Part shown: positions 1 through 51,883 of the stretch, piece after piece | Numbering within the stretch: position 1 is the stretch's first letter | Layout: every line of letters starts with the position of its first letter | Assembly (NCBI GenBank): GCA_013416795.1 | Contig: RQSC01000033.1 | Coordinates: forward strand, 401,514 to 453,396 | Direction of reading: 5' to 3' | Length of the DNA: 51,883 nucleotides | DNA from: Prasinococcaceae sp. CCMP 1430 | Lineage: Eukaryota; Prasinodermophyta; Palmophyllophyceae; Prasinococcales; Prasinococcaceae | Position numbers and translations under genes: made by a program | The notes under the pieces: model-generated | What the model was told of the DNA's origin: nothing | Database searches by the model: none | Seen by the model: the letters and a program-made list of their open reading frames with translations, nothing else

Positions 1-284
1 GTGCCCAAGGTGGGGCGGCGTCGCCCGCATCGCTCGCTGGCACGGAGGGCCCGCGCATGCGCGCGCACCGCACAGGGGGCCTTGCGCGGCCGCGGGGCCG
101 CGGCAACGCGGCGACTGCGGGGAGGAGCTCGGTTCACCCCTCGCCGGCGTTCGAACAATGAGGCGGCGCAAAAATGGCAATGACGGCATGCTTGCCAACA
201 CGCGCCCGACGCGCGCACGCCCCGAGCGAACGCCCGCGAGGGTCCGCACCGCCTGTTAGCTCTTACTGTCATTTCACAAGTCTA

Positions 285-1053
285 CTACAACGGCCGCGGG
301 CACGGCTTGACGTCCCAAATGTCGTCCGCGTACTCCTGGATGGTGCGATCGCTCGAGAACTTGCCGCTGCCAGCCGTGCTCATGATGCTCATCGTGATCC
401 AACGCTCCTTGTCGAGGTAGGCGGCGTCCACCTCGTCCTGCGCGCGCAAGTAGTCGTCGAAGTCGTGCTGCAGCAGGTAGAAGTCGCTGTCGAGCGTGTC
501 GAGCATGGGGCCGAAGTACTCAGCCCAGCCGAAGTCGCCTGAGCGCACGCTGTGCATGGCGGCCTCGAAGCGCTCGCTCCCGCGGCGGTACTGCGTGCCG
601 TCGCGCACGCGCATCACCTCGTCCTTCGACGCGCCGAAGATGAACATGTTCTCCACGCCGATCTCCTCCGCGATCTCCACGTTGGCGCCGTCCATCGTGC
701 CGATGATCACGCCCCCGTTCATCACGAACTTCATGTTGCTCGTCCCGCTCGCCTCCGTGCCCGCCGTGGAGATGTGCTGGCTGAGCTCCGAGCCCGGCAC
801 GATGACCTCGGCGAGCGACACGTTGTAGTCGGTCATGAATGCCACCTTGAGGTACGGCGAGACGTCGGGATCGTTGTTCACCACCTCGCCCACCGCGTTG
901 ACGAGCTTGATGATGCGCTTGGCGGCGTCGTAGCCGGGCGCAGCCTTGCCGCCCAGCATCGCCATGCGCGGCACGACGTCCTTGCGCTCCTCCGGGCTCA
1001 TCCCCTTGATGCGATGGTAGCGGTCTATCAGCGACAGGATGTTCAGCAGCTGC

Positions 1054-1091
<38 letters not shown>

Positions 1092-3146
1092 GAGCGCGCC
1101 CTCCGGCGGGGTGACGCCGCAGCGCTCCTCGAGCAGCGCCGCCAGGCGCGCCTTGTTTGCCTGCTTGGACGCCCACCACTTCTTGCGGAACGCCTTGTCG
1201 TTGACGTGCTCGCGCAGCCCGGAGAGCAGGTCGAGGTGCGTGGTCCACATGGAGGTGCCCAGCGCCTCGGTGATGGTGTCGGCGAGCGTGGGGTTGCAGA
1301 ATGCCAGCCAGCGGCGCTGCGTGACGCCGTTGGTCTTGTTCTGGAACTTGTGGGGCCAGAGCTCGTAGAAGTCCTTGAAGATGGTCTCCTTGATGAGCTC
1401 CGAGTGGATCGCCGCCACGCCGTTGACGGTGTGGCTGGCCACCAGCGCCAGCGAGGCCATGCGCACCGCCTTGTAGCCCTCGTACTCCTCGATGATGCTC
1501 ATGCTGCTGATGCGGTCCCAGTCGTCGCCGAAGTGCGAGCGCACCTCCTGCAGGAAGCGCCAGTTGATGTCGTAGATGATCTGCATGTGGCGCGGCAGCA
1601 GCTGCTCCACGAGCTCCACCGGCCACTTCTCGAGCGCCTCGGGCAGCACGGTGTGGTTGGTGAAGGAGAAGACGCGCGTGGTGATCGCCCACGCCGAGGT
1701 CCAGCCGAGGCCCTCGTCGTCCATGAGCACGCGCATGAGCTCGGCCACGCCGATGGTCGGGTGCGTGTCGTTGAGCTGGATGGCCACCTTGTGGGGGAAC
1801 TCGTCGAAGTTCTCGTGGTGCTCCTTGTAGCGGCGGATCATGTCCTGGATGGAGGCGCTGACGAAGAAGTGCTGCTGCTTGAGGCGCAGCTCCTTGCCCT
1901 GGTACGTCCGGTCGTCGGGGTAGAGCACGGCGGAGATGGTCTCGGCGCGCTGCTTGTTGAGGATGGCCGCCACGTAGTCGCCGGTGTTGAACGACTGCAG
2001 GTCGAAGTCCTCGGCGGGCTTGGCACCCCACAGGCGCAGGTTGGTCGTGTTCTCGGTGCCGAAGCCTGGGATCGGGTTGTCGTACGCCACCGCCTCGATT
2101 TGCTCGGCCGGCACCCAGCGGAAGCGCTGGCGGCCGTCGTCGTCGTACACCTGCACGTGGCCGTAGAAGCCCACGGGGTAGCGCACGCTCACGCGCTCGA
2201 CCTCCCAGGGGTTCCCGAAGGTGAGCCAGTAGTCGGGGCTCTCGTGCTGGAAGCCGTCGGTGATGAACTGCTTGAACATGCCGTACTGGTAGCGGATGCC
2301 GTAGCCCCACGCGGGCAGGTTGAGCGACGCCATCGAATCGAGGAAGCACGCGGCCAGGCGGCCCAGGCCGCCGTTGCCCAGCGCGGCGTCGTTCTCCTGC
2401 TCGATGATGGTCTCCAGGTCGTAGCCGAGCTGCGCGAGCGCCTCCTCGTACTGCGTCTTGAGGCCGAGGTTCGAGACGACGTTGAGCAGCGAGCGGCCCA
2501 TCAGGAACTCCATCGAAAGGTAGTACACGCGCTTCGGGTTCGAGGTGTTGAAGTGCGCCTGCGTGTCGTTCCAGCTCTCCATCAGGCGGTCGCGCACGCT
2601 GTGCGCGATCGCCTGGTACGCCTCGCGGTTGTCGAACTTGTACCTGCTGCTGGCCACCGTGTACTCCACGTGGTTGATGATCGACTGCTCCAGGGACAGC
2701 ACGTCCGACTTGAGGTACGAGTCCATCAGCGAGAAGAGCAGCTGCGAGCGGTGCTTCTCCTCATCGTCCAGGCTTGCGCCGTCGGGCATGGTGCTGGGGG
2801 GCCGCACGTCGCCGCCGCGCGTGCTGTGCTTCTTTCTCGCGGCCACGGCGGCCTCGGTCTGCGTGAGCACCGTGGTGAGCACCGCCTGCACGTTCGTCGC
2901 CGTGGCGGGGCTGAGTTTTTTGCCGTCGCCGTCCTGGACGTAGAAGCTGTCCGAGGCGGTCGAGTCCGAGGTGTCGACCTCCGCGCGCTGCACGTCGAGC
3001 CCGAGGTCTTGCATGGTGGCGCACACCGTCTGCAGCAGGCCCGGGCGGTTGAACGCGGAGATGCACACGAGCGTCGCCGTGGGGTCCGCGTCGTTGTCGA
3101 CGGTGACCTTGAGGGCCGCGACATTCTTTCCCTTCTCCTTGGCGGC
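285..3146 (-). CDS. Alpha-glucan (glycogen/starch) phosphorylase with N-terminal ACT domain, 5' exon missing
   Basis: Phosphorolysis of alpha-1,4-glucan to glucose-1-phosphate (GT35 family, PLP-dependent). The first ~85 visible residues form an ACT domain (FNRPGLLQTVCATMQDLGLD, then a DSFYVQDGDGKK strand), a ligand-binding regulatory fold. The catalytic part follows with YYLSMEFLMGRSL, GNGGLGRLAACFLDS, QLNDTHPTIGVAELMR, KRIHEYKRQLLN and the PLP-site motif EASGTSNMKF, whose Lys is about residue 806 of the visible chain. It ends WDVKPCPRPL and the stop is TAG. Reading upstream there is no ATG before an in-frame TGA; a good acceptor (gctcgcag, cut before 3146) indicates that the start codon lies in an unresolved upstream exon. 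The family assignment is certain. The ACT fusion is seen directly, and I infer that it confers allosteric control. Confidence 0.93.
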
Positions 3147-5471
3147 CTGCGAGCGTCCGGCGCCATCGGGTCAGCGGCGCGCGCCGATGATGGACGCAGG
3201 CGGGCGCGGGCGTTTTTACGGTTCGACCTCCCAAAATGCGGCATTCCGGGCTTTCTCACGCCCCACACATCATCAAACCAAACCGCCGTTGGTGTGCTGG
3301 TTTTTGCTCGAGGCCAGCGCGAAGATCAAAACTCAACGCGCCGTTTTTGCGTGCATTCTGATACAACAAACAAAAAACATTTCGTGTGATTTATCGTCAC
3401 ATATTCCACCGACAATTCCCCGAGTGTGACCTGCAAAACACATGCAGTTTGGTTGGTGCTCAGAAAAAAAAAAGAGTTTTCCGGAGCTTTGGTTGGACCG
3501 CATCAATCGAGCGGTGGAAGGGACGCTCCTCCGCGCCGACGAGCCCCGGTGCACAGCTCCGGCCAGGCCCCGCCAGCTCGGCTCGGCGAGCGCTGCACCG
3601 ACCGACCCAGGCTCCGCGTCCGACCGACCGACCGAGCCTGCAGCGGGCGTGCAGCAGGGGCTGCCAGCCCGCCAGCGGGGTGCCTCCCTGCGTTCGTCGT
3701 TCGGACCTCATGGCGGCAGGGGCGCCCGCGTCCGACCGACCGAGGCGCGAGCTAACGGGCGCGAGGTGGCGACGCCACCCACCGACGCCAGCCACAGCCT
3801 CAGCTGTGCACGGCCCGAGCCGGCCGGGGACGCAGCCACAGCTCCCAGCCGCTGAAACGTTCACGTTCGCCGCGCGCCGAATCGAACTCTGCAGATTTTT
3901 AAGAACCTTTGGGTCGAGGTCAAAAGGCGCGGGAGGTGATGCGAATATTCCGCGAAACTGCCTCGGCGGCGGCGGCGGGCAAACGGCGCACTCGCGTTCG
4001 GGGAACCGCGCGGCGGCGCTGCCGCGGCGGGCGGGCGGGAGCCCCCTGCACCCGCGCTCCCCAGGCATCGCCCTGCGGGCGCCGCGCGCACCTCGCGCCC
4101 GCAGGCCCGCGCCGCGCCAGCGCGCACAAACCCCAAACACGACCCAAACCCACACGCGCCACTCTCATATCAAAAATAAAGATATTGGAGGGCCGGAGGG
4201 CGGGCCGCCGATCGCGGCCGCGGACCCTCCGCCCGCGCCACGGGCACGTGGGGCAGCTCTCCCCGCCCCCGCCCTGCTCCTTTTTCTTCTGGGCGCCGAG
4301 CCCTTTTCTCCTTTTCTTCGGTCCCGCCCGCAGCGCGTTTCGATCCAATCGGGGGCAAAGCCAAAAAAAAAGAGGGGCTTTCTTCGGCGTGTGTTTGCAC
4401 CATCGCATCCCGCTAACATCGCAAAAGGCCTTCGGAAGGGAGGTTTTTTTCCCGTTTCCGCGGGTGAATGCGTGCGTGCGCCGCCGATCGAAGGTGGCGG
4501 TGGCGCGAAAAGTGGGTGAGTGCCAGTTCTGCGGAAAGACTTTCGGTGTCGTTCGCGTTGGGCTTTTGTGGTTTGGCGCGGTGCGTCAGTTCGGTTTGAT
4601 TGGGTTTTGGGATGGAGGCCCAGGCCTCCGTCGCGTCCGAAGCGCGGAAAAACGGAAAAACGGCAACGCGGGAAAACGGCCCGCGCGCGCGCGCGCGCGC
4701 ACGCCGCGCGGTGGCGGAAGGGTGTGTGCGCGCGGGCGAATGCGAAGTGATGGCACCAAAATATCTATTTCGCGCTCGCGCGCGCGCGCCGGTTTCGCTG
4801 CGGCGGCCCGACCCGGCAGTCCGGGAGGTCCAACGCAACCACCCACCCACCCAACCAACCAACCGCCCCACCAACCAACGACGACGAACCTGCATCCAGC
4901 CGGGCGAAACGCGCGCGCGCGCGCGCGCGCTCGCGGCTTCCCGTCCCCATCCGTCCAAGCCTGACCGGCGCGATCCGCGCCCGATCGCGCGCCATCGAGC
5001 CCGCGCGCCCGAGCGCGTCCGAACCCCGTCCCCGATGGGCCCGAGACGCGACGCGGGGGGGAGAACGCGCAAACTGACCGACCGACGACTGACTGACGAC
5101 GGACTGCCGGCGGATGGATTGTCTTCCGGCGGGAATGACGCGGGCCCGCGCCGGCGCGCGCCGCGAACGCGACGCAGTTCGGGTTCGCACCATACGAAGA
5201 ATAACACAATGAAATATGATATATTTGATAAACCCTCATCAAAGGGGTCTCGGTCGTAACGATGTAAAGTGATGTGTTGGTGTTTAGGGTATGTGCCGAG
5301 GGGGAGGGAGGCTCGGTCGCGGAGGGGGCTTTTTCCCCCCCGGGCGCCGCCCGCCGCGCGCGCGAAACGAAAAATTCAAACGCGCGCGCGCGCGTTAACA
5401 CCGCCATCAAACGCCATGCGCCCGGCCCGCCCGAGCGCGCGCGCGCGCGCGCGCCGCGCGCGCGGCGCGCG
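3147..5471. other. Gene-poor GC-rich stretch with AT islands and simple repeats
   Basis: I see no recognisable protein or RNA gene. The open frames here are low-complexity Arg/Ala/Pro/Gly translations. There are AT-rich islands at about 3330-3480, 4145-4175 and 5205-5290, the last containing one TTTAGGG word, and alternating GC runs near 4681-4700, 4910-4930 and 5430-5470. The promoter and first exon of the upstream phosphorylase presumably lie in the first few hundred bases. Confidence 0.5.
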
Positions 5472-5472
5472 N
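5472..5472. other. Single ambiguous base, possible contig join
   Basis: One N lies between a run of alternating GC and an ABC1K coding exon that stops exactly here. I read it as a likely assembly join rather than a simple base-call failure. Confidence 0.5.
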
Positions 5473-5711
5473 CCCGCGGCCGTCGAGCAGCAGAGCGCCG
5501 CACACGGCGCGCACTTCCGGCGACCTATCGGCTAGGATGCGCGACACGACCACCGGGTAAGCGCTCCTCACCACCTCAAAGTCTGGATCGAGTAGAGAAG
5601 CGGTGCCCTCGAGTGAGCCCAAAGCGCGCGCCACCAGAGACAGCTCCGCTGGCAGCTCGAAGTCGAAGTGCCCCAGCGCCTCGCCCATACGCGCCATAAG
5701 CCCTTGGAAGT
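5473..5711 (-). CDS. ABC1/UbiB-family kinase (ABC1K), orphan 3' exon fragment
   Basis: About 80 codons match the C-terminal region of plant and algal ABC1K proteins, atypical kinases of plastids and mitochondria linked to quinone and lipid metabolism. Diagnostic words are ELSLVARALGSLEGTASLLD and DFEVVRSAYPVVVSRILADR. On the minus strand a clean acceptor (gccgcgcag) precedes the exon at 5711. The reading frame runs into the N at 5472, so the C-terminus is missing. No upstream ABC1K exon exists, because the plus-strand Myb gene starts 27 bases away. The piece is therefore either a relic or the result of a misjoin. The family call is strong, but the gene is not functional as shown. Confidence 0.8.
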
Positions 5712-5738
5712 CTGCGCGGCCCGCGCCGCCGATGCGAA

Positions 5739-8379
5739 ATGGGCGGGGCGCGGCCGAAGGGGGCCGCCGGCGGCGCCGACCACAAGCAAGGGGGATGGAC
5801 CTCCGCGGAGGACAAGATGCTCGCGGAGCTGCAGGTGCGCGCGCGGCCGCAGAGGGCGCGAGCGCGCGCGGCAGCGGAAGTTGAGGCGCCCGGCGCGGCG
5901 CCGGTCGCCCGTGCGGGCTCGAGGCGCAGCTGGCGGCGCTGACACGCGCGATATGCGCCGCGGGCGACGCGCAGGGGAAGCTCGGCAACAGATGGAGCGC
6001 CGTGGCACAGCACATGCCCGGTCGCACGGGCCAGCAGTGCGCGCAGCGCTGGCGGCACAAGGTGAGGCGCGCGCCCAGTGTTCCCGCACGCGCTCTCGGC
6101 AGGTCGCAGCGCCCTGCGCGACCTCGCGCTGACGATTGCCGTGCCGCGCGCGTGCAGGTCAACCCCATCATCAGGAAGGACAAGTGGACTGAGGAAGAGG
6201 ACCAGAAGGTGCGCCTCGCTGCCCACCCCCACCCCCATCCCCGGCGCAGCGTCGCGCGAGGCCGGCGCCGCGTGCCCTCGCTGTGCGCAACAGTCTTTTT
6301 CGGGGGGAGAATTTTTTCGGGGGGGAAGGGGTGCAGGGGAAACGCCAGTGGCGCGCGCACACGCGCGCCAGGAGGGGGCACGCGCGCGCGCGCGCGCAGG
6401 TGCGTCTCAGCCGGACCTGCTACCGGCGATTGGCACGAGCATGCCAGCTACCGCCGCGGGGGGGGGGGGGGGGGCACTCGCCCTCTCCTTGACGCGCGCG
6501 GCAGCCCCGACGCGCGCTCCTCGCGTGCGCGCGGTTTGCCCCGGGGAAATTCAAAAAAAAAACCGCCGGAAAATTTTGCGGCCCGCGGCGCTGCCGTAAC
6601 GCCCTGGCGGGCGGGACAGAGAGAACCAATGCGCCTTGCGGGGCGCCGCACAAATGCGTCCCGTCTCTGCGCGTCGCAGGTGAACCCCACCCGCACAACG
6701 TGCCCCCGACCGAGCGCGGACTGCGCGCGCCCCGCGCCGACGCGATGCAGCGCCAGCGCCGCGGCGGCGGGGCTGGTAGTGCGCAGCGCAGGGGGCCATG
6801 GCGCAGTGTACTGACCCCTCTCCGAATGCGTGCACATGCTTCCTCTCTCTCTCCTGCTTTCCTCGCGCCCCTGCTCCCCCCACCTGTGCGCATGCCGCCC
6901 GCCCCGCACTGCCCCTCGCGAACGCAGCTCGCCGATCTCCACAAGGAGTATGGCAACAAGTGGGCAGAGATCGCGCGGCGGCTGGAAGGGCGCACCGACC
7001 AGCAGTGCATGGGCCGTTGGCGCCGGCACCTCGACCCTAGCATCAAGAAGGAGGCCTGGGCGAAGGACGAGGACCAACTGCTCCTCGGGCTGCACAAGCA
7101 GCATGGGTCGAGCTGGGCGCTCATCTCCCAGTCCATCGAGGGGCGCACGGCGCAGCAGTGCCGCGCGCGCTACTTCCAGATGCAGTGCTGGGACGCGGAC
7201 CGCCCCAACAAGGCGTCCTCGCAGCAGAAGCAGCAGCAACAAAAGCAGCAGCAGGCGACGGGCACCGTCGCAGCTGCCGCCGCGCACGCAGCCGCGATGC
7301 TCGCAGACCAGCCGCAGTCTGCCGCCGCGGCCGCGGCCGCCGCGGCCGCGTGTGGCACTTGGTTGGCGCAGCTCAGTCCCGCGCAGGCCGCCGCTGCCGC
7401 CGTTGCGGCCAGCCAGGCCACAGGGCAGGGCGTGCAGGGCCAGGCCAAGCAGGACGTGACGGACGCCATGAACACCCTCCTGGCGACTCCCAACTCGATC
7501 CATCAGATGGCGGCGGCCCTGGCCACGTACACGCCGGGCTCGCTCCTCGGTCAGCAGCACGCTGCCGCATTGTGGAGCCAGGGCATGTTCCCGCCTCCCA
7601 GCGCGGGTGCCGGGGGCGTCAGCGCGGGAGCGGCGGGTGGGGGCGCGGGGCCGAGCGGGACCGCTGCCGGGGCGGGGGGGAGCAAGCACGCGGCGGGCGC
7701 TGGCGCGGCCGGGCGCGGCGGTGTGGGCATCCTGCGTCCGGGTGCGCCGCCGACGCCCAGCGCCGTGCTGAGCACGCCGGGCACCGGCCATATTCTCAAC
7801 CACCTGCTCGGTCTGCCATCCGACTCGCCGCCCACGCCGCCCAACCTTTTCAATCTCGGAGATCCGGCAGCGCTGGGCGGGCAGTTCGGCCACTTCACGC
7901 CGCCGGACGGCGCCGGTGGCGCAGGAGGGGGGCCGGGCACCGTTGGCAGCGGGGGCAGCGGAGGGCACAGGCTGAGCCTGGACAACGTGTCGCTGCCGCG
8001 CTCGCTCGACGAGTCGCCTGGCACAGGCTCAACGCCGGGCAGCACGGGGAAGACGGGCGGTGTCGCAGCGGGGGCAAAGAAGCGGCCGGCGGAAGGCAGG
8101 GCCACCGAGAACGTCGAGTGCGTTGGCGGATCGCCCGAAAACGATGGTGCTCCGCGTGTGAAGCGGGCGCGCGGGGGCTTCGCACCTGCCGAGCTCACGA
8201 GGCACGGCGTCTTCGCGACGCCGGCGGTGGGCGCTAAGACCGCCTCGGTGACGGCCGCAGCGGCGCGCGCCGAGGAGGACGTCTCGCCCGATGCGCTCCT
8301 GCCGCGGGCGCCAGGCTCGGGCGGCTCCGTCGACGAAACTCGCAGCCGGATGTACTCCCTGCTCGACTCGGCGCAGTGA
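5739..8379 (+). CDS. Myb-repeat transcription factor (SNAPC4/3R-Myb-like), four exons
   Basis: Proposed exons are 5739-5834, 5930-6061, 6158-6208 and 6928-8379. All introns are GT-AG and phase 0, giving 576 aa. Three Myb repeats follow in order: R1 (GGWTSAEDKML ... NRWSAVAQHMPGRTGQQC), R2 (KWTEEEDQK joined to LADLHKEYGNKWAEIARRL, then GRTDQQCMGRW) and R3 (WAKDEDQLLLGLHKQHGSSW, then GRTAQQCRARY). R1 has an unusually long W-to-W spacing of about 34 residues. The RT-QC-RW and LDP pattern resembles SNAPC4 or Bas1 proteins more than plant R2R3 factors. The long C-terminus is Gln-, Ala- and Gly-rich and probably disordered. It is expected to be nuclear and DNA-binding; the target genes are unknown. 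It converges on the Spen gene. Confidence 0.85.
6209..6927 (+). other. Long third intron of the Myb gene
   Basis: This 719-nt intron is several times longer than the others in the window. It holds a 17-G run (6458-6474), a 30-nt alternating GC stretch and A/T tracts. At 6680 a gcgtcgcag acceptor-like site precedes GTGAACCCC, echoing the true exon-3 start GTCAACCCC. I see no conserved coding sequence in it, because R2 reads straight across the splice. Confidence 0.6.
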
Positions 8380-8615
8380 GAACGGCGGCAGCAGCACACA
8401 TCCACCCTAGTTAGCTTGGCTGCAGCAAACAGACGAATGACAGTGACTGACACTACATATAAACCTCGCCTTTGGGGCACATATTACGCTTGCACGTGCG
8501 CGCGCATGCCGCGCGCACTTGCAGAGTTAGTTGTGATGGGTGGGGCGTTCTCAGCCAGGAACGGGGGAGGCGCGCCGGCTGGACGCAGCACTGCCCAGGC
8601 GCGCTCGATCCTCCT

Positions 8616-11407
8616 TCACCTGTTCTTCGGCTGATTGCTGAGCTGCTGGATGAGCGACGCGGCCTGCCCAAGGAGCTGGTTGTACAGCTGCGTGGGGTCG
8701 CTGGAAGGCTGCTGGGCCTGCGGCTGTGCTGGCGGCTGCGGCTGCGCAAAAGGTGGCTGGGGTTGATGCGGCATGCCGCCACCCATGCCGCCCCACTGTT
8801 GACCTGGCACCTGCTGCTGCGGCACCGACGGCAGCTGCTGGGAGGGCATCTGCTGCGCATGCGGTTGTAGCGCTTGCTGCGGCATGGCTGGGTCGTATGG
8901 GGCGCTGGGATTGAAGCCGCCCGTGGCGGGGAGAGGCGGGGGTTGCTGCTGCTGCTGCAGCTGCTGCTGCTGCTGCTGCTGCGGCGGCGGCGGCAGCATG
9001 AATGGCGGCGGGACGGACTGCTGCTGACGTTGCATGGTGGGGGGCTGCTGTGGTTGTTGCTGCGGCAGCACGGAGTTGTTGGCGTAGCCCAAGCCGCCAC
9101 CCATGCTTCCCGCCATTCCCACGGCCTGGCCGGCGCCAGTGCTCTGAACGTTGCCTCCCACGCCCATGGGGGGGGCGGTCGGCTCCGATGGCAGCACCTG
9201 CGGCCCAGCGTTCGACGCCATCAGCACGCCGAAGAGCACGTCGTTGCGCTGCGACTGGATCGCCATGCGCGAGAAGTCTGAGGGCGGCACCGCAAACATC
9301 GTGGCCTGCCCGCTGGGGAGACGAGCCACAGCCGCGCGGCCACGCTCGGCGAGGTAGTTGCCAAACTCGAAGAAGGCACTGCGCTCGCTGGCGTCGACGG
9401 CCTCCAGTGTGATGACTGCCGCGTCGGGCGTGACATGATTGGCCAGCGTCGCGAGTTCGGTGCGCGCGACGAAGCTGATAGCATCGGGGAGGATGTGCTC
9501 TTGGCGCAGCGTGCCACGCAGCAGTGTAGCGCGCGCACGGCACACAGGAGTGCCGCTCTTGGTGAGCACTCCCTGCCACACCACTGTGCCTGGCTGGACG
9601 TTCGCGAGCGGGTCTTTGCTGGCCTGGCTAGGCGCATCGGATCCAAGACGCGCTCGCTTTGCGCTTTGGTTGTACCCATGACCGATGCCGCCGTCCCCGC
9701 CATAGCCCATGCCTGCACCTCCGTCCATGTAGCCACCCTGACCGTATCCAAGCTGGCGTTTGCCCTCGGAGAGGCCCTGCGCCTGATGCTGCTTTACCAC
9801 ATCGTCGGTGATCTTCGACTTCGAGTACTTCAGCAGGATGCGCGGGTTGTTGAAGAGCCTTCCCCCCTGCAGGTTGGCCATGGCGGCCATGGCGCTCGAC
9901 AAGGTGGTGTACTCTACGAAGGAGTAGTCGCGGTTGGAGAAGGTCTTCAGGCGCAAGATCTCACCGAAGGGTGCAAACGCGCCCCGGAGCTGCCTCTCGC
10001 TAAGCTTCATGCCTTTTGGCACGCCGACCCAGAGGACCGTGGTGGGATCGCCGGCGTCTGACATAGCGTGCGTCACCTTTCGACCAGGCTCGGGCACACC
10101 GCCGCCCATCGGCGGAGGGGCGTCTCTTTCCCTCTTGGGGCGGCCGCCGCGCGTGCCGCGACGAGTGGCTCGCCCGCCGTCGAGCCCCGCTGGGTCACCA
10201 CCAGGTCCCGACGACATTGCAGGTTGCCCGCGGTCGGGCTGACCGAGCTGAGCAAGCGCAGCGCTGGGCTGGCCAGACTTAGGGACAAACTCCATCGCGA
10301 GCCCATCGGCGCCGCCCATGTCCTTGCCCTGAAGGTTCGTGTAGGCCTCTACCGCCGCCTCCGTCCACTTGAAGTCAACGAAAGCGCGGCCACGCTGCGC
10401 ATGGAAGGCGATCGTGTCAATGTCGCCGAAGGGCGCGAAAAGCTCTTGCAGCTTCTCTTTGGACTGGTTGCTGCCGATGTTGGCCACCTCGAGGAAGCGC
10501 GTCGGTTTGCCGCCGCGCGCAAACTCGATGCGCATCGGGCGGCCGTACGCAGTAAAGCCGTGCATGGCTTGTTGCGCGCGGATCGAGGCGGCCACGGAGG
10601 AGAAGTTGACAAAGCCATAGCAGCGATTCGTGAGCACGGAAACACTCTCGGGGTGGAAGGGCGCGAATAGACGGCCGAGCTCCAGTTCGGACATGGTGGT
10701 GGACAGGTTGCCGACGTACAGGTGGCGCGTGGGAATGTCCTGTGCGCGGGGTTTGGCAGCGCGTGTCAGACTATGGCTGAGCGATCGCGAGCAGATGGGA
10801 CGAGTCGGTTGCAAGGGCCAAGTAGGGTTGGGTACGATGAGCGTACCTGGTTGGGCTTTGTGCGCGGCCTCGGCTGCTTAAGACCCGAGGCGTTCTTGTG
10901 CTGCTGCTGCGCGGACGCATCCGTCGCATGGGACTTTGCATTGGCGTTGCCCGGCGATGCCGGGCCGGTAGACTCAGGCGCTCCGGAGGCGTTGACGGCG
11001 TCGGGACCACCGGCGTCACTGGCGGGCGCAGCGGGAGTTGCTACCGCGTTTGGCTGGCCACGTGCATCTGGCGCTGGAGCCGGCGCCTGCTGCTGCTCTT
11101 GCTGTGGATGAGGCGCCTCCGACTTCTCGGTCGGGGGCGTGGCCCCGCCCGCAGCCTCTGCAGGCGCGTCAGACTGCTCAGGCGCTGGTGCTGGCTCCTG
11201 AGGAGCGGCGTTCGATCCCGTGACTGGCGCGGCGGGCTGCGGCTCAATCGTCGCCGGGGCGGACACCGGGGCAGACTCTGGTGGAGGAGCGGGCGCGTCC
11301 GTGGGGTCATCCGCCGGCGCAGGTGTGTTCTGCTGCTCTGGTGCAGCAGGCGCCTGCTCTGGAGCTGCGCTGGGCGCGCCCCCAGCGTCGTCCTCTCCCT
11401 CTGTCAT
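8616..11407 (-). CDS. Spen-family RNA-binding protein (FPA-like): three RRMs plus SPOC domain
   Basis: Two exons, 11407-10847 and 10739-8616, are joined by a 107-nt intron (CAACCAG/gtacgc ... gcgcacag/GACATT), giving 894 aa. The first ~185 residues are Pro/Ala/Gln-rich and probably disordered. RRM1 begins HLYVGNLSTTMSELELGRLF, RRM2 contains RGRAFVDFKWTEAAVEAYTN and RRM3 begins TTVLWVGVPKGMKLSERQL. A SPOC domain follows (GTVVWQGVLTKSGTPVCRA ... FAVPPSDFSRMA). The C-terminus is Gln/Pro/Gly-rich with a poly-Gln run encoded by a CAG tract. Plant FPA controls poly(A)-site choice and transcription termination; a similar nuclear role is inferred. The ATG at 11407 is the first in the open frame. Confidence 0.88.
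8944..8982. repeat. Trinucleotide (TGC/CAG) tract inside the Spen gene
   Basis: Near-perfect TGC triplets with one interruption (TGCAGC) encode a poly-Gln segment on the minus strand. A run of CGG triplets encoding poly-Pro follows directly. It is a candidate site of length variation. Confidence 0.8.
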
Positions 11408-12062
11408 CCTTCTTCGTACCGTCTGGACCTCGGCTACCTGACCCCGATCGCCCTGGAGAAGGACACCCGCCCACAAGCGGCGACAACAAACGGGCTTATA
11501 CCACCCACCCTCGGAGATTCGGGGAGCGCCGTGGACGCCGTGGGCGCGCGGCGACGCCCACTCGCCCCCACCCACGCACCGAGATCTGCCTCGCGCGCGC
11601 CCCGGCCTTTTCGCGCGCGCGCGCTGCGGCGCGCGAGAAGCGCCGCCTCGCGCGCGCGATGTGGCTGCGCCGCTGAGCGGGCGCTGGCGCGGCCCGGGCC
11701 GCACTCGGTGCGTTTTGATGGTCGCCCGCCCGGCGGCTAACACTAACACCAACACGGCCGGCCCGCGCAGCAAACGCGAGGCGGTGCTACGTACCTTTAC
11801 TCGATGTGTTTGTGGGTGAAGCGCGCAGAAACGTCGGCGAGCTCGCCACACCGGCTCGCGCTTGATCGGGAATTAGATAGGAGCTCGCGAGGCGGCACAG
11901 TGGGACACCGGATAAGCGAGTCGTCGATCGGGCGCCTGTGCGCACGCGTGCGGCTGCTAGACGCAGCCACACTGCGCGTGGGCGGTGGCGGGCGGGTGAG
12001 GGCGCGCACGCGTAGTCGGGTTTAGGGTTTAGGGTTTAGGGTTTAGGGTACGTCACAGGCGT
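11408..12062. promoter_or_regulatory. Divergent intergenic region between Spen (-) and release factor 2 (+)
   Basis: A 655-base gap between two divergently transcribed genes presumably carries both promoters. It is GC-rich with one less GC-rich part at about 11790-11900. I see no open frame with recognisable similarity. The telomere-type repeat at 12021-12048 lies at its right end. Confidence 0.5.
12021..12048 (+). repeat. Four tandem TTTAGGG units (telomere-type repeat, telo-box-like)
   Basis: Four exact copies of the plant-type telomere heptamer sit 14 bases before the ATG of the release-factor gene. They are flanked by genes on both sides, so this is not a chromosome end. Either an interstitial telomeric scar or a promoter/5'UTR telo-box cluster would explain them. 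Confidence 0.9.
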
Positions 12063-13418
12063 ATGCGGCCGCCGGCAGAGCTGATGGCAGCAGCGGCGGC
12101 GGCATGGGGAAGCGGGGCGCTCCGGGGAGCGCCGATGGCGCGTAGACCGTGGGCGGCCGCGGCGCGGCGACGCGGCCTGCATGCAAGTGCAGCGACGGCT
12201 GCAAGCGGTGACGGAGGAAGTGACGCTGTGCAACAGAGCTCAGCGGACGCGGCCATCGCGGATGATTCGTTCAACGCGGCGGGCGCGAAGCGGCGGCTCG
12301 GCTCGGTCGCGCGGCGCGTGGACGCGCTCGCTGCGACGCTGCCGCTTGCCAAGCTCACGGCGCTCATCGAGGAGCTCGAGGCTGCACAGGCAACCGAGGG
12401 CTTCTGGGACGACGCCAACGCAGCGCAGCGCGTCGTCACTGAATTGGCGGCTGCCAGGGAGGAGCGAGGCCTCGCAGAGGGGCCCAGAGCGGCGCTTGCC
12501 GACGCCGAGGAGCTGCTCGAGCTGCTTGAGAGCGAGGAAACCATGGACGAGGAACTGCTGCGCGAGGTATTCGACGCGGCCGATGCGATCGACACGCAAG
12601 TCGACGCGGCCGAGCTGCGCGCGCTCCTCAGCGGTGACTTCGACCGCGACGGCGCCACAGTCACGGTGAACGCGGGCGCGGGCGGCACCGATGCGTGCGA
12701 TTGGGCTCAGATCCTGCTGCGCATGTACACGCGCTGGGCGGAGCGCCGCGGCTGGTCTGTGCGCCTGCTTAGCGAGAGCGCGGGGGATGAGGCGGGCATC
12801 AAGAGCGCGGAGCTCGAAGTGAAAGGCACGTACGCCTACGGCTGGCTGCGCAGCGAGAACGGCACCCACCGCCTGGTGCGCATGTCCCCCTTCGGCGCGA
12901 AACCCAAGCGCGAGACGTCCTTTGCCAGCGTGGAGGTGATGCCAATCTCTGGACTCGAGGAGGAGTTCGACAACATGTACGCCGATATCCCTGAGAAGGA
13001 CATTGTCGTCACCACCACGACGGCGCAGGGCTCGGGCGGTCAGAACGTCAACAAGGTCGAGACCGCCGTGCGAATACAGCACGTCCCGACGGGGCTCACC
13101 GTGCGTTCGCAAGAGGAGCGCACGCAGGTGGCGAACAGGAAGATAGCCATGGCCAAGCTGAAGACCAAACTGCTGCTGGTCGCGCAGGCCGCGAAGCTCG
13201 AGGCCATCAACGAGATTCGCGGGGACACGGTCAAGGCCGAGTGGGGACAGCAGATTCGCAACTATGTGATGCACCCGTACCGCATGGTCAAGGACACGCG
13301 CACGGGAGCAGAGACGAGCGATGTGGACGGGATCCTCAACGGCGGCGACTCGCTTGACGACCTGATGGACGCCTTCCTCCGGCACGACCGGGCGGCGCAG
13401 TCGGCCAAGCAGGCGTAG
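12063..13418 (+). CDS. prfB: Organellar peptide chain release factor 2 (RF2/PrfB type)
   Basis: Terminates organellar translation at UGA and UAA codons. The single-exon 451-aa protein starts with an Ala/Arg-rich, acid-poor leader of ~50 residues, as expected of a transit peptide; ATGs at 12063, 12084 and 12135 are all possible starts. The body has the RF2 helical domain, the stop-codon-reading tripeptide SPF (LVRMSPFGAKPKRETSF) and the peptidyl-hydrolysis motif GSGGQNVNKVETAVRIQH with the GGQ loop. SPF rather than PxT marks it as RF2 and not RF1. A plastid location is more likely than a mitochondrial one but is not shown. It converges on the RbcX-like gene, with 146 bases between the stop codons. 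Confidence 0.93.
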   Translation: MRPPAELMAAAAAAWGSGALRGAPMARRPWAAAARRRGLHASAATAASGDGGSDAVQQSSADAAIADDSFNAAGAKRRLGSVARRVDALAATLPLAKLTALIEELEAAQATEGFWDDANAAQRVVTELAAAREERGLAEGPRAALADAEELLELLESEETMDEELLREVFDAADAIDTQVDAAELRALLSGDFDRDGATVTVNAGAGGTDACDWAQILLRMYTRWAERRGWSVRLLSESAGDEAGIKSAELEVKGTYAYGWLRSENGTHRLVRMSPFGAKPKRETSFASVEVMPISGLEEEFDNMYADIPEKDIVVTTTTAQGSGGQNVNKVETAVRIQHVPTGLTVRSQEERTQVANRKIAMAKLKTKLLLVAQAAKLEAINEIRGDTVKAEWGQQIRNYVMHPYRMVKDTRTGAETSDVDGILNGGDSLDDLMDAFLRHDRAAQSAKQA

Positions 13419-13564
13419 CCCGTAGCAAATAATGATTCGCGATGTGTTGTAACAAAATTCATATTGAGGCGCAGGCGCAGGCGCGCACGCGCGCTCGTCA
13501 CGTGTTGCACGTCGCCAGCGCGCGCCTGGCCTACCCCCCCGTCCCGTCTTCCCTTCCCCACCTT

Positions 13565-14172
13565 TCACTTCGTCGTGCCCTCGCTCGCGTCGGCCTCGTC
13601 TGCGGCGCCTCCCGCAGCTCCACCCATTCTCCGCTCAAAAAAATCCCTCATCAGCCTCTGGTTGGCCAGCTCGACCGACTCGGTCCCTTCCCTTACGAGC
13701 TGCTCCCAATCGAAGCCCTCCTTGGCGTACACTGCGCGCGTCTCGAGCACCCGGATCGCAGCGAAGCGCACCTCGGCGTCCTCGTGGACCATCATGGCAG
13801 CCAGCCACGCGTCGCCATTGTCGACGGGGCGCTCCTCTATCGCCTTGGTCAGCGCCCGCGTCACGGGCATGGAGCGGGGATCCACGGCCTCGTTGTGGTA
13901 CCTTGAGGTGAAGCGAGCTGGGGGGTCAGCACACGGCGCGTGGCGTCGGCGCTTCGGTCAAGGCAAAGTCGCTGGCTCGCATGGACGCCACGCTGGCGCG
14001 GTCGTCCGCCAGTCCAGCTCACGCGAGGCGCGCTGCGAGGCGCGCCACCCGCGTACGTTTCCTCCTGCATCATCACCACGCGAATCGCGGCCTGCGTGAA
14101 GAGCGTTGGCAGCTTTTGCGCGAGCATGCGCTCGGGCCCCATCAGGCCGAACGCGTCACTCGGGCAGCGCAT
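13565..14172 (-). CDS. RbcX-like Rubisco assembly chaperone (tentative), two exons
   Basis: Proposed exons are 14172-14057 and 13901-13565, with a GT-AG intron of 155 nt, giving 150 aa from the first in-frame ATG. No transit peptide is visible, so an upstream exon is likely. The all-helical pattern resembles RbcX, a small homodimer that clamps the C-terminal tail of the Rubisco large subunit. AQKLPTLFTQAAIRVVMMQ corresponds to the first helices, GDAWLAAMMVHEDAEVRFAA to the central helix, and WEQLVREGTESVELANQRLM to the last. The match is by eye and moderate. Other small helical plastid proteins remain possible. The intron position keeps the frame open on both sides. Confidence 0.45.
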
Positions 14173-14360
14173 GCTCTCGTCGACGCACGTCGCCGGCGCG
14201 CGCCGCGCCGCGCGCGCGCGACCCCCGGCGCCCCCGCCGCGCGCGCTCTGGCGCGCGCGCGCGCGCCTGGCGCACCCGCAAGGCCGGATTTTTTTGCAAC
14301 GATTTTTTTGGCGGGACCCTTTCCACGCCCACCGGGGCAACCGCCCTTGACATGTTTTGG

Positions 14361-14416
14361 ACCATCAGATGGTACAGTAGTACTACTGCACTGCAGTACT
14401 AGTACCATCTGATGGT
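14361..14416. repeat. Long imperfect inverted repeat in a divergent promoter region
   Basis: The 15-base arms 14361-14375 and 14402-14416 are exact reverse complements (ACCATCAGATGGTAC). The interior is itself nearly self-complementary, with AGTACTACTGCA facing CTGCAGTACT. The left arm also contains an 11-base palindrome. It lies in an AT-richer island between the RbcX-like gene (-) and CCDC25 (+). Confidence 0.85.
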
Positions 14417-14677
14417 GGTGGCACGACGGACGAGGCTCGCTTTTTTCCCGTGTGTTTGACGGGAAAGATATCGCCCGTGGGTGAATTGGTCCTACCAATC
14501 AATGCGTATTGCCGCACGCGACGTCGTTCCTCCTTTCGGTGAAGGATCGAATTCATTGAATTGCAGAATTGGGGTTTCCTGTAGTCTACGGTACCCAAGG
14601 CAGATGCGCACTTTTCAGCCGTTGGCCGGCGGCGTGGGGTCGGGTGGGGCGCGCTGGCGCGGCGCACCACACTGCGG

Positions 14678-14715
14678 GCGAGGCGAGGCGAGGCGAGGCG
14701 GGGCGGGGCGGGGCG
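14678..14715. repeat. Pentanucleotide GGCGA/GGCGG tandem tract
   Basis: GGCGA units turn into GGCGG units about 115 bases upstream of the CCDC25 start codon. This is a simple repeat, probably in the 5'UTR or core promoter. Confidence 0.8.
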
Positions 14716-14830
14716 ACCGCGGGCGGGAGGGGAGGTTGGGAAGAGCGGCCGCGAGGGCGGCGGCTGCGGCCAAGGCGCGGGCGGCGCGGCGGGGAGGGCC
14801 GAGGGTCCGCGGCGCGCGCGGCGCGCAGTG

Positions 14831-15844
14831 ATGGTGTTTTACTTCGTGCCGCGCGGCGGTGAGGTCAAGACCGGCGAGCGCGCCGGCGAGTCGCTCGACG
14901 GCGCCGACTTTCTCTGCTATATGGGCGCAGACAAGTTCGAGAACGAGGAGCTCATCCGCTGGGGCTGGCCGGAGGACGTGTGGTTTCATGTGGATAAGCT
15001 CTCGTCCGCGCACGTGTACCTGCGGCTGCCGAAGGGCGTGGGGATTGCCGACATCCCGGTTGAGACGCTCGAGGATTGCGCGCAGCTCGTCAAATACAAC
15101 TCCATCCAAGGGAATAAGGACAACAACGTCGACGTTGTCTACACGCCGTGGGAGAATCTCAAGAAAACGCAGTCCATGGAGGTCGGCCAGATTGGCTTTC
15201 ACACGGGCAAAGCTGTGCTCAAGACCAGCGTACAGAAGCGCGACAACGCAATCGTCAACCGATTGAACAAGACCAAGCAGGAGAGCAAGCCGGACCTCGA
15301 GGCGGAACGCATGCGCCGTGACAAGCGGGAAAAGGATGCGAGGCGCGCCGCAGACAAGCTCCGCCGCAAGGAGGAGGATGCTGAGAGGGTGGAGAGGCGA
15401 AAGCAGAAGGACTTGCGCGAGTACAAGGGGGCGTTCGACTTTGAGGTCCGTAGTCTGATCATCGCGGCGCGACGCTCGCCCATGCGTGCGCCATGCAGCG
15501 CATAGGGCTTTGGATGCTGCTGCACCACAAGCACCCACACGTGCGCTTCGTCGCGACGCATCGGCTGACATTTGTGCCGGACCCGCGGCATGTGACTGCG
15601 TGCGCCCAGGAGATGAAGTCCAACGCGGACATCATGGCCGAGGCCAAGGCTTCGGGGAAGACATACCAGGTGAGCCAGCGCGCCTCTGCACCACCCAAAG
15701 CGCGCAACAGCGCGCGCGTGTGCGCCCGCGAGTGTTGCCGCGCTCCCGGCCGCTGCCGACGACGCTGGTGCGCCTGTCAAGGACGCTCACCCTTCGTCGA
15801 CCACTTATCCCCGCGCACAGGACCTGGAGGATGACTTCATGTAG
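14831..15844 (+). CDS. CCDC25: CCDC25 homologue (NFACT-R domain, coiled coil), three exons
   Basis: Exons are 14831-15445, 15610-15669 and 15821-15844, all phase 0 and GT-AG, giving 232 aa. The N-terminus [12 protein letters not shown], then [20 protein letters not shown] and [14 protein letters not shown], is the NFACT-R fold. [18 protein letters not shown] and [15 protein letters not shown] follow, and then a highly charged coiled coil from about residue 145. The last exon encodes only DLEDDFM, which matches the acidic end of animal CCDC25. NFACT-R domains are linked to nucleic-acid or ribosome-associated roles; the function in algae is unknown. The stop codon is 49 bases from that of the convergent DBR1 gene. 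Confidence 0.92.
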
Positions 15845-15893
15845 AGGCGCGCTCCGCTTATGAGCTCACATCCCACGTTGCTCAGTAATAAGG

Positions 15894-17747
15894 TTACAAA
15901 CGAGGCAGCTTTGCGGACGGCTGGTAGACGATGTCGTCGCTGGCGTTGCCATCATCGTCGTCGAACGATGGCAGTAGCGTCGAAGGGGCGACTGCCGGGG
16001 CAGCAGCAGGTCCTGTCGCCTCAGCCGCGGCGCGCAGCGCAAGCAGCCGCTCGCGCCTACTGCTCGTTGTTTCCGTCCCCACAGCCGCATGCCCCCCCCC
16101 CGGCGCGCCCGCACCAACGCCGTCGTCGCCGACGCCGTTGACAGCACCACAGCAGTCCTCAGGGTCCCGCGAGTCGATCTCGCCGTCCGGGTCGTCGCCT
16201 ACCAGCTCGATTTCTTCGGGATTGTCCGCCGCCAACTCCGCGTCGAGGTCGATCTCCTCGGGGTTTTCGTCCGCGAGCTCGGCGTCGAGGTCAATCTCCT
16301 CGGGATTGGCCGGGGCGGCGGGTGCCGGGAGCACCATGCGTGGCCGCAGGGGCGGGCCGCGCGGCGCGTCGATCACCCAGGGCGCGGCCGCCGTCGCACC
16401 CACGCCCATGCCCACTCCAGCTGCAGTCGCCGCTCCCGCGCCTCCGTGCAGGATCGCGCCTTCAAATGCCTGTATGTGCCCTGGCAGAGCATTCGAGTGC
16501 CCCACGTGCCCCCCGCCGCCTTGCGAAGTCTCATCCAGGCGGTAGCTCAGGCCCAGCATTTGCAGCAGCGCGAGCGTCTGCGGGTTTCGATACGCAGGCT
16601 GCGGCCTGCGCCCACGCGCCGCAGCGGCTGCAGCAGCTGCGGGCCCATGCGGCGGGGCCGTCTGACAAAACGATTCCGGCGCGATACGGGCGCTGCCTCG
16701 CGACGCGAGGGCCTGCCGGGCCAGCTGACGCGACGTCTCGGACACCGTGTACCTTTGCGGCACGCCGTGCGAGCGGCCTCGATTCAGCGGCATCGAGTCG
16801 TGCGCCTCGATCGTGATGGCCAGCCACTCCTCGTCGTACTCGAACGTCTTCGGCCCATTGGCTTCTGGGAACTCCAGGATGTGCAGAAATTGCCTGTTGC
16901 TGTTTGGGACGCACTTGTCGAGCGCTACGAAGTGCGTGGTCTCACCGGTAGGATGCGGCACGTTCGCCTGGAACTTGACATGCAGGTGCGCCGCGCACCA
17001 GTGTCGCGGGCGCAGCTCGGCCAGCAGGGCCGTCGATGGCGCCGAGCCGAGCGCGTTTCGCCGCACCTCGTCCCTGAAGTAGGGCTTTTTTTTCAGCAGC
17101 TGCGCCTCGTTGCCGTGGCGAGTCACGCCGCGCGGCCAGTCGTGCGACACGAATATGTCGATTGGCGCAGAAACGGAGCGCTGCTGCGGTCGCTGCTGCT
17201 GCCCGATGGGCGGCGGCATGCCGGCAATGCAAGCGGGGGGCGCCCCTTGCGGCACTGCCGGGGCGAGCGCCATGAGCTTTGCCACCTCGTACTTGCGCAC
17301 GTGGTACGCGCTGCGAACCTCACTCCTGTCGTACGGTGGTCTCTCTCCATGCCCCTTCTCGTAGTCGCCCTCCTTCCAGATGCCGCTCAGCCCGGCGATG
17401 CGCAGTCCTCCGAAGCGCACGACGCCGGCCGCACCCATGTACAACACGTTGGGCGCCGCGTAACCACCGTAGAAGAGCTCCCACAAGTACGCGCTGCCCT
17501 CGTGGTTGCCGCCGACGAAGAGCGTGGGCACAGGCGCGCGCGCTTCGCCCGAGTAGTACTTGTAGAACGAGTTCATGCGCTTGAATTTGTCGGGCACTGC
17601 CATGGAGGGCAGGTCGTCGGCGTTGCGGATCGCCTGGAAGTCGCCGCAGCATATGAGGAGGTCCACGGGCGGCCCGCGCATGAGCGCCGCATAGATCGCG
17701 TCGAGCTCGCCGTGCGCGCATCCCTCGACCGCCACGCGCAGCGGCAT
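15894..17747 (-). CDS. DBR1: RNA lariat debranching enzyme
   Basis: Hydrolyses the 2'-5' bond of excised intron lariats in the nucleus. The single-exon 617-aa protein begins MPLRVAVEGCAHGELDAIY. Metallophosphoesterase motifs follow: DLLICCGDFQAIRNADDL, FVGGNHEGSAYLWELFYGG, GLSGIWKEGDYEKGHGE and SHDWPRGVTRHGNE. HWCAAHLHVKFQA ends the catalytic core, and a DBR1 C-terminal domain (FLHILEFPEANGP) follows. The C-terminal tail is longer than in human DBR1 (544 aa); at residues ~479-518 it carries a threefold acidic repeat of the type NPEEIDLDAELA. In the second position of the metal site a Cys-Gly-Asp is seen, as in other DBR1 proteins. The ATG at 17747 fits the usual N-terminus; the frame stays open upstream without homology. 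Confidence 0.95.
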   Translation of the reverse strand: MPLRVAVEGCAHGELDAIYAALMRGPPVDLLICCGDFQAIRNADDLPSMAVPDKFKRMNSFYKYYSGEARAPVPTLFVGGNHEGSAYLWELFYGGYAAPNVLYMGAAGVVRFGGLRIAGLSGIWKEGDYEKGHGERPPYDRSEVRSAYHVRKYEVAKLMALAPAVPQGAPPACIAGMPPPIGQQQRPQQRSVSAPIDIFVSHDWPRGVTRHGNEAQLLKKKPYFRDEVRRNALGSAPSTALLAELRPRHWCAAHLHVKFQANVPHPTGETTHFVALDKCVPNSNRQFLHILEFPEANGPKTFEYDEEWLAITIEAHDSMPLNRGRSHGVPQRYTVSETSRQLARQALASRGSARIAPESFCQTAPPHGPAAAAAAAARGRRPQPAYRNPQTLALLQMLGLSYRLDETSQGGGGHVGHSNALPGHIQAFEGAILHGGAGAATAAGVGMGVGATAAAPWVIDAPRGPPLRPRMVLPAPAAPANPEEIDLDAELADENPEEIDLDAELAADNPEEIELVGDDPDGEIDSRDPEDCCGAVNGVGDDGVGAGAPGGGHAAVGTETTSSRRERLLALRAAAEATGPAAAPAVAPSTLLPSFDDDDGNASDDIVYQPSAKLPRL

Positions 17748-18489
17748 GGCCGCGGCCGCCTCGCCGGCGGCGGCCGCGGCGCTTCCCCCAAGCCCCCCCC
17801 TCGAGCCAGTGGCCTGTGGGCTCGGGGGGCACCGCACTTGAGCGGCGACGACAGGTGCACAACGCGTGGCCGTGTGGCACTCCTTGCCGCTGCGCGTGCA
17901 TGACTGCGCCTCCGCGGTCCGCGCGCAGCGCACGCCGCCCCAGCGCTGCGGGGCGGGGGCAGGGCGCGGGGCCGCCCTTGCCGCTGCCGGCTGCAGGGGC
18001 GGCGGCGACGACGAGAGCACGTATAGACCCTATCAGTACGACCCTAACCCAAAAGTCACATTTGGGGGCAGCTTGCAGCGCGCCGGGGCGCTGCAAGGCG
18101 GCGGCCGAACCTCCGCTCGAGCACTCGCGCTCGAGCGCTCAGGGCGAGGGCGGCCGTCCCGCACGGCGGGGCGACCGACGACTCGCCACGCGCGCGCGCG
18201 CGCGGTACGTATTTGCGCCGTGAGAGCTTTACAGGGAGGGCGCCTCGCTCAGCCGCGGCAGCGGTCGCGGCGACGGCGGCAACCACAGCCTGCCGAAGGG
18301 GCTGGGGGCACGGACAACGCCCGAGCCCTGTAGCGTGCGTGGCACGGCGCGGCGATCAGCAACGCAGCCGTCCAGGAATACCGTGCATCGAGCGCCACGG
18401 CGCCCGAGAGACATCCAACGCCAATCTGTGTGTGTTCGCACGCACGCACGCACACGTGCGTGCGTGCGTGCGTGCGTGCGTGTGTGTGC

Positions 18490-18528
<39 letters not shown>

Positions 18529-18562
18529 TGTGTGTGCGCGTGTGTGCATGCGTGCGTGCGAT
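17748..18562. other. Intergenic region with a large GCGT/GCAC microsatellite
   Basis: It separates the DBR1 start from the bZIP stop codon. I see no recognisable gene. The right half is occupied by the tetranucleotide repeat listed separately, and a short cluster around 18030-18060 is AT-richer. Confidence 0.5.
18437..18560. repeat. Tetranucleotide repeat with an inverted start (GCAC then GTGC)
   Basis: Four GCAC units are followed at once by a long run of GTGC/GTGT units. The two can pair as a near-perfect hairpin or cruciform centred near 18455. The tract ends three bases before the bZIP stop codon, so it falls in the 3'UTR of that gene. Confidence 0.85.
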
Positions 18563-20293
18563 TTATGGCTTGGTAGGCTCAGCGACTGGCGTGGTCTTTT
18601 CGGCACCGTTGAGCTTGAAGACCTTCTCGTCCATAAGCTTCTGCAGGTTGAGTCGGCCCGCAGACACATTGACCGCCTCGTTTAGCAGCGTGATAGTCGA
18701 CGAGTGCAGCGACGCGCGGAGCGTCGCCACGTCGGCCGTCGCTTCAGGCGCCATATTGGCCTTGTACACGCTCATCCTGGTGATGAGCGGCAGGTGTACG
18801 GCGAAGAGTGTGACGATCGCCGTCAACGCGCCCGGGCGGTGTGTCATCAGCCACCAGGCCAGGTTTTGGTGCGCACGGGAGTGCATCAGGTAGATAATCT
18901 GCATGCGCGGGTGAAGCGAGCCGCCGAGGTTGTTGCTGGCCCCGCCACCCAACGAGGGGGGCGCCGCACCCGTCAGAATCTCGAACGCGGCCATCACATT
19001 GTTGTCCCACGCCTGAAGCTCTTCGAACTTGGAGAAAAACTCGGTGTCTTCGGACGTCACGTAGCCGGCGGCGTGCATGCCGGCGGCGAAGAAGACGAAC
19101 ATGTGCGAAAACGTGCCGAGCAACTGCGTGAGCGCGTGGCAGTCTGAAGTAGACACCAGTAGCTCCTTGCCGTTGGACGGCGCTGTCCTCTCGGCGAGAT
19201 CGATGCGGGCGCGGATGAAACTGAGCGCGCGGTGACACACGCTGAGGTCGTCCACCATCTGCCCGCGGAGTGCAGCTGCCACAGTCTCCGTGACTTTGCC
19301 GCCGCGTATCGCGAGCCGTGTGCACTCATACATTGCGCTCTGCCATCCGGCAGCGGCCACGAAGGGCGGCAGCCTCGACGAATCCAAGGAAGAAGTGCCT
19401 GCCCCATTGCTCTCCTTTGCCTGCTCTGAGGGCGCGCTGGCGATGCCTGCGGCCACGCGGTCCTCCTCCAGCTTCGGCACGCCGCCGGACGGCGCGTCGC
19501 AGGCGTGCCTGAGCAGCTTGTTGGCCATCTCCAGCAGCGGGTAGCTATCGACGCGTATTCTGTACCAGCCCGACGCGAGCGCACTGTCGCTGCTCACTAT
19601 CGGCGTCACGCCTGCCACAGGAGCCATGCCCGCGAGGAGATGGGGCGTAATGATACTGTGGTGCGGCATCATGAGCGCTGGGTGCATGTGCATGCCGGTC
19701 TGGCCGGCCATTCCAACCAGCGACATGCCGGCCATCGGCGGGAATACCGACCCGACCATGCCGCCAGCGCCAGCACCGAGGGCGCCGATGGCGGCAGGCG
19801 TGAGCGGCTGGCCCTGGCCGGGAGTGAGGCTGCCGTTGGCGCCTGCGACGGCCTGCACCGCAGCTGCTGCCCCGTTGGTCGCTCCGGCGGAGGTTGCAGC
19901 CGGCGAGCCAGCGGGCTGCGCCGACCCATCCGCGGCCTTTGCCGGGAGCGCGGCGGGCTCTATGACGGTGTGCAGTGCCCCCGCCGCGCTCAGCGCGGAT
20001 GTGAGCGCCTGGATGCGCGCCTCCATGCTTTTGATCTTCTCTGCGTCGCTGGCCTCGCGCACTTTGCGTCGCTCACGGTAGCGCGCCTGGCGGAGGCGCC
20101 TCTTGAGCACCTTGCTGGCGTTGATGTCCTCCACGGTCGTCGGCTTCCCGTCATTCCCCTCCATCACCTTGCCCTTGCCAAGCGGCTCCGTCCCCTCGCT
20201 ATCAGATCCGCCGCTGAGCTCTTGGTGTTTGTCCGCCGCCTCGAGAAGAGCCTCATCAAGCCCAGCCTCCTTAACCTTGCGCTTCGGAGGCAT
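18563..20293 (-). CDS. bZIP-like transcription factor with divergent basic region
   Basis: The single-exon protein has 576 aa. A Lys-rich, acidic N-terminus leads to a basic stretch at about residues 61-80 (KVLKRRLRQARYRERRKVRE). A short zipper follows with heptad residues Ile-Ile-Leu (EKIKSMEARIQALTSAL). The conserved Asn of the usual N-x7-R/K signature is absent. Residues ~110-250 are Ala/Gly/Met-rich. The C-terminal half (about 290-560) is an ordered, helical domain with words such as SVCHRALSFIRARIDLAERT and FSHMFVFFAAGMHAAGYVTS; I do not recognise it, though it recalls the helical partner domains of plant TGA-type bZIPs. A nuclear regulator is inferred. Confidence 0.6.
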   Translation of the reverse strand: MPPKRKVKEAGLDEALLEAADKHQELSGGSDSEGTEPLGKGKVMEGNDGKPTTVEDINASKVLKRRLRQARYRERRKVREASDAEKIKSMEARIQALTSALSAAGALHTVIEPAALPAKAADGSAQPAGSPAATSAGATNGAAAAVQAVAGANGSLTPGQGQPLTPAAIGALGAGAGGMVGSVFPPMAGMSLVGMAGQTGMHMHPALMMPHHSIITPHLLAGMAPVAGVTPIVSSDSALASGWYRIRVDSYPLLEMANKLLRHACDAPSGGVPKLEEDRVAAGIASAPSEQAKESNGAGTSSLDSSRLPPFVAAAGWQSAMYECTRLAIRGGKVTETVAAALRGQMVDDLSVCHRALSFIRARIDLAERTAPSNGKELLVSTSDCHALTQLLGTFSHMFVFFAAGMHAAGYVTSEDTEFFSKFEELQAWDNNVMAAFEILTGAAPPSLGGGASNNLGGSLHPRMQIIYLMHSRAHQNLAWWLMTHRPGALTAIVTLFAVHLPLITRMSVYKANMAPEATADVATLRASLHSSTITLLNEAVNVSAGRLNLQKLMDEKVFKLNGAEKTTPVAEPTKP

Positions 20294-21481
20294 GGCACCC
20301 CCCTCGCCCTCGCGCGCACGCGCGTCCTCCAGCGCAGCGGTTGCCGGTTCCGACCTCTCTCCCCTTTCCCCCACACCTCTCAACCCCCACCCACCCACTC
20401 ACCCACCCAGGCGCGCGCGCACAAACGCCGTCCCGCGTCCGCGCACGGGCAGAGGGCGAGCGCGCTCGAGGCCGCCCCCGCGCCCGCCAGGGGCTTGGCC
20501 GAGTTTTACCACCCGGGCAAGGTGCCCGCACGCGTGTGCCCGCACGCGCGCGCGCTGTGGCCGCCACCGCAATCTCCTCTCGTGAGTGGGCGGATAAAAT
20601 GCTCTCCACAACAACGCTTTGCCCCCTTTTCCGCCGCCCCGGCGACAAAATTACCATCAAATTCTCAGTTTCATGCCGCACGTCCGAGATCCGTCTTCGA
20701 TGGGAAATGGCGCCGATCGAATCAATCCTCGGGCTCCGGGGCACTCGCCGTCATGCAAGGGATCGATCGAGATCGCGACCCGCCGCGCAACGCGCGCGGG
20801 TCAAAATATGGATCACTCGCCGCGGATCCGACGAGGGTTGGTCGCAGGTTTGGTGGGGAGAGATACCGACAGAATGATCTGGCGTCCTGATTCTGCCCGG
20901 CGCGTCGATCGAGAATGACTGGCAGGCAGGCAGGGCCCAAAAAATGAGTGTCACAGTGTGGCCGCCGCCGAAACCCAAACCATTCCCCCCCCCCCTGAAA
21001 GAAACGCCAGCGTGAACTTCGTCTGCGTACGCGAGCCAAATCGCATTCTCCAGATGAAAGCCTGCATAAGATGACCCTAATGTCGGGCGGGCGCGCGAAC
21101 GCGCGCCGCGCGGGAGCAAGCGTTCAACGGCGGAATAGAGGTTTTGGTAAAATAGGGTTTGTGAATGTGCGTAGAGTGATGTGCGTGGCGTCTGTTGATG
21201 GGGGCTGGTTCACGCGCGGCCGCCGCCAGAGTGTTTTCGGTTGGTTCCCCGAGCGCAACGCGCGGGTGGGCCGCCCCGACACCGCCTTGGCTGCCACGCG
21301 CAATACACCACTGATGCCAGGACCGCCACTCGCGACGCGCGCGCGCGGGCGGCGCCCGGCCGGATGCGCGACGCCTGGCGGGCATGGGTGGGTGTGGCTC
21401 CGTCCCGTCCGGAGGGGGGCGAGGGGTGGAGTGAAGGGGTGGGTGGGGGGGACGCGGGCGGCACTAGGACGCTGCACGACG
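20294..21481. other. Divergent intergenic region, no gene recognised
   Basis: 1.19 kb between the bZIP (-) and a small membrane-protein ORF (+). It contains CCCACC-type simple repeats near 20390-20410, a C run near 20986-20996 and an AT-richer island at 21005-21180 with one AGGGTTT word. No open frame shows convincing similarity. Confidence 0.45.
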
Positions 21482-21997
21482 ATGTCGTACGTGGGCTTCG
21501 GAGCGATCGCGCGCGTCGCTGCGTCGCGGAGGCTCGCGCCTGGGGGAGAGGGGGAGGGGAGAGGGGAAGAAACAGGAGCGTCGCGCTCCGTGCCAGGCAA
21601 GATGGGCAGGGGAGAGGGAGGGGACAGGAAGAGGACGGGTCGCAAAGACACATGGCGGCGACTTGTCGGCCCCGTAGCAGCAGTGGGTGGTGCCGCACTC
21701 GCTGTGCTCGACCTATCAACGTGCGGAGAGAAGGGCTCGACGTGCACGGCCGTGCTAGATGTGCTCAAGTCTGACATGGTGATGGCGCTGGTGGTGGGCA
21801 GCGTAGCTGCCGTTATGCTCATGCGCTTCCGCCGCGTGCTGATCGAGCTCGCGCAGTACGCGATGGAGCTGCACTCAGACAGTTATCATTGCGCCGCCGA
21901 GCTCTCTATGCTGAAGGAGGAGCTCGAAGGGGTCAGGGACAGAGTGCACGAGGTGCAGGCCGTGACTCCGTCGGGGAAGGGTGCCACCCTTGCCTGA
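21482..21997 (+). CDS. Small membrane protein, function unknown
   Basis: I do not recognise this protein. From the ATG at 21482 it has 171 aa; an in-frame ATG at 21602 would give 131 aa. The first part is Arg/Gly-rich. Two hydrophobic segments follow, LVGPVAAVGGAALAVLDL and VMALVVGSVAAVMLM, separated by a short Cys-containing loop (STCGEKGSTC). A predicted coiled coil comes last (MLKEELEGVRDRVHEVQAV). The hydrophobic and coiled-coil arrangement looks like a real protein, not a shadow, and the opposite strand offers nothing better. An upstream exon is possible. Confidence 0.45.
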   Translation: MSYVGFGAIARVAASRRLAPGGEGEGRGEETGASRSVPGKMGRGEGGDRKRTGRKDTWRRLVGPVAAVGGAALAVLDLSTCGEKGSTCTAVLDVLKSDMVMALVVGSVAAVMLMRFRRVLIELAQYAMELHSDSYHCAAELSMLKEELEGVRDRVHEVQAVTPSGKGATLA

Positions 21998-22368
21998 CCA
22001 AGGACGCCTAGATGAAGCGGCTACAGACGGCGCCCGGAAAGCTGCTGCGCTTCCTGTATATAGCGCAGAGGCGAGGGCACAGTAGAGTGCAGCAGCTCCA
22101 CTCGTGTGTGGGCGTTGCCGCGAGTGCAGCCCCCCCGTAATTCACAACGACAACCAAATGCATCCGCATCCACACGAACGACCCGCGCGGCGCTTGAGGG
22201 CCCCAGCCCGGCATTGTGGCGAGTACTTCGAGCGCGTCACGTGCGTGCCGCGCGTCCAGTCAGAAAATGCGAGCGCTGCGCCGTGTGCTGAGGCTGCCTT
22301 GCTTCTGCACCTCTTTACTTGTTTTCGAGTGAGCGCGCATGCGTGCGCGCCTACGTGCGCGCGTGCAC

Positions 22369-23298
22369 CTACGCCGCCTTCAGGATGGGCGTATGCTTGA
22401 GCTTCACAAGTAGCTTCTTCATGTGGGTCATGTCGGTGTCATTGACGCTCAGGTTGGAGTTCGAGTCAATGAGGCTGCCGACATCCTCCCACACGTTGCC
22501 GCTCGTGCCCATGGAGGCGACGCTGTCCTTGAGAGTCGCCTCGGCCTCACGGTTGGAGGCCTTGCGCGCCGTGATCTTGCGCTCCTGCTCGACGGCTGCA
22601 GCCGTGAGGAACTCCACTGCGGCAGACTTGGTGGCAGCGCGAGCCTCAGCCTCGACAGCGTCCTGCAAAAGCGTGAGCGGAGGGTCAGAGCGCTTCGCGT
22701 GCGCACGACAAATGGCACGGAGGACAACGCACGACTGCGCTCATGAAAGAACGCCCATGAATGCGAGTGCAGGCGTGCGTCCGCGGAAATGCACACGCGC
22801 GCGCGCGCGGACACGCATAGGACGGCCAGCACATGCAAGTGCACGGCACATGAGCGAGTGCGCTCAAATCTGCGCGGTCGCCCGCACCTTCGCGCGCAAT
22901 GTGTCGCGGTTGGCCATGATCCACTCATGCAGGGCATTCACCTCCTCGACCTCAGCGTCGGCAGCGGCGGGCGCATCGGCCACCACTGCATCTGCCGCAG
23001 GCACGGGCGCATCAGTGTCTGCGGCCGGCGCCTCGCCACTGAAGAAGCCATCGAGGCCATCGCCGGCGGGTGCTGCGGGGGCAGGGGCGGGTTCGCCAAA
23101 CATGCTCTCCAAGCCACCCTCGGGCGCGGCTGGCGCGTCCTCAGCCGGCGCGGGTGCAGCGTCGTCGGCGCTGAAGGCATCGGTGGCCCCCACTGCCTCG
23201 GCTGCGGGGGCTGCATCTGCGACGTCGGCGGGCGCGGCGGGCGCGTCCGCCTCAACGGCTGGCGGGGCGGCGTCAAACGCAGCGTCGAAGCCCTCCAT
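22369..23298 (-). CDS. Clathrin light chain, two exons
   Basis: Exons are 23298-22888 and 22662-22369, with a 225-nt GT-AG phase-0 intron, giving 234 aa. Light chains stabilise clathrin hubs on coated vesicles in the cytosol. The N-terminal half is Ala/Pro/Asp-rich and disordered, beginning MEGFDAAFDAAPP, with GLESMFGEP and GLDGFFSGE words. The heavy-chain-binding helix starts around LHEWIMANRDTLRAK and runs across the splice into DAVEAEARAATKSAAVEFL. KASNREAEATLKDSV follows, and the conserved end is VWEDVGSLID, then DMTHMKKLLVKLKHTPI, as in other light chains. The rarely conserved N-terminus makes the start codon choice rest on composition only. Confidence 0.88.
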
Positions 23299-23714
23299 CT
23301 TGCCCAGACTGATCGGGCTGGGGGGGGCTCGTCGCGCGCACAAGTGGCACTCCGGGATGCTCCCGCGCACTCTCCTGAGCCCCCGCCAGGGCGCGCCCAC
23401 GCGCGAGCGCGCCCTCCCGTGCCCACCCGCGCCCCTGCCCCGCCCGCGCCCGCAGACCGCAACAGCGCCGACACCAAGATGCTGCGCGCAGGGCAAAGCC
23501 GCGGGGCTGCCGCGCTCGCTCGCGCGCGCGCGCGCGCGTGAGCGCGGGGGAACCGGCGGTTGGCCTGGTTCAATCCTCAAGGGTACGCCGGACGTGGCCT
23601 GTTTCTCTCTGCTGTCCTTACATCTATCACCATATTTTACATTTAAAGTAACCACGGGTGCCGCGGCGCTGTTTTGGGCCACGGCACATGTACAGCGGCG
23701 ACGCAGCGTTGCGC

Positions 23715-23819
23715 CCCCCCCCCACCCACCCACCCACCCACCCACCCACCGGGGACCGCCTAACACACACACACACACACACACCACCCACCCACCTCAC
23801 CCACCGGGGACCGCCTAGA
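23715..23819. repeat. CCCA and CA microsatellites with a duplicated 3' flank
   Basis: A C run, then CCCA units, then a CA dinucleotide tract, then CCCA units again. The word ACCGGGGACCGCCTA ends each half (near 23747-23761 and 23805-23819), so the whole block looks like a partial duplication. It lies in the 3'UTR of the exchanger gene. Confidence 0.8.
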
Positions 23820-23848
23820 GCTAATGATGTCTCTCTAGCTAGAGTGCT

Positions 23849-26581
23849 CTAGAAGTATTTGTACGCCTTCAGCGCTGAGATGAGAATGTACACCATCCAC
23901 AGCACACCCATGCCTTTGGCGAACATTCCTGCAGGCCCCTTGGGCCCACCGAGTTCACCGCCGATGGTCCTCCTGCGCACGTAGAGCCACGCGAGACACA
24001 CGAGCGCGCAACCGATGAATGCCGCCAGCGAGATCCCGAGAGCGCCCGCCGGCTGCGCGTGCGCGATGCCATACTTGGCCTCTTTGTACGCGGTGGCCAC
24101 CAACCACGGCAGGCCAATGCCGAGGAACACGTTCACTGCGTTGGAGCCAGTGATATTTCCCAATGAGTTGTCCGCGGTGGGTTCGTTCTCGGCCGCCATT
24201 TTGGAGGCAAAGGTATCAGGCAGCGACGTGCCCAACGCAACGAAGGTGATGGCTGTCACCGAGTCCTTCAGGCCGACCACGCAGCCAAAGAGCCCCGCCA
24301 GCTCGCCCACCACGAAGGTGACCATGCCAATTGTCGTCAGCGACACGACGAAGCACACCCACCCACCCTTGTACTCCGGCGGCGGGATGATGGCGAAGAG
24401 CAGCTTCCAGAATATGGTCAGTCCGTGCATCACGAAGTCCATCGGCTCAGGCGGCAGCTCGGTCCTCCCATCGTCATCAAGGTCGCCATGAAGCATCAGC
24501 GCGTTCTTGAACTGGTCGATCCAGGCCTCGTTGTTTTCGCACCAGACACTGATCCTGCCGCCGATCCAGGCTTTCGAGGCCGACAAGCACTTGCCCACCG
24601 CCTCCGCGATGCCGTCCCCTCCTCCAGCGCGCTCGAGGCCTGGTAGGTCCAGCGCCTGTACGATGCCGATGTCAACACGCGGCGGCTCGTCCATCACGGA
24701 ATTAATGCGCCTGATCATGACGTGCAGCCTCCCTGCGGGATTCTTCCTTTCGTCCAACAGGTCAACCCACCGTTCCGCCTGCACAGTGGTGGCGAGGATC
24801 TCCGCGGTGTCCTTAATGACGCCACCGCACATGTAATCGTCCGCCGAGAGATGGTCGTGGTCCCACACGGCAAACTCGATGGGCAGCGACATGTTTTTGC
24901 CCTTGAAAGTGAGCACGTCCATGTACACGGGATTGATATTGCGCATGACGTGCTCGGTCTGACTGCGCTGTTTGCCGAACTTCACCTTGACGTATGGGTC
25001 GCTCGAAAGGCCCTTGGCGTTCGTCTCGGGCAGCGGCTCGGGACGAAGCTTGTCCTCGTCGGGCAGGTGGAGCGGCGCAGTGAGTTTCATGGACATCATC
25101 GCCACCAAGCGAATGCGCGCACCGCCCGAAAGGAAGCGCACGGCATTCGAGCGGTACGTCAGGTAGTTGTTGCGGTGCTCCTCTTCCCCTTCGGTGTCAC
25201 CGCCCTCTGCGAACTGAACGCGGCGGTCCGCGGCCGCCTTCGCTGCGCTGCCATCCTCGAGGGCGTCGATCTGCGCCTCGAGGGAGGTGCTGGAAGTGCC
25301 GACCTCTGAGGGCACCGCGTCTTCGCCGCGCCTGCCGGGCAGGAATCTCCAGCCGACGTCCGCGCCATACGCCAGCCCAACAAGCAGTGGGAAGTGGGCC
25401 ACCGTGATGCAGGCCTCAACGAGCGTCACCTCGTCCTTGGACCACACCGCCAGCACGATGTACAACCACAAGTACGCCCATATCGAAAAGAACGATGTGA
25501 TCGAGAACACGCCGTAGTGCTCGACGCGCGTAATCTCGCCATCCTTCGGCGCCGTCACACACACACCGCTGATGATAAGCAGGTTGAAAGCGGCTCAGCC
25601 CACGATGGTACTCGGCCCGAGCTCGCCGGGAACCTCCTCCAGCGTGAGCAGCGTCTCCATCAGGCTGAGTAGTATCTCGGGCGCGCTCGAGCCCAGCGCC
25701 ATCAGCGTCAAGTTGGCCACGGTGCCGTTCCACACCAAGTACGTGCGCGTGCGGCCGGTCGGATTGCCTTTGCTGTCCTTGACGTTGATGGTCTTTTCCT
25801 TAGAGGTGATGACCTCGATTGCATTCATGAACACGTCTGCCACGATGGCCACACCTAGAAAAGTGTAGAGAAGCGCAACCAGGTACAGCACGATGCGCCC
25901 CTCGCGGGACCACAGGTTGGAGCCCGCAAGGAGCAGGTAGCTCTCGCAGTAGTAAGGCATATCTTGCTTGGCGGGGGGCGTCCAGATCTCCACCATGTAA
26001 CCGTTGTAGATGCCGGACCCACTGCCGGGTGCCCACTGCTTGCACTCAACATTGAAGGTTTCGCGCAGGAAGTCGCAGGCATCGGCGGCGTCGAAGGCTG
26101 CGCAGTCAAAGGAGCGCACGTACGGCGCGTCCTCGCCCGGCAGTCCAGCGTAGGTAACCGCCATGCTCGAGCACAGCTGTTTCGCGGGCGTCCAGCCGGC
26201 CACGGGAAATATCAGGCCCGAATCAGCGTATGTGAAGGTGTGCACGTCGTCAACAGAGACGAGCGCGCGGCCAGCGGCAACCCCGACAGCGACGTCGGCT
26301 GAGCCGTCCAGAGTCATCTCGCCATCCTGCTCGCCCAGTGTGACGACGAAGGGCGTCTCCGTCGCGTCATCCATCTCCACAGCAATACTGTCTCTCACGG
26401 CGCTGCCGAGCAGCGAGCGCGCGTACGCGGGGCCTTCTGGCCTTTCCAGCAGGCCAGCGTACTCGCCGATGCCGCGCCAGCACACGAGGCCCACCGAGTA
26501 GGCGGCGAAGGCGCCAACCTTGGCGAGCACCCTCGGGCGCACGCCGAAGCGGCGGCGCAAAGGGGCGCGGTCACCGAGCAT
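23849..26581 (-). CDS. Na+/Ca2+ exchanger (NCX family) with a C2 domain in the loop and one in-frame TGA
   Basis: One continuous frame of 910 codons is broken only by a TGA at 25595-25597. From the N-terminus: a membrane anchor (LAKVGAFAAYSVGLVCW), a Cys-containing lumenal domain, TM helices, and alpha-1 (LMALGSSAPEILLSLMETL ... GPSTIVG-TGA-AAFNLLIISG). A long cytosolic loop and alpha-2 (VALGTSLPDTFASKMAAE ... GNITGSNAVNVFLGIGLPW) follow, then a last TM helix. The loop (residues ~494-629) holds a C2 domain (SSDPYVKVKFGKQRSQTEHV, IEFAVWDHDHLSADDYM), where animal NCX has Calx-beta domains. The TGA takes the place of the conserved Ser in GSAAFN. Ca2+ extrusion at the plasma membrane or an organelle is inferred. 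The start at 26581 was chosen because the upstream frame is low complexity. Confidence 0.9.
25595..25597 (-). other. In-frame TGA codon at a conserved Ser position of the exchanger
   Basis: The frame is open for 328 codons before and 581 after this codon, and homology is unbroken on both sides (TIVG before, AAFN after), so no intron or frameshift accounts for it. TCA to TGA would be one base. Other genes here end with TGA, so the code is not changed. The choices are recoding (selenocysteine or readthrough), a nonsense allele or a base error. Confidence 0.85.
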
Positions 26582-26870
26582 CTCGCGCGCTGCCAGTTCT
26601 GCGTGAGGGTGGCACGCGAGCGGAGTGTGCGCGGACGCCTGGGGCACAGGCGCGCGAGGCACGCGCGCGCGGCGCCCACGCGGCGCCCACTCCGCGCCGG
26701 CGCGCTCCCGCAGCGCAAATCTATCTCGCGCAGCACAGCGGGCGCGTGCGCCGTGGGCGCGCCGAGGCCCCCAGGGCGCGTTGGGGGATGGGGAGGGGGG
26801 GGGGGGCGCGACGCCTGACGCGCGCGCTCTACCGGCACAGCGGCACCACTCCACGCCGCGCCCCAATCTC

Positions 26871-26907
<37 letters not shown>

Positions 26908-27488
26908 ACACACATCCCCAGGATGAGAGCGCCGCGCTCGCAGCTGCCGCCGCGCGTGCGCAGCAGACGCCGGGGCGTTCGGTTACAGTTCGGCAGTCGC
27001 GCCCGGGGGAACGGGGCCAATTCGGATGTCTTGGTTGGGGCGATTGTACCATCGATTGATGGTACTCAAGCTAGCGTTGGCATGCATTTTAGTCTAGTTG
27101 GGGTTACGACTCTGCGTCAGGGGCGAAGAGGCGGCGGCCGGGGTGGGCAAACCGCCCCGGCTATCGAAAACGCAGGCGCGGTTCCCCCCGACAACGCCGC
27201 TTCCGCGTGGCGCCCGCGCCTACCTCGATCAAATTGCAGCACCATCACGATGATATGTGCACGCGTAGAGCGCGAAGGGGCGGTTTACCTTGGTGCGCGG
27301 CGGACACCCACTGAGGGAGTTGCGCCCACCCACCCCCACCCTCCACCGCCTCCTAGGCGCTCACCAGGGAACACGTACAGTACTGTGCGCCTCGGTCTGG
27401 CCGCTTAGGACGATGCCAGGCAAAGGCAAACCTGTCGCAGCTGCACGTGCGTCGAATCCTCGAATGCCCCCTGTCGCTGTCGCCCAAT
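26582..27488. other. 5' flank of the exchanger gene, 3' flank of the cyclophilin gene
   Basis: 907 bases without a recognisable gene. It holds the 36-C run, an interrupted palindrome GTACCATC-GATT-GATGGTAC at 27046-27065 and a second palindromic word ACAGTACTGT at 27377-27386. The exchanger promoter should lie here. Confidence 0.5.
26872..26907. repeat. Homopolymer of 36 C
   Basis: An uninterrupted C run on the plus strand is a 36-G run on the transcribed side, about 290 bases upstream of the exchanger start codon. Its exact length is doubtful in any read technology. Confidence 0.85.
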
Positions 27489-28760
27489 TCAGCGGACCTT
27501 GACAGCTCTGCCGCCTGGACTGCGGCGCGAACGGCCTCGCAGGCCGAACATGTTGGTACGGCCACACGCAAACGCCAACAACGTCAGCGAGAAGCCTGCG
27601 ACGAAGTACAGCGCAGGAGCTTGCCGAGGCGTTGGGAGAGCAGACTTCGAACCCTGCCCGGCGTCCTCAACCCAGTGAATGTCGGCGTTGCCGCGCGCAA
27701 CGCGCGGGTCTGCTGCTGTCTGGCGGCTCGTGCGCAGGACCTCTGCAGCTTGGGCGCGCGCATGCGCCTCGGCCGCAGCCCGCGAGGGGTTCCTGCGCAC
27801 TGCTACGTGGCACCCGCGCCAGAAATCAGTGTTGGGAAATTCCCGGCGGACGTAGTCGCTCCCCTCCTTTTGGATCCGTGATTGCGATATCCCTTCTTTG
27901 TTGAAAGGCTTGGGCCATCCCACCGCCGGCGAACAAATGGGTTGAGACGACGTCAGTCACAGTCCAACATCCAGGCTGACGTCACTGGCATATCGCCGAT
28001 AGCGGGCACACGCACGTGGGCACGTACCTCCATCTCACCGTACCCTGCATACAGATGGTCAGCTGTGCTTTCCATAGACGAGGGCTCGATATAACCGAAT
28101 GCTACCTCCCACGGAGCGTCGCCTAGGTGCTTGCTGTCGTTGAACGTGATGAAGAACTGCGTGCTGCGCGTGTTCTGAACGTCGACATACGGGAGGCCCA
28201 CCATTCCAATGTCAGCACAGGCTCGCCGATACATGAGAGTGAGCGCAGAGCACGCGTACCTTCCCTCCACCCGCAAAGCTCAGCTCGCCGCGCTTGAGGT
28301 GGCCGCCGGGTGGGTCGTCCTGAATGTTGCCCGCGCGGGCCCAGCGCTCGCGCGTAGCAGCATCACCAGGTATTCCTGTCTGCGAGATGAAGTTCTTCAC
28401 TGTGCGGAAGAAGGGCACATCGCGAAAGAAGTCGGGGTCTCGGACCATGTCAAGGAAACGCGCAGCGCCAAGTGGGGCCCGGTCAGGCTGATGTTGTGCA
28501 CGCCAGGGGCACCGGCATGGATGCAGTCGTCAGCGCCCGGAATGGTGCAAAAAATATTGACACTTGTGAACACCCTCTGGCACACACACACATTCCTGGC
28601 TCAGCGCACGTACCTGCACGCAGATGCGAAGTGCACCCGCCGTCGTGTCGCACGCCACGGGCGTCTCCCCGTGGCGACACCAGTCGGCGGCGCCATCGTC
28701 CCCCGCGGCCAACACGACAAGCGCCAGCAAGCTCCAGCCGACGGCGAGCAACATCTTCAT
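27489..28760 (-). CDS. Secretory-pathway, membrane-anchored cyclophilin-like protein, four exons
   Basis: Exons are 28760-28614, 28487-28260, 28174-28028 and 27908-27489, all phase 0, giving 313 aa. The N-terminus MKMLLAVGWSLLALVVLAAG is a signal peptide. The cyclophilin-like fold follows: CVQPDRAPLGAARFLDMVRD, VPFFRTVKNFISQ (Arg, Phe and Gln of the peptidyl-prolyl isomerase site kept), GELSFAGGGK-NTRSTQFFITF, EVAFGYIEP and a GYGEM-PFNKEGISQSRIQKEG end. A hydrophobic segment near the C-terminus (ALYFVAGFSLTLLAFAC) is probably a membrane anchor with a short Arg-rich tail. This resembles plant single-pass cyclophilins of the ER or Golgi. Isomerase activity is likely, since the key residues are present, but it is not shown. 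Confidence 0.85.
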
Positions 28761-29355
28761 GCGCGGCCGCAGTGACACGAACTGGCGAAAGTCACACCAA
28801 TGCCGACGGGACGGCGCGACCTAGCGTGCTGCCCGCGCCGCCTGCGCAACGACGCACGCCCCTATGCCACCCCGCCTCGTCGCCCGAGGCAGGCCGACCA
28901 CCCACACCTGCGCAGGCGCGTGCACAGGGGTGCGTTGTGGCACCTGCCACACCGCGTTGATCGCTAGAGAAAAAGCGAGCACGCGCGCCGGGCAAAAATT
29001 CCCAGGTGCTTTTGAACAGGGGTGTGACGGGCGTTTTCCATGCGTTTTGATGATGTAACGTTTCGCTCCGTGGGACATCGCCAAATTTGGTACAACCGCA
29101 AATCGAAGAAAGTATTTTAATATGTTAGTAAAGGGTGCGAATACAGTGAAATTAAACTTGTAAAAAGCTAATGACGGAACAGGTTTTCTTGTCTGAGCGA
29201 GCGACGCGAAGACGCGCGTGCGCATCGTGCTCACGCCACACACTGCCCCCGCCCACCCCCCTTCCCCCCTTTCCTCTCCTGCTGCGTGGGTCTCGCCAGC
29301 CCTGAGCAGCGACCCCTCGCGGCAGCCGCCCACGCGCGCGTGGTTATGCGCATCG
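28761..29355. promoter_or_regulatory. Divergent promoter region, cyclophilin (-) / JMJD7 (+)
   Basis: 595 bases between two divergent start codons. An AT-rich island at 29040-29190 (about 60% AT, very unlike its surroundings) is a good candidate for the core promoter region. No gene is seen in it. Confidence 0.5.
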
Positions 29356-30435
29356 ATGGGCGCGGCCGGCGCTACTGCCGATGAGCGCAGCGGGGAGGCG
29401 CCGCCGGCGCCACCGGCCGACCGGTTCTTCGCACTCAGCCGGGAGGCGCGCGAGCTCACGGCGCTGCAAAGCGTGCGCGTAGTCGCCGGCGGCGCAGCCG
29501 CGACACGAGAGCTGCGGCGCGGCACGCCGCTGCTCGTGCGCGGTGCGTGCAGGCACTGGCCGGCGTGCACGAAGTGGGCGGACGACGAGTACCTCGCTCG
29601 AGCAGGCGGGGACGCGCCGGTGACTGTCGACTGGACGCCCGATGGCCGCGCCGACGCAGTGGTCGACAGCGAAGGCGCGAAGCGCTTTGCGCAGCCGCTG
29701 CAGCAGACTTCAACCATGCGGGCGTTCCTGCACGACCTCGGACGCACGCGTGTGCTGCCCGGCGCGAACGTTCCTTACCTCAGCAGCCAGTGCGGAAACT
29801 TGGACACCGAGCTCGGCGCGCTCACGTGCGACATCGACGAGCCGGAGTGGGCAGCCGCCGTACTCGGGAGCGCGCCTGGACAGCTGCTGCCGCGTCCAGA
29901 CGCACGCAACATTTGGATCGGCGACGCGCGCAGCGTGACCTCCTTCCATTCCGACCCGTACGAGAACATTTATGCCGTCGTCACAGGTTCGAAGGTTTTC
30001 CATCTGCTCCCTCTTACGGACCGGCACAGGCTCCACTACACGAGCTGTGTGTCGGCGCGCTGGACGATGGCCGACGCCAACGCTGATCCTGCGAACGCTG
30101 AGCTGGCACTGGTGGACGAGTCGCCGCGGGCAGAGCTACGGTGGGCTCAGGCGGACGTCAAGGGGGCCGCCCGGGGTCTATGGCCGCGTCTGAGCACTCC
30201 AGAAGCCTCCGGCGGCGCCCATGCGCCCCTAGTTGTCACAGTACATGCTGGCGACGCGCTTTATCTTCCCGCACAGTGGTACCACTCAGTGTACCAGGAT
30301 GAAGGAGGCGAGGGGCGCGTGACCGCCATTAATTTCTGGTACGATATGGAGTGGGGTGTCCAGCAGGCGATGGGCCGCTTCGTCGACGAGGTCTGGGACG
30401 CGCACGTCGCAGGCATGATAGAAAAGAAATGTTAA
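29356..30435 (+). CDS. JmjC-domain oxygenase, JMJD7-like
   Basis: A 2-oxoglutarate/Fe(II) oxygenase of 359 aa in one exon. Iron ligands are visible as H198-x-D200 in TSFHSDPYENIYAVVTGSK and H310 in LYLPAQWYHSVYQDEG. The NxxW-type strand ending AINFWYDMEW and the early RGTPLLVRGACRHWPACTKW segment are typical of JMJD7, whose animal member hydroxylates a lysine of the GTPases DRG1 and DRG2 in the cytosol. A similar substrate is inferred only. No targeting signal is visible. The start is the first ATG in frame. It converges on the aminotransferase gene, with 61 bases between stop codons. Confidence 0.9.
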   Translation: MGAAGATADERSGEAPPAPPADRFFALSREARELTALQSVRVVAGGAAATRELRRGTPLLVRGACRHWPACTKWADDEYLARAGGDAPVTVDWTPDGRADAVVDSEGAKRFAQPLQQTSTMRAFLHDLGRTRVLPGANVPYLSSQCGNLDTELGALTCDIDEPEWAAAVLGSAPGQLLPRPDARNIWIGDARSVTSFHSDPYENIYAVVTGSKVFHLLPLTDRHRLHYTSCVSARWTMADANADPANAELALVDESPRAELRWAQADVKGAARGLWPRLSTPEASGGAHAPLVVTVHAGDALYLPAQWYHSVYQDEGGEGRVTAINFWYDMEWGVQQAMGRFVDEVWDAHVAGMIEKKC

Positions 30436-30496
30436 TAACACACAATATGTAAACAACTGCTGACGAACGGTGCCCCTCGCGCATCGGTAGGCGCCC

Positions 30497-32062
30497 TTAC
30501 GACGCACACCCGTCCTCGACGACGAATGTCCTCAGCTTCCTCTGCATGGCATCGAAGGCACGCGACCCCATGAGCAGCTCCAAGCGCAAATAATCGGAGG
30601 AGGCGCCAAACTGAGTGCCCGCCCGTCCTTTGATTCCCGCCCCCTGCAGGAGCGACGCATAACAGTCGGCGGCCTTCGTGCAGCGCAACCAGGCGTACGC
30701 CGGCGATGACTCGTCGTCGCGCGGATGGAGCTCCAGGCACGTCGCGTTGCCGCTGGCGCCCAGTATCTCCTCCAGCGTGTCCCACCGCCCGTGCATTGTG
30801 TCGCGCGCCCACGAGAGCACAGGATAGCCACGTTTCCTCTCGGATGCCAATATCGTCGACGCGCGCAGCTGCGCCTCTCTGGAGACGCCGCCATTGACTC
30901 CCACGTACGCTTTGAGCCTCTCAGCAATCGACTCATTCCGGGTGAACGCCCATCCGACGCGGGAGGACGCGTGGCCAGTCAGTTTTGAAAGAGTGAAGAG
31001 AACGATGTCGTTCTCCTGCGCGTTTCTGGCCCGGTCGCCGGCGATGGAGGTGTAGTGGGGCCAGTAATACGCACTGTCCCACACGACACTCAACGAGGTG
31101 CCAGCAGGCGTAGCACCACCCTCTGTGAGGCGCCGCACGGTGGACCCCCGCATCGTGCCATCGGGGTTGTTTGGGCTCGTGACGAATTCGAGAACGTGCG
31201 CACTCGCGTTTGACGTCCCGGCCGAGGCTGTGGTGGCGGCCTCTGCGGCCGACTGGAGCCACTCCCTGCCGAAGAAGTCGCTCGTGGACTTGTAGCCAGA
31301 GTAGAAGGGGACGTCGCTATACACCGCGATGCGCGTCCCCAAGTTGTATCCGTACAGCGCAGCCGATATGAGCTCTGTGCTTCCAACCGCTGGGATGTAA
31401 TGGAAGCCCTCCGGGTCGAAGTTCCCCACGGCGCCGTGGAGGGCGCGGACCTCTTCTTCAAGGAGGTCAACGCAAATGTCAGCACCAGGTGCGAAGCCGC
31501 CGCAGCCGCCTGCACCCACGACTCCTCCGTAGCCGATGTGATAGTACGGCTCGATATTCACAACCGTGTCCACTGATGCCGCAGGCTGCTCGCTGCGAAG
31601 ACCATGCCAGTACTCCTCGAACATGAAGGGCGAGCCGGAACTCGCCGCGACAACGCACTCAGCGTCTGAGACGACCGTGTCGCACGCAGCGCCCGAGGCA
31701 CATGCATCGCATCTGCACACGCTGTCCTCGAGCATGCCACGGCCACCACAGGCCTCGAGCGGGTCCACAACCGCAGCGTTGGGCGCGGCGGCCTGCGCGT
31801 CGCTGCCATGGCCTGTGACGACGACCGCTGCCAGCGCGATGGCTAGCACCACGGCGGCGCCCGCGGCCGCGACCGCCGTGAGCTTGTAGCGACGCAACGC
31901 ATTGCGCGCCTCCACGGCGAGCGCAGCGTAGTCCACCGACTGCTCCACGTCAACCGCGAGGCCGTTGCCGTCGCCGCCGCTGCTGCCGCCGCCCGCGGCG
32001 TCGGCGCCTCCTGCTTCCCCGAGCTCCAGGCTGCTGTACGCGCCCCCTCGCCGCCCCGCCAT
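30497..32062 (-). CDS. Alliinase / tryptophan aminotransferase-related (TAA1/TAR-like) enzyme, membrane anchored
   Basis: A PLP enzyme of 521 aa in one exon. A single TM helix at residues ~61-83 (AVVLAIALAAVVVTG) follows a cytosolic Gly/Ala-rich head, so it is probably a type II membrane protein. An EGF-like alliinase segment with clustered Cys (CRCDACASGAACD) precedes the aminotransferase core: YIPAVGSTELISAALYGYN, VTSPNNPDG, VVWDSAYYWPHYT and the PLP Lys360 in LFTLSKLTGHASSRVGWAF. TAA1/TAR enzymes convert tryptophan to indole-3-pyruvate, and alliinases cleave Cys sulfoxides. The SPNNPDG and EGF features fit both, so the substrate is open. An ER-membrane location is inferred. Confidence 0.85.
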   Translation of the reverse strand: MAGRRGGAYSSLELGEAGGADAAGGGSSGGDGNGLAVDVEQSVDYAALAVEARNALRRYKLTAVAAAGAAVVLAIALAAVVVTGHGSDAQAAAPNAAVVDPLEACGGRGMLEDSVCRCDACASGAACDTVVSDAECVVAASSGSPFMFEEYWHGLRSEQPAASVDTVVNIEPYYHIGYGGVVGAGGCGGFAPGADICVDLLEEEVRALHGAVGNFDPEGFHYIPAVGSTELISAALYGYNLGTRIAVYSDVPFYSGYKSTSDFFGREWLQSAAEAATTASAGTSNASAHVLEFVTSPNNPDGTMRGSTVRRLTEGGATPAGTSLSVVWDSAYYWPHYTSIAGDRARNAQENDIVLFTLSKLTGHASSRVGWAFTRNESIAERLKAYVGVNGGVSREAQLRASTILASERKRGYPVLSWARDTMHGRWDTLEEILGASGNATCLELHPRDDESSPAYAWLRCTKAADCYASLLQGAGIKGRAGTQFGASSDYLRLELLMGSRAFDAMQRKLRTFVVEDGCAS

Positions 32063-32524
32063 GCTATGCTACCTGGTGCGCGGGCGCGGCCAGCCAGCCG
32101 CGGGGCTGAGCAGGCCCGCCGCGCCGTCGCGAGCTCGCCTTGCCTCCCCCCCTCCCCCCGCGCGCGCCCCCGGCGCTCTCCTCCCCGCGCTGCCCGCTGG
32201 CGCCGCCGGCGCACGGTGTGGCGTCGCGGCACACGCGCATGACAGCGCGCAGCGCGGTGGCGCCATCTTTGCGTTTCTTTGGATAGGGCACAGCCAGCCA
32301 GCCGCCAACGAGCGCGGGCGGCGCCGCGGGGATGTGCCACAACGCCATTGCCATCGCCAGCGCCATCACCAGCGTCATCGTGGGCGCACGCGTCAGCTCC
32401 AGCTCCAGCTCCACCTTCAGCGCCAGCGCCAGCGCCTCGCCTCGCAGCAGCGCAACCCAGCGCGGCGCCTCGGCGGCGGGGCGGTCCGCGGCGTGCGGCG
32501 GCAGAACTGGCGGCGGCTGCGGCG
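32063..32524. promoter_or_regulatory. Divergent promoter region, aminotransferase (-) / homoserine dehydrogenase (+)
   Basis: 462 bases between divergent start codons, GC-rich, with an imperfect CAGCGCCAT-like hexamer and nonamer repeat series around 32340-32450. No separate gene is supported, although the dehydrogenase frame stays open leftwards to about 32279 without an ATG. Confidence 0.45.
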
Positions 32525-33658
32525 ATGCCGTCGTCTCTCGCGGTGGTCCTCGTCGGCCCTGGGCTCGTGGGCTCGACGCTTCTGTCGCAGATAGCGGCGA
32601 ACAAGGCGGAGCACGCGAAGCGCGGCCTTGACCTGCGCGTCGCCGCTGTCGCAAACAGCCGCGCGCTCCTGGCAGAGAACCCCGCCGGCGCGGGTGTGAA
32701 TCTCGAGTCGGACGCGTGGAAGGCTGGTCTCGCCGACCCAGCCGCACACCGCGGCGAGGCGACCTTGGATGCCGTCGCCTCGGCAGTCGAGGCCCTTGTC
32801 TGCAAGGACAGCGGCGTGGTCGTGTGCGACTGCACGGCGTCGGGCGCCGTCGCTGGCGAGTACAGCCGCTGGCTGCGCGCGGGCGCGAGCGTAGTCACGC
32901 CCAACAAGAAGGCGAACAGCTCCTCCAAGGCAGGATACGCGGAGCTGCGCGAGCTCTCGCGCCGTGGCGAGCCGCTCGCAGGGCCGCGCTACTTTTACGA
33001 GGCCACTGTCGGCGCAGGGCTACCCATCCTCTCGACGCTACAGTCGCTGATCGCGACGGGCGACAAGGTGAAGCGCATCGAAGGCATCTTCTCGGGCACG
33101 CTGTCGTACATCTTCAACGAGTACGACGCCACCAAGCGCTTCTCCGACGTGGTCAAGGAGGCCAAGAGCCTCGGCTACACCGAGCCCGATCCGCGCGATG
33201 ACCTCGACGGCATGGACGTTGCGAGGAAAGTGACTATCCTCGCGCGCGAGTGTGGGCTCGACGCCATCGAGGATGCCGCTGCCGTGGAGAAGCGTTCGTT
33301 GGTGCCACCAGAGCTCAAGGATGTGGCGAGCATCGACGAGTTCATGGCGCGTCTGCCCGACTTCGACGGCGCGATCTCGGAGGAGGCTCGGGCGGCTGAT
33401 GCCGAGGGAAAGGTGCTGCGATGCGTTGGAGTGGTCGACTGCGAGAACGGCACCGTGAGCGTCGAGCTGGGGCGCTACGACAGGTCGCACCCGTTCGCGC
33501 AGCTCAAGGGGTCGGACAACATCGTGAGCTTCCAGACGGAGCGCTATGACTCGCAGCCCATCATCGTCCGCGGGCCCGGCGCCGGCGCGCCGCAAACGGC
33601 GGCCGGCGTCTACACTGACATTCTCGCCATAGGTCGCGGCCTTGGCACGGCTGTGTAG
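32525..33658 (+). CDS. Homoserine dehydrogenase (monofunctional)
   Basis: Reduces aspartate semialdehyde to homoserine with NAD(P)H on the way to threonine and methionine. It has 377 aa in one exon. The Rossmann start is VVLVGPGLVGSTLL with the Gly-rich loop. VVCDCTASGAVAGEYSRW and VTPNKKANSS follow, then the catalytic region FYEATVGAGLPILSTLQSL, KRIEGIFSGTLSYIFNEYD and GYTEPDPRDDLDGMDVARKV. There is no aspartokinase domain and no ACT domain, unlike plant bifunctional enzymes. From the first ATG no transit peptide is present; either the enzyme is cytosolic or an upstream exon is missing. Its stop codon is 12 bases from that of NAT10. Confidence 0.93.
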   Translation: MPSSLAVVLVGPGLVGSTLLSQIAANKAEHAKRGLDLRVAAVANSRALLAENPAGAGVNLESDAWKAGLADPAAHRGEATLDAVASAVEALVCKDSGVVVCDCTASGAVAGEYSRWLRAGASVVTPNKKANSSSKAGYAELRELSRRGEPLAGPRYFYEATVGAGLPILSTLQSLIATGDKVKRIEGIFSGTLSYIFNEYDATKRFSDVVKEAKSLGYTEPDPRDDLDGMDVARKVTILARECGLDAIEDAAAVEKRSLVPPELKDVASIDEFMARLPDFDGAISEEARAADAEGKVLRCVGVVDCENGTVSVELGRYDRSHPFAQLKGSDNIVSFQTERYDSQPIIVRGPGAGAPQTAAGVYTDILAIGRGLGTAV

Positions 33659-33670
33659 GAATTACAAAAA

Positions 33671-36600
33671 TTACTTGGCGCCCTTCTTCTTCTTCTTTCC
33701 CGGCGTCTTAGCCTTCTTGCCGTCGTTGGACTTGCGCTTCTTGGCCATGTTGCGGCGCTCGGCTGCCGCCGCATCGGCTGCGCTCGCCTTCACTGAGAGC
33801 GTGCCCGATCCGGGCAGCGCACCGCCCTTCAGCGCAGCGTCGAAGGCCTTGTTTGCGTCAGCGGAGATGCCGAACTCCTCGCGCAGCCGGTCCTCGCTCA
33901 GGGCGCCCTTGCGCGCCGAGGCCGCCTCCGCGCGCGCCTCTCTGGCGTCGGCGTCCTCCGCTGCCTTCGCCGCGCCTGCCTCAAGGTCCTCCTCGAGGCG
34001 CGCGGCTCCTTCCTCGTCAACGCGCCCCGCGCCCGGCAGCGGCGCGCGCGGCAGCGCCCTCTCTGCGCGCCTGCTCTCGCGCCCGTCGAGCAGCTTGTAA
34101 AGCTTCGTCAAAGCCTTCGAGAAGAGTGCCAGCGCCTGCTGCGCCTGCACATCGAGCTCACCAGCCACGTCTTCCACGCTCTTGTGCTGCAGCCCCACTC
34201 CCAGCAGCAGCGTCGCCTGGATGTACGTCATGCTCACCGGGAGGCCGCCGGCCACGTATGCGCGCGCGAGGGGCGGCACGAGGTCCATCACCAGCCTATA
34301 GTCCGCCAGGTTGCGCGAGTACGCCTCCAGCCGTTTCATGTCGTACGGTGACACCACCTCATGCACCTCAGTGCGGTCCGCCGCCTCCTGCGAAAAGGTC
34401 GTCTTCGGTGCCATCACACTCAGCGCCAGCGCCGAGGGCGCGCCGCGGAACGAGGAGGCGAGCAGGCTGGCGTATCGCGCGCGGAAGTCCTTGACGAAGG
34501 GCGCCAGCCACAGCGCGTCGTTGTCCGCGCCGTCCTTCCGCCCGGTCGCATCCGCGCCACCGTCCGCGCCCGTGTGCACAGCCTCCACGTTGGCACCCTC
34601 CATGGGCTTGCACATGATGCACGTGTGCTCCCCAGTGACATCCGAGGGCGTCTGGCGCACGTACACGGGCATGTAGCCCTGGCGCGACCAGAAGTTGAAG
34701 AGCTGTTGCGTCAGGCCGTACGACACGCCCAGCCAGTGCACCTCCTCGGGCGCCCGCTCGGGCAGCCCGACCAGCAGCGGCCCCAGGTCGGTGCGCGGCG
34801 CGATCTTCTCCGTGCGCAGGTCACCGCCCCCCGCGGCGGTACCTGCGGCAGCCGGTCGCATCTCGGCGGCCTCGACGGTGGGATCGGCGAAGGCGCCCGC
34901 GTAGTACCTTTCCAGCAGCTGCGCGGCGCGCGACCCGTAGCCTGCGCCGCAGAGATCGGGATGTGTGGCAATGCGGACGATGCGCGCGCCGCTGAGCCCC
35001 GCGAACGCCCCGTCCCGGAACTGGTTGCTGACCGTCCACGGGATGAGGTCACCGTGCGGTGCGAGCGCACCGCGTTCGAGCGACTTCAGCGCGCTCGCCT
35101 TCGAGATTTGGCCCTCCAGGCACACCTGCACCACGGCGAGGATGTCAGGCAGTGCGTTCACAGTTTCGTCGACCGGCGCCAGCAGCACGAAGAGCTGGTG
35201 CGCGGGTGCGTCGCTCATGAGCTGCAGGTCGTTTGGCGTGTTCTTGTAGTGCGAGCTCACGTAGAGCGCGATCATGCGCTGCAGGAAGACCTCCGACGCC
35301 GCGTGGTAGCTGAAGAGCGTGTCGCGGTTCACGTAGTACAGCTCGCACCTGTCTGGCGAGGGCAGCGCGCGCGTGATGCGCGGCACGTGCTTGGCGGCAT
35401 CGAGGCACAGCAGGCTCGACAACCACGACTCGGTCGGGTCCCCCTCAGCGTAGCGGATGGGCTCCTCCAGCGTAACCTCCTTGAAGACACGCCCTCCGCC
35501 ACCGGCGCCGTCGGCGGCGGCCGCGTCCGCCGCGCCGTCGCCGCCCTTGCCGACACCGTCGACATCGCCGCCCTCCTTGGCGTTGTGGTCGTCCTTGGTG
35601 CCGGTGCTCTTCGCGGCGGCAGCCACAGCCGCGGCTGCCTGCCCACCCGTCGCCTGCGAGCGCAGCTGCGACATCAGCTTGAGCGACAGGGCGCGGCCGG
35701 TCCCCTCGTAGCCGTTGACGGTGGAGGACAGGAAGACCAGGTACGGGCCGAGCAGCGCCTTGACGACCGGCAGCGGGATCGCCGCGGCCTCGTCGATGAC
35801 GAGAAGCTCGGCCTGCGCGAGGCGCTCGTGGTGCTGCGGCAGCACGTACTGCACCGTCTGGCGGTGATCGCGGAAGACGTTGATGCGCACGACGGCCTTG
35901 TTGAAATCTGGGTTGGTCGACTCCACCACGGTGTAGTCAATGTGCTCCTTCCAGCCGAGCGCCTCGAGGCCGCGCACGATGAAATCAAAGAGAGTCTTCA
36001 GGTTCTCCGGCGTGGGCGCGGTGACGAAGACGTTCGAGTAGCCCAGGCCGAGCGCGCCGGCCACCGCGAGTCCGAGCGCGGCCGACTTGCCGCGGCCGCG
36101 CGCAGCGGTAAGCGCGACCGTCGAGCGCAGCGTGCGCTCCGACGCCGCGTCCAGGAAGGTGAGCAGTGCGCGCGCCTGGTCGAGCGTCTTGCAACGCTCG
36201 AGCAGGGAGCCCGCGGGCTGCGTGTCCGCCAGCGAGAGCTGCAAGTCGGCGAGCTCGCGCTGGTTGGGCGTGCGCATGTCGGCCTCGCCGTCGTCGGCGT
36301 CGAGCCCCGCGCCGCGCGACGGCTTGAGCGCGCGCACGTGCGAGCTGAGCGGCAGGATGTTGAGCTCGTCGTCCATGACAATGGCCGCGCGATTGTCTGC
36401 CAGCGAGAGGATGAAGCGCTCGTTGAAGCGCGGCACCACCTCGGTGTGGGCCTCGGTACGGTAGCGCGCGTGCACGTCCATGCTCATCGAGTACAGCTTG
36501 CGCAGCGAAGTGAGCGTGGACAGCAGCAGCACGATGACGCCACCGCCCTCGACGGTCTCGATGGTGCGAGCGAGCAGGTTCGGCGTGAGCGACTCAAAGT

Positions 36601-36970
36601 CCTGCAGCACGCACATGCCGAAGGTCTGGCCCAGCACCGACGCACTGTCGTTGTAGTACGTGTAGCGGATGTTGGTGGACGCCATGAAGAGCGAGAAGGG
36701 GTCCTCCTTCTCGGCGTCCAGCAGGCCGCGCTGCAGCAGCTTCCTGATCTGTCGCATGCGCTTCTTGCGGTGGCTCGACAGGTAGAGCTCCTTCTTGTAG
36801 CACCACAGCACGCTGGGCCTCGCCTTGACGCTCGCCTTGCTCAGCATGTAGTGCAGGTTGACCACCTGCTCGCGGCCGCGGTCGCCGACGACGACGAACA
36901 CGCTGCGGTGGCCGCTCTTGACGCCATTCTCGACGAGCGTGCGGATGCGCGCGTCGACCTTCTTGCGCAT
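33671..36970 (-). CDS. NAT10: RNA cytidine acetyltransferase (NAT10/Kre33)
   Basis: Makes N4-acetylcytidine in 18S rRNA and some tRNAs; a nucleolar enzyme needed for small-subunit assembly. It has 1099 aa in one exon. It begins MRKKVDARIRTLVENGVKSG and has an N-terminal DUF1726 region (SVLWCYKKELYLSSHRKKRM). The ATPase/helicase core has a Walker A (TAARGRGKSAALGLAV) and a DEAA box (LLVIDEAAAIPLP). The GNAT fold follows (VRIATHPDLCGAGYGSRAAQ), then the tRNA-binding domain, and a Lys-rich nucleolar tail (KKRKSNDGKKAKTPGKKKKK). An Ala/Gly/Asp-rich insertion of ~60 residues sits in the helicase part (near 35490-35640) and is not usual. The gene is complete, and its start lies 73 bases from the sequence gap. 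Confidence 0.96.
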   Translation of the reverse strand: MRKKVDARIRTLVENGVKSGHRSVFVVVGDRGREQVVNLHYMLSKASVKARPSVLWCYKKELYLSSHRKKRMRQIRKLLQRGLLDAEKEDPFSLFMASTNIRYTYYNDSASVLGQTFGMCVLQDFESLTPNLLARTIETVEGGGVIVLLLSTLTSLRKLYSMSMDVHARYRTEAHTEVVPRFNERFILSLADNRAAIVMDDELNILPLSSHVRALKPSRGAGLDADDGEADMRTPNQRELADLQLSLADTQPAGSLLERCKTLDQARALLTFLDAASERTLRSTVALTAARGRGKSAALGLAVAGALGLGYSNVFVTAPTPENLKTLFDFIVRGLEALGWKEHIDYTVVESTNPDFNKAVVRINVFRDHRQTVQYVLPQHHERLAQAELLVIDEAAAIPLPVVKALLGPYLVFLSSTVNGYEGTGRALSLKLMSQLRSQATGGQAAAAVAAAAKSTGTKDDHNAKEGGDVDGVGKGGDGAADAAAADGAGGGGRVFKEVTLEEPIRYAEGDPTESWLSSLLCLDAAKHVPRITRALPSPDRCELYYVNRDTLFSYHAASEVFLQRMIALYVSSHYKNTPNDLQLMSDAPAHQLFVLLAPVDETVNALPDILAVVQVCLEGQISKASALKSLERGALAPHGDLIPWTVSNQFRDGAFAGLSGARIVRIATHPDLCGAGYGSRAAQLLERYYAGAFADPTVEAAEMRPAAAGTAAGGGDLRTEKIAPRTDLGPLLVGLPERAPEEVHWLGVSYGLTQQLFNFWSRQGYMPVYVRQTPSDVTGEHTCIMCKPMEGANVEAVHTGADGGADATGRKDGADNDALWLAPFVKDFRARYASLLASSFRGAPSALALSVMAPKTTFSQEAADRTEVHEVVSPYDMKRLEAYSRNLADYRLVMDLVPPLARAYVAGGLPVSMTYIQATLLLGVGLQHKSVEDVAGELDVQAQQALALFSKALTKLYKLLDGRESRRAERALPRAPLPGAGRVDEEGAARLEEDLEAGAAKAAEDADAREARAEAASARKGALSEDRLREEFGISADANKAFDAALKGGALPGSGTLSVKASAADAAAAERRNMAKKRKSNDGKKAKTPGKKKKKGAK

Positions 36971-37043
36971 GGCGCGCGGCGGGCGGCCGGCCGGGCGCCG
37001 GGCGAGCGCCGGGACGCGCCCGACAGCAGGTGTGGCGCCCGCG

Positions 37044-37393
37044 NNNNNNNNNNNNNNNNNNNNNNNNNNNNNNNNNNNNNNNNNNNNNNNNNNNNNNNNN
37101 NNNNNNNNNNNNNNNNNNNNNNNNNNNNNNNNNNNNNNNNNNNNNNNNNNNNNNNNNNNNNNNNNNNNNNNNNNNNNNNNNNNNNNNNNNNNNNNNNNNN
37201 NNNNNNNNNNNNNNNNNNNNNNNNNNNNNNNNNNNNNNNNNNNNNNNNNNNNNNNNNNNNNNNNNNNNNNNNNNNNNNNNNNNNNNNNNNNNNNNNNNNN
37301 NNNNNNNNNNNNNNNNNNNNNNNNNNNNNNNNNNNNNNNNNNNNNNNNNNNNNNNNNNNNNNNNNNNNNNNNNNNNNNNNNNNNNNNNNNNNN
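37044..37393. other. Assembly gap of 350 N
   Basis: Undetermined bases. The gap probably hides the NAT10 promoter and the 5' end of the rubredoxin gene; its true length is unknown. Confidence 1.
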
Positions 37394-37833
37394 CGAGGGG
37401 CGCGGCGCGGCGCGCGCGCGGACGCTGCGCGGCGGGCGGCGAGCAAGGCAAAGCGCTGTCGGCGAAGGACCTGCTGGGCGACGATGAGCCAGCCAAGCCG
37501 CAAAAGCCAGACGAGAGCTTCATGGTCGTGGGCGCCGACGACTTCGAGTGCCGCAGCTGCCAGTATGTCTACGACCCCGAGAAGGGCGACGCAGTCTCGG
37601 GCATTGCGGTGGGCGTCAAGTTCCAGGACCTGCCGGAGGACTACTGCTGCCCGACGTGCGGCGCGGGCAAGCTTCAGTTCTCGAGCAAGGGCAAGGTCAT
37701 CGCCGGCTTCTCACAGAACCAGCAGTACGGCTTCGGTGGCAACTCGCTCGACGGCGGGCAGAAGAACCTCCTTATCTGGAGCTCCTTCGCGGTCTTCTTC
37801 CTGCTCTTCATGAGCGGCTACCTCTTCCACTAG
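37394..37833 (+). CDS. Membrane-anchored rubredoxin (RBD1/RubA-like), 5' end in gap
   Basis: A small iron protein needed for photosystem II assembly in cyanobacteria and plastids. The visible 146 codons contain two CxxC knuckles (FECRSCQYVYDPEKGD and YCCPTCGAGKLQF) that bind one Fe, a Gly/Ser linker, and one C-terminal TM helix (LLIWSSFAVFFLLFMSGYLF) that would anchor it in the thylakoid. The segment before the first knuckle (KALSAKDLLGDDEPAKPQKP) is a typical linker. The transit peptide and start codon fall in the N gap. The identification is firm; thylakoid location follows from family knowledge. Confidence 0.9.
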
Positions 37834-38513
37834 GTCGTCGGCGCGGGACGCGGCGATGGCCACCACACACGCGGGACGTCGTTTCGCGCGAGCGGGAGCG
37901 CCCCGCCGGCGAGCGGGCGGCTGCTCCTCGCCGCCACGCGCGCCTGTGGCTTGTCTGGCGAGCGCGTTCCACGCAGACGTAACTGGACAGTACCATACAT
38001 ACGCGCCGGCCCCGTTCGCGACCTCCCTACCCCTCCCCCCCTCCGGACACGTCGCTCGCGCGTGGCTGCGCGCGCGCACGCTCCCCGTGCCCCGGAGCCT
38101 GCTGCACCGCGGCCGCCCCCGCCCCCGCGCCCGTGCCGTTCCCGCCGCAGGCTTCGATGCGCTGCGCGAGGCCGTGTGCGCAGGCGGAGGCCGCCCCCGC
38201 CCCCGCGCCCGTGCCGCGCCCGCCGCGCTGCTGCCCCGCGCTGCATGCGTGCGTTCGCAAAGACAACAAAGGGGTGCGTGTGCGCGGCGGTTGGGGTTGT
38301 TGCGAAGTGTATTTCACATGAATTACATTTTGATATTACAACAAACCCTATATATATCAAACCCAAAACAGCGTATTTGCGCTCCTCGGTCCCGGGCAGG
38401 CGTTCCCCCTGGGCGCCAACCGCCGCCCTGGCGCCCGGGGCGGCGCCCCGGGCTGCACACGGCGCGCGCGGCGCGGCCGCGCGGCCCTGCGGCGGGGCAC
38501 GAGCCGCTCGTTG

Positions 38514-38514
38514 N
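38514..38514. other. Single ambiguous base, possible contig join
   Basis: The N lies five bases before a perfect 22-base inverted repeat. Foldback DNA of this kind often stops reads or assembly. Confidence 0.5.
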
Positions 38515-38518
38515 GCGG

Positions 38519-38578
38519 CGGCCTCGAGCACGCGGCACGCCGCCTCTTGCATGCGCGCGTGCCGCGTGCTCGAGGCCG
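38519..38578. repeat. Perfect 22-bp inverted repeat with a 16-base loop
   Basis: Arms 38519-38540 and 38557-38578 are exact reverse complements, GC-rich and centred on an XhoI-like CTCGAG. No coding context is seen. It could be a foldback artefact or the end of a mobile element. Confidence 0.85.
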
Positions 38579-39506
38579 GTGCGAGTTACGGTTCATTCAT
38601 TCGGGTCACTCACGCTTTTTACGGAAAAGGGTTTCTATCACATGCGCACAGCATAGCCGGGGTCGCGGCCGGCGTGCCGACGCGCGTGTGGCGCCCCGGC
38701 GCGCCGGGCGCGCGCCGGAATTCTCTCCCGCGAATTTGGAAAATCAAATCGAATGTGCAATGCCAGCAGCTGCCGGCGGCGAAAGCGCGGCGGCCGGCGA
38801 AGCGCCGGCTCCCCCGGCCGGTCGCGAAACGCCGCGGGTTTTGCGATTTCGCGCGAAACCGCTTTGGGATCGATGGGCGCCGCGCGCGTTTTCGCCGGCG
38901 CGGTTTCGCGGCGCGATCCGCGTGTTCGTGGCTGTGGGTGACTGGGCGGGTGCGCTGCCGCCCGCCGCCGCGGCCGGTGCCGGGCGCACGGCGCTGGAAG
39001 GAGGAGGTCGCCTGGGCCAGCCATCGTCACGGGCTGGGGTGGAGCCTGGGCGGGGGCACTGCCGCGCCCCCGGCGTGCCCGCGCGTGCAGCAGGCGGGCA
39101 CCGCGCTGCCGCGTGGCTGCGCGCGGCGCTGCGAGCAGTCATTCACCGGAGCGAACCTAACCTTATCCAAAAAGGAGGGGCCGACGCGTCCGATTGAATT
39201 GATCCTGATTGTACAGTACCGCAAACAATGCAAGACCAAACCCAAACGACTGGAGCCAGGGCGGGGAGCGCGGTCGCCACCCACCCACGCCGCGGGTTCG
39301 TGCAGGCGCCGCGGCGCCCGCCGCCACAGGGCGCCCGCCCCACCCACCCCTCACCCAAACCCCTCCCCCAAACCCACGCGCGCGCGCACCACGCACGTGC
39401 GATCCACGCAGACGCGCTCGTCAGCGCGCCGAGCATGCGCCAGGCGGCGGTGCTGCGGCGCCTCGGCGTGATGCGCCCCGCGCATCGCCGCGCGCCGCGC
39501 TCCCGA

Positions 39507-40679
39507 CAAGATTATTTACAAGAACATGAATTTTCGACACGACATTTTAAATATGTATTGAAACGCAAACTTTATTTAAAAAATTTAAATAAGGCTTTAT
39601 ATTCGATATGGTATGGTCTTCTACTCTTAAAAAGTTCTACCCTACCTCTAAAAAAACTAGATAAAAAAACACAATTAAATTCTAGCTATACTCACGATGA
39701 AGAATTAAAAAATTTATTAATTAATTTACATATTGAAGCCTGTTTAGTAGAAACTTTAAGAAATGGGGGAACAATAGAATTAATTTATGGAATTGAACGT
39801 GAATTAAGATTTTTAGGTATTGAATTTAATGAATTTTTTAATGCTATTCAGTTAAAAAAATGGGTTGTAAAACCAATCGTTAGTTCATTCTCTAATCCTA
39901 TTGTTTCGTCATTATCGAATAATTCAAAAAGACAAACCTTAATTAAGAATTTTTTATCGACAGGTTATTTTATTAAACGGGACACATTACAAGTAATTCA
40001 AAAATTAGAAAGTGAATTAAGAGATGAACACCTAAATATCAGTGTAAATATTCCTGAAAATTTAGCAACAAATTTAATTGTTTCATTCCCTTTTTACGCT
40101 AATATTAGTTATTTAAAAGAAAATCCTTTTTTTATAATAAAGGATAAACTTAATTTTGAAGAAATATTTTCAATTTTATTGTTAACTCAAGAAAATTTTT
40201 CTAAATCAGATGCCGACTATTGTCTTCAAGAATTAAAACAAAAAAATTGGGGAGATTTTTTGATTATCACTATTGACTATATTAAACTTCGTTATCCAGC
40301 TCTTTTAGTTGAATTTTTATACCGTCTAACACGTAAGCCAACAGTTTTTCCAATAATTCCCCAGACTAATAAAAAAGTAAATTGTCCACTTGGGGTATGG
40401 AGTTCCATTACTAGTTATCAAAAACTACGTAAAGATTATGTCAGTGCATATCAATCATTAACAACTATTGAAGAAAAAATTGAACTTGAAAAAGCTTTTG
40501 AGACAATTGCAAATCATTTACAATATAATATTCGTCAAAGTATGTTGTCATTTTTTGATCAAAAATATAATAGTTCACTAATGCAAAGGTCTGATAAATG
40601 TGTTATTGTGGATACTGAATTAGAAAGCTTCTTTTTACGAAAAACATTAAAAAATTATCTTTTAAATATGGTATACTAG
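39507..40679 (+). CDS. ycf55: Plastid Ycf55-like protein (DUF3685), N-terminus cut at the junction
   Basis: 390 visible codons in plastid composition, with no in-frame ATG near the left end. The frame runs leftwards straight into nuclear sequence, so the true start is lost. The C-terminal ~200 residues carry words such as RYPALLVEFLYRLTRKPTVF and CPLGVWSSITSYQKLRKDYV, and it ends LESFFLRKTLKNYLLNMVY. I associate these with Ycf55/DUF3685 proteins of red-lineage plastids and cyanobacteria, from memory and not certain. The function of Ycf55 is unknown; some cyanobacterial relatives carry a response-regulator domain. It precedes rps14 by 45 bases on the same strand. Confidence 0.5.
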   Translation, partial: QDYLQEHEFSTRHFKYVLKRKLYLKNLNKALYSIWYGLLLLKSSTLPLKKLDKKTQLNSSYTHDEELKNLLINLHIEACLVETLRNGGTIELIYGIERELRFLGIEFNEFFNAIQLKKWVVKPIVSSFSNPIVSSLSNNSKRQTLIKNFLSTGYFIKRDTLQVIQKLESELRDEHLNISVNIPENLATNLIVSFPFYANISYLKENPFFIIKDKLNFEEIFSILLLTQENFSKSDADYCLQELKQKNWGDFLIITIDYIKLRYPALLVEFLYRLTRKPTVFPIIPQTNKKVNCPLGVWSSITSYQKLRKDYVSAYQSLTTIEEKIELEKAFETIANHLQYNIRQSMLSFFDQKYNSSLMQRSDKCVIVDTELESFFLRKTLKNYLLNMVY

Positions 40680-40724
40680 TAAAAATTCTAAATTTAAAAA
40701 CCTTTAAAGTAGGAGAAATATTTT

Positions 40725-41027
40725 ATGGCACGTAAAGGTACAGTTTATCGTGATAAGAAACGACGAGTATTAGTTCAAAAATATGCAACAAAACGAGCAA
40801 AACTTTTAAATGAATTTAAAAGTGCCTCTACAATTGGTGAAAAATTAAAAATTCACGCAAAGATTCAAAAACTGCCGCGAAACTCAAGTCGCACACGTTT
40901 ACATAATCGTTGTTTTATTACAGGACGACCAAAAGGATATTTCCGTTTCTTTGGTTTATCAAGACATCAAATTCGTGAATTGGGTTATGTAGGAGTATTA
41001 CCGGGCGTAACTACTGCAAGTTGGTAA
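40725..41027 (+). CDS. rps14: Plastid ribosomal protein S14
   Basis: 100 aa, the normal length, ending [20 protein letters not shown] plus SW. The N-terminus [20 protein letters not shown] and the motif [20 protein letters not shown] are typical of S14 in the head of the 30S subunit. A Shine-Dalgarno AGGAG (40711-40715) sits nine bases before the ATG. Confidence 0.98.
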
Positions 41028-41079
41028 ATTATTATTTAATCAAGAATCTTTTTATTTTATGGTATACTTTATATATGGT

Positions 41080-41153
41080 CGCGGGGTAGAGCAGTCTGGT
41101 AGCTCATCGGGCTCATAACCCGAGGGTCAGTGGTTCAAATCCGCTCCCCGCTA
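41080..41153 (+). tRNA. trnfM: Plastid initiator tRNA-fMet (CAU)
   Basis: 74 nt with a full cloverleaf. The first base pair C1-U72 is unpaired, and the anticodon stem holds the three G-C pairs of an initiator around CAU. The T loop is TTCAAAT. A TATACT word (near 41062) may be its -10 box. Confidence 0.95.
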
Positions 41154-41183
41154 TCTATATATAAATAACTTTTAATTAAAAAT

Positions 41184-41417
41184 ATGGTTAAAATTAGACT
41201 TAAAAAATTAGGACGTAAAAAAGCACCATTTTACAGAATTATTGTAATTGACAGTCGTAAACGACGTAGTGGTCATGGTTTAGTTGAACTTGGATGGTAT
41301 GATCCAATTAAAAAACAATCACAAATTGATCGTCAAAAGACTTTATTTTACATTAAAAATGGGGCTCAACCGACAGCCACTGTTTCTGCTTTATTACAAA
41401 AAGCAGCATTATTGTAG
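41184..41417 (+). CDS. rps16: Plastid ribosomal protein S16
   Basis: 77 aa, beginning MVKIRLKKLGRKKAPFYRII and containing DSRKRRSGHGLVELGWYDP, as in bacterial and plastid S16. It has no intron, unlike land-plant rps16. Its presence argues against a chlorophyte plastid. It is located between trnfM and trnK on the same strand. Confidence 0.97.
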   Translation: MVKIRLKKLGRKKAPFYRIIVIDSRKRRSGHGLVELGWYDPIKKQSQIDRQKTLFYIKNGAQPTATVSALLQKAALL

Positions 41418-41466
41418 ATTTAAAAATATTAATATTTAAAAAGAGCATAATAGTTCTTTTTAAATC

Positions 41467-41538
41467 GGGTTGGTAGCTCAGGGGTAGAGCACTCGGCTTT
41501 TAACCGACTGGTCGTGGGTTCAAATCCCACCCAACCCA
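41467..41538 (+). tRNA. trnK: Plastid tRNA-Lys (UUU)
   Basis: 72 nt; acceptor GGGTTGG pairs with CCAACCC, anticodon loop CTTTTAA, T loop TTCAAAT. No intron and no matK, unlike land plants. Confidence 0.95.
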
Positions 41539-41563
41539 AAATTTAAATGCTTTTTCGTACTTT

Positions 41564-41648
41564 GCATGCATGGCCGAGTGGTCGAAGGCAGGGGCCTCAT
41601 AAGCCTCCTCCCGAAAGGGCACCGCGGGTTCAAATCCTGCTGTATGCA
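41564..41648 (+). tRNA. tRNA with CAU anticodon and class-II long variable arm, probably trnI(CAU)
   Basis: 85 nt. Acceptor GCATGCA pairs with TGTATGC, discriminator A73; D stem GCC/GGC; anticodon stem GGGGC/GCCTC around the seven-base loop CTCATAA, so positions 34-36 read CAT. The variable arm is 16 nt with a CCC-GAAA-GGG hairpin, and the T stem-loop is regular. The acceptor and anticodon loop resemble plastid trnI(CAU), which is read as Ile after lysidine modification. The long arm is normally seen only in Leu, Ser and bacterial Tyr tRNAs. Identity as Ile is inferred; Met or Ser charging cannot be excluded. Confidence 0.75.
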
Positions 41649-41676
41649 AACCTTTCAAGACTCTAAATTAATAATA

Positions 41677-41706
41677 TTGCATTTATAACTATTATTAGGT
41701 TATAAT
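41677..41706 (+). promoter_or_regulatory. Sigma70-type plastid promoter of trnQ
   Basis: TTGCAT (41677-41682), an 18-base spacer and a perfect TATAAT (41701-41706), nine bases before the first base of trnQ. Confidence 0.6.
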
Positions 41707-41715
41707 ATAATTAAA

Positions 41716-41787
41716 TGGGGTATCGCCAAGTGGTAAGGCAACTGGTTTTGGTCCTGTCATTCGGAGGTTCGAATCCTTCTACCCCAG
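41716..41787 (+). tRNA. trnQ: Plastid tRNA-Gln (UUG)
   Basis: 72 nt; acceptor TGGGGTA pairs with TACCCCA, discriminator G, anticodon loop TTTTGGT with TTG at 34-36, T loop TTCGAAT. It is the last plus-strand gene before the petD-psbH cluster. Confidence 0.96.
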
Positions 41788-41819
41788 TTATTAAATAAAA
41801 TTATTTTTATAAAAATCGC

Positions 41820-41866
41820 TTTTATTTTTAATTGTTTAATAATTTATTAAACAATTAAAAATAAAA
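41820..41866. terminator. 23-bp perfect stem-loop between trnQ and petD
   Basis: Arms 41820-41842 and 41844-41866 around one unpaired base, purely A/T except two C-G pairs. It lies seven bases after the petD stop codon and 32 bases after trnQ. Plastid 3' stem-loops of this kind define and protect mRNA ends; it could serve both convergent units. Confidence 0.75.
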
Positions 41867-41873
41867 ATACTTC

Positions 41874-42356
41874 TTAGAATAAACCAAGTGTAATAGCTTT
41901 ATCAATTGGCATTGCTGCTCCTACACCCATCCATAATGCAAAGATTGTTCCAAATAGGAAAACAACCATAGCAATCGGACGACGGAATGGGTTTTGGAAT
42001 TTGTTTACGTTCTCAATAAACGGAACAGTAATTAATCCAGCTGGAACTGCAGCCATAGAAAGTACTCCAAGTAATTTATTAGGAATAGTTCGAAGTAAGT
42101 TAAATGTTGGGAAGAAATACCATTCTGGTAAAATCTCTAGTGGTGTTGCAAATGGATTTGCAGGCTCACCTACTACAACTGGATCTAAAGTTGCTAGTCC
42201 AATAAGACAAGCAAATGTTCCAAAAATAACTACTGGGAAAATATATAATAAATCATTTGGCCATGCAGGCTCACCATAATAGTTATGCCCCATACCTTTA
42301 GCTAATTTAGCTCGTAAAATTGGATCTGTTAAGTCTGGTTTTTTTGTTACGCTCAT
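41874..42356 (-). CDS. petD: Cytochrome b6f complex subunit IV
   Basis: 160 aa, full length. [20 protein letters not shown] starts it; [20 protein letters not shown] and [20 protein letters not shown] are hallmark segments, with the PEWY motif forming part of the Qo site. Three TM helices. It has no intron and follows petB by 59 bases on the minus strand. Confidence 0.98.
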
Positions 42357-42415
42357 AGTAAATTTATAATATTAAAAAATATTTATATTTGTATATCTGA
42401 CAATTAAATTAAAAA

Positions 42416-43063
42416 TTATAGTGGACCAGAAATACCTTGCTTACGAATCATTAAGAAGTGTGCTAGCATGAATACCGCTGTTAGCAGTGGTAAAACAAAC
42501 GTGTGTGCACTATAGAAACGCGTTAATGTTGCTTGACCAACACCAACACCTCCACGAAGTACTTCAACTAGTAACGGACCTACAACAGGAATAGCTTCAG
42601 GTACACCTGTTACAATCTTACAAGCCCAGTAGCCAACCTGATCCCATGGTAATGAGTATCCAGTTACACCAAATGATACTGTACAAACAGCCATAATAAC
42701 ACCAGTTACCCAAGTTAACTCACGTGGCTTCTTAAATCCACCTGTAAGGTAAACACGTGTCACATGTAGAATCATTGATAAAACCATCATACTTGCAGAC
42801 CAACGGTGGATTGAACGAATTAACCAACCAAAGTTTACATCACTCATTAGGTAACTTACAGAATCAAATGCTTCTGTTACTGTTGGACGGTAATAAAATG
42901 TCATTGCAAATCCTGTTGCAACTTGTACTAGGAAACATGTAAATGTAATACCACCTAAGCAGTAAAAAATATTTACATGTGGAGGAACATATTTACTTGA
43001 AACGTCATCAGCAATTGCTTGGATTTCTAGACGTTCTTCAAACCAATCATAAACTTTACTCAT
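42416..43063 (-). CDS. petB: Cytochrome b6
   Basis: 215 aa, full length, four TM helices with the haem-ligand His pairs ([20 protein letters not shown] and [17 protein letters not shown]). Cys in [14 protein letters not shown] is the covalent site of haem c(i). It starts [20 protein letters not shown]. No intron. It is co-oriented with petD and psbH and probably co-transcribed. Confidence 0.98.
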
Positions 43064-43126
43064 AAAATACTAAAAGTTTTTACAGTTTATCGCCAGTTAA
43101 CATAATATAAAAATTTATATTGTAAG

Positions 43127-43146
43127 CTCAATAATATTTTATTGAG
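43127..43146. other. Short stem-loop upstream of petB
   Basis: CTCAATAA and TTATTGAG (eight pairs) around a TATT loop, about 65 bases before the petB start on the minus strand. A possible RNA processing or stability element. Confidence 0.5.
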
Positions 43147-43164
43147 GGAAGTTAAAAAATTTCT

Positions 43165-43228
43165 ATTTTAATTTTGGTATGTTTTTAATGAAAAAGATTT
43201 TTCATTAAAAACATACCAAAATTAAAAT
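43165..43228. terminator. 31-bp perfect stem-loop between psbH and petB
   Basis: Arms 43165-43195 and 43198-43228 are exact reverse complements with a two-base loop. It starts two bases after the psbH stop codon (minus strand). As an RNA it is extremely stable and would form the processed 3' end of psbH mRNA within the psbH-petB-petD unit. Confidence 0.85.
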
Positions 43229-43230
43229 TC

Positions 43231-43434
43231 TTATTGCCAGTTTACGGCTAATCCATCAAGTAACACTGATGAATTAAAGATTTCTAATAAAATTACATTA
43301 AAAACTAAAAAAAGACCACCAGCTACAGCCATTGGAATAGTTGTTCCCCATCCAGGGGCAACTTTACCATACTCTGAGTTTAGTGGCTTTAAAAGGTTTC
43401 CTAAAACTGTTTGCTTTCCTTTTGTTGCTGCCAT
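43231..43434 (-). CDS. psbH: Photosystem II phosphoprotein H
   Basis: 67 aa with one TM helix ([20 protein letters not shown]), preceded by [18 protein letters not shown] as in all PsbH. The N-terminus [13 protein letters not shown] is short, as in algae and cyanobacteria. It stabilises PSII assembly at the thylakoid. Confidence 0.97.
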
Positions 43435-43571
43435 AGGTATGTATATATGTATTTATTCGTATGATTTAATGCTAAAAAAATATGTGCTATAATTCTCTTT
43501 AAATAGATATGTTCTTTACATAAATAGAACAATAACTTTTCAAGTAAATCCCAATAAATTAGGAGTGAATT

Positions 43572-43703
43572 ATGGAAACAGCTATGCTATTTGGTATTTT
43601 TTTCGGTACATTACTTGTTGGCATGACAGGGTATTCATTATACACTGCTTTTGGCCAACCATCAAAAACACTTCGTGATCCATTTGAAGACCATGAAGAT
43701 TAA
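43572..43703 (+). CDS. psbN: PsbN, photosystem assembly factor
   Basis: 43 aa: [20 protein letters not shown], then [20 protein letters not shown], ending HED. One TM helix. It lies on the opposite strand between psbH and psbT, the conserved position. Shine-Dalgarno AGGAG at 43561-43565, six bases before ATG; a TATAAT at 43488-43493 may be its own -10 box. Confidence 0.96.
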
Positions 43704-43707
43704 AAAG

Positions 43708-43738
43708 TATAACAGCAGACTTAATATCTGCTGTTATA
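43708..43738. terminator. 12-bp stem-loop between the convergent psbN and psbT ends
   Basis: Arms 43708-43719 and 43727-43738, seven-base loop, four bases after the psbN stop and five before the psbT stop codon. Probably a bidirectional RNA 3'-end element. Confidence 0.8.
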
Positions 43739-43743
43739 AAAAA

Positions 43744-43839
43744 CTATTTTACAATACGTGGAGGCTCACGGAAAAAGATTGCAAAGAAAATAATTCCTAA
43801 AGTTCCAACTAATAAAAAAGTATAAACAAGTGCTTCCAT
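43744..43839 (-). CDS. psbT: Photosystem II protein T
   Basis: 31 aa: [20 protein letters not shown], then [11 protein letters not shown]. One TM helix at the PSII dimer interface. psbB would normally precede it on the minus strand, but the plastid sequence ends 24 bases upstream at the N. Confidence 0.96.
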
Positions 43840-43863
43840 TTATATATCCTCGTAAATTAATAA

Positions 43864-43864
43864 N
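43864..43864. other. Single ambiguous base at the plastid/nuclear boundary
   Basis: AT-rich plastid sequence ends on the left, and very GC-rich sequence begins on the right in the next base. Most likely a contig join. Confidence 0.7.
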
Positions 43865-44904
43865 CCGCGCCCGCACGGCCGCGCCGCGCGGGCCCGCCTT
43901 TCGCGCCACCCAAACGCGAATGATTGCGCGGGGCTGCGGCGGCTCGCCGCTCCGCGATGACCACTGAGTGCCGGTGAGTGACGGATGGGGTGGGGTGGGG
44001 GCGCTGACGTCGCGGAGTCCTCGTTTCTCCGCGCTGCCGCGACTCGGTCTGGACGAGGTGGTTCGATGCGGGTCAGGCGCCCCCCCTCAGGAGGGCCCGG
44101 CGCACCGTCGGACGTTGCGGTAGCACGCATCCTCGTAGCACCGCAGCTGGCACACGCCCGCCGCGCGGCCCGGCACCAAATCGACGGAGATCCTCTCGAG
44201 CCGTGCAATTGCAGCACCTCTCCGTCACGGGCTCGTCGCACTTTCGTTGAGTGAGGGACGAAAACGTTTCAAAGTGCGATGATGAGTGCGGCCAACGTGT
44301 CCAAGTGCGATGAGTGCAAGTGCTGCGAGAAGAGGGGCGCGCGCCCTCCGCGGCTGGGGGGCAGGGGACGGCGAGCCCCGTGGCACGCAGAGGCCGGCGC
44401 GGACGCCGTCTCAGGGGAGAGGTGGTACCGCGGCACTGCACCGCGCAGGCTCGGGCTCGGGTGAGAGCAGGGGCGGACAGCACATGTGATGTGCCTTCTT
44501 CCGGTGATCGCCGCCCCGCAAAATAATAATGATGGATCGAAGGGCGCGCCGGAAAAAGAGTACGGCAGCGCAGCACTGGGCGACAACCTGGAAAAAACCT
44601 CGGAGTCAAAACAAAAAAGTCCCCACACACTTTTTGAACTATCCCTAGCTAGAAACCTATTACAGGACAGCGTACCAGGACAGCGTACCGACTACTGTAC
44701 TGCGGTAGCAGGCGTGTGCACACACGGCCCGGGGCCGCGCGGGCGGCCAGCCAGCGAGCTACGCCCCCGCCGGGTGGGCGATCCTGCCCAGCGGCGCCGC
44801 GTCGGCCAGCATGTCGCGGGCGGCAACGCGCAGCTCGTCCACCGGCGCTGCCGCCCGCGCGAGCCAGCCCAAATGGCCCCGTTGGAAGACTCTTTCGGTC
44901 CCAA
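43865..44904. other. GC-rich stretch upstream of the EF-hand gene
   Basis: No gene is firmly recognised. At 44087-44217 (-) a short open frame ends in a Cys-rich tail (CQLRCYEDACYRNVRRC) and could be a terminal exon. At 44664-44689 a 13-base unit (AGGACAGCGTACC) is repeated in tandem about 215 bases before the EF-hand start, in an AT-richer island. Confidence 0.4.
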
Positions 44905-46866
44905 ATGGAGCGCGCAATGCGCGAGCGGGAGGCGCGCATGACGCTTTTGGAGCAGCAAAATCGCCACCTGAAAGCGGCGTACGGAAGGGAGCGAGCAAAG
45001 TCAAAGCGGCAGAACGACGAGCACGCTGCAGCTGTCGCGTGGCGCGCATCAGTCGGGGCAGACTCCAGCGCAGTCACCTCGCCTCTCTCAGTTTCACCGG
45101 GACCTGCAGGAGCTCGACCTGCTGTATCGCAACGCAGTGCTGATTCTGTGCCTGCAATGATGAGCGAGCTCTCGCTCGTGGCAAGTCAGTGCCGTAGCAT
45201 GGTGGTAGGTGGGGAGCAGCAGCAGGAGGACAAGGAATTGCATGCACGGGGGACTCAGATTCAGGTGCGACAGGCGAACACGATGGCACTGCCGAACAAG
45301 CGACGCGCATTCAACGCGTTGCATGCTCGGCTCTCTCAGCTCCAGGGCCGCGTCTCCCGTTTTGTGGAACGCATCGAGACTGTCGCTGAGAGCAAAGAGG
45401 CGTCGCGCTCGCGTTCGAAGTCGTCGCAAGATAGAACGTCGAAGCCTGCAAGCGTGCAGAGTGTTGATGCTCGCGAGGCTGCAAGTGCAACCAAAGCCCC
45501 GGCGCCTGTGACATCGCCGGGAGCGCAGGAGGCGATGCTGTCGGTCCTTCAGGCGCAGCTGCTCAAGGTGCAGAGGTCAAGCGCGTTGTTCGAAGCCAGC
45601 ACCCGCGCTGACGAGGCTACGAAACAGGCCCCACGGCATGCGAGCGTGCTGTCGCCCACCCCAGGGGACACCCCTGCAGGGTCAGTCGTCGACAGGTCGA
45701 CGGGGGAGTCCCCTTCCAAAGCTACTGTGGAGAACCGGCCTGGTGCGCACCCCGACGCCGGCCAGTCTCCCAGAAGAGGTAGCTACTCTCCGGCTGCAAG
45801 CACGGCTGCTTTGATGCCAGATTCCTCGCCGGGATTCTTCACACCTGAGCCGCCCGCCCAGGCGCGAACTGAGGATCATACCACAGTGCATTCGCCTCCC
45901 CAGGACACGTCGACGCAGACACCTCCGAGCAGCGGCAAGACCAGGCGCCGACGTGTCGTCGAGGGTGTCAGCGGCGCTAAGACCGTGTCGCCACGGCGAC
46001 GAACAAGGCCACCCTTGGAGACGGCATTGGTTCCTGCGTCCGCACGCACGGCGCGTGATGTGCTCGGCCCGCGAGAGCGACGCTCGCCCTTGCGCGCGAC
46101 ATCCGCGCGCCTCTTCGACAGCCCGGGCGGCTTCAGCTCGCCGTACAAATCGCCCCTGCGCAAGAGAGGGGCCTCGCGCAGGGCCTCTGGCGAGGCTTTG
46201 GCGCGCACCGCCCTGCAGGACATCTTCTGGCGGCTGGACATGTGTGCAGTCTCCAAGGGATGGCGCGTAGTGGAAGTCTTCCGCCAATTCGACAAGGACC
46301 GCGACGGTCGCCTCAACGGCCACGAGATGCATGACATGGTGCGATTTTTGCTTCCTGGCGCGACCGCAGCGCAGGCGCGCACGTTCTACGTGCTTTGTGA
46401 CATCGACGGCAATGGTGGTGTGAGCTACACTGAGCTCAGTCGCGCGCTAGAGGAGCGTCGCGCGGTGGGATTCGCCGACGAGGCATCTGAGCGCGTGACC
46501 GCGGACGATGTCTTGCGGCGCTTCGCGACGCACATCCGAAAGGGCCCCGAGACGGAGATGTTTCACCGCGTGTTTTCCTCGTTCGGTGTGGGCCACATCA
46601 CCGTGGGATTGAAAGAGCTCAACAGGCTCGTCGCGGATGCCATGCCCGCGCTTGACTCCTACGAGCGCAGGCTGCTTGTGGAGGATGTGCGCCGAAAGCT
46701 GGACTCGAAGGGCAAGGGCCGCGTAACTCGCGACGCGCTCGTCGGCGCCGTCAAGAAAGCGGAACGGCGAAAACCACAGGCGGCGAAGGAGCGAATTCTG
46801 ACGCCCGCTGAGTCGCCAGCGTCGTCGGTAGTGCCCTTTTTGCTGCGCAGGTCGTTGAAGTCACCC
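44905..46866 (+). CDS. EF-hand protein with coiled-coil and disordered N-terminus, 3' end lost at N
   Basis: 654 codons to the N. From the first in-frame ATG a coiled coil starts at once (MERAMREREARMTLLEQQNR). A Ser/Pro/Arg-rich, probably phosphorylated region follows (SPGFFTPEPPAQ, RRSPLRATSARLF). Two canonical calcium loops come next: DKDRDGRLNGHE (about residue 465) and DIDGNGGVSYTE (about 499), both with acidic residues at 1, 3 and 12. A further pair of degenerate EF-hand-like units (VFSSFGVGHITVGLKELNRL, KLDSKGKGRVTRDALVGAVK) follows. I cannot name the protein. Cytoskeletal or centrosomal calcium sensing is one possibility. After the N the frame is low-complexity Arg/Lys and not credible. 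Confidence 0.75.
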
Positions 46867-46867
46867 N
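46867..46867. other. Single ambiguous base truncating the EF-hand gene
   Basis: The coding character of the EF-hand gene is lost exactly here. GC-rich low-complexity sequence follows. Confidence 0.6.
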
Positions 46868-47684
46868 CGGCCGCCCCGGCCGACCCGGCCGGCCGGCATT
46901 CGTTCAGGCAGCGCCCGTCCCTCCGGGGAGACCGACGGCTGGTGCCGATCCGTACGGGCGCGCGCGCCGATCGGACGGCGGGAACGCGCCGCCGCACACA
47001 CGCGCGCGCGCGCGAATGCGAACGCGCGCGCCGACGAACCAACGGAACCGAAAGCGAAGGCGAAAGCGCAAAGCGCAAAGGCGCGCGGCGAAAGCGAAAA
47101 GCGAAAGCGAAAGCGAAAGCGGCCTGATGCGCTCCCCGTCCCCATTCGCGCGCGCGCGAGTTCGCGCGAATGCGCCTTTGCGGATTCGGTGCGCGCAGCG
47201 CCGGTTCGTACGGAGCCGCTGCTGTCGCTGTCGCTGCTGCTGCTGCTGCTGCGCGCGGAGCAGCGGCGCGCTCGCCCCCCCCGTTGGGTTTGGGGGGGAG
47301 GCGAGGGGGGCAAGGAGGGGTGCGCGCGCGCGCGCGTGCGCGTGCACGCACGCGCCTCACTCAACGCCTGTGAGTGTGGACGCGCCACACGCTGCGCGCC
47401 GTCGCAGCGACTCTCTCCCCGAGGACACGCCGCTCCGCCGCTCTCGATGGCCGCCGCAGCCGTGCGCTTGCGGGCGCGTACCACTGCTCAGGCACCAGCG
47501 TAGGCTCGGCGCTTCCGAGCGCTTGCGCCCGGCAGAAGCCCACGGCTGAGCGAGAGCGTGCTGCCCGCGCTGACATGGCTGNGAGCGCGTTGCCACCCCA
47601 CCCCTTTGTCCCCCTCCCTCGCTCTCGCCGAAACCGCCCGCGCGGACGAACGAACGAACGAACGAACGACGCGACGGGAGAACA
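46868..47684. other. Low-complexity region with GCGAAA repeats and one N
   Basis: GCGAAA hexamers run at 47050-47127, a GCT triplet run is near 47220-47250, alternating GC is near 47325-47345 and GAAC repeats lie at 47648-47668. An N is at 47582. No gene is recognised. The first exon and promoter of the following phosphorylase should be here or are missing. Confidence 0.5.
47582..47582. other. Single ambiguous base upstream of the second phosphorylase
   Basis: The N lies about 100 bases before the first clear phosphorylase codons and makes the start codon undecidable. Confidence 0.6.
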
Positions 47685-50285
47685 GTGACGCTGCCCGGCC
47701 TCGCCGTGGGCGCCGCGGCCGGCGCCGCGGCCGCCGCCCTGGCGCTCAAGAACTCGCCGGCGAAGGAGCGCTTCGCCTTCGACGCCTCGCCCGTGCCCGC
47801 CAAGGACGACATCGACAGCTCCATCATGTACCACGCGGAGCACACGGCCACGTCCACGCCCGCCAACGCGGCCAAGCCGAGCGCCTACCAGGCGTACGTC
47901 GCGGCCGCCGCGTCGGTCGCCGACCGCGTGCTCGAGAACTGGAACGCCACGCAGGCCACCTTCGACGAGGAGAACCCCAAGCAGGTGTACTACCTGTCGA
48001 TGGAGTTCCTGCAGGGCCGCGCGCTCACCAACGCGCTGGGCAACCTCGAGCTCACCGAGGAGTACGCCGCCGCGCTGCGCAAGCTCGGGTACGAGCTCGA
48101 GGACGTGGTCGCCGCCGAGTCGGACATGGCGCTGGGCAACGGCGGCCTCGGCCGCCTGGCGAGCTGCTTCCTGGACTCCATCGCGAGCCTCGAGCTGCCC
48201 GGCTGGGGCTACGGCCTGCGCTACAAGTACGGCCTCTTCAGGCAGGCCGTCGACGGCATCGACCAGACCGAGTCGCCCGAGTCGTGGCTCGACCGCTCCA
48301 ACGTGTGGGAGGTGCCGCGCTACGACGTGAGCTACCCCGTGCGCTTCGGCGGCAGCGCCACGGCCGACGGCAAGTGGGTGGGCGGCACCGTCTTCGACGT
48401 GATGGCCTACGACACGCCCATCCCGGGCTACAAGACGCGCAACACCATCTCGCTGCGCCTGTGGCAGGCCAAGCCGGCGTCCGACCTGTTCGACCTGCCC
48501 TCGTTCAACGCCGGCGAGCACCAGGCGGCGATGGCCACCGTGGGCGAGGCCGAGGCGCTCTGCGCGGTGCTGTACCCCGGCGACGACAGCCGCGAGGGCA
48601 AGGCCCTGCGCCTCAAGCAGCAGTACATGCTGTGCTCGGCGAGCCTGCAGGACATCATCAACACCTTCAAGGCGCGCGGCAACGCCAGGCTGTCCGACCT
48701 GCCCAAGAAGGCGACCATGCAGCTCAACGACACCCACCCCACGCTCGCCATCCCGGAGCTGATGCGCATCCTCATGGACGAGGAGGGCCTCAACTTCGAC
48801 AACGCGTGGAAGATCACCTCGCAGTGCGTCAACTACACCAACCACACCGTGCTGCCCGAGGCGCTCGAGAAGTGGGACTACGCGCTCACCAAGGAGCTGC
48901 TGCCGCGCCACGTGCAGATCATCGAGCAGATCGACGCGCACTACAAGAAGAGCTTCCCCAAGGCGCCCGAGTCCACGTACATCATCGAGTACGAGGAGGC
49001 GGAGGCGGAGGAGGCGCCGGCCGCGGCGGCGGCCAAGGAGGCCGCCGCGGCGGCCAAGGCCCCCGAGCCCGTCCCCTCGGTCGTGCGCATGGCCAACATG
49101 TGCGTGATCGCCGGCAAGTACGTGAACGGCGTGGCCGCCATCCACTCGGAGATCGTCAAGGACGACGTCTTCAACGACGCGTACAAGCTCTTCCCGAACA
49201 AGTTCCAGAACAAGACCAACGGCGTCACGCTCCGCCGCTGGCTGGCGTTCTGCAACCCCAGCCTCACCGCGCTCATCTCGGAGAAGCTGGGCGGCGACGA
49301 GTGGCTCTCCGACTGGACGCAGCTCGAGCGCCTGCGCGAGTTCGCGGACGACAAGGACCTGCAGGCGGCGTGGCGCGAGTCCAAGCTCGACAACAAGCGC
49401 AAGCTCGCCGAGTACGTGTACGAGACGCAGGGCATCAAGCTCAACCCCGAGGTGGAGATGTTCGACATCCAGGTGAAGCGCATCCACGAGTACAAGCGGC
49501 AGCTGCTCAACATCCTCGGCGTGGTCTACCGGTACAAGAAGATGAAGGAGATGTCCTCGGCGGAGCGCGCCAAGGTCGTGCCGCGCGCCGTGATGATCGG
49601 CGGCAAGGCGTTCGCCACCTACGAGCAGGCGAAGCGCATCGTCAAGTTCATCAACGCGGCTGGCAAGGTGATCAACGCCGACAAGGACGTCGGCGACAAG
49701 CTCAAGGTGGCCTTCCTGCCCAACTACAACGTCTCGCTGGCGGAGAAGATCATCCCCGCGAGCGAGCTCTCGCAGCACATCTCCACCGCCGGCATGGAGG
49801 CCAGCGGCACGTCCAACATGAAGTTCACGCTCAACGGCTGCCTGATCATCGGCACGCTCGACGGCGCGAACGTGGAGATCCGCGAGTGCGTCGGCGAGGA
49901 GAACTTCTTCCTCTTCGGCTACGAGACCGAGGACATCCCGCGCCTCCGCGCGGAGCGCGCCGCGGGCAAGTTCGTGCCCGACCCGCGCTTCGTCGAGACC
50001 GTGGACTACATCAAGAGCGGCGTCTTCGGCGAGACCTTCGAGGACATGCTCGACTCGCTGGAGGGGAACGAGGGCTTCGGCCGCGGCGACTACTTCTGCG
50101 TGGCGGCGGACTTCCCGGCGTACATCGAGGCCCAGGAGAAGGTGGACGAGGCGTACCTCGACCAGGACAACTGGACGAAGATGAGCATCCTGAACACCGC
50201 CGGCTCGGGCTTCTTCTCGAGCGACCGCACCATCAAGCAGTACGCGGACGAGATCTGGGACGTCAAGCCGATCCACGTCGAGTGA
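47685..50285 (+). CDS. Alpha-glucan phosphorylase, plant plastid-like insert, start unresolved
   Basis: A second GT35 phosphorylase of about 866 visible residues without an ACT domain. Motifs in order: VYYLSMEFLQGRALTNALGN, ALGNGGLGRLASCFLDSIAS, QLNDTHPTLAIPELMRILMD, FQNKTNGVTLRRWLAFCNPS, QVKRIHEYKRQLLNILG and EASGTSNMKF with the PLP Lys713. An acidic, Ala-rich insertion of ~30 residues (EEAEAEEAPAAAAAKEAAAA) sits just before VRMANMCVIAGKYVNG, exactly where plant plastidial PHO1 carries its L80 insertion. No ATG is available in frame: an acceptor-like gagaacag precedes 47685 and an N lies further up. The hydrophobic Ala-rich beginning could be the end of a targeting peptide. Confidence 0.93.
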   Translation: MTLPGLAVGAAAGAAAAALALKNSPAKERFAFDASPVPAKDDIDSSIMYHAEHTATSTPANAAKPSAYQAYVAAAASVADRVLENWNATQATFDEENPKQVYYLSMEFLQGRALTNALGNLELTEEYAAALRKLGYELEDVVAAESDMALGNGGLGRLASCFLDSIASLELPGWGYGLRYKYGLFRQAVDGIDQTESPESWLDRSNVWEVPRYDVSYPVRFGGSATADGKWVGGTVFDVMAYDTPIPGYKTRNTISLRLWQAKPASDLFDLPSFNAGEHQAAMATVGEAEALCAVLYPGDDSREGKALRLKQQYMLCSASLQDIINTFKARGNARLSDLPKKATMQLNDTHPTLAIPELMRILMDEEGLNFDNAWKITSQCVNYTNHTVLPEALEKWDYALTKELLPRHVQIIEQIDAHYKKSFPKAPESTYIIEYEEAEAEEAPAAAAAKEAAAAAKAPEPVPSVVRMANMCVIAGKYVNGVAAIHSEIVKDDVFNDAYKLFPNKFQNKTNGVTLRRWLAFCNPSLTALISEKLGGDEWLSDWTQLERLREFADDKDLQAAWRESKLDNKRKLAEYVYETQGIKLNPEVEMFDIQVKRIHEYKRQLLNILGVVYRYKKMKEMSSAERAKVVPRAVMIGGKAFATYEQAKRIVKFINAAGKVINADKDVGDKLKVAFLPNYNVSLAEKIIPASELSQHISTAGMEASGTSNMKFTLNGCLIIGTLDGANVEIRECVGEENFFLFGYETEDIPRLRAERAAGKFVPDPRFVETVDYIKSGVFGETFEDMLDSLEGNEGFGRGDYFCVAADFPAYIEAQEKVDEAYLDQDNWTKMSILNTAGSGFFSSDRTIKQYADEIWDVKPIHVE

Positions 50286-50480
50286 GCGCCGCGCGCCGCT
50301 CGGGAACCCATTATTTGTTGTGCGTGTGCCATTCACACAGCTAACTTCACAGCAACGGCGCGCGAGGCGCTGTCGATCGCAACGTAACGATCGCGCGTTT
50401 CGGACGCCGCAGGCCGGGCTGCCGCGAGCGCTCGCTCCGCGCCGTCACAAATCGCTATGATACATCGCGCGCGGCCCACT
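50286..50480. other. Short convergent 3' region
   Basis: 195 bases between the stop codons of the phosphorylase and the cysteine-synthase-like gene, AT-richer at 50305-50350. Nothing else is seen. Confidence 0.6.
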
Positions 50481-51783
50481 TCAGCCCGCGTGGCATGCAT
50501 GCGCCATGGCCGCCTCTCCCTCCAGGAAGCCCAGCTCGTCGCCGCGGTCGTCCGCTGCGCCGCACGCGCGCTCGAGCATCCGCCTCTCGAACGCCTCCTC
50601 GACGCCCAGGCCGACGCCCGCCAAGTACTCGTCGCTCCAGAACTTGCTCAGGTGCCTGTGCCCTCCGTCGCACAGCACCGTGACGACCGTGTGCCCCGGA
50701 CCGAGGGCGCGCGCGAGCTTGGTCGCGGCGGCGGCGTTGATGGCGGAGCTCGAGCCCACCCAGAGTCCCTCGCGCGCCCGGAGGTATCGCGCCATCAGGA
50801 CGGCCTCGCGGTCGCTCACGCGCGCGGCGCCGGCGAGCTGGTCGACCACCAGCGAGAAGTTGGCCGTCAGGCGGTTGAGTCCCACCCCTACGCGCAGGGC
50901 GGCATTGCGCCGCGCGGGGATGGCGAGGAGGGCAGTGCCGCGCGAGGGTGTGGGGTGAGCTTTCGACGGCAGCACCTGACGCGACGGCCACTGCTGCAGG
51001 CGCGGCCCTGGGGCCGCAGCGTCGCGCGCACACACCTTCGACGACCGTATCGAACGGATTCGCCCGCCTCTTCCCCTCGGCCTCCTCGCGCGTGTACAGG
51101 ACCCCCTTCACCACGCGATTGAAGAGGGACGAACCCTGCGGGTCGGCGAGGAACGCTCGCGCGCCTGCGAACCGCTCGCACAGCGCCGCGTGCACGCCAG
51201 CGAGCGTGCCTCCCGTGCCCGCGCCGCATATGAAAGCCAGCCGCGAGCCGTCCGCCGGCCGCATGCCCCACTGCGCCTCGAGCTGCTCGCATATTTCCGC
51301 CCCCGTCCCGTCCCTGTGCGCTCTGAAGTTGGCGAGGTTCTCGAACTGGTCGCAGAAGACGCCGCCCTCCTCTCTCGCGCGCCGCCGAGCCACGTTGACG
51401 AAGTGCTCCGGATGCGTGATCGAGACGGGGCGCATCGGCAGCACCTGCGCACCCAGCGCGCGGAGAGCGCTCACTTTCTCCTCCGCCGCGTCGTCTGGCA
51501 GTGCCACGACGCACTTCAGCCCCCTCGCGCGGGCGACCATCGCGAGCGACACGCCCGTGGAGCCCGCGGTTCCCTCGGTCACCACGCCGGCGCCCTCGCG
51601 CAGCGCGCCCTCCCCCTCGGCGGCCAGCGCCTCCTCGACGATGCGCGCAGCGACGCGGTCCTTCGTGCTTCCGCCGGGGTTCAGGAGCTCCATCTTGGCG
51701 AGGACCTCGCAACCGGTGGCGGCGCTCAGCGAGTCCAAGCGCACGAGCGGCGTGTTCCCAATGCACGCGAGGACGCCGCTCAT
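50481..51783 (-). CDS. Cysteine synthase-like PLP enzyme (fold type II), two exons
   Basis: Exons are 51783-51036 and 50887-50481, with a 148-nt GT-AG phase-1 intron, giving 384 aa. It starts MSGVLACIGNTPLVRLDSLS. The PLP Lys is in LLNPGGSTKDRVAARIVEEA. The substrate loop reads TEGTAGSTGVSLAM instead of the usual TSGNTG, and the phosphate loop is FICGAGTGGTLAG. The C-terminal part has SSSAINAAAATKLARALGPG and VTVLCDGGHRHLSKFWSDEY. The TEGTAGSTG form is, to my knowledge, typical of a separate cysteine-synthase-like branch also present in fungi (YGR012W type), so sulfhydrylase activity is not assured. The frame stays open to the window edge, so a longer N-terminus is possible. Confidence 0.87.
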
Positions 51784-51883
51784 GCCCGCGCCATCGCGCG
51801 CGCGCGGCCGCGCCGCCGCCGCCCGCTGCGCGCCCCCCTCTCGCTGCCTCTCTCGCTCCGCTGCGTGGCGCAGCTCGAGCACG

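Follow-up and report, generated by a model that had tools for sequence, protein, structure and literature searches.

A premature TGA at the conserved alpha-1 serine of an algal Na+/Ca2+ exchanger gene very probably reflects a single-base change rather than recoding

In Na+/Ca2+ exchangers of the animal NCX1 type, Calx-beta regulatory domains sit in the central loop. In the archaeal exchanger NCX_Mj, Ser77 belongs to the twelve residues that coordinate ions, and replacing it by alanine moderately lowers transport (PMC4753433). In an exchanger gene of Prasinococcaceae sp. CCMP 1430, we find the site homologous to Ser77 occupied by an in-frame TGA. The gene lies within a window of 51,883 nucleotides, the whole stretch of DNA analyzed here (GenBank assembly GCA_013416795.1, contig RQSC01000033.1, positions 401,514 to 453,396). 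In our assessment, this codon is very probably not recoded but the product of a lone point change, whether an error in the consensus or a nonsense allele of recent origin.

The exchanger gene and its interrupted codon

The exchanger gene occupies positions 23849–26581 on the minus strand. With the TGA read through, it runs as a single exon from an ATG at 26581 to a TAG at 23849–23851, with 910 codons before the stop and no other stop along the way, in agreement with the first-pass annotation, which had described one unbroken frame of 910 codons save for the TGA. The TGA itself is present where that annotation had placed it, at 25595–25597 on the minus strand, and forms codon 329. A phmmer search matched the protein to the human NCX1 structures 8jp0 (E = 3e-111) and 8sgi, the match to 8jp0 spanning both halves, and Pfam assigned two Na_Ca_ex repeats (PF01699) and one C2 domain. 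The first repeat (alpha-1; 25370–25885, minus strand; profile match C84:426883-427398) is interrupted by the TGA, the only one inside the match, and the second (alpha-2; 23879–24364, minus strand; Pfam and profile matches) is intact. The two repeats carry the GSSAPE and GTSLPD motifs of NCX1-type exchangers, and the C2 domain (24758–25024, minus strand) falls in the central cytosolic loop. The Pfam search passed no domains other than Na_Ca_ex and C2, Calx-beta not being matched in that loop, and the exchanger is NCX1-like in its membrane part only. A Na_Ca_ex search of the genome returned three exchanger genes in total, one of them NCX1-type, and no second copy of the NCX1-type gene. By its architecture the gene is an NCX, the family arrangement being kept and a single codon out of line.

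In the alignment to NCX1 obtained with phmmer, a serine stands opposite the TGA (GPSTIVG-S-AAFN), so that the codon does replace the conserved alpha-1 serine, as first proposed. Where NCX1-type exchangers have the serine of the alpha-1 G-S-x-x-F-N motif as an ion ligand, this gene has TGA instead; the asparagine of the motif is retained. Both exchanger paralogues in the genome encode serine at this position (AGT and TCC) within the alpha-1 motif GSAVFN. A first scan of prokaryotes with the whole exchanger protein yielded no relatives. Serine was subsequently found in 75 of 75 prokaryotic relatives with a readable motif. In 29 of them the search pattern lies upstream of the site; the others are a biased sample, having been found by a pattern that itself includes the serine.

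The GC3 of the gene is 0.817 before the TGA and 0.816 after it, which indicates that the 581 codons following the TGA are coding. This part of the gene is a living gene, or was so until very recently. Of the 911 codons of the whole gene, 47 lie one base step from TGA, four TCA serine codons among them; TCA, itself one step from TGA, accounts for 4 of the 51 serine codons.

Selenocysteine in this genome and at the exchanger codon

In other genes of this organism, TGA is read as selenocysteine. SepSecS is present (E = 4e-112), apparently with one intron; the stops inside this gene lie in what looks like the intron. Several GPX matches carry one TGA each, and in the five GPX genes in which the codon was read, it occupies the Sec position of the GPX motif; the TGA flagged in the GPX match on C89 lies outside these five. 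A gene of the Rdx family (Rdx/SelT-like, CxxU) reads FCQS-TGA. The MsrA matches in the genome are free of TGA, and the genome search for Sep15/SelM gave nothing above the cut-off. No tRNA-Sec was found by Rfam, whose matches on C136 are ordinary Leu and Ser tRNAs, or by a purpose-written pattern, the tRNA search having scored only 53 of 2135 candidates, and a TIGR00476 search of the genome returned no SelD. These two gaps probably reflect the limits of the searches and not absence. In the GPX gene on C68 we also observed a perfect tandem repeat of 81 bp in which the Sec-codon TGA occurs twice (L014 (G000:C68) 1425-1587); the gene could have two Sec codons, or the doubling could stem from an intron or from misassembly.

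Because the genome decodes selenocysteine, Sec at the exchanger TGA is a fair hypothesis to test, and its prior is raised by the fact that the other in-frame TGAs read in conserved genes are all at Sec sites. The first-pass annotation had pointed to TGA stops in other genes of the window; these are real, but they do not exclude selenocysteine, since the organism uses TGA for both purposes. In favor of decoding are also the intact frame beyond the codon, a strong hairpin in the 3′ interval whose loop is rich in A, and the presence in this organism of SepSecS, of GPX genes whose TGA marks the Sec site, of the CQS-TGA gene and of SECIS elements.

We searched for SECIS elements as a UGA/GA core followed by AA or CC 11–13 nt on, in the 3′ region. 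In the control genes, these elements take the form (A/G)TGA...AA/CC...GA and lie 35–455 nt past the next in-frame stop, some of which may be intronic. Our scanners recovered four elements of the ATGAC-G...-AA type downstream of the GPX genes on C68, C3, C76 and C75. The element at C89 has GTGA, that at C135 has a CC loop, and a weaker but plausible one follows the stop codon of the Rdx gene at a distance of 67 nt. Rfam at gathering thresholds reports no SECIS in the window, and at the control loci its SECIS_1 model matched no more than a single element, at 20.6 bits. As this model recovers so little at the controls, we used our own scanners and a model built from the four GPX elements.

The region from the exchanger stop codon up to the next gene (23303–23851, minus strand) contains no SECIS candidate and no ATGA in the 549 nt from the stop to 23303; two GTGA sequences occur there, and neither forms a hairpin of the right shape. 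For comparison, a SECIS candidate turns up by chance in 12% of random 549-nt intervals drawn from the window. A SECIS search of 23300–23848 (minus strand) had been proposed at the outset, and purpose-written scanners gave no candidate there. No element was found inside the gene by a looser scan (AUGA or GUGA) or downstream as far as 21500 by a strict scan. The GPX-derived model, which scores 49–68 bits on its four training elements, reaches at most 10.1 bits on the minus strand and 10.9 bits on the other strand over 22000–27200. The GC-rich hairpin with an AAAA loop noted earlier at 23658–23687 (minus strand) is real by folding, with a ΔG of −24.9 kcal/mol and a z score of −2.8 (23640–23700). 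Its 5′ foot lacks UGA and its 3′ foot lacks GA, and the missing quartet that had been remarked on by eye is indeed absent. The next gene, on the same strand as the exchanger, starts at approximately 23299 and by its look was taken for a putative clathrin light chain.

The earlier judgment that selenocysteine is unsupported thus holds up, since no SECIS stands in the exchanger gene at the place where the genome's control selenoprotein genes carry theirs. Decoding through a SECIS that lacks the standard core, or through one outside the scanned interval, is in our view very improbable: the interval has no AUGA and no candidate with GUGA, the hairpin is without the UGA/GA core, and the residue aligned with the TGA is an ion-ligand serine, never cysteine, in the relatives compared. 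The site being that of the ion-coordinating Ser77 of NCX_Mj, there is no redox reason for Sec at this position, and the algal selenoprotein literature that we searched names no exchanger. It is just as doubtful that Sec would replace an ion-coordinating serine in a selenoprotein Na+/Ca2+ exchanger. We know of no other selenium-containing ion exchanger; were the TGA to encode Sec, this would be the first known, and calcium transport would be tied to selenium supply. As by-products of this search, the alga emerges as a user of selenocysteine, and its set of SECIS elements provides a yardstick for other in-frame TGAs in the genome.

Readthrough, splicing, editing and a single-base change

UGA is generally the leakiest stop codon, and programmed readthrough would yield some full-length exchanger beside a short fragment. 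Beyond that general property, only the intact downstream frame speaks for such a mechanism, which we rate as a slim prospect. The context of the exchanger codon, UGA-GCC, is not, to our knowledge, a known readthrough motif. Nor does a stable stem follow the TGA, as the next 60–100 nt fold no better than shuffled sequences (z of +0.4 and +0.7); the gene thus has neither a promoting 3′ context nor a downstream stem. In addition, the short product would end in the middle of alpha-1 and has no evident use.

Removal of the TGA by splicing, or its alteration by RNA editing, is more improbable still. Introns seem to occur in some genes of this genome, and nothing more direct favors splicing here. Excision of the TGA by any of the shortest in-frame GT/GC-AG pairs would also take away parts of the conserved motif, which upholds the first-pass view that no splice site fits, and intron models around the codon were rejected because the motif would be cut. 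As to editing, A-to-I or U-to-C changes in UGA give Trp or Arg, not Ser.

Of the four explanations originally put forward, a nonsense allele and a base error remain, whereas selenocysteine and readthrough are unsupported. We infer both that the exchanger TGA is not decoded and how the odds divide between error and allele; we rate the claimed recoding as not a real feature of this gene, while the TGA itself stands in the sequence. By this account an ordinary NCX1-type gene would have had a serine codon turned into a premature TGA by one base, and the ribosome would receive no signal to recode it. A wrong base in the consensus sequence is the explanation to which we lean, at close to an even chance, and a young nonsense allele of the only NCX1-type gene of the strain is a serious, if tentative, possibility. 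In the latter case, only a 328-residue fragment would be made, ending inside the first ion-binding repeat, and it would be expected not to work. Unchanged GC3 and the lack of a second lesion are what either an error or a mutation of very recent date would show, and the otherwise perfect gene, together with the absence of another NCX1-type copy, tilts the balance slightly toward a consensus error.

We also surveyed stops in 115 Mito_carr and 19 ABC matches. The sole flagged TGA, in a Mito_carr match, is the stop of the gene itself, and one TAG falls in a weak 36-bit match. Isolated internal stops thus seem rare in the assembly, which counts against an error or an allele.

The assembly is a draft, with lone N bases and a 350-N gap, and a consensus error is plausible in view of these lone Ns and of a plastid stretch that ends at one. 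This stretch, at 39504–43863 of the window, is AT-rich plastid DNA inside a GC-rich nuclear contig and is 100% identical over 4360 nt to the plastid-bearing contig C136. It holds the psbN region, four tRNAs and, by eye, rps14-, rps16-, petD- and petB-like genes, and either stems from a chimeric join or was inserted very recently from the plastid. Contig C136 (477 kb) combines plastid genes with MsrA and mitochondrial-carrier matches and, in a second stretch, matches part of the petD–petB piece at 75% identity (G000:C136:286385-289185 and 365930-366572); it may itself be chimeric. Two long intact frames lie at the ends of the window, at 285–3170 (minus strand) and 47574–50285 (plus strand), and from their translations look by eye like putative glycogen/starch phosphorylases.

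Comparison with selenoprotein genes and NCX1

Like the GPX and Rdx/SelT-like selenoprotein genes of this genome, the exchanger has an in-frame TGA in an otherwise intact conserved gene. In the selenoprotein genes the TGA marks a redox Cys/Sec site and a SECIS follows downstream, and the exchanger has neither; of the features expected of a eukaryotic selenoprotein, it shows the Sec-decoding organism but not the SECIS or the aligned Cys or Sec. The exchanger differs from SLC8/NCX1 in the TGA at the alpha-1 serine and in a central loop that has a C2 domain without a Calx-beta match. It shares with SLC8/NCX1 both alpha repeats, the large loop that separates the two halves, and the motifs GSSAPE and GPSTIVG-AAFN (first repeat) and GTSLPDTFASK and GNITGSNAVNVFLGIG (second repeat).
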